From Chondrosia reniformis (Eukaryota > Porifera > Demospongiae > Chondrillida > Chondrillidae), in assembly GCA_947172415.1 (NCBI GenBank), contig OX359192.1:4032501-4096500 (forward strand): DNA of 64,000 nt, written 5' to 3'. This document shows, piece by piece, positions 1-64,000 of this stretch. How positions within the stretch are numbered: position 1 is the first letter of the stretch; each line of letters starts with the position of its first letter. The notes beneath the pieces were generated by a model. That model ran no database searches. It worked only from the letters and a program-made list of their open reading frames with translations, and was not told where the DNA came from. A program made the position numbers and the translations under genes.

Positions 1-302
1 CTAGTCCATACAACTAGTACATGCAACTAGTACATACAATTAGGCCATATAACAAGTACATACACCTACTATATATAACTAGTACAATACACGCATACCT
101 AGTAAATGTAAATAGTATCTACAACTAGTACATACAGCTAGCGCATACAACTAGTACATATAACTAGTACACACACATATAAATAGTACATACAAATAGT
201 AAGTACAACTAGTACATACAACTAGTACATAAACTTAGTACATACAACCAACTAATACAGCTAGTACCCACAAGTAGTACATATACCTAGTACATAAACA
301 TA

Positions 303-1050
303 TCAGGGAGTACGGTAGTACTCCCTATGTAGGGATGACACGTTTTTTTCGCTTACCCCATACATAGGTATAGGAGCAAAATCCTGAAATAAGCTGAAAA
401 TCGACAAAATAAGGCTATGTATAGCTAAATATACAATATATATACTCTAAATAGACCTTAAAGGTAAGCGAATATGTCCTGCTGGCAAAATAATAAACTT
501 TAAAAATTTCCATTTTCGTCTTCTTCATATTCTTATTATTATTATTCTTCTTCGTCAGCCATAACTAAAAAACTAAATAAGCTTTTGGACTAATTGTTAA
601 ACGAAACTATTGCAAATTTTCAGAGCTGTATTCTTTTGTAGAAGCGAGAGCGATAACGCTATTATTGAGTATGATGGTTTTCATGGCCCCAGAGTCCAGA
701 CCTCAATAAATTTGCCATTTTAATGACGTCATAATCAGTCAAAGATTGCAAAACCAAATATAATCGAATTTCTAGCTTATGCTCCATAAAAAGTACAGAA
801 ACTAGAGAAAAATAAAAATTTTCTACAAAAATTGTGAAGATGTAGGAATGGCACAAAAAGCACATAAACAAGAAAGGGATGTTACACAGTGAAGTATTAG
901 CTATGCATGAATCCTACAAGCAAGGGTGTTGTATGATTCATGCATATAAAGCTAATGCTTCACTGTGTAACATCCCTATCTTGTTTATGTGCTTTTTGTG
1001 CCATCCCTACATCTTCACTATTTTTGTAGAAATTTTTTATTTTTCTCTAG
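303..1050 (+). mobile_element. Helitron-like non-autonomous element (5' TC ... CTAG 3')
   Basis: A 748-bp non-satellite block starts with TC after an A and ends with CTAG before a T. The flanks joined together (acataaacata + tatatagtacat) occur uninterrupted near 27430 in the same array, so the element sits between A and T with no target duplication. This is the classical Helitron signature. The 5' end carries a small dyad (gggagta..tactccc, 306-325) that is also found at the end of the element at 33906-34865. The 3' third is a 249-bp palindrome reaching the terminal CTAG. No coding capacity is seen. A different HUH or foldback element class is the alternative. Confidence 0.7.
802..1050. repeat. 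Terminal foldback palindrome of the 303-1050 element
   Basis: The left arm begins ctagagaaaaataaaaa at 802. The right arm ends with its near-perfect reverse complement at 1050. Arms of roughly 112 nt flank a short centre near 926. The two small ORFs here are the two arms of this hairpin, not genes. Confidence 0.85.
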
Positions 1051-3853
1051 TATATAGTACATATAAATAGTACGTACAACTAGTATATATAACAAGTACA
1101 AACAACTGGTACATACACCCAGTACATACAAATGTAACAAGTACATATAAGTAGTACATAGAACTAGTACATACAACTAGTACATATAAATAGTACATAT
1201 AACTAATACATATAACTAGTACATATAACTAATACATACATCTAGTCTAGTATATACAACTAGTACCTCCCTAGTATGTAGTACAATTAGGACAAGAACC
1301 TAGAACTAGTATATACTCCTAGTACATACAACTAGTACAAGCAACTAGTACATATAACTAGTACATATAACTAGTACATATGACTAGTACATACACATAT
1401 AACTAGTACATAAATATAATACATACAACTGGTACAAAAAATAGTTCACACAAACAAACAAGTAGTTCATAGAACTAGTTCATTCCTAGTACCTAGTATA
1501 ACTTGTACTAGAACCTAAAACTAGTCCAAACATCTAGTGCATACAACTAGTAAATACAATTAAGCAATAGTACATACAACTAGTACATATAAGTATTACA
1601 TACAACAATTACCCACTACTTATACATTCGACTAGTATAAATAACTACTACATTTGGCTAGTACATACAAATAGTATTGAGTGCATTCAAATAGTACATA
1701 CAACTAGTGCATATAATTAGTACAAACAAACAGTACATACAACTAGTACTTACAACTAGTACATACAAATAGAAACTAGTAATTAGTACATACTTAGTAC
1801 ATACAATCAGTACATAGAACTAGTTCAAAAAATTAGAACATACAATTACTACATACACCTAGTACGTACAAATAGTATTTAAAACTAGTTCATATAACTA
1901 GTACATAACTAGTACATTTCTAGTATATACAATTAGTACATAGAACTAGTTCAAACAATTAGAACATACAACTACTACATACACCTAGTATATACTATTG
2001 GTACATACAATTAGTACATACAAATAGTACATGCAACTAGTACATAAAGCTAGACTATACAACTAATAACTAGTACATACAGCTAGTACAAAGCTACTAC
2101 TTACAACTAGTATATACATACAACTCGTGCATACAACTAATACAGACAATTAGTACATACAACTACTACTTTCAACTACTACATACAACCAGAACCTACA
2201 ACTAGTAAATATAAGTAGTACTAGTACATAGAACTAGTACATAAAACTAATTCGTTATAGTAGTACTTACAACTAGTGCGTACAACTAATGCCTACATAA
2301 TTCCTAATATAACTAGTACTAGAACCTACAACTAGTACATATAGCTAGCGCATACACGTAATACAGGCAACTTGTACATACAACTGTTACATACAACTAC
2401 TACATAAAACCCGTACATACACATAAAACTAGCATATAAAAATAGTACATACACTTAGTACATGCAACAAGTACATACAAAACGTACATACAACTAGTAC
2501 ATACAACTAGAAACTAGTACATACACCTAGTTCATAGAACGAGTGCATAATACTAGAACATACAACTTGTATATACAACTAGTACATAGCAACTGCATAC
2601 AACTTGTATATACATACAACTAGTGTGTTCAACTGGTACATAACTACTACATACAGCTTGTACATAACTAATACAAAGAACTTGTACGGAGTACGAATAC
2701 ATAAAACTGCCATAAACAACTACTACATAAACAACAAACTAGTATATACCCACAACTAGTACATAGCTAGTATTTACAATTAGTATATACATACAACTAG
2801 TACATAAAACTAGTACAAACAATTAGTACATACAACTACTACATCCAACCACTACATCCAACCAGTACCTACATCTAGTAAATATAACTAGAACTAGTAC
2901 ATACAACTAGTACATTCAACTAGTACATACAACTAGAACATACAAGTGGTACACAAAATTCGTAGGTAGAACTAGTTCATAAAATTAGTAACTAATAAGT
3001 ATAATTTGTACATGCAACTAGTACATGCAACTAGTACATACAACTAGGCCATATAACTGGTACATACAACAATAACACACTACTTATACATTCAACTAGT
3101 ACAAATAACTACTACATTCGACAATTACATACAAATAGTATTGAGTACATACAACTAGTACATACAACTAGTGCATACAATTAGTACACACAGATAGTAC
3201 ATACAGCTAGTAAATATAACTAGTACATACTACTAGTACATAAAACTATAGAGTACATATAACTGGTACATATAACTAGTAGAAATAAACAGTACACACA
3301 ACTAGTTCATAAAACTAGTTCATACAACTAGTACATTTAACAAGTATCTAGTATATACAACTAGAACCTACCTAGTACATTGTATAAATAGTACAAGAAT
3401 CAACAACTGGTACATACACATAGTATATACAACTAGTACTTACAACTAGTACATACAACTAGAAACTAGTAACTAGTACTCACCTAGTACATACAATTAG
3501 GACATAGAACTAGTTGAAACAAATAGAACATACAACCACTACATACACCTAGTACATACAACTAGTACTTAGAACTAGTTCATATAACTAGTACATACAG
3601 TGGAACCTGAGTAAGCGGTCACCTTATTAAAGTGGTCACCTCCCTTTTCCGGTCGCCAATGTATACTCCCGAACAATCCGCTGTAATTGAAGTATACATC
3701 GAGACCTTGTTAATGTGGTCACCTGCGTAATGTGTATAGCGGTCGCCCTTCCGTGGCCCCAAAGGGATTTCTCTACTCTGTAATGCGGCCATACAGATTT
3801 GAAAGTACGTAAATGACAACAATTTATCGATAAAATGTTCTAAAGAGTCTCCT

Positions 3854-4228
3854 TTACTCCTTCAATGACTTTTGCAGCTTTCTTAGAAAGTTCTGGTGTC
3901 CATCGAAATGATAAAAACATGGAATCTCCAGCCCGAGACCAACGCCACGATTCACAGGGCTGCCAGTGACCTCACACACAATCTGGTTCCCTTGTCTGAG
4001 GAGGAAAAAGTGAGTATATCGAGCGAATGACTTTGGAACGTGACCTACAACCTGTCCGTTCTTCTTTTCCGCCGTTGCCATTGGGTCATATGCGTTGGAC
4101 GGCTCTGCTTCCACCTCTAAAACTTCTCCGGGCTCTGGTGTCCACAAGTCTTTATAATCATGGAACCCACGAATAAACGATGTGTAGCTAAAGTGAGAAA
4201 CAGATACAGAAGTGGCGTTCGCAGCCAT
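3854..4228 (-). CDS. HIRAN-domain protein carried by a Tigger-like transposon
   Basis: An intact 124-codon frame on the minus strand, from ATG at 4228 to a stop at 3854. The middle of the protein has the HIRAN signature: an aromatic/Gly-rich start (FIRGFHDYKDLW), a V-x-A-E-P-x-N-x-Y-D-P strand near residues 40-50, then VVGHVPKSFARY near residues 60-72, and a CEVTG turn followed by GLEIPC. HIRAN domains bind DNA ends or single-stranded DNA in helicases such as HLTF; here the domain stands alone. The gene lies inside the TIRs, head-to-head with the transposase relic (starts about 35-80 bp apart), so it appears to be element cargo or an accessory gene. It has no stop or shift, whereas the neighbouring transposase is broken. 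The function in transposition is unknown. Confidence 0.8.
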   Translation of the reverse strand: MAANATSVSVSHFSYTSFIRGFHDYKDLWTPEPGEVLEVEAEPSNAYDPMATAEKKNGQVVGHVPKSFARYTHFFLLRQGNQIVCEVTGSPVNRGVGLGLEIPCFYHFDGHQNFLRKLQKSLKE

Positions 4229-4308
4229 ACTACCGAAGCTTGATTAGGTAGCAGCTCCTATACTTGCACGCTAACACGTTTCGTTATAGCTACGCTCGCG
4301 CCTCTAAC
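4229..4308. promoter_or_regulatory. Divergent intergenic region between HIRAN gene and transposase
   Basis: The HIRAN start (4228, minus) and the most likely transposase start (4309, plus) face away from each other across 80 bp. Any promoter for the two genes must therefore lie here or inside the genes. I see no clear TATA box. An in-frame ATG at 4264 could extend the transposase by 15 residues, but the family-like sequence begins at MPQKELTW (4309). Confidence 0.35.
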
Positions 4309-4791
4309 ATGCCTCAAAAAGAATTGACTTGGAAACAACGTGTGGAGGTGATTAGGTACCAAAAGAGCCACCCAAAAGAAGGAACTCGAATTTTGGCAGA
4401 ACATTTTGGCTTTGGCAGAACACAGATTCAGTCAATTTTGAAAGCCAAGGAGGAGATTCTTAAAGTTTTTGAATAGAATGGAAGTGAAGACAAGAAGAGG
4501 AACAGAAAAGCTGAATTTCCAGACATTGATGATGCTGTTTACAAATGGTACTGTCTTGGTCGGGAAATGAACATTCCCATATCAGGACCAATGCTCCAGG
4601 GGGAGGCCCGTTTGATTGCTGAACGACTCGAAAATTCCCGGTTCAAGGCATCCAATGGTTGGCTCCAGTCATTCAAAGCTCGCAACAATTTAAAAATGCT
4701 CACAGTTTGTATAGAGTCAGCTAGTGTTCCCCAAGGAATGGTAGAGGCATGGCATAGCAGAGTGTATACGTATACGTACACAGTTGCGTGA
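4264..4791 (+). pseudogene. Tigger/pogo transposase N-terminal region, interrupted
   Basis: The first segment (from ATG 4309) reads as the psq/CENP-B N-terminal helix-turn-helix of Tigger transposases: LTWKQRVEVIRY, then GTRILAEHFGFGRTQIQSIL, then KAKEEIL. A TAG at 4474-4476 interrupts it, but the same frame continues with a CENP-B-type second DNA-binding region (DIDDAVYKWYC at about 4524-4556, GPMLQGEARLIAE, then NGWLQSFKARN), ending at SVPQGMVEAW. In intact relatives the DDE nuclease domain follows. Here the frame ends at 4791 and the next recognisable coding sequence is already the C-terminal tail, so the catalytic core has been deleted. Confidence 0.75.
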
Positions 4792-5112
4792 AAAAGCCAT
4801 CAGTAGAGAACTACCATCCAATAGCCATATCGAACTCGAGGACAACAGTGACGATGATGATGATGATCATGATGCAGGTAGTGAAAATGATACCCCAAGT
4901 GCAGAAGTGAACAATTACACCATCCACACATTTGATGAAGCCATTAGAGTCTCACATGACTTGCTCCATTTTTGACCACAAAAGGAGAAGAAAGTCTTGC
5001 TGAAGGCCTCCTATCAGTCATACAAAGCCTGAATGACTCAAAATGGCTAAACATCAAGAGCACAAGGCAATCTACACTGTTGGAGGTTTTCAATTTGGAC
5101 AGCACAACATAG
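4784..5112 (+). pseudogene. Tigger-like transposase C-terminal tail fragment
   Basis: An acidic stretch (SDDDDDDHD) is followed by an amphipathic region (TIHTFDEAIRVSHDLLHF). The frame then stops at 4973-4975. One frame over, sequence of the same character continues (TKGEESLAEGLLSVIQSLN ... LLEVFNLDS) to a stop at 5110-5112, so a 1-nt shift near 4970 split the tail. The acidic linker and final helices resemble the C-termini of Tigger/jerky-like transposases. Assignment rests on position inside the TIRs more than on motifs. Confidence 0.5.
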
Positions 5113-8100
5113 AACATGTATAAAGTGCATTAGTATATTAGACACCATTCCAGTTACCCATATGTCCATATTTTATTCATGATCATGTATCTTGTATTCC
5201 GTAAAACTATAAGAATTATGCAAATTTGTGTTTTGTCATTAAAAAATGAGAACCTTGTTAATACAGCCACATGTGTATTACAGCCAGCAAGTTTGTCTCC
5301 CTTGGGTGACCGCATTAGGCAGGTTCCACTGTAACTAGTACATAATTAGTACATAGAACTAGTTCAAACAATTAGAACATACAACTGCTACATACACCTA
5401 GTATATACAATTTGTACATACAATTAGTACATACAAATAGTATATACAACTAGTACATACAACTAGACAATGCAACTATTAACTAGTACATACAACTAGT
5501 ACATTCAAATAGGACATTCGAATCGTACTTGTAACTAATAAATACAACTAGTAACTACAACTAGTACATATAACAGGAACAAGTACATAATACTAGTACA
5601 TACAACTACTACTAACCACTAGTTATGAGAACATACAACTAGTACATTGAACCAGTACGCACTACATGTACATGCAACATGTTCATGCAACTTCTACATA
5701 CAATTAGTAGATAAAATTAGTACATATAACTAGTACAAACAAATAGTAACAAAAACATACAACTAGTACATTGAACTACTACACACAACTTGTACATAAA
5801 ACTAGTAAATAGTACAATCAGCTAGGACATACAACTGGTACATACAACTAGGATGTACAACTGGTATATACAACTAGGCGATATAACTACTTTATATAGC
5901 AAGTACATAAAAGTAGTTTCTAGTACATATAACTATATAGTACCTGCCTAGTACCAAGTTTAATTAGTACTAGAACCTACAACTAGTACATACAACTAGT
6001 GCATACAATTAGTACACACAAATAGTCCATACAGCTAGTAAATATAATTAGTACATATTAAACTAGTACATATAACTGGTACATAAAACTAGTACATATA
6101 AACAGTACATACAACTACTTCATAAAACTAGGTCAAACAACTAGTACATGCAACAAGTATTTAGTACATACAAATAGAACCTACCTAGTACATAGTATAA
6201 CTAGTACAAGAATCAACAACTGGTACATACATATACTACATATAACTAGAACTTACAACTAGTACATACAGCTAGAAACTAATAAATACTAATAGTTCAT
6301 AGAACGAGTACATAATACTATATATAAAATACAACTTGAATAGATATATAGTACATAGCAAATATTAACAACTAGTATATACATACAACTTTTACGTACA
6401 ACTGGTACATAACTAGTACATACAAATAGTACATACAATTAATACATACAACTAGTACATATATATACTACATTTGACTGGTACGTACAAATAGTATCGA
6501 GTACATACAACTAGTATATACAGTTAGTACATTCAACTAGTACATACAACCACTACATAAACAGGAAACTAGTACATACAACTAGTACATAGCTACTACA
6601 TACAACTAGAATATACATACAACTAGTGCATACAACTAATACATACAATTAGTACATACAACTAGTCCATACAACTAGTACGTTAAAGTAGTACTAACAA
6701 CTAGTACATACAACTACTTCCTACTCAGTACCTACTATAACTAGTACTAGAACCTACATTGAGTACATACAGCTAGCACACACAACAAGTACAGGAAACT
6801 AATACATAAAACTAGTACATACAAAAAGTACATACAACTAGTATATACAACTAGAAACTAGTACATACAACTAATTCATAGAAAGAGTACATAATACTTG
6901 AACATACAACTAGTACATTCAATTCGTACGTACAACTAGCACAAACAATTAGGACATATAACTAGTACATACACCCATTACATATAACCAGTACATATAC
7001 ATATACCTAGGAAATATAAAGAGTGCATACAGCTAGTGCTTACAACTAGTACATATAACTAGTACACACACATATAACTAGCACATACAAATAGTAAATA
7101 CAACTAGAATTTAAACTAGTACGTACAACTAGTACATGTGACTAGTACATACAACTAGGCCATATAACTAGTACATACACCTACTACATATAGCTGGTAC
7201 ATATAACTAGTACATACAACTAGTGTCTAGTATATACAAGTAGTACCTCCCTAGTACCTAGTATAATTAGGACTAGAAACTACAACTAGTATATACTACT
7301 AGTACATACAACTAGTACATATTACTAGTACATACAACAATTACACACTACTAATACATTCAACTAGTACAAATAACTACTACATTCGACTAGTACATAC
7401 AAATAGTATTGAGTACATACAACTAGAACATACAACCAGGGCTTACAATTAGTACACACAAATGGTACATACAGTTAGTAAATATAAGTAGTACATACTA
7501 CTAGTACATAAAACTAGTACATATAACTGGTACATATAATTAGTACATATAAACAGAACATACAACTAGTTCATAAAACTAATTCATACAACTAGTACAT
7601 GCAACAAGTATCTAGTACATACACCTACAACCTACCTAGTACATAGTATAACTAGTACAGTAATTAACAACTGGTACATACACATAGTACATACAACTAG
7701 TACTTACAACTAGTACATACAACTAGAAACTAGTAACTAGTACAAATCTAGTACATACAATTAGTACATAGAACTAGTAAACTTTTTGATATAATTAGTA
7801 CATAAGTTGTACATACAATTAGTACATAGAACTAATTCAAACAATTAGAACATACAACCACTACATACACCTAATATATACAATTTGTACGTACAATTAG
7901 TACAATTACACACAACTGGTACATACAACTAGTACATACACCTAGTATCTAGTACATACAAATAGAACCTAACTAGTACATAGTATAACTAGTACAAGAA
8001 TCAACAACTGGTACACACACATAGTACGTAAAACTAGTAAATACAACTAGGACATAAAACTAGGATCTACAACTAGAACTTGCAACTAGTACTTATAACT

Positions 8101-8547
8101 AGTACCTTCAACTAGTAAATATACCTAGAACTAGTCCATACAACTAGTATATACAACTAGTACTTGCAACTAGTAAATATACCTACCACACACATCTACC
8201 ACATATAACTAAAACATGAAAATATAACTAGTACATATAAATAGTACATAAACATACTACATACAAGAAGTCCATACAACTACTAGTACATACAACGAGT
8301 ACATAAAACTAAGACCTATAACTAGTACACACCTACTATATATAATTAGTACATTAATATATAACTAGTTCTTATGAATAGGGCATCCATATGGTATATA
8401 TGACTAGTACATAAAACTAGTACATGCAACTAGAAACTAGTACATACAACTAATATATGCATAAAACTAGTACATTTAACTAATTCATACAACTAGGTTT
8501 TACAATTAGGGCGTTCAACTAGTTCAAACAACTATGATCTAGTACAT

Positions 8548-8792
8548 AGCCAAGGATTCACAGAAGATCAAGATAAAGAAAAAGACAAAGACTCCCAGGA
8601 TCACTGATGAAGGGTGGAATTCCCAGAAACGGCTGTCTGACCCAGTGGAGAAGAAGATGAAAGAAGGGAAAAGAAGGAAGAAAAGACTACTGTATCTTCA
8701 TCTAAAGCTCTCTTTAGGTTTAGTTCCCCTATAGGCTCTTTTTACAGAATAGGCATATAGCATGTAGGAAAATGGTATCTTAGATTTTTCAT
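8548..8792 (+). mobile_element. 5'-truncated Penelope-like element tail
   Basis: This 245-bp block is almost identical to the 3' end of the PLE copy at 29345-30167. It starts at agccaaggattcac and ends at the shared terminus tagatttttcat, after which the 13-bp array resumes. A variable 5' start with a fixed 3' end is the hallmark of target-primed reverse transcription. The block contains a hammerhead-like fold. Confidence 0.8.
8592..8650 (+). ncRNA. Hammerhead ribozyme-like motif (type I, minimal stem III)
   Basis: The core CTGATGA (8604-8610) is followed by a stem II of GGG/CCC, then GAAA (8626-8629). A two-pair stem III (A-U, C-G) closes a four-base loop GGCT and leads into GTC (8635-8637), the predicted cleavage site. 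Stem I is formed by TCA before the core with TGA after the GTC, plus an outer CCA/TGG pairing. PLEs are known to carry type I hammerheads with very short stem III. A weakness is that the base pair closing stem II next to the core is A opposite A, where G-C is usual, so activity is uncertain. Confidence 0.6.
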
Positions 8793-11700
8793 ATAACCAG
8801 TACATGCAACTAGTACATGTAACTAGTACATAGAACTAGTATTTACAATTAGTGCGTACAACTAGTTGATACAATTAGTAACAAGTACATATAATTAGTA
8901 CATTCAACTAGTACATACAACTAGGACAAACAACTAGGATATATAACTAGTACATACACCAACTACATATAACTAGGAAATAAACATATAACTTGTAATT
9001 ATAAATAATACATACAACTAGTACATACAGCTAGTGCATACAACTAGTACATATAACTACTACATACTTATAACTGGTACTTATAAATAATACATACACA
9101 TAGTACATACATATAGTAGGTACAAATAGTACATACATCTGCTACATATAACTAGTACCTACAACGAGTAAATATAAATAGAACTAATCCATAAAACTAG
9201 TGCATACAACTAGCACATTCAACTAGTACAAACAACTAGTACATCCTAAGAGAACACACAAATAGAACATACAACTAGTACTTACAAATAGTACATACAA
9301 CTAGTACATTCAACTAGAACATACAACTTTTACAAACAACTAGGACATTTACCTACTACATACAACTAGTACATACACATATACCTAGTAATTATAAATA
9401 GTACATACAACTAGTACATATAACTGGTACATAAAACTAGTACCTACAGCTAGAAACTAGTCCATACAACTAGTATATATATATATAACACTAGTACATT
9501 TAACTAGTACATAAAACTAGTATATACATACAAAGGGTACATACAACTAGTACATAAAATTAGTAGGTACAACTAGTTCACACAACTAGTAACTAGTACA
9601 TTTAACTAGTACATGCGACTATGACATACAACAAGTATATACAACTAGTACATAGAACTACTTCATAAAACTAGTATATAGCTATTACAAAGAACTGGGA
9701 TACATCCATACATCCAACTAGGACATACAACTAGTACATACCATCAGTACAAAAAATTGGTTCAAACTAAGAAACAAGTAGTATATGGAACGAATTCCTT
9801 CCTAGTTCCTAGTATAACTTGTACCAGAACCTACAACTAGTTAAAAAAGCTAGTACATACAACTACTACCTACTACTAGTACAAAGCTAGTACATACAAC
9901 TAGTATAAAAATACTATTAGTACACAGAACGTGCACATACAATTAGGATATACAACTAGTACTTTCAACTAGTATATATAACAAGTACACACACCTACTA
10001 CATATAACTAATACATTAACATATAACTAGTATATATTTATAGTGCATACACATAGTACATACAACTAGAAACTAGTACCTATAAATAGTACCTACCACT
10101 AGTACAAAGCTAGTACATACAACTAGTATAAACATACAACTAGTACAGAGAACATGTACATACAATTAGCACATACAACAAGTATTTTCAACTAGTACTT
10201 AAAACAAGTACAAACACCTACTACATATAACTAATACATAAACATATAACCAGTATATATGAATAGTACAAACACATAGTACATACAACTAAATACTAGT
10301 ACATACAACTAGTATATATATAAAACTAATACATTTAACTAGTACATACAACTGGTATATACAAACAATTAGTACATACAACTAGTACATACAAATAGTA
10401 CATAAAATTCGTAGGTACGACTAGTTCATAAATTAGTAACTAGTAAATATAATTAGTACATGCAACTAGTACATACAACTAGGACATATAACTAGTACAT
10501 ACACGTATACCTAATAAATGTAAATATTACATACAACTAGTACATACAGCTAGTGCATACAACCAGTACATATAACTAGTGCATACAACCAGTACATATA
10601 ACTAGTACACACACATATAAAGAGTATATACAAATAGTTAATACAACTAGTACATACAACTAGTGTGTACAACTAGTACATACAACTAGTATCTAGTGCA
10701 TACAACTAGTATATACAAAGAACTATTACACAGAACTTATACATACAATTAGCACATGCAACTACTACATACAACTAATACATACAACTAGTACCTAAAA
10801 CTAGTAAATATAACTAGTTCTAGTACATACAACTAGTACTTCCTACTAGTACATATAACTAGTAGAAACACCTACTACATATAACTAATACATAAAAATA
10901 TAGCTAGTTCAAATAAATAGTGCATCCACATAGTACATACAACTAGGACATAAAACTATTTAATACACCTAGAAGCTAATACATACAATTAGTATATATA
11001 TAAAATTAGTACATTTAACTAGTACATACAAATGGTATATACATACAACTAGTACATACAACTTGCACAAACAATTGATAGGTACAACTAGTTCATACAA
11101 CTAGTAGCTAGTACATATAACTAGAACATGCAACTAGTTCTTACAACTAGTATATACAACTAGTACATACAACTAGTACATACAACTAGTACATACAACT
11201 AGTTCATAAAACTAGTATATAGCTAGTACAAAGAACTAGTGCATACTTCTTGTACATACAACTGGTTCATATCTAGTACATACAACTAGTACATAGAATT
11301 AGTACACACAACCAGCTAATACGGCTAGTACATACCAGTAGTACATATTCCTAGTACATATAAATAGTACGAACAACTAGTAAACATAACTGGATCTAGT
11401 ACATAAAACTAGTACATACAGCTACTACTAACAACTTGTAACGAGTACATACAACTAGTACATTGAACTAGTACACATAACATGTACATGCAACTAGGAC
11501 ATGCAACTTGTACACACAATTAGTATATAAAATTAGTACATATAACAAGTACATACAAATAGTAACGAAAACATACAACTAGTACATAAAACTAGAAAAT
11601 AGTACAATCAGCTAGGACATACAACTGGTACAAACAACTGGTATATACAACTAGGTCATATAACTACATTATACAACCAGTACATACAAGTAGTTTCTCG

Positions 11701-12240
11701 TACATATAACTATATAGTACCTATCTAGTACCTAGTTTAACTAGTACTAGAACCTACAAATAGTACATACAACTCGTGCATACAATTAGTACACACAAAT
11801 AGTTTATACAGCTAGTTAATATAACTACTAGTACATAAAACTAGTACATATAACGAGTTCATAAAACTAGTTCATACAACTAGTACATGCAACAAGAATC
11901 TTTTACATACAAATAGAACCTACCTAGTACATAGTATAACTAGTACAAGAATCAACAACTGGTACATACACATAGTACATACAACTAGTACTTACAACTA
12001 GTACATATAACTAGTTCGTACAACTAGAACATACAACTAGTGTCTCGTACAAAGAACTAGAACATACAACTTGTACATAGCTAGTATATACAACTAGTAT
12101 ATACATACAATTAGTACACAGAACTTGTACATACAATTAGCACATGCAACTACTACATACCAATAATTCATACAACTAGGACTTAAAACTAGTAAATATA
12201 GCTAGTTCTAGTACATACAACAAGTACATACAACTAGAAC

Positions 12241-12876
12241 AGAGAATGACTGCAGTCAGGAAAATTTTCGTGGGAAAAATGTTCGTGTTAAAAACTTTTT
12301 GTGGTCTTGGGGCTAACACGAAAATATATTACCACAAAAATTTATAGACGTTATGTACACAGATGCCATATGACTGATCTGTGTGTTTTTACGTTTTTTT
12401 TATAAACACTTTTAAAAGCAAGCTTCGTTCTAACAGAAATAATTTTCAAACTTAAACTGGTATACATCGAAGCGCTTATTTAAATGTTAGTGAAATCAAA
12501 AATTTGAGCGAGATTGAACAACCAATATCGAAGATATAACGTGTTAAAAAGGCCAATTTTAAAACTCTCAGACACTATGCGCTTAGTCTAGGAAAAAGCT
12601 AGAACTACATTCTATACTTTATTGGAAAGGTTACAATGTATTCTAAAACAATTAAGAAGTCCGTTTCGATTCGCCCATCCGTTGAGAAGAAAACTGTGAA
12701 AATACACTTTTAATAGATTAGGAAATGCTATATAATCTTTCATATCTTGGGAAATAAAGCTCAGACGCCAACGGACTTCTTAATTCTTACTAAATGACAC
12801 TCACTGAATCCATTGAAGCTGACTGCACGACTATGAGCATCTTCTATCTTAAGCGCTTAGGCAATTTTCCTTCACT
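12241..12876. other. Unclassified non-satellite insertion
   Basis: About 635 bp of unique sequence interrupts the 13-bp array. The right flank (atctagtacatacaactag) matches array sequence elsewhere (near 11268), so this is an insertion. It contains an internal inverted repeat (ttaagaagtccgtt at about 12652, aacggacttcttaa at about 12768) and weakly similar ends (aggaaaatt near both). No frame looks coding. Its class is not determined. Confidence 0.5.
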
Positions 12877-13476
12877 TCATATCTAGTACATACAACTAGT
12901 ACATTCAACTATTACATAGAATTAGAACATACAACGAGCTAATACAGCTAGTACATACAAGTAGTACATATACCTAGTACATACACATATATACAGTACA
13001 TATAAATAGTACGTACAACTAGTACAAACAACTAGTACATACACCCAGTTCATACAAATGTAACGAGTACAATAAAGTAGTACATACAAGTAATGGTCTA
13101 GTGTATACAACTAGTACCTCCCCAGTACCTAGTATAATTAGGACAAGAACCTACAGCTAGTATATACTACTAGTACATACAACAGGTACATGCAACTAGT
13201 ACATATAACTAGTACATACACTTTTACCTAATAATTATATATAGTACATACAACTAGTACATACAATTAGTACATACAACTAGTACATACAACTAGAACA
13301 TACAACCAGTACATAGCTAGTACATGCAACTAGTATATACATACAACTAGTACATACAACTAGTACCTACAACTTGTAAATATAACTAGTACTTGTCCAT
13401 ACAACTAGTACTTACAACTAGTACTTGGTACATATAACTAGTACACACATCTACCACATATAACTAATACATAAAA

Positions 13477-13863
13477 CAAGTAGTTCGAGTTTAAAAACTC
13501 GTGGGGCTGCCGCCCCAGGAATTTACTTGCACTACTTTGCCGCATCGTTGGGCTTTGATATACTAACCCTAATTTGGAATACTAACATTTGAGGACACTT
13601 AAGTGTCCTGAAAATTATAAATAGCGACAGAAAGGCTTCATTAACTAAAGCTTCCTGAATGCCGCCATTTGCAAAAATGATGTATTGATGTATAAATTAA
13701 GTGTTACAATAGTTGGTTTGAACTCGTATTATACATATATCGACGTATAAAATGTGTTATAATAATTAAGTATGAACTCGTATTATATATGTATTTATTT
13801 ATATATATATATATTCGTAACATGAAGCCATGCATAGATCGCTACAACATATAAATAGGAAAT
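13477..13863 (-). mobile_element. Short hairpin-ended element, family A (Helentron/HINE-like)
   Basis: This is the reverse complement of the family seen at 33311-33724. On the minus strand it ends with a hairpin (gagtttttaaactc) followed by CTACTTG and then T. It carries two diverged tandem copies of a roughly 55-bp unit that starts aatacgagttcata. The array flanks suggest insertion between two Ts. The 5' end is degraded, so the boundary at 13863 is approximate. Confidence 0.55.
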
Positions 13864-16800
13864 AAATATAACTAGTACATATGAATAGTGCATCCATATA
13901 GTATATATAACCAGTACATAAAACTAGTACATGCAACTAGAAACTAGTACATACAACTGGTTCATACAACTAGTATTTACATTTAGTACGGACAACTAGT
14001 TCATACAACTAGTATCTAGTACATATAACTAGTACATTAAACTAGTACATACAACTAGGACAAACAACTAGAATATATAACTAGTACATACACCAACTAC
14101 ATATAACTAGTAAATACACATATACCTTGTAATTAAATAATACATACAACTAGTACACACAGCTAGTGCATACAACTAGTACATATAACTAGTTCACAAA
14201 CATATAACTACTACATACATATAACTGGTACTTATAAATAAAACGTACACATAGTACATACAAATAGTAGATACAAATAGTACATACATCTGCTACATAT
14301 AACTAGTACCTACAACTTGTAAATATAAATAGAACTACTTAATAAAACTAGGACATATAACTAGTACATACACCTACTACATACAACTAGTACATACACA
14401 TATACCAGTAATTATAAATAGTACATACAACTAGAACATAGAACGGCTACATAAAACTAGTACATACAACTAGAAACTAGTACATAAAACTAGTATATAC
14501 ATGCACCGAGTCCATACAACTAGTACATAAAATTAGTAGGTACAACTAGTTCACACAACTGGTACATATAACTAGTACATGCGACTATGACATACAACTA
14601 CTATTATAAAGCGAGTACAAACAACTAGTGCATACAACTTGTACATCAAACTAGTACATAAAATTAGTACATACAACTACCACATACAACTTGTACATAC
14701 AACAAGCACCTAGAACTAGTAAATATAACTAGTATTAGTATATACAACAAGTACATACAATTAGTACATACAACCAGCACATACAGATAGTACATACCAG
14801 TAGTACATATACCTAGTACATAAACATATAATAGTACATATAAATAGTCCACACAACTAGTACAATTACACACAACTGGTACATACAACTAGTACATACA
14901 ATTAGTCACCAGTACATAAAACTAGTACATACAACTAGTACATCCAACTAGTACATACAATTAATCACTAGTACATACAACTAATACATACAACTAGTAC
15001 ATACAACTACTACATTTGATTGGTAAATACAAATAGTATCGAGTACACACTACTAGTATAGACAGCTAGTACATTCAACTAGTATATACAACCACTACAT
15101 AAACAGGACACTAGTTCTAACAACTAGTACATACAACTAAAGCCTACTTAGGACCTAATATAACTAGTTCTAGAACCTACAACTAGTACATACAGCTAGC
15201 GCATACACGTAGTAGAGGCAACTTGTACATACAACTGTTACATACAACTACTACATTTAACCAGTACATACACATATAACTGGTATATAAAAATAGTACA
15301 TACACCTGGTACATACAACAAGTACATACAAAACGTACATACAACTAGTTCATACAACTAGTACACACAACTAGAAACTAATATATACAGCTAGTTCATA
15401 GAACGAGTGCATAATACTAGAACATACAACTTGAATATACAACTAGTACATAGCAACGGCATACAATTAGTATATACATACAACTAGTATGTACAACGGG
15501 TACATAACTAGTACATACAACTTGTACATAAGTAGTACCTACAACTTGTACATAAGTAGTACCTACAACTTGTACATAGTACGAGTTCATAAAACTAGCA
15601 TATACAACTACTACATAAACAACAAACTAGTATATACATACAACTAGTACATAGCTAGTACTTACAATTAGTGTATACATACAACTAGTACATACAACTA
15701 GTACAAACAATTAGGACAGACAACTACTACATCCAACTACCACATCCAACCAGAACCTACCTCCAGTAAATATAACTAGTACTAGTACATTGAACTAGTA
15801 TATAGAACTAGTACTTTAAAGTTGTACTAACAACTAGTACATACAACTAATTTCTTTTTTAGTCCCTACTAACGCTAGTACTAGAATCTACAATTAGTAC
15901 ATACAGCTAGCACATACAACCAGTACAAAAAAACTAGTACATACAACTTGTACATAAAACTACTACATGTATACAGTACATACACATATAACTAGTTTAT
16001 AAAAATAGTACATGCATTTAGTTCTTAAAACTAATACATAAACATATAACTAGTATATATGAAAAGTACATACACACAGTACATACAACTAGAAACTAGT
16101 ACATACAACTAGTATATATATAAAATTAGTACAATTAACTAGTACATCCAGTTAGTATATACATACAACTAGTACATACAACTAGTACATAAAATAAATA
16201 GGTACAACTAGTTCATACAACTAGTAACTAGTACATATCACTAGTACATGCGACTAGTACATGCAACTAGTACATACAACTAGTACATATAAATAGTTCA
16301 TAAAACTAGTACATACAACAATTACACAAAACTGGTACATACAACTAGTACATATAACTAGTACACATAACTATATTACATATGACTAGTACATACGCAT
16401 ATAACTAGTGCATAGATATAATACATACAGTTAGTACTGAAAACTAGTTCACACTAGCAAACAAGTAGTTCATAGAACTAGTTTATTCCTAGTAACTAAT
16501 AAAACTTGTACTAGAACCTAAAATTAGTTCAAACATCTAGTACATACAACTAGTACATATAAATAGTATATACAACCATTACACACTACTTATACATTCT
16601 ACCATTCCAAATGACTACTATATTCGACTAGTACATACAAATAGTATTGAGTACATACAACTAATACATACAACTAGTGCATACAATTAGTACACACAAA
16701 TAGTACATACAGCTTGTAAATATAACTGGTACACACTACTAGTACATAAAACTAGTACATATAACTGGTACATATAACTAGTACATATAAACAGTACATA

Positions 16801-16904
16801 CAACTACTTCATAAAACTAGTTCATAAAACTAGTACATGCAACAAGTGTCTAGTACATACAAATAGAACCTATCTAGTACATAGTATAACTAGTACAAGA
16901 ATCA

Positions 16905-18166
16905 CGCTAGTGGAACATGTCCACACTTCCGGGAATTTCAGTAAAAGTCGCTAACTAACACTCTTTTTTAGTTTATTCTATTTGACGGTAGAAACATCGT
17001 ATCGTTAAACAAATTATATTGAATTGAAGCGCTATTCTTTCTTAATATTTTGGCTGCAAGAGCGTCACAATTACAGGCTTAAAGGAGAAGTTAAGCGGCC
17101 GTAAGTGAGAGGTGCGAAATCACCAAAAATGTTTTATTAGACAGTGGAAAATACGAATACAGAATAAATGGTGACACCAATCTATGAAGGACAATGATAT
17201 CTAAGAATTGTATGTATACTCCTTTTAAATTCCCTTTAGTTCATGAATTATAATCGAAAACATATTTTCGTAGCTTTTTCGGGTACCTATAGTACTTCAT
17301 ATCTAGGTTAAACAAGGGAATATTCCAGGAGAATACATACAACTTTTAGGCTGTTACTTACTGAAGAGATTGATGTCAAAAAATAGTTAGATTTACAATC
17401 CTCCACTGTCTAATAATCCGTTTATTTTCCATTTGTCTCTTCTCCTTCGAATAATGGTATTGTCACGTGATAATCAGCCACAATTAGTAGTATAGCTTAC
17501 CCATCATACAATGACGTTTTATGACGTTGCATATGCACCCAAATATTTGGTAACGCATTATTTAACCATTAGAAGTAAGGCTTCTCGGTAGCGAGACAGT
17601 TTCCTTGATCAAAGTTTTTGTTGTCGTAGGAGGTAAGTGGAAACAGTAAGCATATTGCATGTCTACTAATATCTATGTAAATATCAATGGCGAAAATGTA
17701 TGAGCAATTAACGAAGCATAATCAAAAGAAAAAGAATAGAACGTTTTGGTCACGTAGGCCTTAATTCCTCAGCTAATAATAATTGCTGAGGAATTAAGGC
17801 CTACATAACCGAAACGTTATATTCTTCTTTTGAATATTAACGTAGTATAATGATGAATTAATGCCTACGTGACCGAAACGTTCTATTCTTCTTTTTTAAT
17901 ATTAACATAGTATAATCAAAAGGAAAATAAAACGTTTCGGTCACGTAGGCCTTTATGGGCCTTCCTCCGTCGTTGGCCTTCCTACGCTATACTATAATTT
18001 AACATCTATAACGACTAGGGATGAATGGTGACGTTTCAGTGCTGGGTGCTCCGCTTCATGCGCAGGTCACATGCTAAAGACACTTCGGCCTGGAATGTGA
18101 CACTTCTGTAGGCGATAATAAGACGATTTACAAAAATCGGAAATTCGTGGACATGTTCCACATGCG
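16905..18166. mobile_element. 1.26-kb inverted-repeat DNA element, non-coding
   Basis: The terminal 20 bases are inverted repeats: cgctagtggaacatgtccac at the left, and at the right the reverse complement of cgcatgtggaacatgtccac. The array sequence aatcaacaactgg, found intact elsewhere (about 7993 and 11950), is split here with a two-base CA duplication. No transposase frame is visible. The interior has a set of palindromes (17719-17990). The superfamily is not recognised. Confidence 0.7.
17719..17990. repeat. Nested palindromes around a repeated cacgtaggcc motif
   Basis: A near-perfect hairpin (ggccttaattcctcagc / gctgaggaattaaggcc) is centred near 17784. It is followed by two further copies, in both orientations, of a module containing acgtgaccgaaacgttctat and ttcttctttt. 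This looks like internal subterminal repeats of the element at 16905-18166, possibly transposase-binding sites. Confidence 0.6.
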
Positions 18167-19246
18167 CAACAACTGGTACATACACATAGTACATACAACT
18201 AGTACATACAACTAGAAACTAGTAAATACTACTAGTTCATAGAACGAGTACATAAGACTATATAGAACATACAACTTAAATATACATCTAGTACATAGCA
18301 AATATTAACAACTGGTATATACATTCAACTATAACCTAAAACTGGTACATAACTAGTGCATACAATTAGTACGCCAAAATATTACATACAGCTAGTGAAT
18401 ATAACTAGTACACACTACTAGTACTTATAACTGATACATATAACTAATACATGCAACAAGTATCTAGTTCATACAACTAGAACCTTCTTGGTACATAGTA
18501 TAAGTAGTACAAGAAGCAACAACTGGTACATACGCATAGAACATACAACTAGTACTTACAACTAGTACATACAACTAGAAACTAGTAACTACTACATACC
18601 TAGTACATAAAATAAGTACATAGTACTAGTTCAAGCAATTAGAACATACAACCACTACATGCACGTAGTACATAAAACTATTACGCACAACTGGTACATA
18701 ACTAGTACATACAAATAGTTCATACAACTAGTACATACACATATACCTAGTAATTATAAATAGCACATACAACTAGTACATAGAACAGGTACATAAAACT
18801 AGTACATAAAACTAGAAACGAGTCCATACAACTAGTATATATATATAACACCAGTACATTTAACTAGTACATAAAACTAGTATATACATACAAAGAGTAC
18901 ATACATCTAGTACATAAAATTAGTAGGTACAACTAGTTCACACAACTAGTAACTGGTACAGATAATTAGTACATGCGACTATGACATATATACAACTAGT
19001 ACATACAACTAGTACATACAACTATTTCATAAAACTGGTATATAGCTAGTACAAACAACTAGTGCATACATCTTGTACATAAAACTAGCACCTACACTCT
19101 AGTAAATATAAATGGCATTAGTACATACAACAAGAACATACAATTAGTACATACAACCAGCACATACAGCTAGTACATACAAGTAGTACATATACCTAGT
19201 ACATAAACATATAAATAGTCCATATAAATAGTACATACAACTAGTA

Positions 19247-20920
19247 CAATTACACACTACTGGTACATACAACTAGTACATACAGCTAGTCCATACAACT
19301 AGTATCTAGTACATACAACTAATACAAACAACTAGGACCAAAAACTAGTAAGTATAGCTAGTTCTAGTACGTACAACTGGTACATAAAACTAGTACTTTC
19401 AACTAGAACATATACCTAGTACACACACCTACTACACACAACTAATACATAAAAATATAACTAGTTCAAATATATAGTGTATCGACATAGTACATACAGC
19501 TAGTACATAAAACTAGTAAATACAACTAGAAACTAGTACATACAACCAGTACATACAACTAGTACATACAACTAGTTCATAAAACTATTATAGAGCTAGT
19601 ACAAAGAACTAGTGCATACATCTTGTACATACAACTGGTTCATAACTACTACATACAACTAGTGCATACAACTAGTACAAAGAATTAGTACATACAACCA
19701 ACTAATACAGCTACATACAAGTAGTACATATACCTAATTTATAGACATTTATATAGTACATACAAACAGTACCTATAACTATTATATATAACTAGTACAA
19801 ACAAATAGTACATACACCCAGTACATACAAATGTAACGTGTACATATAAGTAGTACATTCAACTAGTACATACAACAATTACACAAAACTGGTACATATA
19901 ACTAGTACATATAACTAGTACATACAACTTGTGTCTAGTATATACAACTAGTACCTCCCTAGTACCTAGTATAATTAGGACTAGAACCTACAACTAGTAT
20001 TTACTACTAGTACTTGCAACTAGTACATGAAAATATACAGACTAGTACAGAAAACTAGTTCACACAAACAAACAAGTAGTACAATTACACACTACTGGTA
20101 CATACAACTAGTACATACAGCTAGTGCATACAACTAGTATCTAGTGCATACAACTAATACAAACAACTAGGACCAAAAACTAGTAAGTATAGCTAGTTCT
20201 AGTACGTACAACTAGTACAACTAGTACATAAAACTAGTACTTTCAACTAGAACATATACCTAGTACACACACCTACTACACACAACTAATACATAAAAAT
20301 ATAACTAGTTCAAATATATAGTGTATCGACATAGTACATACAGCTAGTACATAAAACTAGTAAATACAACTAGAAACTAGTACATACAACTAGTACATAC
20401 AACTAGTACATACAACTAGTTCATAAAACTATTATAGAGCTAGTACAAAGAACTAGTGCATACATCTTGTACATACAACTGGTTCATAACTACTACATAC
20501 AACTAGTGCATACAACTAGTACAAAGAATTAGTACATACAACCAGCTAATACAGCTACATACAAGTAGTACATATACCTAATTTATAGACATTTATATAG
20601 TCCATACAAACAGTACCTATAACTATTATATATAACTAGTACAAACAAATAGTACATACACCCAGTACATACAAATGTAACGTGTACATATAAGTAGTAC
20701 ATTCAACTAGTACATACAACAATTACACAAAACTGGTACATATAACTAGTACATATAACTAGTACATACAACTTGTGTCTAGTATATACAACTAGTACCT
20801 CCCTAGTACCTAGTATAATTAGGACTAGAACCTACAACTAGTATTTACTACTAGTACATGCAACTAGTACATGAAAATATACAAACTAGTACAGAAAACT
20901 AGTTCGCACAAACAAACAAG
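19247..20920. repeat. Tandem 0.84-kb duplication inside the 13-bp array
   Basis: The block beginning attacacactactggtaca near 19247 recurs about 838 bp later near 20085, with the same irregular variants in the same order (aactaggaccaaaaac, gtgtatcgacatag, agtataattagg). Only scattered substitutions separate the copies, so this is a recent unequal-exchange event. Confidence 0.85.
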
Positions 20921-23900
20921 TAGTTCATAGAACTAGTTCATTCCTAGTACCTAGTATAACTTTTACTAGCACCTAAAACTAGTTCAAACATCTAGTACAC
21001 ACAATTAGTACATAAAATAAGGCAATAGTACATAGAACTAGTACATACAACTAGTACATACAAATAGCAAATAAAACTAGTACATATAACTAGTACATGC
21101 AAATAGGACATACGAATCTGACTTGCAACTAATAAATACAATTAGTACCTACAACTAGTACATATAACTGGAACTAGTACATAAAACTAGTACATACAAC
21201 TACTACTAACAACTAATAATGAATACATACAACTTGTACATTGAACTAGTATGCTCAACATGTACATGCAACTAGTACATGCAACTTGTACATACAATTA
21301 GCAAATAAAATTAGTTCATATAAAACTAGTACCTTGAATTACTACACACAACTTGTACATAAAACTAGTAAATAGTACAATCAGCTAGGACATACACCTG
21401 GTACATACAACTAGGACATACAACTGGTATATTTAACTAGGTCATATAACTACTTTATCTAACAAGCACATACAAGTAGTTTCTACTACATAGAACTATA
21501 TAGTACCTATCTAGTACCTAGTTTAACTAGTACTAGAACCTACAACTAGTACATACAACTAGTGCATACAATTAGTACACACAAATTGTACATACAGCTA
21601 GTAAATATAACTACTACATACCACTTGTACATAAAACTAGTATATATAACTGGTAGATATAACTAGTACATATAAACAGTACATACAACTAGTTCATAAA
21701 ACTTGTTCATACAACTAGGACATGCAACAAGTATCTAGTACATACAAATAGAACCTTACTAGTACATAGTATAACTAGTACAAGAATTAACAACTGGTAC
21801 ATACACATAGTACATACCAAATAGTACACACACCTAGCACATACAATTAGTACATACAACTAGAACATTCAACTAGTCCATACAACTAGGACAAACAAAG
21901 AGGATATATAACTAGTATATACATCTACTACATATAACTACTAAATACACATATACACAGTAATTATGAATAGTACACACAACTAGTACATACAGCGAGT
22001 GCATACAACTAGTACATATACCTAGTGCACAAACATATCACCAGTAAATACACATATAACTGGTACTTATAAATAGTACATACACATAGTACATACAATT
22101 AATACATACAACTAGTACATACAACTAGAAACTAGTACGTACAACTTGTTCATAGAACAAATACATAATACTAGAACGTAAAACTTGTATATACAACTAG
22201 TGCATAGCTATTATTTATAACTAGTATATACCCACAACTAGTACATACAACTGGTATATAACTGGTACATACAATTTGTACACACAACTAGTAAATATAA
22301 CTAGTACTAGTCCATTCAACTAGTATTTACAACTAGTACTTGCAATTAGTACATATAACTAGTACACACATATACCACATATAACTAATACATAAAAATA
22401 TAACTAGTACATATAAATAGAAGATAAACATAATAAATACAAGTAGTTCACACAACTACTAGTACATAGAACAAGTACATAAAACTAGTACATGCAACTA
22501 GAAACTAGTACATACAACTAATATATACATAAAACTAGTTCATTTAACTAGTTCATACAACTATTAAATACAAACAACTAGTTCACACAACTATTAACTA
22601 GTACATATAACCAGTACATGCAACTAGTACTTACAACTAGTACATACAACTAGTTCATAAAACTAGTACATACAACTAGTTCATACAACTAGTAACTAGT
22701 ACATATAACTAGTACATTCAACTAGTACATACAACTAGAACAAACAACTAGTATATATAACTAGTACATACACAAACTACATATAACTAGTAAATACACA
22801 TATACCTTATAAATTATAATAAATTGTAATTATAAATAGTACATACAACTAGTACATACAGTTAGTGCATACAACTAGTATATATAACTCGTTCAAAAAC
22901 ATATAACTACTACATACATATCACTGGAACTTATAAATAGTACATACACATAGTACATATAAACAGTAGATACAAATAGTACATACATCTGCTACATATA
23001 ACTAGTACTTACAACTTGTAAATATAAATAGAACAAGTTCATAAAACAAGTTCATACAACTAGTACATGCAATTAGTACATACAACTAGTACATCTTAAC
23101 AGTTCACACAAATAGTACATACAACTAGTACAAACAACTAGGACATATAACTAGTACATACACCTACTACATACAACTAGTACATACACATATCCCTAGT
23201 ACTTACAAATAGTACATACAACTAGTACATATAACTAGTACATACAACAATTACTCACTACTTATACATACAACTGGTATAAATGACTACTACATTCGAC
23301 TAGTACATACAAATAGTATTGAGTACACAAAGCTAGTACATACAACTAGTGCATACAATTAGTACACACAAATAATACATTGAGCTAGTAAATTTAACTA
23401 GTACCCACTACTAGTACATAAAACAGAGTACATATAACTGGTACATATAACTAGTACATATAAACAGTACATACAACTACTACTTAAAACTTATTCATAT
23501 AACTAGTAATAACCAGAACATACAATTAGTACATAGAACTAGTACAAACAATTAGAACATACAACTACTACATACACCTATATACAATTATACAATTATA
23601 TGTATATACAATTTGTACATACAATTAGTTCATACAAATAGTACATACAACTAGTTCATACAACTAGACTATACAACTATTAACTAGTACATAAAACTAG
23701 TACATGCAAATAGGACATACGGATCTTACTTGCAACTAATAAATACAACTATTACCTTCAACTAGTACATATAACTGGAACTAGTACATAAAACTAGTAC
23801 ATACAACTACTACTAACAACTAGTAACGAGTACATACAACTAGTACATTGAACTAGTATGCTCCACATGTACATGCAACTAGTACATGCACTTGTACATA

Positions 23901-26900
23901 CAATTAGTAGATATAATGAGCACATATAACTAGTACATACAAAAAATAACCAAAACATACAACCAGTACACTAAACTACTACCCACAACTTAACATAAAA
24001 CTAGTAAATAGTACAATCGGCAAGGACATACACCTGGTACATACAACTAGGTCATACAACAGGTATATACAACTAGGTCATATAACTACTTCATATAACA
24101 AGTACATACAAGTAGTTTCTAGTTTATATAACTATATAGGACCTACCGAGTAGCTAGTTTAACTAGTACTAGAACCTACAACTAGTACATACAACTAGTG
24201 CATACAATTAGTACACAGAAATGGTACACACAGCTTGTAAATATAACTAGTACATATTACTAGTACATTAAACTAGTATATATAACTGGTAGATATAACT
24301 AGTACATATAAACAGTACATACAACTACTTCATAAAACTAGTTCATACAACTAGGACATGCACGAAGTATCTAGTACATACAAATAGAACCTACCTAGTA
24401 CATAGTATAACTAGTACAAGAATCAACAACTGGTACCTACACATAGTACATACAACTAGTACTTACAACTAGTACATACAACTAGAAACTAGTAGTTACT
24501 ACTAGTTCATAGAAGGAGTAGGTAATACTATATAGAACATACAACTTGAATATACATCTAGTACATAGCTAATATTAACAACTAGTATATACATATAACT
24601 ATTAAGTACAACTGGTACATTACTAGTACATACAAATAGTACATACAACTAGAACATACCAAATAGTACACACAATTGGCACATACAATTAGTACATACA
24701 ACTAGTACACAAACATATAACCAGTAAATACGCATATAACTGGCACTTATAAATAGTACATACACATAGTACATACAAATAGTACATACAACTTGTACAT
24801 ACAACTAGCTCATAGAACGAGTACATAATACTAGAACGTACAACTTGTATATACAACTAGTGTATAGCTATTATTTATAACTAGTATATACATACAACTA
24901 GTACAGACAACTGGTACATAACTAGTACATACAAATATAACAAAAAATTAGTAAATACAACTATTACATACAACTTTTACATACAGCTAGTTCATTACGA
25001 CTATATACTAAATATAACTAGGAATAGTACATAAAACTAGTGAATACAACTAGTACATACAATTAGTACATACAACTAGTACATGCTACTAGTAAATACA
25101 ACTAGTACATACCAAATAGTACCCACACCTAGTACATACAATTAGTACATACAACTAGGACATGCCAAAAAGTACCCACAACTAGTGAAAACAACTAAAA
25201 CATACAATTAGTACATACAACCGGTACATTCAACTAGTCCATACAACTACGACAAACAGCTAGGACATATAACTAGTACATACACCTATTACATATAACT
25301 AGTAAATACACTTATCTTGTTATTATAAATAGTACACACAACTAGTATATACAACTAGTACATTAAACTAGTACACACAAGTAGTAAATACAACTAGAAA
25401 CCAGTATTTAGAACTAGCTCACTGAATGAGTAAATAATTGTAGAACGTACAACTTGTATATTCAACTAGTATATAACTGCTACACACAACTAGGAAAAAC
25501 AACTAGGATATATAAATAGTACATACACCTACTACATATAACTAGTACATACACTTTTACCTAATAATTATAAATAGTACATACAACTATGATCTACTAC
25601 ATACAACTATTACTTTCCTAGAACCTAGTATAACTAGGACAAGAACCTACCCCTTGTACATACGACTAGTACATACAACTAGAACATACAACCAGTACAT
25701 AGCTAGTACACACAAATAGTATATACATACAACTTGTATCTAGTGCATACAACTAGAACATACAACTAGTACATAGCTAGTACATACAACTAGTACACTG
25801 AACTTGTACATACCATTAGCACATGCAACTACTACATACAACCAATACATACAACTAGCACCTAAAACTAGTAAATTAAGCTAGTTATAGTACATACAAC
25901 TAGTACATAAAACTAGTAAATCCAACTGGAAACCGGTACATACAACTAGTATATACATATAATTAGTACATTTAACTAGTACATACAACTGGTATAAACA
26001 TACAACTAGTACAGACAACTAGTATATAAAATTAATAGGTACAACTAGTTCATACAACTAGTAATTAGTACATAAAACTAGTACATACAACTAATAATAA
26101 CAACTAGTTACGAGTACATACAACTAGTACATTGAACTAGTACATACAACTATAAACTAGCACATAAAACTAGTTCATAGAACGAGTACATAATACTAGA
26201 ACGTACAACTTGTTTATACAAGTGGTTCATAGCTATTATTTATAACTAGTAAATACATACAAGTAGTACATACAACTGGTACATACAACTTGTATATACA
26301 AATAGAACAAACAATTAGTACATACAACTATTATATACACCTTCTATACAGGTAGTACCTATAACTACTAAATATAACTAGGACTAGTGCATAAAACTAG
26401 TGAATCATCATCCAATTAGTACATATAACGAGTACATACAACTAGTACATACAACTAGAAACTAGTATATACAACTAGTTCACATAATGAGTACATAATA
26501 CTAGAACTTACAACTTGTATATACAACTAGTGCATAGCTATTTTTTATAACTAGTAAATACATACAACTAGTACATACAACTGGTACATAACTAGTACAT
26601 ACAACTAGTACATACAAATAGAACAAACAATTAGTACATACAACTATTACATACAATGTTTATGCAGGTAGTACCTACAACTACTAAATATAACTAGGAC
26701 TAGTACATAAAACTAGTGAATACAACTAGCACAAACAATTAGTACCTACAACGAGTACATACAACTAGTACATACAACTAGAAACTAGTATATACAACTA
26801 GTTCACATAATGGGTACATAATACTAGAAAGTACAACTTGTATATTCAACTAGTATATAACTGCTACACACAACTAGGAAAAACAACTAGGATATATAAA

Positions 26901-29344
26901 TAGTACATACACCTACTAGATATAATTAGGACATACACTTTTACCTAATAATTATAAATAGTATATACATGTAGTCCATACAACTAGTATGTATATAACA
27001 CTAATACATTTAACAAGTACCTAAAACTAGTTTAAACATACAATGAGTACATACAACTAGTACATAAAATTAGTAGGTACAACTGATTCACACAACTAGT
27101 AACTAGTACATATGACTAGTACATGCGACTATTACATACAACTAGTACATACAATAATTTCATAAAACTAGTATATAGCTAGTACAAACAACTAGTGCAT
27201 ACATCTTGTACAAACAACTGGTTCATTTCTAGTACATACATCTAGTACATACAACTAGGATATCCAACTAGAACATACAATTAGTACGTACAACTACCAC
27301 ATACAACTTGTACATACAACGAGCACCTACAACTAGTAAATATAACTAGTATTAGTACATACAACAAGTACATACAATTAGCACATACACACAGCACATA
27401 CCGCTAGTACATACAAATAGGATATATACCTAGTACATAAACATATATATAGTACATATAAATAGTACATACAACTAGGACAATTACACACAACTGGTAC
27501 ATACAACTAGTACATACAATTAGTATCTAGGACATACAACTATCATCTCCCTAGTACCTAACATAACTAGGACTTGAACCTACAACTAGTACATACAACG
27601 AATACAAAAAATTAGAACATAAAACTAGTTCAAACAAACAAACAAGTAGTATATAGAACGAATTCCTTCCTAGTTCCTCTTATAACTTGTACCAGAACCT
27701 ACAACTCGTTCAAAAAACTAGTACATACAGCTAGTACATACAACTTGTACAAAGTTAATACATACAACTAGTATAAACATACAACTAGTACAGAGTAAGT
27801 GTACATACAATAAGGACATACAACTAGTACATACAACTAGTACATACAATTAGTATCTAGTATGTACAACTAGCACCTCCCCAGTACCTAATGCAACTGG
27901 GACTAGAACCTGTAACTGTAAATGCAAATAGAACAAACAATTAGTACATACAACTATTACATACTACTTTTACATACAGCTAATACCTACAACAACTAAA
28001 TATAACTAGGACTAGTACATAAAACTAGTGAATACAACTAGTTCTTACAATAAGTACTTAAAACTAGTACATGCAACTAGTACATACAACCAGTACATAC
28101 TAAATAGTACCCAAAAACTAATACATACAATTAGTAAATGCAACTAGCACATTCAACTAGTCCATACAACTATGACAAATAGCTAGGACATATAACTAGT
28201 ACATGCACCTACTACATATAACTAGTAAATACACATACCTTAAATTATAAATAGTACATACAATTAGTAAATAAAACTAGTACATAAAACTAGCACATAC
28301 AACTAGTACATACAACTAGAAACTAGTATATACAACCAGCTCACAGAATGAGTACATAATACTAGAACGTACAACTTGTATATTCAACTAGTAAATAACT
28401 ACTACACACAACTAGGAAAAACAACTAGGATATATAAATAGTACATACACCTACTACATATAACTAGTACATAAACTTTTACCTAATAATTATAAATAGT
28501 ACATACAACTAGCATATACAACTAGTACATACAACTATTATCTAGTACATATAACTAGTACCTCCCTAGCACCTAGTTTAACTAGTACAAAAACCTACCA
28601 CTTTTATATACAACTAGTACATACAACTAGTACATACACCTAGAACATACAACCCATATATAGCTAGTACATACAACTAGTATATACATACAACTAGTAC
28701 ATACAACTGGTACATACAACTAGTACTTGCAACTAGTACATATAACAAGTTCACACATCTACCACATATAACTAATACATGAAAATATAACTAGTACATA
28801 TACATAGTACATAGACATAGAACATACTTGTAGTTCATACAACTGCTAGTACATAGAACGAGTACATAAAACTAGGACCTATAACTAGTTCACACCTACT
28901 ACATATTATTAGTACATAAATATATAACTAGTACATATGAATAGTACATGCAACTAGAAACTTGTACATACAACTGGTATATATATAAAACTAGTACATT
29001 TAATTAGTTCATACAATCATTATATACAAACAACTAGTTAATACAACTAGTCTTTACAATTAGGTCGTACAACTAGTTCACACAACTATTAACTAGTACA
29101 TATAACTAGTACATTCAACTAGTACTTTCAACTAGTACATTTAACTAGTACAAACAATTACTACATATAACTAATACATAAAAATATAACTAGTTAAAAT
29201 AAATATTGCCATCCACATAGTACACACAACTAGTACATAAAACTAGTAAATACAACTAGAAACTAATACATACAACTAGTATATATATAAAATTAATACA
29301 TTTAACTAGTACATACAGCTGGTGCATACATACAACAAGTACAT

Positions 29345-30167
29345 AACAACAATCAATTTATCACAAAAGTATATGATAAGCGAGAGGACTTTAACTTTGA
29401 TATAGTAAATTTCCCCCATTTAGATAGTAATATTCCTAATACCCCTACCTATGGTGTCTTTATTTCACAACTAATAAGTATTCCAGAATATGTATTGACT
29501 TCTCCAGTTTTCAGGCTAAAAGTTTGCAGTGATGCAGTAGGCTTATTAAGCTGGGTTACAAATACTTTAAGCTAAAATCAACCTTTAAAACCTTCCTATC
29601 CCGGCAGCCTCTAGTTAGAATCAAGTATAAGCAAAAAGTAGCTAGTATGCTTAAGGACTGTCTTGTGTAACCCCAAATTGTGTTACCCCACCTCCAAAGA
29701 AATGTTACTAGTAGAAGACCTAAGGGTAGACTTATGTAATATGTCCTACTTGTGTCTATAGTTATGCTGAGTCTGTTTTACCTGTACAAGCAAGAATACT
29801 AATAGATTTATAATTAATTCATAAAAGTTAATTGGACCTACATTCCTTTCATAAACTTAAATTTCATCATGTGTCTTAGTTAACACCTTATTTAACTTTT
29901 GGCGCCAAAATAGTGTATATGAAGCCAAGGATTCACAGAAGATCAAGATAAAGAAAAAGACAAAGACTCCAAGGATCACTGATGAAGGGTGGAATTCCCA
30001 GAAATGGCTGTCTGACCCAGTGGTGAAGAAGATAAAAGAAGGGAAAAGAAGGAAGAAAAGACTCCTGTATCTTCATCTAAAGCTCTCTTTAGGTTTAGTT
30101 CCCCTATAGGCTCTTTTTACAGAATAGGCATATAGCATGTAGGAAAATGGTATCTTAGATTTTTCAT
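29345..30167 (+). mobile_element. 5'-truncated Penelope-like element copy with complete 3' tail
   Basis: The first 490 bp match 31597-32092 (the end of the reverse-transcriptase frame and its 3' untranslated part). The remainder is the tail that also appears at 8548-8792 and 35138-35292, ending tagatttttcat. The coding part is broken. This copy is the only one in the window that links the RT end to the ribozyme-bearing tail. Confidence 0.85.
29967..30025 (+). ncRNA. Hammerhead ribozyme-like motif in PLE tail
   Basis: The layout is as in the copy at 8592-8650: CTGATGA at 29979-29985, stem II GGG/CCC, GAAA at 30001-30004, loop GGCT, GTC ending at 30012. Here stem III has a U-G wobble in place of C-G, which should weaken it. 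The A-A mismatch at the base of stem II is present in both copies, so it is a family trait and not a one-off mutation. Confidence 0.5.
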
Positions 30168-30259
30168 ACAACTAGTACATAAAATTAAGAGTTACAACTA
30201 ATTCATACAACTAGTAACTAATACAAATAACTAGTACATGGGACTAGTACATACAAGTC

Positions 30260-32092
30260 GTGTCACAAGTCCCCCTTCATTTACAAGCCCCTAGGCCATG
30301 TTTTAACAGGTGACCTACGTATTGTTAGTAACCCAAAACTTAGAAAACTTCTTAAGAAAGGACCCAAATTTAGAGAACTTAATAACTTTAATTGGGTAAC
30401 TGCTTTAAAAATGTGTAAGGAAGGTCTAGAAAATATAAGATTACCTGGGCCCGTAGAGAAAATGTATCTATTTCTGTATTTAGTGAGTGGGAAAATACTG
30501 TACTTAAGAAAATTAAAGATAGGATCTCTAAGCTGTCTATATTGTATACCAAATCCTCAGTAGCCAAGAAGACCCTTACTTGCTCTAAAATTAAGAAATA
30601 CTTAGCAGACCTACATGATAAGTATGTTATAGCCCCTGCCGATAAGGCCTCTAATAATATAATATTTATATGTAAGTCCTACTATAGACAAATTATTAAT
30701 GAAGAACTAGGCAGTACCTCCACTTATGCTAAATGTACAGTAAAACCCCAACAGTTAATTAGGAAACACATAGATTTCTTAAAACTAGGGAACTTAGAAC
30801 CTAAACCAGACTGGTGTAACCTTCCCTCTTTTTACTGGATGCCTAAGCTACATAAGAACCCTTACAACTACAGATTCAAAGCTGCTTCTCACAAATGTAC
30901 TACCAAACCCCTTTCTAGATTTCTAAATTCAGCACTCAGACCAATTCTCAAACATTTTAGAGAATACTGCCTAGGTATATATAGGAATACTGGTGTTAAT
31001 GCCTTTTGGATAGTAGAAAACTCACTAAAAGTCTTAGATAGTCTTAGGTCTATACCCGCTAGAAAAGCCCAGCTAGCTAGTTTTGATTTTTCTACATTAT
31101 ATACAGCGATCCCCCATAACCTACTTAAAGATAAGATTACTAACCTTATTCATAGTGCCTATACCTGTAGGAAGTCCCAATATATAGACGTCTGTCAGGA
31201 TAAAGCCTTTTGGTTTAACAATGTTTCCAATAAAGCAGTCACAGCTGTTCATTTAGTAGAGCTCTTTAATTACCTTATTGACAACATTTATGTATGTGTA
31301 GACGGTTCTGTATTTAAGCAATGTGTAGGTATCCCTATGGGTACTGACTGTGCCCCTGTAGTTGCTAATTTTTTCTCTTTGCCTATGAGTATGAGTTTAT
31401 GAAAGGACTACTTAAGGATAACATCACCTTAGATAGTAAATTTTCCAATACTTATAGGTATATTGATGACCTTTTATGTATTAACATCAAGGATGTTGAA
31501 CTGTCAATTAGTGATATTTACCCCAAAAAACTTATTCTTAAAAAGACAAATACCACCCCTAAAAATCCCCATTTTAGACTTAGATATAACCATTACTAAC
31601 AATCAATTTATCACTAAAGTATATGATAAGCGAGAGGACTTTAACTTTGATATAGTAAATTTCCCCCATTTAGATAGTAATATTCCTAATACCCCAGCCT
31701 ATGGTGTCTTTATTTCACAACTAATTAGGTATTCCAGAATATGTATTGACTTCTCCAGTTTTCAGGCTAAAAGTTTGCAGTTATGCAGTAGGCTTATTAA
31801 GCTGGGTTACAAATACTTTAAGCTAAAATCAACCTTTAAAACCATCCTATCCCGGCAGCCTGTAGTTAGAATCAAGTATAAGCAAAAAGTAGCTAGTATG
31901 CTTAAGGACTGTCTTGTGTTACCCCATATTGTGTTACCCCACCTCCAAAGAAATGTTACTATTAAAAGACCTAAGGGTAGACTTATGTAATATGTCCTAC
32001 TTGTGTCTATAGTTAATCTGAGTCTGTTTAACCTTTACAAGCAAGAATACTAATAGATTTATAATTAATTCATAAAAGTTAATTCGACCTAC
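30260..32092 (+). pseudogene. Penelope-like element reverse transcriptase, broken
   Basis: Recognisable RT of the Penelope-like class, spread over several frames. The N-terminal part (30260 to about 30440) has FIYKPLGHVLTGDLRIV. The main frame (about 30440-31370) has YLADLHDKYVIAPADKASNN, then LPSFYWMPKLHKNPYNYRF, the catalytic-block motif FDFSTLYTAIPHNLL, and GIPMGTDCAPVVANF. The next segment (31399-31599) has RYIDDLLCIN, the RT catalytic YxDD. The last segment (to 31990) has YDKREDFNFDIVNFPHLDSN and AYGVFISQLIRYSRIC. Frame changes near 30442, 31370 and 31560 separate these parts, so the copy is dead. The 5' end is truncated: no GIY-YIG endonuclease is visible. The 3' tail is cut at about 32092, where the second satellite begins. 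Confidence 0.85.
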
Positions 32093-33310
32093 ATCCTCGT
32101 ACGACGATGTTATCCGTAACACCATCGATCACGTGGGTTCCACAATATATATTGTAAATGAAGTCCAATTTATATACCACTCACTTTTGACTCGACATAT
32201 ATATGCAATATATAAGATATATAATATGCATATAAGATATATACAATAAATATTACATATAAGATATGTATTACATATATAAGATGTATGCTTTTTTTTC
32301 TTTTTCTGGACCCAGCCTTCTATTGAATCAGGGCATCATCGGACCTTCTATCCAGACGATGTCATCCGTAACACCATCGGTCACATGGGTCACCCTATAT
32401 ATGTTGTAAATGAAGTCCTATTTAATACCACTCACTTTTGGCTCAACATATATATGCAATATATATATATATATATAGAATATGCATATAAGATATATAC
32501 AATACATATAAGATATATAATACATATATAAGTTGTTTGCTTTTATTTCTTTTTTCTTTTTTCAGGACTAAACCTGGTATTGAACTGTGGCATCCTCGTA
32601 CCTTGCATCCAGACGATGTCATCCGTAACACCATCGGTCCCTTGGGTCACCCAATATATGTTGTAAATGAAGTCCTATTTAATACCACTCACTTTTGGTT
32701 CAACATGTATATGCAATATATATATATATAGAATATGCATATAAGATATATACAATATATATTATATATAAGATATATAATACATATATATTATGCATCC
32801 TTTTTTTCTTTTTTCAGGATCCAACCTGGTATTGAACCAGGACATCCTCGTACCTTGTATCCAGACGAGGTTATCCGTAACACCATCGGGCATGTGGATT
32901 CCACAATATATGTTGCAAATGATGTCCTATTTATATACCACTCACTTTTGACTCTACATATATATGCAATATATAAGATATATAATATTCATATAAGATA
33001 TATACAATATATATTACATATAAGATATATAATATGTATATATTATGTATGCTTTTTATCTTTTTCATGACCCAACCTGGTATTGAACCAGGACATCCTC
33101 GTACCTTGTATCCAGACGATGTCATCCGTAACACCATCGGTCCCGTGGGTCACCCAATATATATTGTAAATGAAGTCCTATTTAATACCACTCACTTTTG
33201 GTTCAACATATATATGCAATATATATATATATATAGAATATGCATATAAGATATATACAATATATATTACATATAAGATATATAATACATATATATTATG
33301 TATGCTTTTT

Positions 33311-33379
33311 AGGGGCTTCCACAGGCAGCCCCCTCTATTGTTTTCATAATGCGATTTATGTATGGCTTCATGTTACGGA

Positions 33380-33411
<32 letters not shown>

Positions 33412-33724
33412 AATATATATATAATACAAGTTCATACACAACTATTATAACACATGTTATATGTCAAATTATGTATAATACGAGTTCATACACCACTATT
33501 GTAACACTTAATTTATACGTCAATACATCGTTTTTGCAAATGGCGGCGTTCAGGAAGCTTTAGTTAACGAATCTTTTCTGTCGTTATTTATAATTTTCAG
33601 GACACTTAAGGGTCCTCAATTGTTACGATTAAGAATAGTATATCAAAGCCCAACAATGCGGCCAAGTAGTTGGAGTAAATTCGGGGGGCGGCAGCTCCTC
33701 GAGTTTTTAAACTCGAACTACTTG
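33311..33724 (+). mobile_element. Short hairpin-ended element, family A (Helentron/HINE-like)
   Basis: A 414-bp insertion in the pyrimidine tract of a satellite unit, with T on both sides. It starts with a hairpin-prone aggggc..aggcagcccc and carries two tandem variants of the aatacRagttcata unit. It ends with gcggcagctcctcgagt, a gagtttttaaactc hairpin and CTACTTG. T-T insertion, internal tandem units and a 3' hairpin match non-autonomous Helentron relatives. That is inference from structure only. Confidence 0.6.
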
Positions 33725-33905
33725 TTTTTCCTTTTTCATGACACAACCTGGTTTTGTACTAGGGCATCCTCGTACCTTGTATCCAGACGATGTCATCCGT
33801 AACACCATCGGTCACGTGGGTCACCCATTTTATGTTGTAAATGAAGTCCTATTTATATACCAATCACTTTTGATTCTACATATATATGCAATATATGTAT
33901 ATATA

Positions 33906-34283
33906 CAAGTAAATAAAAAACATTTACAAAAATGATGTTAGAAGTAGTAATAGCAGTGTTCACTAATACATCTGCAAAAAGTATCGAAACAAGACACTGA
34001 TTATATGATAAGGCTAATCATACAGAAGTTGCATAGATACTGAAATTTAAGTAACTTAACCATACACTTCTGTGTTTGGGCGCACTAACCTTAAGTAGGA
34101 ATGGTGCGCCCAAACACAGAAGTGTATGGTTAAGTTACTTAAATTTCAGTATATATGCAACTTCTGTATGATTAGCCTTATCATATAATCAGTGTCTTGC
34201 TTCGATACTTTTTGCAGATGTATTAGTGAACACTGCCATTACTACTTCTAACATCATTTTTGTAAATGTTTTTTATTTACTTG
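33906..34283. repeat. 378-bp near-perfect palindrome
   Basis: The left arm (caagtaaataaaaaacattt ...) and the right arm (... aaatgttttttatttacttg) are reverse complements over about 183 nt each, with a centre near 34094. Only a few mismatches are visible by eye. The strand can fold into one long hairpin. Confidence 0.9.
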
Positions 34284-34577
34284 TATTCCCCCTTTTTTCC
34301 TCTTAATATTACTTGTTTTAAATTGATTTGAAAGTTTTCTTGGCGAAGATCTCAAAATAACGTCTTAGACAAGAGAAATATGCCGAAAACCATGATCTCT
34401 TAATTAAAAAATGGCGTCCGAGAAGACCACTATTTTCGCTCTTCACAATTAACATGCTTATTGTAGAGGGCATTCAGATTTAGGGCGTCTATTCCCTAGT
34501 TCCGAAATATTTATGACGATTTATAACTAGTACGTGCCCGTATAAGCTCGCATATTAGCGCTAGTCTATTCAAAAAA

Positions 34578-34623
34578 AGAAGAAGAAGAAGAAGAAGAAG
34601 AAGAAGAAGAAGAAGAAGAAGAA
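34578..34623 (+). repeat. GAA trinucleotide repeat
   Basis: About 15 uninterrupted gaa units within the Helitron-like element at 33906-34865. Purine-only tracts of this kind can form triplexes. Confidence 0.95.
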
Positions 34624-35137
34624 AAAATGAATTTTGGAAGTGGGTCTATTCCTAGTTAGCCGCTTTTTGAACGTTATAGAGCGTGTAGAGCGTCGAAACA
34701 TGTTTTGGCATTTAGGAAAGCGTGCATTAATCGCTGCCAATAACCGAATATAACCGAAAATCGCTTCGTTGGCGATTTATGAGGTGTTGATTGGTAATAC
34801 ATTGGATAGTGCGGCCATTTTTTTTTCGGCCATTCCTACTTAGAGAGTACTACCGTACTCTCTGATAATATGCATATAAGATATATACAATATATATTAC
34901 ATATAAGATATATAATACATATATAAAATGTATGCTTTTTTCTTTTTGGTTTTTCAAGACCCAACCTGGTATTGAACCAGGGCATCCTCATACCTTGTAT
35001 CCAGACGATGTCATCTGTAACATCATCGGTCACCTGTGTCACCAATATATTTTGTAAATGAAGTCCTATTTATATACCACTCACTTTTGACTCTACATAT
35101 ATATGCAATATATATATATATAATATGCATATGTATA

Positions 35138-35292
35138 TGACCCAGTGGAGAAGAAGATGAAAGAAGGGAAAAGAAGGAAGAAAAGACTGCTGTATCTTCA
35201 TCTAAAGCTCTCTTTAGGTTTAGTTCCCTTATAGGCTCTTTTTACAGATTAGGCATATAGGATGTAGGAAAATGGTATCTTAGATTTTTCAT
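35138..35292 (+). mobile_element. PLE tail copy starting at the predicted ribozyme cleavage site
   Basis: A 155-bp copy of the PLE 3' tail inserted in a satellite unit. It begins tgacccagtggag, the base directly after the GTC of the hammerhead in the longer copies, and ends at the common terminus tagatttttcat. See the finding on this start point. Confidence 0.8.
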
Positions 35293-36463
35293 ATAAGATA
35301 TATATAATATATATAACATGTAAGATATATAATACTTATATATTATGTATGCTCTTTTTTCTTTTTTCAGTACCCAACCTGGTATTGAACCAGGACATCA
35401 TTGTACTTTGTATCCAGACAATGTTATCCGTAACACTATCGGTCACATGGGTTCCACAATATATGTTGTAAATGAAGTCCTATTTATATACCACTCACTT
35501 TTGACTCTACATCTATATGCAATATATAAGATATATGCAATATATAATACATATAAGATATATAATACATATATAAGTTGTTTGCTTTTTTTCTTTTTTT
35601 TTCTTTTTTCAGGACTAAACCTGTTATTGAACTGGGGCATCCTCATACCTTGTATCCAGACGATGTCATCCGTAACAGCATCGGTCACGTGGGTCACCCA
35701 ATATATGTTGTAAATGAAGGCCTATTTAATACCACTCACTTTTGACTCTACATATATATGCAATATATATATATATATATATAATATGCATATAAGATAT
35801 ATACATTATATATTACATATAAGATATATAATACATATATAAGATGTATGCTTTTTTCTTTTTTTTTTCAGGACCCCACCTGGTATTGAACCAGGGTATC
35901 CTCTTACGACGATGTTATCCGTAACATCATCGGTCACGTGGGTTCCACGATGTATCTTGTAAATGAAGTCCTATTTATATACCACTCACTTTTGACTACA
36001 TTTATATGCAATATATAAGATATATAATATGCATATAAGATATATACAATATATATTAAATATAAGATATATAATACATATACATTGGAACCTCTGTTAA
36101 CGGACATTCCCAATAGCGAAAACCTCCACTACAACGGCCCGGAAATAAAGCACCGACTGAATTTCGTATTAAAGTAGTATGTAAGAACCCTCCGTATAGC
36201 GGAAACCTCTCATTTCCATAATAACGAACTTATCTCCTTTGCCAAAGTGTAAATTCTATCTCTATTTAACGGAAAAGGGAATCACAATTCGAACGTGATA
36301 TATCGGGAATTAACGTGTGTGCAAAAGAATGCGAATTGCGAGTAGTATACACGATCTTTTGAACCGTATTGATTTGACACCTCAGTAACTTCGTATACAC
36401 ATCCCGTACAACTAAGCATTCTTTTAACCACAATGTTTACTTATACGCGAATTTTCGACCAGA

Positions 36464-36950
36464 TTCAAATCCAGTGATATTATTAGGTAAGCAGCTGCCA
36501 TCTAAGGAGAGGAGGAGCGTCTTGAATAAGATAGATATGAACAGAACCGACATAGTAAGGAAAGCCTCCATAAGGACAAAGAACTGTCGTTCTTAAATGT
36601 CCTTTAAAAAGCTTTTTAAATGAGCACGTACAGAACACAGGATCAAATTACAGGTTTCATATGGTGTGAAATCTATTTGAAAATTCTTGAACAGCCAGGT
36701 TTCAAAGGGTGCTCAAAAATGTGCTAACAGATTAATTTCACTGGTTTCAAATTTTAACAGCCCCCTTTCCGAGTTTATACATACTTTCATACCTTTTGAA
36801 ACCTGGCAGTTCATAGAGTTTCAAATAGGTTTCATACCATCTGAAACCTGATATTTGATCCTTTGGAATAAAGTTATCTTGAAAAGTATCTTCTTAGAGA
36901 TGCTCCTCCTGTCCATAGATGGCAGCTGCTTAACTATCACTGGATTCGAA
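36464..36950. repeat. Foldback element with about 220-nt arms, nested in the pogo relic
   Basis: The left arm begins with tccagtgata and gcagctgccatcta and runs past caggtttcatatggtgtgaa. The right arm contains the inverted counterparts in the reverse order (ttcataccatctgaaacctg, tagatggcagctgc, tatcactgga). ttcaaa and ttcgaaa at the two outer edges may be remains of a target duplication. No coding sequence is present. Confidence 0.75.
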
Positions 36951-36951
36951 A

Positions 36952-37092
36952 GAATCCCTGCAGGACATCAAATACTTTTTGGAGAGCTATTCCCACTTTA
37001 TTGAAGCAGCTACTACCAGCAACCTTATTGATAGAGTTGCAATGTTGCATTCAGTTTGTGCCAGAAAGACTACTATAGATGATCATAATTAA
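36952..37092 (+). pseudogene. Transposase C-terminal fragment
   Basis: A 46-codon open stretch ends in TAA and reads ESLQDIKYFLESYSHF followed by NLIDRVAMLHSVCARKT and TIDDH. Its composition and helical pattern resemble the C-termini of Tigger/jerky-like transposases, and its position inside the TIRs fits. The upstream part of the gene is replaced by the foldback insertion. Confidence 0.45.
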
Positions 37093-40000
37093 GGACTATA
37101 GTTACATGTGTGCATGTAAATGTATATATATGCAGTCTGAGTAATTATTTCTGTGTAAAAACAAGAAATGCGCAAAACCTCCCTTTAAAGAAAACCTCCT
37201 AAATAAAGTAAAAAGAAATTGTCCCAATGTTGTTAGTTATTCGGAGGTTCCACGGAAATAGATGCATGCTTTTTTATTTTTTATTTTTTCAGGACCCCAC
37301 CTGGTATTGTACCATGGCATCCTTGTACGAAGATGTTATCCGTAACATCATCGGTCACATAGGTGCCATAATGTATGTTGTAAATGAAGTCCTATTTATA
37401 TAACACTCACTTTTGACTCTACATATATATGCAATATATAAGATATATAATATGCATATAAGATATATTCAATATATATTACATATAAGATATATAATAT
37501 ATATATAAGTTGTTGACTTTTTCTTTTTTCAGGACCCAACCTGGTATTGAACTGGGGCATCCTCGTACCTTGTATCCAGACGATGTCATCCGTAACACCA
37601 TCGGTCACGGGCGTCACCGAATATATGTTGTAAATGAAGTCTTATTTATATACCACACACTTTTGACTCTATATATATATGCAATATATATATATATATA
37701 TATATAATATGCATATAAGATATATACAATATATATTGCATATAAGATATATAATACATATATATTATGCATGCTTTTTTTCTTTTTTCAGGACCCAACC
37801 TGGTATTGAATCAGGACATCTTCGTACCTTGTATCCAGACGATGTTATCCGTAACACAATCGGTCATGTGGGCTCCACAATATATGTTGTAAATGATGTC
37901 CTATTTATATACCACTTACTTTTGACTCTACATATATATGCAATATATATATATATATAATATGAATATAAGATATATACAATATATATTACATATAAGA
38001 TAAGTTGTTTCCTTTTTTTTCAGGACGCAACCTGGTATTGAACCAGGGCATCCTCGTACTACGATGTTATCCATAACATCATCGGTCACGTCGGTTCCAC
38101 AATGTATCTTATAAATGAAGTCCTATTTATATACCACTCACTTTTGACTCTTCATATATATGCAATATATAAGATATATAATATGCATATAAGATATATT
38201 CAATATATATTACATATAAGGTATATAATACATATATAAGTTGTTGGCTTTTTTCTTTTTCCAGGACCCAACCTGGTACTGAACCAGGGCATCCTCGTAC
38301 CTTGTATCCAGACGATGAAATCCGTAATACCATCGGTCACGTGGGTCACCCAATATATGTTGTAAATGAAGTCCTATTTATATACCACTCACTTTTGACT
38401 CTTCATATATATGCAATATATAAGATATATAATATGCATATAAGATATATTCAATATATATTACATATAAGATATATAATAAATATATAAGTTGTTGGCT
38501 TTTTTCTTTTTCCAGGACCCAACCTGGTATTGAACTAGGGCATCCTCGTACCTTGTATCCAGACGATGAAATCCGTAATACCATCAGTCACGTGGGTTAC
38601 CCAATATATGTTGTAAATGAAGTCCTATTTATATATCACAAACTTTTGACTCTATATATATATGCAATATATATATATATATAAAATGCATATAAGATAT
38701 ATACAATATATATTATATATAAGATTTATAATACATATATATTATGCATGCTTTTTTTCTATTTTCAGGACCCTACCTGGTATTGAACCAGGACATCCTC
38801 GTACCTTGTTTCCAGACGATGTTATCCGTGACACCATCGGTCACGTGGGTTCCACAATATATGGTGTAAATGATGTCCTATTTAATACCACTCACTTTTG
38901 ACTCTACATATATATGCAATATATATATATATAATATGCATATAAGATATATACAATATATATTACTTATAAGATATATAATACATATATAAGTTGTTTT
39001 TTTCTTTTTTCTGGACCCAATTTGGTATTGAACCAGGGCATCCTCGTACGACGATGTTATCCATAACACCATCGGTCACTTGGTTTCCACCATGTATTAT
39101 GTAAATGAAATCCAATTTATATACCACTCACTTTAGACTCTACATTTATATGCAATATATAAGATATATAATATGCATATAAGATATATACAATATATAT
39201 TACATATGAGATATATAATACATATAATAGATGTATGCTTTTTTCTTTTTTCTTTTTTCAGGACCCCACCTGGTATTGAACTATGGTATCCTCGAACGAT
39301 GATGTTATTCGTAACACCATCAGTCAAGTGGGTTCCACAATGTATCTTTTAAATGAAGTCCTATTTATATACCACTCACTTTTGACTCTACATATATATG
39401 CAATATATAAGATATATAATATGCATATAAGATATATACAATATATTATACATATAAGATATATAATACATATATAAATTGTTGGCTTTTTTCAGGACAC
39501 AACCTGGTTTTGAACCAGGACATCCTCGTACCTTGTATCGAGACGATGTTATCCGTGACACCATCGGTCACGTGGGTTCCACAATATATGTTGTAAATGA
39601 TGTCCTATTTATATACCACTCACTTTTGACTCTATATATATATGCTATATATATATATATATAATATGCATATAAGATATATACAATATATATTACATAT
39701 AAAATATATAATACATATATATTATGCATGCTTTTTTTTTCTTTTTTCAGGACCCCACCTGGTATTGAACCATGGTATCCTCGTACGAGATGTTAAACGT
39801 AACACCATCGGTCACATGGGTTCCACAATGTATCTTGTAAATGAAGTCCTATTTATATACCATTCACTTTTGACTCTACATATATATGCAATATATAAGA
39901 TATATAATATGCATATAAGATATATACAATATATATTACATATAAGATATATAATACATAAATAAGTTGTTTTCTTTTTTTCTTTTTTTCTTTTTTCAGA

Positions 40001-42473
40001 ACCCTACCTGGTTTTGTACTAGGGCATCCTCGTACCTTGTATCCAGACGATGTCATCCGTAAAACCATCGGTCACGTGGGTCACCCAATTTATATTGTAA
40101 ATGAAGTCCTATTTATATACCAATCACTTTTGACTCTACATATATATGCAATATATATATATATATATATAATATGCATATAAGATATATACAATATATA
40201 TTACATATAAGATATATAATACATATATAAGATGTATGCTTTTTTCTTTTTGGTTTTTCAAGACCCAACCTGGTATTGAACCAGGGAATCCTCATACCTT
40301 GTATCCAGACGATGTCATCCGTAACACCATCGGTCACCTGTGTCACATATATATTTTGTAAATGAAGTCCTATTTATATACCACTCACTTTTGACTCTAC
40401 ATATATATGCAATATATATATATATATAATATGCCTATAAGATATATACAATATATTACGTATAAGATATATAATACATGTATATTATCTATGCTTTTTT
40501 CTTTTTTCAGGACACAACCTGGTATTGAACCAAGACTTCCTCGTATTTTGTATCCGGAGTATGTTATCCGTAACACCATTGGTCATGTGGGTTTCACAAT
40601 ATATGTTGTAAATGAAGTCCTATTTCTATACCACTCACTATTGACTCTACATATATATGTAATATATAAGATATATAATATGCATATATGATATATACAA
40701 TATATATAACATATAAGATATATAATATATAAGATATATAAATATATATAAGATGTATGCCTTTTTTCTTTTTTCTTTTTTCAGAACCCCAACTAGTATT
40801 GAACCAGGGCATCCTCGTACGATGATGTTATCCGTAACACCATTGGTCAGGTGGGTTCCACAATGTAAATGAAGTCCTATTTATATACCACTCACTTTTG
40901 ACTCTACATATATGTGCAATATATAAGATATATAAAATGCATATAAGATATATACAATATATATTACTTATAAGATATATAATACATATATAAGTTGTTT
41001 TCTTTTTTCTTTTTTTCTTTTTTCAGGACCCAAACTGGTTTTGAACTAGAGCATCCTCGTACCTTGTATCCAGACAATGTCATCCGAAACACCATCGGTC
41101 ACGTGGGTCACCCAATATATGTTGTAAATGAAGTCCTATTTATATACCACACACTTTTGACTCTACATATATATGCAATATATATATATATATATAAAAT
41201 GCATATAAGATATATACAATATACATTACATATAAGATATATAATACATATATATTATGCATGCTTTTTTCTTTTTCAGTACCAAACCTGGTATTGAACC
41301 AGGACATCGTCGTACCTTCTATCCAGACGAAGTTACCCGTAACACCATCGGTCACCTGGGTTCCACAATATATGTTTTAAATGAAATCCTATTTATATAC
41401 CACTCAATTTTGACTGTACATATATATTCAATATATGAGATATATAATATGCATATAAGATATATAAAATAAACATTATATATAAGATATATAATACATA
41501 TATAAGTTGTTTTCTTTTTTTCTTTTTTTCTCTTTGCATGGCCCAACCTGGTTTTGAACTAGGGCATCCTCGTACCTTGTTTCCAGACGATGTCATCCGC
41601 AACACCATCGGTCACTTGGGTTTCACAATATATGTTGTAAATGAAGTCCTCTTTATATACCATTCACTTTTGACTCTACCTATATATGCAATATATATAT
41701 ATATAATATGCATATAAGGTATATACAGTATATATTACATAAAGGATATATAATACTTATATATTATGTATGCTTTTTTTCTTTTTTGAGGACCCAATCT
41801 GGTATTGAACCAGGACATCCTCGTACCTTGTATCCACACAATGTTATCCCTAAAACTATCGGTCTCATGGGTTCCAAAATATATGTTGTAAATGAAGTCC
41901 TATTTATATACCACTCACTTTTGACTGTACATATATATGCAATATATGTATATATAATATGCATATAAGATAAATACAATATATATTACATATAAGATAT
42001 ATAATATATGTATAAGATATATGCTGTTTTCTTTTTTCTTTATTCAGGACCCAACCTTTTATTGAACCAGGGCATCCTCGTACCTTGTATCCAGACGATG
42101 TCATCCGAAACACCATCGTTCATGTGCGTCACCCAATATATGTTGTAAATGAAGTCCTATTTATATACCACACACTTTTGACTCTATATATATATGCAAT
42201 ATATATATATACATATATATATATATAATATGCATATAAGATATTTACAATATATATTATATATAAGATATATAATACATATATATTATGCATGCTTTTT
42301 TTTCTATTTTCAGGACTCTACCTGGTATTGAACCAGGACATCCTCGTACCTTATTTCCAGACGATGTTATCCGTGACACCATCGGTCACGTGGGTTCCAC
42401 AATATATGTTGTAAATGATGTCCTATTTATATACCACTCACTTTTGACTCTACATATATATGCAATATATATA

Positions 42474-43328
42474 CAGGGAAGCCGCCGAATAACGGACACG
42501 CTCGGACCCACCATTTTATCTTTTATTCAGAGGTTGTCCTCTTCTCGGTTGTCGGCCCATAACCACCCTCTAAACAACTAATTGTGTAAAAGCAACTAGC
42601 TACCAGTTATATATGTCATTCGCAAAGTACGGATTCGGACAATCCATGGATTGCCCTGCGCAAAGTGTTAATCCACACTATATTACGGCTCATGATCAAG
42701 ATCCAAGAGATGCAATAAATACACACCAACAAGTTATAGGAAGCTACAAACACTAACATTTTACTAACATAACGGTTTACTAACTTAAAGGTTATGCTGG
42801 GCACGATCCTCAGAAGCAGGACTTCCTATTAGATGGTTTGGTACGAGTGGTTTTAGGACAGTTAAAATGAACAACTACCAAATGTATAAATCATTCGCTT
42901 AGACCAATCAGGTTTAAGGCCACTTTTATCGACCTTTGAATAGTTGAAAAGTAGGAGCGCAATGAGCTAGCGGGCGGAACCGAAATTCCCTTGAGACTAC
43001 TGTACGTACGATCCGCTGGACATCTGTAGCTATTTTATGTAGCTAGATACTTATGACTTACGTTAACTTTGTTCACTGTACTATTATCGTTTTATTGTAT
43101 TAGTTTCGTCTCGTCTTTAGTTTAACTATCTGCTTTCGGAGGTTAGTATGTATTGTCAGAGATCAGTCTGAGGCTTGGCTAGTGTCTGTTGTCCGGAGTT
43201 CGGAGGTGCCGCTACTCGGAGGTTCGAAATGTACTAGTTCTATGGTAAAGTCAATCGGGGGCGTAAGATTTGTCCGCTGTACAGAGGTTGTTCGCTTTTT
43301 GGAGAGTCCGCTAATAGAGGTTTTACAG
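42474..43328. mobile_element. TA-flanked DNA-transposon relic, non-coding
   Basis: An 855-bp unique insertion in the satellite flanked by TA on both sides. The left end contains aataacggac and the right end, read on the other strand, contains aacctctattagcggac, as in other pogo-like ends here. The inverted ends are poorly conserved. No transposase is recognised in either strand. Confidence 0.55.
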
Positions 43329-44149
43329 TATATATAATATGCATATAAGATATATACAATATATATTACATATAAGATATATAATACATATATAAGTTGT
43401 TTTCTTTTTTCTTTTTTCACAACCCAACCTGGTATTGAACCAGGGCATCCTCGTACGACGATGTTATCCGAAACACCATCGGTCATGTGGGGTCCACAAT
43501 GTATTTGTAAATGAAGTCTTATTTATATACCACCCACTTTTGACTCTACATATATATGCAATATATAAGATATATAATATGTATATAAGATATGTACAAT
43601 ATATATTACATATAAGATATATAATACATATAATAGATGTATGTTTTTCTTTTTTTTTTCTTTTTTCAGAACACCACCTGGTATTGAACCATGGTATCCT
43701 GGTACGACAATGTTATCCGTAACACCATCGGTCACGTGGGTTCCACAATGTATCTTTTAAAAGAAGTCCTATATATATACCACAGACTATTGACTCTAAA
43801 TATATATGCAATATATATATATATAATATGGATATTGGATATATACTATGTATATTACATATAAGATATATAATACATATATAAGTTGTTTGTTTTTTCT
43901 TTTTTCAGGACCAAACCTGGTATTGAACCAGGGCATCCTCGTACGACGATGTTATCCGTAAAACCATCGGTAACATGGGTTCCACAATGTATCTTGTAAA
44001 TGAAGTCCTATTTATATACCACTCACTTTTGACTCTACATATATATGCAATATATATGATATATAATATGCATATAAGATATATACAATATATATTACAT
44101 ATAAGAAATATTATAGATATATATTATGCATGCATTTTTTCTTTTTTCA

Positions 44150-44234
44150 GGACCCAACCTGGTATTGAACCAGGACATCCTCGTACCTTGTATCCAGACC
44201 ATGTTATCCGTAACACCATCGGTCACGTGGGTTC
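44150..44234 (-). promoter_or_regulatory. tRNA-like module of the satellite (example unit), Pol III box B
   Basis: Read on the minus strand this module has a perfect T-arm: CCTGG, loop TTCAATA, CCAGG (44158-44174). That supplies a box B match (GGTTCAATACC). An acceptor-like stem ACCCA/TGGGT lies at the two ends, then two bases, then a D-arm-like GACC ... GGAT with an 11-base loop holding a box A-like TGACCGATGG. The anticodon stem is degenerate. The short unit type gives about 71 nt in total, the normal tRNA length. This looks like the head of a tRNA-derived SINE that became a satellite. It is not a functional tRNA gene call. Confidence 0.65.
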
Positions 44235-47200
44235 CACAATATATGTTGTAAATGATATCCTATTTATATACCACTCACTTTTGACTCTACTTATGTATGA
44301 AGTACATGTATATATAATATACATATTAGATATATACATTTTATATTACATATAAGATATATAATACATATATATTATGCATGCTTTTTTCCTATTTTCA
44401 GGACCCTACCTGGTATTGAACCAGGACATTCTCGTACCTTGTTTCCAGACGATGTCATCCGTAACACCATCGGTCACGTAGGTCACCCAATATATGTTGT
44501 AAATGAAGTCCTATTTATATTCCTCACACTTTTGTCTCTACATAGATAAGCAATATATATATATATATAATATGCATATAAGATATATACAATATATATT
44601 ACATATAAGATATATAATACATATATATTATGCATGCTTTTTTTCCTATTTTCAGGACCCTACCTGTTATTGAACCAGGACATCCTCGTTCCTTGTTTCC
44701 AGACGATGTCATCCGTAACACCATCGGTCACGTAGGTCACCCAATATATGTTGTAAATGAAGTCCTATTTATATTCCTCACACTTTTGTCTCTACATAGA
44801 TAAGCAATATATATATATATACATAATATGCATATAAGATATATACAATATATATTACATATAAGATATATAATACATATATATTATGCATGCTTTTTTT
44901 CCTATTTTCAGGACCCTACCTGTTATTGAACCAGGACATCCTCGTACCTTGTTTCCAGATGATGTTATCCATAATATCATCGAACACGTGGGTTCCACCA
45001 TATATGTTGTAAATGATGACCTATTTATATACCACTGACTTTTGACTCCTCATATATATGTAATATATATAATATGAATATAAGATATATGCAATATATA
45101 TTACATATAAGATATATAATACATATATAAGTTGTTTTTTTTTCTTTTTTCAGGACCAAACCTGGTATTGAACCAGGGCATCCTCGTATGACGATGTTAT
45201 CCGTAACACTATCGGTCACGTGGGTTCCACAATGTATCTTGTAAATGAAGTCCAATTTATATAACACTCACTTTTGACTCTACATATATATGCAATATAT
45301 AAGATATATAATATGCATATAAGATATGTACAATATATATTACTTATAAGATATATAATACATATGTAAGTTGTTGCCTTTTTTCTTTTTTCAGGACCCA
45401 ACCTGGTATTGAACTAGGGCATCCTCGTACCTTGTATCCAGACAATGTCATCCGTAACACCATCGGTCACGTAGGTCACCCAATATATGTTGTAAATGAA
45501 GTCCTATTTATATGCCACACACTTTTGATTCTATATATATATGCAATATATATATATAATATGCATATAAGATATATACAATATATATTACATATAAGAT
45601 ATATAATACATATATATTATGTATGCTTTTCTCTTTTTTCATGACCCAACCTGGTATTGAACCAGGACATCCTCGTACCTTGTATCCAGACGATGTCACC
45701 CGTAACACCATTGGTCACGTGGGTCACCCAATATATGTTGTAAATGAAGTCCTATTTATATACCACACACTTTAGACTCCACATATATATGCAATATATA
45801 GAATATGAATATAAGATATATACAATATATATTACATATAAGATATATAATACATATATAAGTTGTCAGGACCAAACCTGGTATTGAACTAGGGCATCCT
45901 CGTACGACGATGTTATCCGTAACACCATCGGTCACGTGGGTTCCTAAATGTATCTTGTAAATGAAGTCCAATTTATATACCACTCACTTTTGACTCTACA
46001 TATATATGCAATATATAAGATATATAATATGCATATAAGATATGTACAATATATATTACTTATAAGATATATAATACATATGTAAGTTGTTGCCTTTTTT
46101 TCTTTTTTCAGGACCCAACCTGGTATTGAACTAGGGCATCTTCATACCTTGTATCCAGACAATGTCATCCGTAACACCATAGGTCAAGTGGGTCACCCAA
46201 TATATGTTGTAAATGAAGTCCTATTTATATACCACACACTTTTGACTCCACATATATATGCAATATATATAATATGAATATAAGATATATACAATATATA
46301 TTACATATAATATATATAATACATATATAAGTTGTTTGCTTTTTTTCTTTTTTCAGGACCCAATCTGGTATTGAACCAGGGCATCCTCGTACGACGATGT
46401 TATCCGTAACACCATCGGTCACGTGGGTTTCACCATGTATCTTGTAAATGAAGTCCTATTTATATACCACACACTTTTGACTCTACATATATATGCAATA
46501 TATCAGATTTATAATATGCATATGAGTTATATACAATATATATTACATATTAGATATATAATACATATATAAGTTGTTTTCTTTTTTCTTTTCAGGACCA
46601 AACCTGGTATTGAACCAGGGCATCCTCGTACGACGATGTTATCTGTAACACCATCGGTCACGTGGGTTCCTAAATGTATCTTGTAAATGAAGTCCAATTT
46701 ATATACCACTCACTTTTGACTCTACATATGTATGCAATATATAAGATATATAACATGCATAAAAGATATGTACAATATATATTACTTATAAGATATATAA
46801 TACATATGTAAGTTGTTGCCTTTTTTTCTTTTTTCAGGACCCAACCTGGTATTGAACTAGAGCATCCTCGTACCTTGTATTCAGACAATGATTGAACTAG
46901 AGCATCCTCGTACCTTGTATTCAGACAATGTCATCCGTAACACCATCGGTCACGTGGGTCACCCAATATATGTTGTAAATGAAGTCCTATTTATATACCA
47001 CACACTTTTGACTCCACATATATATGCAATATGTATAATATGAATATAAGATATATACAATATATATTACATATAAGATATATAATACATATATAAGTTG
47101 TTTGCTTTTTTTCTTTTTTCAGGACCCAATCTGGTATTGAACCAGGGCATCCTCGTACCGCGATGTTATCCGTAACACCATCGGTCACGTGGGTTTCACC

Positions 47201-47816
47201 ATGTATCTTGTAAATGAAGTCCTATTTATATACCACTCACTTTAGACTCTACATATATATGCAATATATCAGATTTATAATATGCATATAAGTTATATAC
47301 AATATATATTACATAATAGATATATAATACATATATAAGTTGTTTTCTTTTTAGGGGCTGCCGCAGGCAGCCCTTATATTGTTTTCATTTGCCGATTACG
47401 TTGTACGGCTTCATGTTACGGAAAGATATATATATATATATATATATCTATATATATAATACGGGTTCATACGCAACTATTATAACACTTATTTTATACG
47501 TCGATATATGTATAATACGAGTTCATACGTAACTATTGTTACACTTAATTTATACGTCAATATATCGTTTTTGCAAATGGCGGCCTTCATGAAGCTGAAG
47601 CCTTTCTATCATGTTCAGGTCATTTAAGCTTCCAAAATCGTTTGGATTACCACTAGGTAGCCATATTGTAGCCCAACGAAGTGGCCAAGTACTTTCAGTT
47701 TGAAGCGCAAAGAAAAAGGCAAGTAAGGTTGGTCAATATCTATGAATCCTCTTTTATTTAAGTAAAAACGGTAATACTGCGTATGTCTAGGCCAATGTCA
47801 GTCTAGACGTTCTAAT

Positions 47817-48845
47817 GACAGAGGCGTTCTAAGTCTGTCTGAAGTTGTTCGAGTCTAACTTGACAGAGGCGTTCTAAGTCTGTCTAAAGCTGTTCGAGTG
47901 TAGCTTAGCAGAGGCGTTCTATGTCTGTCTAAAGTTGTTCGAGTGTAACTTGACAGAGGCGTTCTAAGTCTGTCTATAGTTGTTCGAGTGTAGCTTAGCA
48001 GAGGGGTTCTATATTTGTCTAAAATTATTCGAGTGTAGCTTAGCAGAGGGGTTCTACATTTGTCTAAAGTTGTTTGAGTGTAGCTTAGCAGAGGGATTCT
48101 AAGTCTGTCTAAAATTGTTCGGGTGTAGCTTAGCAGAGGGGTTCTACATTTGTCTATAGTTGTTCGAGTGTAGCTTAGCAGAGGGGTTCTACATTTGTCT
48201 AAAGTTGTTCGAGTGTCGCTTAGCAGAGGGTTCTACATTTGTCTAAAGTTGTTTGAGTATAGCTTAGCAGAGGGGTTCTAAGTCTGTCTAAAATTGTTCG
48301 GGTGTAGCTTAGCAGAGGGGTTCTACATTTGTCTAAAGTTGTTCGAGTGTAGCTTAGCAGAGGGGTTCTATGTCTGTCTAAAGTTGTTCGAGTGTCCCTT
48401 AGCAGAGGCGTTTTAAGTCTGTCTAAAGTTGTTCGAGTGTACCTTAGCAGAGGGGTTCTAAGTCTGTCTAAAGTAGTTCAAGTGTAGCTTAGCAGAGGGG
48501 TTCTAAGTCTGTCTAAAGTAGTTCGAGTGTAGCTTAGCAGAGGGGTTCTAAGTCTGTCTAAAGTTGTTCGAGTGTAGCTTAGCAGAGGCGTTCAAGTCTA
48601 TCTAAACGGTTGTTCGAGTGTATAGCTTAGCAGAGGGGTTCTACGTGTGTCTAAAGTAGTTCGAGTGTAGCTTAGCATTGGGGTTCTAAGTGTGTCTAAA
48701 GTTGTTCGAGTGTAGGTTAGCTGAGGCGTTCTAAGTCTGTCTGAAGTTGTTCGAGTGTAACATGACAGAGGCGCTCTAAGTCTGTCTAAAGTCGTTCGAG
48801 TGTAGCTTAGCTGAAGGGTTCTACGTTTGTCTAAAGTTGTTCAAG
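47817..48845 (+). repeat. 45-bp minisatellite, block 1
   Basis: About 23 units of a 45-bp repeat, typical cores being gttcgagtgtagcttagcag and aggggttctaagtctgtct. Because 45 is a multiple of three, frames stay open over several units; those ORFs are not genes. 48846-49515 after it is AT-rich DNA in which I see nothing recognisable. Confidence 0.93.
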
Positions 48846-49515
48846 TGTAGATACACTAACATTACAATGTTACGTTTATTTAAGCTTAACACTTTAATTC
48901 GAAAAAGAGCTAAGCTTATCAGTAGCGTGAATGAAATATTAGAAGGCCTATGGCTACGTAGCTTAGCGCTTTAGCTTATCCCTAGCCTGTATGACATAAT
49001 GTACGACTGCATGTGTTTCTATGTAGTATTCTTGCAGTGCTTAGTTGGTGTAGACATTCTTTAAATCTATAATTATGGTTAGCAATAGCATTGAAGTGTT
49101 TCTGTGTGTGAGATTTCACTAATTTGTTGGTAATGAGGATATGCATTAAAGACTATCTAACAAAGTCTTGGCATCCCTCTTTGCTTGCTGGTTAGTGTTG
49201 AACGTCAACTTATGTTAAATGAGACAAACAGATATATAATAAATAATAAATCGATATGGAGTTTATGTGGCGCACGAAATGAGCCTTTGGCTGTATAAGG
49301 TTGAATAACTGATCAGTAAGGTCAAAATCATATCCCCTTTCGATCTACACTTACTAAGAACTTCCGCTAAGTTAATTATTTTAGCCGCAATACAGCTGTC
49401 GAGTAAGCGTTATTTCCTCTCGTTTTGTTTAGCTAGTATAAACACTCTTTATTTATTATATACACCCTACTGTTTTGTATAAACATTCTATTATTAATTA
49501 ATCACCTTTATAATG

Positions 49516-49900
49516 TATTGTTTTCATAACGCGATTTATGTATGGCTTCGTTACGGATATGTATTTATATCTATATAATACAAGTTAATACGCAACTATT
49601 ATAACACTTATTTTATACGTCGATATAATACGAGTTCATACACAACTATTGTAAAACCCAATTTATAGGTCAATACATCGTTTTTGCAAATGGCGGCCGT
49701 CAGGAAGCTGAAGCTTTTCTATCATGTTCAGGACACTTAAGCTTCCAAAGTCGTTTGGAATACCAGTAGATCGCCATATTGAAGCCCAACGAAGTCGCCA
49801 AGTGCTTTCAATTAGAAGCGTAATAAAAAATGCAAGTAAGTTTGGTCAATATCTATGAATCCTCGTTTGATTAAAGTAAATACTGTAATACTCCGTCTTT
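49516..49900 (+). repeat. Second copy of the family A left part
   Basis: The stretch from tattgttttcataacgcg to gaatcctcgtttga matches 47380-47760 in order and content, including the paired aatacRagttcata units and gtttttgcaaatggcggcc. Both copies are followed by a 45-bp minisatellite block, so the pair is a larger duplication. Confidence 0.75.
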
Positions 49901-50065
49901 ATAGGCCTATGTCAGTCTAGAAAGACGTTCTAATTAATGTCTGCGATCTGTGTAACATCTGTCAATGCTAAGTTGTTATTGTAATTGAAGTTCTACCTGT
50001 GCAGCCCGTAGGACTGATTTTGTACAAATTTTGAACAGAGACGTTCTATGTGTTTGTAAATTTGT

Positions 50066-51365
50066 ACGTTCTAAGTCTGTCTAAAGTTGTTAGAGTGTAA
50101 CTTGACAGAGGCCTTCTAAGTCTGTCTAAGGTTGTTCGAGTGTAGCTTAGCAGTGGGGTTCTAAGCGTGTCTAAAGTTGTTCGAGTGTACCTTAGCAGAG
50201 GCGTTCTAAGTCTGTCTAAAGTTGTTCGAGTGTGACTTGACAGAGGCGTTCTAAGTCTGTCTAAAGTTGTTCGAGTGTACCTTAGCAGAGGCGTTCTAAA
50301 TCTCTCTGAAGTTGTTCGAGTGTATAGCTTAGCAGAGGGGTTCTAATTGTGTCTAAAGTAGTTCGAGTGTAGCTTAGCCGAGGCGTTCAAGTCTATCTAA
50401 ACGGTTGTTCGAGCGTATAGCTTAGCAGAGGGGTTCTACGTGTGTCTAAAGTTGTTCGAGTGTAGCTTAGCAGAGGGGTTCTAAGTCTCTCTGAAGTTGT
50501 TCGAGTGTATAGCTTAGCAGAGGGGTTCTAATTGTGTCTAAAGTAGTTCGAGTGTAGCTTAGCCGAGGCGTTCAAGTCTATCTAAACGGTTGTTCGAGCG
50601 TATAGTTTAGCAGAGGGGTTCTACGTGTGTCTAAAGTTGTTCGAGTGTAGCTTAGCAGAGGGGTTCTAAGTCTGTCTAAAGTAGTTCGAGTGTAGCTTAG
50701 CAGAGGGGTTCTACATTTGTCTAAAGTTGTACGAGTGTAGCTTAGCGGAGGGGTTCTACGTGTGTCTAACGTTGTTCGAGTGTGACTTGACAGAGGCGTT
50801 CTAAGTCTGTCTAAAGTTGTTCGAGTGTACCTTAGCAGAGGCGTTCTAAGTCTCTCTGAAGTTGTTCGAGTGTATAGCTTAGCCGAGGCGTTCTAAGCGT
50901 GTCTAAAGTGGGACGAGTGTAGCTTAGCAGAGGGGTTCTACGTGTGTCTAAAGTTGTTCGAGTGTGACTTGACAGAGGCGTTCTAAGTCTGTGTAAAGTT
51001 GTTCGAGTGTACCTTAGCAGAGGCGTTCTAAGTCTGTCTGAAGTTGTTCGAGTGTATAGGTTAGCAGAGGGGTTCTAAGTCTGTCTAAAGTTGTTCGAGT
51101 GTACCTTAGCAGAGGAATTCTAAGTCTGTCTAAAGTTGTTCGAGTGTAACCTGACAGAGGCGTTCTAAGTCTGTCTAAAGTTATTCTAGTGTAGCTTAGC
51201 AGAGGAGTTCTAAGTGTGTCTAAAGGTTATGAGTGTAGCTAACTTTGCTGAGGAGTTTTAAGTCTATCTAAGTTGTATGAGTGTAGCTTGACAGAAGTGT
51301 TCTACGTGTGTCTAAGGTTGTACAAGTGTAGCGTACAGAGGCATTCTACCTGTGTCTGATGTTGT
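50066..51365 (+). repeat. 45-bp minisatellite, block 2
   Basis: About 28 units of the repeat seen at 47817. Some units insert ta or gg (gtatagcttagc, aacggttgttcg), and pairs of units recur as a higher-order pattern near 50300-50650. The stretch 51366-51950 after it holds nothing I can recognise. Confidence 0.93.
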
Positions 51366-51954
51366 CTGTAATTATAGCACTACAACTGTAACTTATCTCA
51401 TTGTACAAATTGTGTAGTCAATTATCGTCTTTACTCAACCCTTTTTTAACTGCATGTGACATAAAAAGTCCTGCAATGGATTTGATCTCATGCTCGTGAA
51501 AGAGAGTTGATTAGACATTAAACAACCTTAAAATTAATATTGGTTAATCGTTTTGACTATTTTTTATTTTCCCGAGTTAGGTTATTTAAAGAATAATAAT
51601 TAATTACATAAACAATGCATATATATGTTTATAGCTCTATTGAAAGAAAATGTTCCCGCCTCCAGATACATTTATTGAATGGAACGTCTAAAGGAAAAAA
51701 AGAGAAAAATCATTAATTTTTTATTTTACATATATTATACATTCAAGTGCATGTTGTTTACCATTGAACCCTTCCCCTGTCTACCCACATTGCTTTTGGG
51801 GGAGTTGCATCTTTTGCACCTCCCCCTGAAGCCAAAGTTGTAGAACCTGCATCTACACATGGAAAAGAGGTTATAATAACATACACAAAAAACTGCTTAA
51901 GACACATCTTACGTGTTACATGTCCACCCTTTCTTGCCTGCCTTCTTTTGTGTT

Positions 51955-52195
51955 TGAGGGCGGGGAACTGGGTGACAGGGTGGGGTGGTGGAGGTAGTGG
52001 GTGTAGTGCTTGGAAGGGGGGGGGGTAAGTTATTGGGAGTAATGTTGGGTGGAGGTGGAGGGTTGTTGGATGTGATAGGTGTAATGTTCGGTGGGGGTGG
52101 TGTATTGGTGAGGGTGGTGGGAGTAGGGTTGGGTGGGGGTGGTGAAGTGGTGGGGGTGGTGGGGTTAATGTTTGGTTGTGGGGGTGGGTTTATGC
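51955..52195 (+). repeat. G-rich imperfect minisatellite (G4-prone)
   Basis: The plus strand is almost free of C and carries many GGG to GGGGGGGGGG runs spaced by short loops, with a loose ggtgggggtggt / gtaatgttgg pattern. The minus strand reads as a proline/threonine/asparagine-rich frame (PPPPNITPIT) only because of this composition. Quadruplex formation is likely from the run spacing. Confidence 0.8.
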
Positions 52196-52621
52196 TTTCT
52201 TCAAGCAAGAGTGCATCGTCCTATAATATATATAAATAGAAAACGGGATCTAAACGATATTTACATAATCGTAACAGTATACCAATACCATAGAAACTAC
52301 AATATCTCAACCGGTTAGAGGCTTACCTACAGCTAGGGTATATGAAGACATTCCTATTGCAATGATATACGCTGTACAAGGATATATGTCCGTATTACGG
52401 AATATTGAGGTGTCTATAAATCAGACGTTACTTAAATACGTACGTCTACCGGCAACAATCGGGACCTTATATTTGTGTCCGCATAATCGCGATGTCCGCA
52501 TTTCAGAGAGTCCCGTATAAGGGGTTACACTGTATTCTTCAATAAATTCGTATGCACATGTTATACACTTCCTTTCGTTAAAATTCTTACCAATTAATAA
52601 AATAAACTTTATTTTGTTTAG

Positions 52622-53001
52622 TTTACGTACGCCTACGGGTGGTATAGTTTACGTGTCGCTAAAACAGGGCAAAGTGAATCCGCCATTCTTTATTTAGAGG
52701 AATATCGTCCGGAATATCATGCAAGAAATGAAACTCACTACTTCCATCGTATCCATTCTCGTGTTCGCAAGCGTCTGAAATTCTTATCGCACAGCTGGAA
52801 TCTGGTCCAACAGCCGAAGTTCGCTATAACGGCTGAAATTTGGCGTTTTAAGCGAGCATTTGGCGGTAACAATATTATTGATATCGCTATAACAACCTAC
52901 ACTACAACGATGAACGTCGAAAAGTGGCTATTGCTTATAACAGCGTTTTCAACGCTACAGCTATCTATGACTCCCTTCGTGAACGCCAAACATCATCTCT
53001 A
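52622..53001 (+). CDS. Unrecognised candidate internal exon
   Basis: A 380-bp stretch is open in one frame and bounded by good splice-site matches: a pyrimidine-rich attttgtttag directly before 52622 and a/gtgagt directly after 53001. The translation has ordinary protein composition (GWYSLRVAKTGQSESAIL, YLEEYRPEYHARNETHYFHR, IHSRVRKRLKFLSHSWN, EIWRFKRAFGGNN). It has no start codon of its own near the 5' end; an ATG occurs late at 52909. I do not recognise a family. It lies inside the possible long family A element, so it could be element-encoded, a captured host exon, or chance. Neighbouring exons were not found. Confidence 0.35.
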
Positions 53002-53580
53002 GTGAGTATATTGATTATCTTCTACTAAGCAATAACGCTTATATGTATAAGTAGTAGACCTCCTATATTATATACGCGCTGCTTATACATTAACTGATAA
53101 TAATTATGTAAAGACGATTTGGCCTTTGATCGCCGTCTCTAAACAAACAGTAGTGTACAATCCATATAAAGATTAATATTTACACTACTCCATGTCAAGA
53201 ATCGGTGAACACAAAGACGTAGGGTGCTACACTGTAGAGTGAGGGAAACACATTATCAAATCAAGTTATAGGAGGCAGCCCCGTACTCGAGCTACTTGCT
53301 CATATTTCAGTATTAAGGCATCAAGCGTACGTTTCACCGGTTCCAATTCGTCGTTTGAAGTCCGTAAGTCTTTAAAACCTTGTACGCAGGCTTTACTTTG
53401 GTTTTCATCAGTTCAGTTTTCATCAGTGCCATTTTCATCAGTGACGCTAGTGAAGAGAAAGCTAATTAAAGCTTAGAATAGTATGCCCAAGTTAGCCTAA
53501 GCGTTGGGCATTTCGTTTACAAGTATTCGAAGATGGAAGCCATATCAAAATTTAATTTGAAATACAGCATAGGGATTTCA

Positions 53581-54193
53581 CGGTGCCTCCAAATACAGAC
53601 TTTTCTGTTAGTCCTATAGTCTTACGGCTCATGACTTCCCTCTACTAAAGTCTTACAGTACATTTAGGCAGAGGGGTTCTACATTTGTCTAAAGTTGTTC
53701 GAGTGTAGCTTAGCAGACGCGTTCTAAGTCTGTCTACTGTTGTACGAGTGTAGCTTAGCAGAGGGGTTCTAAGTCTGTCTAAAATTATTCGAGTGTAGCT
53801 TAGCAGAGGGGTTCTACATTTGTCTAAAGTTATTCGAGTGTAGCTTAGCAGAGGCGTTCTAAGCGTGTCTAAAGTTGTTCGTGTGTAGCTTAGCAGAGGG
53901 GTTGTAAGTGTGTCCATCGAGTTGTTCGAGTGTAACTTGACAGAGGCGTTCTAAGTCTGTCTTAAGTTGTTCGAGTGTAGCTTAGCAGAGGGATTCTAAG
54001 TCTGTTTAAAGTTGTTCGAGTGTAGCTTAGCAGAGGGGTTCTAAGTGTGTCTAAAGTTGTACGAGTGTAGCTTAGCAGAGGGGTTCTACATTTGTCTAAA
54101 GTTACGGTGCCTCCAAATATACCCTTTTCTGTTAGTCTTATAGTCTTACAGCTCATGACTTCCCTCTACTAAAGTCTTACAGTACATTTAGGC
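53581..54193. repeat. Direct repeat enclosing a third 45-bp minisatellite block
   Basis: An 89-bp sequence (from cggtgcctccaaata to cagtacatttaggc) occurs at 53581-53669 and again at 54105-54193. Between them are about ten units of the 45-bp minisatellite. The arrangement fits a tandem duplication or an insertion of minisatellite DNA. The minus-strand frames LRTPLLSYTRTT are translations of the repeat. Confidence 0.85.
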
Positions 54194-55986
54194 TGTAAGT
54201 TTACTTCTAACTTAAATTAGATTCCCGTGTTTACAAACAGGACAGTATTTGTTTATAAACTGTTTATAATAAACACTGTAATGTTTGTATCATCTATTGA
54301 TAATCATGCTAATCAGTAATAAGAAGCGTAGGGCAAAGACATCGACGGCGCCTGCCAAATGAATACACTAGTCTTTTGCGCTCTGAAGGCCTTCTTTTGA
54401 TTTTTAGCCATATTACATGATATCCTTAAATATGTCCGGCGCCGTACGTAATCATATTGTCTTTGTTTAAGACAAATTACATCTATGCGTAGTAATACCT
54501 TTACTATAACGTTTAATATACTTTTTCAAATTATCTTATCAATAAACAAGGGCAAATATTACAATGATAGTGATAAAGATGATGGTACTGTAAGGATGAG
54601 ACAGTGACGTTTAATCATAGATTATGTATACTACGTAACATTACGTAGTATAGATAATTAATCTATGGTTTAATATAGGCACAATTCCTTTGGTGACGTT
54701 CCCTTGCTATGCTAAGGACGGCTGGTACCAAAGTTTTTTAGCTACGTGAATGAAAAGAAAAGCTTACCCATTTGTGTGAAACTCTTTGGATATGATTTAG
54801 GGATGAACAATCACCAGTGTCCACCTCCCAAAACCTTAAAGTACCATCATCTGAACCTACAGAAATGTATACTTAGCTGTCGGTCTGTGAATGCTGACAC
54901 CAATTTTCAGCTGCACATCTATCCATTTGAAAGAGTTGTATTTCTTCATTCGGATTCCCTTCCTTTTCCTCCTACTTTCTTAAGCTGCTAAGATTCATCT
55001 TAAATTATTACTTAAATCCGACTTCTACTTAGGACGACTTCTACTTAGGAAAAGAAAAATGACTATATCGGTATCCGCCAACGCGCGGCTGTCACCATGT
55101 TTGTTGAAATTTCGTTTTTGGGTACAGTGTTTCCGGGACGTATGATGAGCTAAAGCGCTTTTATAAATGACTTGATACGTCAAATAGCCTTTGAAGAGGG
55201 ATACTATAAAGGATTTCATATGATTCTCGTATATCAATATAGTGTAACGATGTAGAACGATCGAGGTTGTTATACGCTTCCAGTTGTAGACAATAAGCTA
55301 TAGATCGTTAACAATGACGCCAAGCTTCTCAAACTGTCGATCGAAAGGCTACCTTGCTAGGTATTGTATTATTATTGATATATACAAAGAAGCGGAAGCG
55401 CGTAAATCGTTTATGTACCTGTAGTAGTAGCACCACAAAGTTTTTAAATTAATGCAGCATATCCCTAATAACAGATACATGTACTAAACGGACTCTAGTA
55501 GTTAATAGTAAGAGATAGTAAAGTAGGCCATCCTTTTAGTACACTTAGGAAAAACGCTTTAGATGGGTAACTTGTCCAGCAACTTTGTGTGTCTTTATCT
55601 TAGAGCATGGGGTCTCCTTATATTAATCTATTTAAGTAGAGTTACTCTCTGAACCCATTGTTACAATGTATATATCTCTCATTTGAATAATAAGAGAAAT
55701 ATATGCTTTTTAAATTATAGTAATGCAAAATGCGGTTCCAAAGAATGTACGCTGTCAAACACAAACAATAAAGTGTGTCTGAATGCAACTATCTTCACAC
55801 CTCCAAAACTAAAATTTGGAAGCATAACAACCCTTGCTCACATCACGTTATGCCGTTTCCAATCAATTTAATAGTCTTATACACACCTATATAGTCTTAT
55901 TATGCAATACTTAATTGCCTTCTGAAAACTTACTGACACCTTCCATATTTATTGGAATGTAGTCATTGACATACTTTATTTTACCG
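54194..55986. other. Mostly unrecognised intergenic DNA
   Basis: Non-repetitive AT-rich sequence. It contains a small palindrome (tactacgtaa / ttacgtagta, about 54631-54651) and the WD40-like exon listed next. The 62-codon frame at 55683-55871 has no recognisable features. This is the likeliest part of the window to hold host gene remnants. Confidence 0.4.
54768..54856 (-). CDS. Probable single exon of a WD40-repeat protein
   Basis: Read on the minus strand, an acceptor (tacatttctgtag) precedes position 54856. The next 89 bases encode GSDDGTLRFWEVDTGDC followed by SSLNHIQRVSHKW, and then comes a strong donor (gtaagc, 54767-54762). SDDGTLRFWEV with a following TGDC is a classic WD-repeat strand c-d with its WD-like dipeptide (here FW). 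The ribosome-biogenesis protein BOP1/Erb1 is one possible parent, on weak grounds. No other exon of this gene was identified nearby, so it may be a stranded fragment. The plus-strand ORF across it is a shadow. Confidence 0.45.
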
Positions 55987-56557
55987 CAGTGGAACCTGTA
56001 TAAAACAGTCAGCCTTGGGACCTGACCAACTGGCTCTTATACAGAGGTGGCCTGCTTATAGAGTTTGCATCAAATATAATTACAATATATAATAATATGG
56101 CGAAACAGTATAATTTCGAAGGTGGGGATGATCAACTCCTTCGCCTTCAAAATTGCCTGTACCTGCGTTTGTCCACACTTAAAAGTGTCAGCGATCTTCC
56201 TCGTTCCAATGCCAAACAGTTTCATTTTTCTTCAGGAAGGGTGAGAGCATCGCCCTCTGTGAAGCTGGAGGGATGGTTAACCGTGGCCTAGAAATTTCGT
56301 GCATGTACTGATTTTACGGATGCCTGGCCTACATAGAGAGGCTCAAGAACCTCTTTCCGTAGCAAAGAACTTTACTGACAAGTGTATTATTTCGTTTGTA
56401 CTCGAGCAGTGGCCGTTTAACGTAATAGAGAGTGACCGTTACTACAGGTTAATAATGCACACAAATTAATATGTATTCATTTGGGACTTCCCCTATAGTT
56501 ACCGGCTTATACTAGGATACCGCCTAACACAGGTAACTGCTGACACAGGTTCCACTG
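55987..56557 (-). mobile_element. Tigger/pogo relic, 571 bp
   Basis: Starts CAGTGGAACCTGTATAAAAC and ends with the inverted CAGGTTCCACTG followed by TA; the left flank does not show a clean TA. It carries part of a transposase DNA-binding domain on the minus strand (56128-56211). The rest of the transposase is missing. Confidence 0.75.
56128..56211 (-). pseudogene. Tigger transposase HTH fragment
   Basis: The minus strand reads GIGTRKIADTFKCGQTQVQA followed by ILKAKELI, the CENP-B/psq helix-turn-helix of Tigger transposases. It is closely similar in pattern to the GTRILAEHFGFGRTQIQSIL of the element at 3598-5331 but clearly from a different family. The reading frame is lost on both sides. 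Confidence 0.7.
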
Positions 56558-57426
56558 TATATATATATAATTTTATAGCTTTTCCAAGGTATATAAATGA
56601 GTGAAAAACTGAATTTAGTTGCTTATGAAACTGCTTTTATGGTATGCACAGTGAAACCAGAACTGGCTGGCTGACAAATTAATTTTATTTACAAATTGCA
56701 TGCTATGTTATTACTACATACTTTTTATCCCATGCAGCAGGAATCATCCCAAAAAACAGAACATGAAAGAAACAGTAAGAAAAGTTGCACAGAACACAAG
56801 CCAACTAAGCCATCATTGATACCGTAAAGTGACAATATTGCATGTATGTGTTTGTTTTATCTATAATTATGCAAGGCAATGTCTGGGCGCATAAATTTCT
56901 ATTGTATTATTTAATTACAACATTTATAAAGCTCGACCACACCAACTTCAAGTACGTCACAATGAATTCTTTTTCTAGCGTTGATAGTAAATGTGTTCGT
57001 AGAAGAATTGACGATAGTGGCAATAATGTTGAAGCAGCCATTTTTAAGTAAGTCGAAATCATCACTTCCATTTACTCTATAATATAGTTATTATTAGTCC
57101 AGAATCGTGCCGTCATGTGATCCTAGAAGGCTGTGAGTGGGGCAGCTGCTTAGAGGTGATGGGTGGGGCAGCTAGCTGCTCAAGCGGTGGTGCTATATAA
57201 TCTTGATTGACAAGATCACATGCATAAAAAATGCTAATGTGTTTAGAGGCCAAATTTTTAATAATCACAGTAATTTTTTCACATGCATGCAATTGTACCT
57301 TTACTGTAAGTTGCTCTATTCTGTGTGACTGGGTTTTGTTGATAATCATTTCTATATATATTAGCTGCCTTTCTATTTTTTATTCCAGGCTATAGATGTC
57401 TGAAAAATGAACAATATACGGTACGT
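56558..57426. other. Region upstream of the Helitron ORFs; possible 5' exon
   Basis: A frame starting at ATG 56962 (MNSFSSVDSKCVRRRIDDSG ...) runs to a consensus donor gtaagt at 57048. A pyrimidine tract ending ccag lies at 57388, and a second donor-like gtacgt at 57421. A spliced leader feeding the downstream Helitron frame is possible, but joining 57047 to 57389 gives an early stop, so this exon chain is doubtful. The Helitron's 5' TC end is not identified here. Confidence 0.25.
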
Positions 57427-58422
57427 ATGCATTCTAAGACTCCATTTGCATACATCTCAAATGAACAGACTGTCATGATAGGCACTATCTACAAACATAA
57501 TTACACTCAGTCTGTCAATTCTTTGCTCTGTTTCTGGAGTCAAAGTAAATCACCCTGTGGCTGGGGTCGATTACCCTGTGGCTGGGGTTGCTCACCCTGT
57601 GGCTGGGGTTGCTCACCCTGTGGCTGGGGTCAATTACCCTGTGGCTGGGGTTGCTCACCCTGTGGCTGGGGTCAATTACCCTGTGGCTGGGGTTGCCCAC
57701 CCTGTGGCTGGGGTTACTCACCCTGTGACTGGGGTTCTTCACCCTGTAGCTGGGATCAATTACCCAGTAGCTGGGGTTGCTCACCCAATGCACATGGCTG
57801 GGTAGGTTTGCCCTGTTTAGTGTCATTTCCAAGTTATACATTTAACTTAACAGACACAAATATTATTAACCATAAAGTAGTAGAGTACACTGTATTGAAT
57901 GAAATAAGAATGGGCATTTTGTGTACCCTTTCTACTACTTATGGGTGTAACCATGGGCATTACACTGCTAATTGGAAGGACTGTCATCCTAATTTAAGGA
58001 ACTATTATTGTGAAATGGTGCAATTGCATAAGAAATGCATTCATCAAAATCATTTCCGACTTAGAAATTCATTGGACCACTTGGCACGCAAAAGGAAACA
58101 TTGTAAGCGTAACGTTTATTTAGCATGTGTGTTAAGCTTACTGTTATTGCTGGCCGGAGATGTTGAACTAAATCCGGGACCATATCACAATAATGAAATT
58201 TCCAGCCTTCCTGCATCGGCTGCTAAGTTGACTGATGATCAGAGTAAAAAAAAAAGAGCAGAAAGTGAAGCAAGGAGGTCTTCAAGACTATCAATGCTAT
58301 CAACATATCAGAGAAAGTGTCTAGAAAATGAAACAGGAAAAGAATATTCTGCAAGGCTAGCAAAAATGTCTGAAAACCAAAGACTACGCCTACGTGTGAA
58401 ACAGAACAACAACGTTCTGTAA
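57427..58422 (+). CDS. Helitron leader ORF with 2A peptide
   Basis: A 331-codon frame. Codons from about 40 to 120 are the 21-bp minisatellite and may not be coding; ATG 58015 (MVQLHKKC) is a more credible start. From there a basic stretch (ARKRKHCKRN) leads into a hydrophobic run (VYLACVLSLLLLLAG) and DVELNPGP at 58159-58182 (residues 245-252 of the long frame). This matches the 2A consensus D(V/I)ExNPGP, at which ribosomes skip the final G-P bond. The hydrophobic run next to 2A resembles the signal-peptide-like 2A leaders described in some invertebrate non-LTR retrotransposons. After 2A come polar residues and the first 23-residue repeats, then the frame stops at 58422 because of a 1-nt loss. 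Confidence 0.75.
   Translation: MHSKTPFAYISNEQTVMIGTIYKHNYTQSVNSLLCFWSQSKSPCGWGRLPCGWGCSPCGWGCSPCGWGQLPCGWGCSPCGWGQLPCGWGCPPCGWGYSPCDWGSSPCSWDQLPSSWGCSPNAHGWVGLPCLVSFPSYTFNLTDTNIINHKVVEYTVLNEIRMGILCTLSTTYGCNHGHYTANWKDCHPNLRNYYCEMVQLHKKCIHQNHFRLRNSLDHLARKRKHCKRNVYLACVLSLLLLLAGDVELNPGPYHNNEISSLPASAAKLTDDQSKKKRAESEARRSSRLSMLSTYQRKCLENETGKEYSARLAKMSENQRLRLRVKQNNNVL
57551..57790 (+). repeat. 21-bp minisatellite (caccctgtggctggggttgct)
   Basis: About 11 units. Since 21 is a multiple of three, two plus frames and one minus frame stay open (SPCGWGC, HPVAGVA, NPSHRVS). This explains the long N-terminal part of the frame starting at 57427 without requiring that it is translated. Confidence 0.92.
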
Positions 58423-58780
58423 GACTGAGTAAATACTCTGAAAATCAAAAGAAGCGCTTAAAATCAGAAAGTGATGAGCAACATGAGGGTAGAGTTGCTA
58501 AACTTTCCGAAAATCAAAAGAAACGCTTAAAATCAGAAAGTGCTGAGCAACGTGAGGCCAGAGTTGCTACACTTTCTGAGAATCAAAGGAAGCGTTTAAA
58601 GTCAGAAAGTGCTGAGCAACATGAAGCCAGAGTAGCTACACTTCGTGAAAATCAAAAGAAGCGCTTAAAGTCACAAAGTATTGAAGAACGTCAAGCACGG
58701 CTTGCTACTCTCTCTGTAAATCGTAAGCAAAGGCTACTGTCAGAAACAGATGAAAATCTGGAGTCAAGACTAAGTGGTAT
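58231..58780 (+). repeat. 69-bp (23-codon) tandem repeat in the Helitron ORF
   Basis: About eight units with the pattern SENQKKRLKSES-EQ-EARVATL. SENQ-type codons begin at 58369, 58437, 58506 and 58575. The spacing is 69 nt except for the first interval, which is 68. The repeat is rich in K, R, E and Q and should form a charged helix or coiled coil. Similar Arg/Glu/Gln repeats are common at the N-termini of animal Helitron proteins. Confidence 0.9.
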
Positions 58781-59468
58781 GAAGGAATGGAAAAAATCAA
58801 GAAGCGTAAAAGAATCTGAACAGGAGCGTACTCTAAGATTGAAGAGAGAAAAGGATCAAGCAAGATTAAGAATGCAGGCATTTAGAAAGCGAAAACAGGA
58901 ATTGTTTACAAACCATGAGTCATTAGATGAATACCATGGAGTGCAAAAAACTGAAAATGTACAATGTGCCAGTGTTACTTCACAGGTAAATTTGGCTGTT
59001 GGAGATATAGATATTCTATCAAAAGAAGGACTACAAGGGGAACAAATATTGCTTTGTAACCATGCAGTTTTGTATGGTGCTGCTAAGCAAGATTGCACCT
59101 ACCAAATGTCTGAAAAGAAAGACATGGAAGAGGATGCAGAAGTTACTGCTATTACAGTTTCAGAATCTGTTGTTACTGTACCAACACTTCAGATTGCATT
59201 GCCATCTAATCAAGGCAAAAAATTGAGAAATAATTTGCAAAAGTTTGAAAAAGTAATTCTGGAAGGGCCTACCCATAAATGTTATTCATGTGGAAAGTTG
59301 TGCTATAGACAGTTGGGTGCGACATTTAGCTTGGATGTTGCAGTTGAGTTACTTTCTACAATAAATGAATCAATTCAAGATAATATTAAAACTGTTTGGT
59401 TTTGTAACAGGTGTAAGAATTTGTTACAAAGAAAAAAATTCCAGCAGTGTCTCAGTTTAATAAAATGA
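58374..59468 (+). CDS. Helitron ORF middle part: charged repeats and Cys-rich domain
   Basis: Open from 58374 to a TGA at 59466-59468. It has no initiator until ATG 58779, which lies inside the repeats, so it is best read as the continuation of the 2A leader frame after a 1-nt change near 58395. The first part is the 23-residue repeat, followed by SVKESEQERTLRLKREKDQA. The C-terminal part has two Cys pairs, CYSCGKLC (59280-59303) and CNRC (59403-59414), with a hydrophobic segment between. This Cys-rich block normally sits just upstream of the Rep region in RepHel proteins and runs directly into a KxPxxxxxNxM motif. Here that continuation is in the -1 frame (see 59432). Confidence 0.7.
   Translation, partial: KPKTTPTCETEQQRSVRLSKYSENQKKRLKSESDEQHEGRVAKLSENQKKRLKSESAEQREARVATLSENQRKRLKSESAEQHEARVATLRENQKKRLKSQSIEERQARLATLSVNRKQRLLSETDENLESRLSGMKEWKKSRSVKESEQERTLRLKREKDQARLRMQAFRKRKQELFTNHESLDEYHGVQKTENVQCASVTSQVNLAVGDIDILSKEGLQGEQILLCNHAVLYGAAKQDCTYQMSEKKDMEEDAEVTAITVSESVVTVPTLQIALPSNQGKKLRNNLQKFEKVILEGPTHKCYSCGKLCYRQLGATFSLDVAVELLSTINESIQDNIKTVWFCNRCKNLLQRKKFQQCLSLIK
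59432..59438 (+). promoter_or_regulatory. A AAA AAA heptamer, possible -1 frameshift site or homopolymer indel
   Basis: The zero frame reads AGA AAA AAA TTC, so the seven As form an in-phase slippery heptamer 28 bases before the TGA. A -1 slip here continues with ATT CCA GCA GTG, giving KKIPAVSQFNKMKVVDIP and then the 1512-codon RepHel frame. That continuation is the one expected for the family. A lost A in a run of eight explains the same facts. Confidence 0.5.
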
Positions 59469-62400
59469 AAGTGGTGGACATCCCTTCAGTGTTAATGGGA
59501 TTAAATACATTGGAGCAACGTTTGATTTCAAAGGCCACTGTTTTCATGAAAATGGTGATATTACCAAGGGGTGGACAAAGGGCTGTCCGAGGGCAAGTGA
59601 TTAACTTTCCTTCAAATGTTGACTCTGTCATTTCGGAACTCCCCCGTCTACCTAATGGGGAAGATATTGTTTACATTCAGCAGCCACAGTCACCAGAAAG
59701 TGAAGACAAAAGTAATGGGCCTGATAAAGCTTATCATTGCTGTCGGTACTCTAGAGTTATGCAAGCATTGCAATGGCTAAAGCAGCATAACCCCTTGTAT
59801 AGAGATGTCTCCATCAGCAACATATCAGAAGGTATGTTTGTTGATGGTGAAGAAGTCACCGAAGGTGAGAACAGCCGACAAGAAGAAAATCTTGAAATGG
59901 ATGAAACTGGAATTGTCAGGTTGGATGCTCTCCAGCCTAATGTAGTTGCTGTTGAATTGGTACAAGAACGTAAATCAATTGAACACCAGGTTCATGAGTT
60001 ACAAAGAATAACAGCTACACCATTGAGCATATTTGAGGATCGGGATGATCTTGAAGCAATGGCTTTTCCAACTTTATATCCTGATGGTGAAAATAGCTTT
60101 GGTAAAATCAGAGAGACCAAGGTTTCACCTCTACAGTATTTCCAAGCGAGATTGCTGAGTGCTGACACAAGATGGGCCTGTCATCCTTCATACATCTTTT
60201 GGGCATGCAACATTGTGGAAGCACTGAAGTTGCAGAGCAGCATTTCCATCGCTATGAGAATGCGGTCTTTCAGAGTAAGCCACTTTGATAATAAGACTGA
60301 CAATGAAACTGATGATAAGCGCTTACTCACAGCTGGATTGCTTAGAGGACCATTGGATGACAATCCCGAATTGCGTGAAAACTGTTACAGTTTCATGAAA
60401 GACATTCGTGGTACGCAAGCTTATTGGAACTCAGTGAAGATCCAATTATTTGCTATGTTTCGCACTCTTGGTCCTCCCACATTCTTTATTACACTGAGTG
60501 CTGATGATAATAACTGGGTAGACTTGATGATAGTTCTAAGCGAAAGTCGGGGTCAAAATCTCTCAGAGGAAGAAGCAGCCAACCTGTCATCCAGTGAAAA
60601 AAGAAACCTGATGAGGTCCAATCCGGTGGTTACAGCTAGGCATTTTGCCCATCGTTTTCAGTCCTTTGTCAGGGAGGTCATTAAAGGATCTGGACAACCC
60701 ATTGGCGAGGTGGTTGATTACTTTTGGAGAATTGAATTTCAGTTGAGGGGTTCCCCACATGTCCATTCTATGTGGTGGATAAAGGATGCTCCCAACCTAG
60801 ACACAACAGTTGGAAGGCAGATTGCCCCACAGTACATTGATCGGTATATATCTGTGAACATACCAAATGAAGGTAGCAAGGATGAACAACTGCATTCTTT
60901 GGTAATGCACGTGCAGCAACACCATCATACAGTCACTTGCAAAAAGGCAACAAACAGACGTCCAAATGTGAAGGATTGTCGATTTGACTTTCCTCAGCCT
61001 CTCTCAGAGGTTACAAGGCTGAAAAACAATGACGATCCTGGAAACAAGTCCAGGTTTTATGTTCTGAAACGATCAGAAGGGGAGGAAAACTGCAATCCAT
61101 ACAATGCACACCTTCTAAAGGCATGGAAGGCTAATATGGATATACAGTTGATTGGGTCTGTTTATGGGACAGCAGCATATGTTTGTTCATATATGTGCAA
61201 ATCGGAAAGTGAGGAGGTTAGGAAAGCAATCCGGGATGCACTGGAAAGCTTGCCTCCTCGGGCTACAGCAAGAAAGCGCCTCTCAAAGGTTGGCAACACC
61301 ATGTTGACACACCGTGAATTGAGTGCCCAGGAGGCAGCATATCGATTATGTCATTTGCCTCTCAAGGAAAACTCCAGAAAAGTGGTTTTTGTTAACACCA
61401 CCAAGCCAGAGAAGAGAACACGCTTGCTAAAATGTAAAGCTGAATTGCTTCAATTGGAGGATGATTCCACTGACATTTTTGCTCCTGGCATCTTTGATAG
61501 ATATGCCTCACGACCAGACTCACAACACTTTGCCAACATGACGTTGGCTCACTTTGCCGTCTGGTATGATGTGGATGGATGTGATGGTTCCGTTGGAAGT
61601 GGATCAGGGCAGCCTCGTAGCCAACTGCAAAACAACTTGGGATGGGTGCGCCTTCGAAGGAAGCAAGCTTGCCTTCGAATACCAGTACAGACAGTAGAAA
61701 GTCATGGTGATGACTATTACTACAGTTTGCTGCTTCTTTACATTCCTTGGAGGAAGGAACCCGTGGATCTCCTACTACACCACTCTTCAGCAATGGAGGC
61801 TTTCATTGCAAGGGAGGGAGAAATGGTTGTTCTTAATGCAGAGAACCACACTTTTGCAGACGAGGTGCAGAGGGCTGTTGTACAATTGCAAGCCTTGAAA
61901 GACGATGCTTATCAGGATGCAGTTGCACCTATGACACTCCAAGTTCATCGAGAGGATGCTGCCAAACCTCCTGTAGAGGCTGAGGGTGGATTGATGAACC
62001 CTGAGAATTTTGCTGATCCTCATTACTTTCAGGATGACACTGAGGGTGCAGGAAATTTAGATGAAGGGATTATAAATGATGACGACAATGCCATTGGGGC
62101 AATGATTAGATGCACCCTTCCTGATGAGGTCTTTCGGCAACTAGTTGCAAACCTCAATACACAACAACGGGTTCCATTTGACATAGTTGTTCAGTACACT
62201 CGAGAATTACATAAGTACCAAATGAAGCTACGCCCAAAAGCTCCAGAAGCTTTTCATCTGTTTGTGACAGGTGGAGCGGGCACTGGTAAATCACACGTAA
62301 TTAGAGCAATTAAAGAGCATTTGGAGCGCTCGGTCTCCAGTGGGCCAGACAAGCATGCATGCATCTTGATGGCACCTACAGGGGTTGCAGCTTTTAACGT

Positions 62401-64000
62401 TGGAGGCCTAACCATCCACAGAGCCCTGAGACTGCAAGTAGAGCATGGCAAGACGGCCCATCAGTTACAACTGCATGCTTTAGCATTGCATGATTTGAGA
62501 AAATTGTGGCAAGGGGTGCACACTATCATAATTGATGAAATTAGTATGGTTTCATACCAGATATTGAAGTCTGTACACAGCCGTCTGTGTGAAATTTATG
62601 GCAATGATGAAATATTTGGTGGTTTGAATGTGATAGCTGTGGGAGACTTATACCAGCTGTCGCCTGTGAATGGGAGCCATGTTTTCAGTAAGAAACCTGG
62701 TCGTTCATCAGGCCGATTGTCTTCACACCTTTGGAGAGATTTCTTCAAGGTCGTTGAATTAGAAGTTAATATGCGGCAGCAAAAAGATGCTACCTTTTCA
62801 GATATCCTTAATCGTGTCAGAATAGGCAACCACACGGTTGAAGATGTTAAAGTTTTGCACACACGGTTGCTTTCCAGTGGATCTGTGGATTTACTGGCTC
62901 CCCCATTTGAAACTGCCCTCAGATTGTATCCTCGTTCAGTGGATGTAGAAGGATATAATGAAACCCAGATTACATGTTTGGCAAAAGACAATCAACTGTA
63001 TAGAATTGATGCAGAACATGCAATTCTACAGAGTCGAGGACAATTCTATGCCCATGTTAATTACAATGAGGTTCCTGAACGCCTCATTCCACAGGATGAC
63101 AAAGATTGTGCTGCATTACCTCGTCAATTGAAGTTAGCAATTGGTGCCAGAGTGATGCTTCGCCGTAACATCAACTGTGGTGATGGCCTTGTGAATGGTG
63201 CCAGAGGTATAATTGTGGGATTCAAATGGCCAGGAAAAACAAATAATCAGAGAAAACCTGGTGAAATGCCTACAGAGGTGTATGTCAAATTCTTTGATCC
63301 AAATGTGGGAAGCCTCTCAAAGGTGACAATTGCCTCTGGTGATCAGGAAGTTGTGCCGATTGCAGCAATTTCAGCATACTTCTATGGAAAGGAAGGCACA
63401 CTCTTGCAGAGAACACAGATTCCTTTGATTCTCTGCTGGGCAGCCACTGTGCATAAAGTGCAAGGTTTGTCACTTGATGCAGCAGTCATGGATCTTGGTA
63501 AGGACGTTTTTGAACCTGGTATGGCCTATGTAGCTCTCAGTCGCGTGCGTACTCTAAATGGAGTGGCCCTACTGAACTTTGAGCCACAAAAGATGACAGC
63601 AAACAAGAGAGTTCATGAGGAAATGGCAAGGCTGCGACAACAGTCTACTTGTGGTAGTGTATTGCAAAGTGACGGGCAGACATCAGATCTATTGGTTCAG
63701 AACTGCAAACGTCCTGACAAATCAAACAGTGAAAACAGGGCCAATCCTTTGGTGGAGGACAAAAGTGCTGCATTGCATAGTGAGAAGCAGACATTGTCTA
63801 CTAAAAATAGGGATAATGAGTTACAAGGCAAGCAGAAGCCTATAGTAGTCCACATGGAAGTCAGTCAATCTGTACACTTAAATCCGATTGTTAATGTTGA
63901 TGCACAGCTGGTGTCCTCACTGAAAACGGCACTAGAAGTGATAGTAAATGAAAATAGTCCAACTGTTGAGTCGATAACAAAATGGGCAAACTCTCACAGC
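59465..64000 (+). CDS. Helitron RepHel protein (HUH Rep + Pif1-type helicase), 3' partial
   Basis: 1512 codons without a stop, open at the window edge. ATG 59465 overlaps the upstream TGA (ATGA). The natural entry may be a frameshift at 59438, since family-like sequence already begins there. Rep domain: PHVHS at residues 431-435 (HUH histidines H432 and H434) and the two-tyrosine motif YVCSYMCK (Y572, Y576, K579), the nucleophiles that nick and join single-stranded DNA at rolling-circle transposition. Helicase domain (SF1, Pif1/RecD type): Walker A GGAGTGKS (936-943), IIDEISM with D1024-E1025, GDLYQLSP (1060-1067), TVHKVQG (1328-1334) and YVALSRVRT (1355-1363). All key residues are present. 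After residue 1370 the protein continues with polar sequence of no recognised domain. This copy belongs to the canonical Helitron group. Confidence 0.93.
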   Translation, partial: MKVVDIPSVLMGLNTLEQRLISKATVFMKMVILPRGGQRAVRGQVINFPSNVDSVISELPRLPNGEDIVYIQQPQSPESEDKSNGPDKAYHCCRYSRVMQALQWLKQHNPLYRDVSISNISEGMFVDGEEVTEGENSRQEENLEMDETGIVRLDALQPNVVAVELVQERKSIEHQVHELQRITATPLSIFEDRDDLEAMAFPTLYPDGENSFGKIRETKVSPLQYFQARLLSADTRWACHPSYIFWACNIVEALKLQSSISIAMRMRSFRVSHFDNKTDNETDDKRLLTAGLLRGPLDDNPELRENCYSFMKDIRGTQAYWNSVKIQLFAMFRTLGPPTFFITLSADDNNWVDLMIVLSESRGQNLSEEEAANLSSSEKRNLMRSNPVVTARHFAHRFQSFVREVIKGSGQPIGEVVDYFWRIEFQLRGSPHVHSMWWIKDAPNLDTTVGRQIAPQYIDRYISVNIPNEGSKDEQLHSLVMHVQQHHHTVTCKKATNRRPNVKDCRFDFPQPLSEVTRLKNNDDPGNKSRFYVLKRSEGEENCNPYNAHLLKAWKANMDIQLIGSVYGTAAYVCSYMCKSESEEVRKAIRDALESLPPRATARKRLSKVGNTMLTHRELSAQEAAYRLCHLPLKENSRKVVFVNTTKPEKRTRLLKCKAELLQLEDDSTDIFAPGIFDRYASRPDSQHFANMTLAHFAVWYDVDGCDGSVGSGSGQPRSQLQNNLGWVRLRRKQACLRIPVQTVESHGDDYYYSLLLLYIPWRKEPVDLLLHHSSAMEAFIAREGEMVVLNAENHTFADEVQRAVVQLQALKDDAYQDAVAPMTLQVHREDAAKPPVEAEGGLMNPENFADPHYFQDDTEGAGNLDEGIINDDDNAIGAMIRCTLPDEVFRQLVANLNTQQRVPFDIVVQYTRELHKYQMKLRPKAPEAFHLFVTGGAGTGKSHVIRAIKEHLERSVSSGPDKHACILMAPTGVAAFNVGGLTIHRALRLQVEHGKTAHQLQLHALALHDLRKLWQGVHTIIIDEISMVSYQILKSVHSRLCEIYGNDEIFGGLNVIAVGDLYQLSPVNGSHVFSKKPGRSSGRLSSHLWRDFFKVVELEVNMRQQKDATFSDILNRVRIGNHTVEDVKVLHTRLLSSGSVDLLAPPFETALRLYPRSVDVEGYNETQITCLAKDNQLYRIDAEHAILQSRGQFYAHVNYNEVPERLIPQDDKDCAALPRQLKLAIGARVMLRRNINCGDGLVNGARGIIVGFKWPGKTNNQRKPGEMPTEVYVKFFDPNVGSLSKVTIASGDQEVVPIAAISAYFYGKEGTLLQRTQIPLILCWAATVHKVQGLSLDAAVMDLGKDVFEPGMAYVALSRVRTLNGVALLNFEPQKMTANKRVHEEMARLRQQSTCGSVLQSDGQTSDLLVQNCKRPDKSNSENRANPLVEDKSAALHSEKQTLSTKNRDNELQGKQKPIVVHMEVSQSVHLNPIVNVDAQLVSSLKTALEVIVNENSPTVESITKWANSHS

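Follow-up and report, generated by a model that had tools for sequence, protein, structure and literature searches.

Organisation of the motif-bearing Helitron copy

The window, a stretch of 64,000 nucleotides corresponding to C4:4032501-4096500 of the Chondrosia reniformis genome (G000; 117,379,552 bases in 15 contigs, the assembly odChoReni1.1 being described as 14 chromosomes and a mitochondrion (PMC12181767)), contains on its forward strand a Helitron split over three reading frames. The first of these runs without a stop over 57346-58422, and translation of 58000-58299 gives ...ARKRKHCKRNVYLACVLSLLLLLAGDVELNPGPYHNNEISS..., in which the octapeptide DVELNPGP occupies 58159..58182, its D starting at 58159 and its final P ending at 58182. 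The D(V/I)ExNPGP that forms the C-terminal core of 2A/StopGo peptides is present here as DVELNPGP, so that the match to the 2A consensus claimed in an earlier, sequence-only reading is borne out by translation. The expected skip point would lie between the G at 58177-58179 and the P at 58180-58182.

The leader was delimited as 57910..58158, from the upstream candidate ATG (57910) to the last residue before the octapeptide; a second candidate start is found at ATG 58015. In both, position -3 is a purine and position +4 is G, which is a good context, and each is absent from some family when the families are compared. The octapeptide is immediately preceded by KRKHCKRNVYLACVLSLLLLLAG, and the residues from 58114 to 58158, VYLACVLSLLLLLAG, form a leucine-rich hydrophobic segment with a Kyte-Doolittle mean of 2.57 over 15 residues, ahead of which six lysines or arginines fall within 15 residues. 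The basic and hydrophobic residues which the same reading had placed before the motif are therefore found there, and the order of basic stretch, hydrophobic stretch and motif is kept in all eight Helitron representatives examined. Further upstream, Tandem Repeats Finder (TRF) identified a 21/42-bp minisatellite composed of CCCTGTGGCTGGGG units on the same strand (57548..57786), which is probably not translated.

Beyond the motif, the first frame encodes the start of the downstream protein and its first repeats (58183..58422, forward strand) before a stop ends it; in L031, a relative of the window copy, the same frame continues. A second forward frame (58374..59468) holds repeats matching Pfam STPR (PF21107), and a third (59417..64000, still open at the window end) holds DUF6570, Helitron_like_N (60137-60772) and a PIF1 helicase (62255-62842). 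The motif had been placed in frame with the repeats that lead into RepHel, and this stands for the first repeats, the others lying in the second frame and RepHel in the third. As two frame changes separate the 2A from the Rep domain, the Helitron being spread over three frames, the window copy is unable to make the fusion from a single frame. L035, elsewhere on the same contig, has a leader identical to that of the window copy and is 99.9% identical over 1800 bases upstream. Its 2A frame is likewise 358 aa long, so that the copy may have been broken already when it was duplicated or was mobilised in trans.

Helitron families and uninterrupted relatives

The motif is carried by five families belonging to two Rep lineages which are approximately 30% identical. 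F1 (the window copy and L031) and F2 (L032) have DVELNPGP, F3 (L033, L034) and the related F3b (L039, L044) have DIESNPGP, F4 (L043, L066, L069) has DVEVNPGP, and F5 (L064, L065, L068) has DVEQ, DMEQ or DIEQNPGP, the DMEQ variant departing from the V/I of the 2A core. Helitron_like_N identity is 85% for F1-F2, 66% for F1-F4, 93% for F3-F3b and 66% for F3-F5, and falls to 27-32% between F1/F2/F4 and F3/F3b/F5. F5 should be considered weaker evidence, since it was through the motif search that its sites were found, and proximity is their only tie to Rep. A minisatellite unit, GTGGCTGGG, is common to the F1, F2 and F3 loci.

Fifteen relatives were fetched as 10-kb loci for a comparison of frames, and in four of them leader, 2A and RepHel are found in one unbroken frame with the 2A inside it: L031 (2523 aa), L032 (2312 aa), L033 (2510 aa) and L034 (2555 aa, 99% identical to L033). 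Motifs lying out of frame in relatives had been named as evidence that would speak against the earlier reading; in these four copies the 2A is in the RepHel frame, between two protein-coding parts, which is not so in the window copy. Elsewhere, L043 (F4) has one 707-aa frame holding the 2A and part of DUF6570, and in L038, L039 and L045 the 2A frame is that of the next long ORFs, with single stops between. The Pfam scan of uninterrupted copies covered L031, in which STPRs, DUF6570, Helitron_like_N, PIF1 and OTU were matched, and L033, which matched the same domains with the STPR match absent; the L032 frame stops short of the place of the OTU domain.

The Rep and helicase parts identify these elements as Helitrons. 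Helitron_like_N and a PIF1-type helicase share one frame in L031 and L033. The Helraiser structure 7lcc is matched by L031 in its helicase region, and the repeats of L031 match the STPR protein FMBP-1. When the Rep domains of F1, F2 and F3 are aligned, the positions without variation include R204, G205, P207, H208 and H210, together with Y348, Y352 and K355, which we read as the HUH and two-tyrosine motifs. As for the 3' terminal hairpin and defined ends expected of a Helitron, the homology shared by the F1 copies stops directly behind a strong hairpin, with a folding energy 7.8 SD below that of shuffled sequences (z -7.8), both 14-base arms of which are also present in L038 (F2) and L043 (F4). 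The 5' end of the element was looked for and not found, and a search of NCBIfam gave nothing useful.

A number of other observations were made on the surroundings of these elements. Arrays of 45-bp units occur in the window at 47819-48850, 50067-51348 and 53668-54103, and within the units the 14-base arm of the hairpin at the F1 3' end recurs as near-copies with one or two mismatches. Repeats resembling CTAGTTGTATGTA are abundant near or after the Helitron 3' ends in L035, L036, L032, L041 and L045, and are perhaps a preferred site of Helitron insertion. Three F4 leader matches lie on one strand at intervals of exactly 11,965 bp (G000:C5:4587318, 4599283 and 4611248) and two F1 leader matches lie 10,825 bp apart, also on one strand (G000:C6:4212536 and 4223361), a spacing that would fit whole elements joined in tandem, an arrangement which rolling-circle replication could yield. 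There is also a strong mid-chromosome accumulation: 114 of the 119 merged Helitron_like_N loci (contigs C1-C14) are located between 30% and 60% of their contig.

Genome-wide linkage, selection and proposed exchange of the leader

A search of the 117.4 Mb with a degenerate 23-mer found 126 exact D[V/I/M]ExNPGP sites, compared with a single site for the reversed pattern and a chance expectation of approximately 0.2 by our own arithmetic, assuming equal base frequencies. The Pfam search of the genome gave 133 Helitron_like_N matches, merged into 119 loci. Helitron_like_N was found downstream on the same strand within 6 kb of 69 of the 126 sites, at a distance of 0.55-3.36 kb, whilst none of the 126 had it within 6 kb upstream and none had it on the other strand. 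Seen from the Rep side, 69 of the 119 loci have the exact motif upstream and 50 have none within 6 kb upstream. When counted by matches, the motif lies upstream in 19 of the 20 whose open frame reaches 1000 aa or more, the single exception being C6:4225690 (L006), which has NLGP, and in 27 of 29 with an open frame of at least 700 aa.

As sites found by the motif cannot reveal its loss, the leader protein and the Rep domain were also used as starting points. The 95-aa leader protein matches 94 places in the genome, of which 89 cover the motif; the exact motif is kept in 71 of these and missing in 18, an outcome which bears on the concern, raised in the sequence-only reading, that related copies might lack it. 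Four of the 18 were read: L006 and L013 have NLGP, L012 has DVKLNPGP and L024 has NPGL, and stops are found in or near the leader in L006, L012 and L013, with none in the stretch of L024 that was read.

A third Rep lineage (L159, L160, L162), with Helitron_like_N 27-34% identical to that of the others, appears from its sequence to be without the 2A motif. None of these three loci has the exact motif within 6 kb upstream, and the 3 kb upstream of one member contains other repeats and no NPGP. Approximately nine of the 50 motif-less loci were placed in this lineage by eye, the Rep domain being read in three. In a Helitron of the third lineage (L163, 1488-2204), N-terminal GGRPTGTTAEAGYDVS repeats are found where leader and 2A would be.

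Relatives in other genomes were sought with the full protein and with the Rep domain. Against genome contigs, the full protein matched six bacterial loci over query residues 54-154 only, seeded on the CGWG repeats; against viral contigs, the best 80 of 290 matches were confined to the helicase part, within residues 1650-2185, and when the Rep domain served as the sole query all 53 candidate stretches failed confirmation. Since the cross-species search gave no relative, conservation of the 2A rests on families within one genome.

Selection was estimated as Nei-Gojobori dN/dS with bootstrap 95% intervals for the final 56 codons up to the motif. Purifying selection acts on the leader, with dN/dS of 0.29 (0.10-0.59) for F1-F2, 0.28 (0.11-0.71) for F3-L039, 0.29 (0.12-0.65) for F3-L044 and 0.26 (0.07-0.85) for L039-L044; dN/dS below 1 had been proposed as a check, and is found in all four pairs. 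Within the octapeptide itself there are four synonymous and no nonsynonymous changes between F1 and F2, two and none both for F3 against L039 and for F3 against L044, and no differences between L039 and L044; across the eight representatives N, P, G and P are written with two, three, three and three codons.

The rest of the frame behaves less uniformly. In F1-F2, codons 0-130 have dN/dS of 0.77-1.25 and dS of only 0.04-0.13, as opposed to a dS of 1.15 in the last 56 codons, so that these codons, the CGWG minisatellite included, look non-coding and recently shared; the whole stop-to-stop frame from 57346 was rejected as a protein on the same grounds. In the F3 pairs, dN/dS is indistinguishable from 1 in several windows that precede these 56 codons. 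Selection is seen on both sides of the 2A except in the first 40 codons after it in F1-F2, for which dN/dS is 0.80 (bootstrap 0.33-1.91), with no departure from neutrality.

Similarity of the leader does not track that of Rep. Over the 48 residues before the motif, F2 and F3 are 56% identical with only 29% identity in Rep, whereas the figures are 53% and 85% for F1-F2, 30% and 66% for F1-F4, and 21% and 66% for F3-F5. These pairwise identities suggest, as the simplest reading, a 5' module exchanged between Helitron lineages as a swapped cassette. At the nucleotide level, L031 571-1744 and L032 were compared: the 5' region is 85-88% identical between F1 and F2 and RepHel is 80% identical, whilst the leader-to-repeats stretch between them gave no blastn match at E 1e-20. 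As 5' identity exceeds that of RepHel with no match in between, the 5' part of F1 and F2 seems to have been exchanged recently.

Predicted ribosome skipping and known 2A systems

The sequence-only reading had proposed a 2A peptide in the leader of a Helitron, and that the peptide belongs to a Helitron protein is now well supported by the frame shared in four copies, the strand-specific linkage to Helitron_like_N at 69 sites, selection on the leader and the leucine-rich context. We consider it likely that a StopGo/2A peptide ends the leader and that the predicted skipping would free the hydrophobic leader from the replicase. One long frame would be translated, with the leucine-rich segment and DxExNPG acting in the ribosome exit tunnel; the bond between G and P would be left unmade and the hydrophobic leader let go, whilst the ribosome would continue to make a separate protein, starting at P and comprising the repeats, DUF6570, Rep, the helicase and, in copies that have it, OTU. 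In this way the replicase would be rid of its membrane-prone leader. Viral StopGo sequences have been classed by the hexapeptide before the core, with the leucine-rich motifs 2 and 6 ending in (A/S/C)G before D and a motif 6 example being active in reticulocyte lysate; in the model put forward, the exit tunnel is blocked by a leucine-rich segment (as described for F2A), D, E and N make contact with rRNA, and no bond forms between G and P (PMC12846837). The hexapeptides LLLLAG (F1) and LLLLSG (F4) fit this published class and LLLLGG (F2, F3) is a near fit, whilst LLLYHG and ILLCHG of F5 have no (A/S/C)G ending and do not match it. The motif, the shared frame, conservation, selection and the linkage to Rep are observed; skipping in the Helitron leader, though likely, its efficiency, and the fate and use of the leader, we infer.

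The leader might also have a second role, compatible with skipping, in which the segment would be a membrane signal as well as a StopGo element, so that the skipped product would go to the cytosol and nucleus and the unskipped product would be tethered to or sent into membranes. Sea urchin NLR proteins offer a precedent (PMC4981915), and a basic and hydrophobic segment directly precedes the motif in 8 of 8 representatives. However, the hydrophobic stretch begins approximately 35 or 70 residues from the two candidate starts in the window, which is far for a cleavable signal peptide, and leucine-rich upstream residues are also simply what one StopGo class needs; we regard dual targeting as rather unlikely. 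Any signal role would depend on which start is used, as the candidate ATG sets the distance of the segment from the N-terminus. If, instead, the leader served to anchor the protein in membranes or formed some other conserved N-terminal domain, and the 2A were inactive, the replicase would stay fused to it. Purifying selection does span the whole leader and not the motif alone, but the octapeptide is kept while its neighbours change, varying only synonymously in the compared pairs, and it is found again behind leaders that share no more than 20-31% identity (F5 against the others). A replicase that kept a hydrophobic segment would, moreover, presumably need access to nuclear DNA. We thus judge an inactive 2A improbable.

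The same genome does contain 2A loci with PHD and endonuclease domains, and the motif might belong to such a non-LTR element lying beside the Helitron or inserted in it. There are 49 motif sites without a leader match or nearby Helitron_like_N, of which 18 were read (L046-L063) and the proteins scanned at eight; seven of the eight have an endonuclease match (that of L056 being below the curated cut-off), in the 2A frame at L047, L055, L062 and L063, and the eighth, L050, has a sub-threshold PHD finger only. By their sequences these look like APE-type non-LTR retrotransposons, in which 2A-like sequences have been reported for L1Tc (Heras 2006) and for animal APE-type elements (Odon 2013) (PMC4981915). 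However, the order and strand of motif and Rep are constant at 69 loci, the open frame is shared in four copies, and no endonuclease match was found in the L031 or L033 frames, so that a 2A owned by a neighbouring or inserted retrotransposon is highly improbable; as an accident at one copy it is refuted by the 69-locus linkage and the four joint frames. The 2A may, however, have been captured long ago and retained since. As for a chance match in a non-coding leader, codons 0-130 of the same open frame look non-coding in F1-F2, and an open frame alone proves little for this reason, but the 126 sites against one for the reversed pattern, the Rep linkage and a leader dN/dS well below 1 refute it; chance and accidental neighbourhood are both ruled out by the reversed-pattern control, the strand-specific linkage and the Rep-side count.

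Returning to skipping as the preferred reading, one reading frame probably yields two proteins by the predicted mechanism. What emerges is a conserved and selected putative 2A at the end of the leader, in frame with the replicase in the uninterrupted copies, in several Helitron families of one sponge; the literature search found no earlier report of 2A in Helitrons, though one may exist. Among mobile elements, ribosome skipping has been described for non-LTR retrotransposons (PMC4981915). With the 2A signal retained by several Helitron families, skipping would reach DNA transposons as well and would let a rolling-circle element make two proteins from one frame, and the reason for which mobile elements retain a hydrophobic leader with 2A could be tested directly. 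Annotated Helitron proteins may, in addition, contain a leader that the mature replicase lacks. More speculatively, and on balance we think it unlikely, a StopGo 5' cassette could have been swapped between Rep lineages approximately 30% identical and kept by selection, with skipping efficiency setting the ratio of free nuclear to membrane-tethered replicase and thereby tuning transposition. If the cassette reading is true, DNA transposons would have their own counterpart to the 2A strategy found in RNA viruses and in non-LTR elements, the latter being present in the same genome.

The sponge elements resemble non-LTR retrotransposons in being mobile elements with D(V/I)ExNPGP in frame with their own enzyme; the latter, however, are reverse-transcribing class I elements with an endonuclease, whereas the sponge element belongs to the rolling-circle DNA transposons and encodes Rep and helicase. 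In sea urchin NLR proteins a hydrophobic leader likewise ends in a 2A motif before a large protein, and the 2A-like sequence is reported to act also as a signal sequence (PMC4981915), but these genes serve host immunity and the activity of their N-terminal sequence of 26 aa has been tested, whereas the Helitron leader is longer and known from sequence. The Helitron-type RepHel protein itself, with OTU in L031 and L033, is shared with Helentron-type OTU Helitrons, for which the available part of the description mentions no 2A leader and from which L031 and L033 differ in having no AP endonuclease match (PMC9741609). With the leucine-rich viral StopGo sequences, typified by LLLLSG, the likeness lies in the residues before D (LLLLAG in F1, LLLLSG in F4 and LLLLGG in F2 and F3), but that survey concerns viral ORFs, and the terms helitron, transpos and sponge have no occurrences in its main text (PMC12846837).
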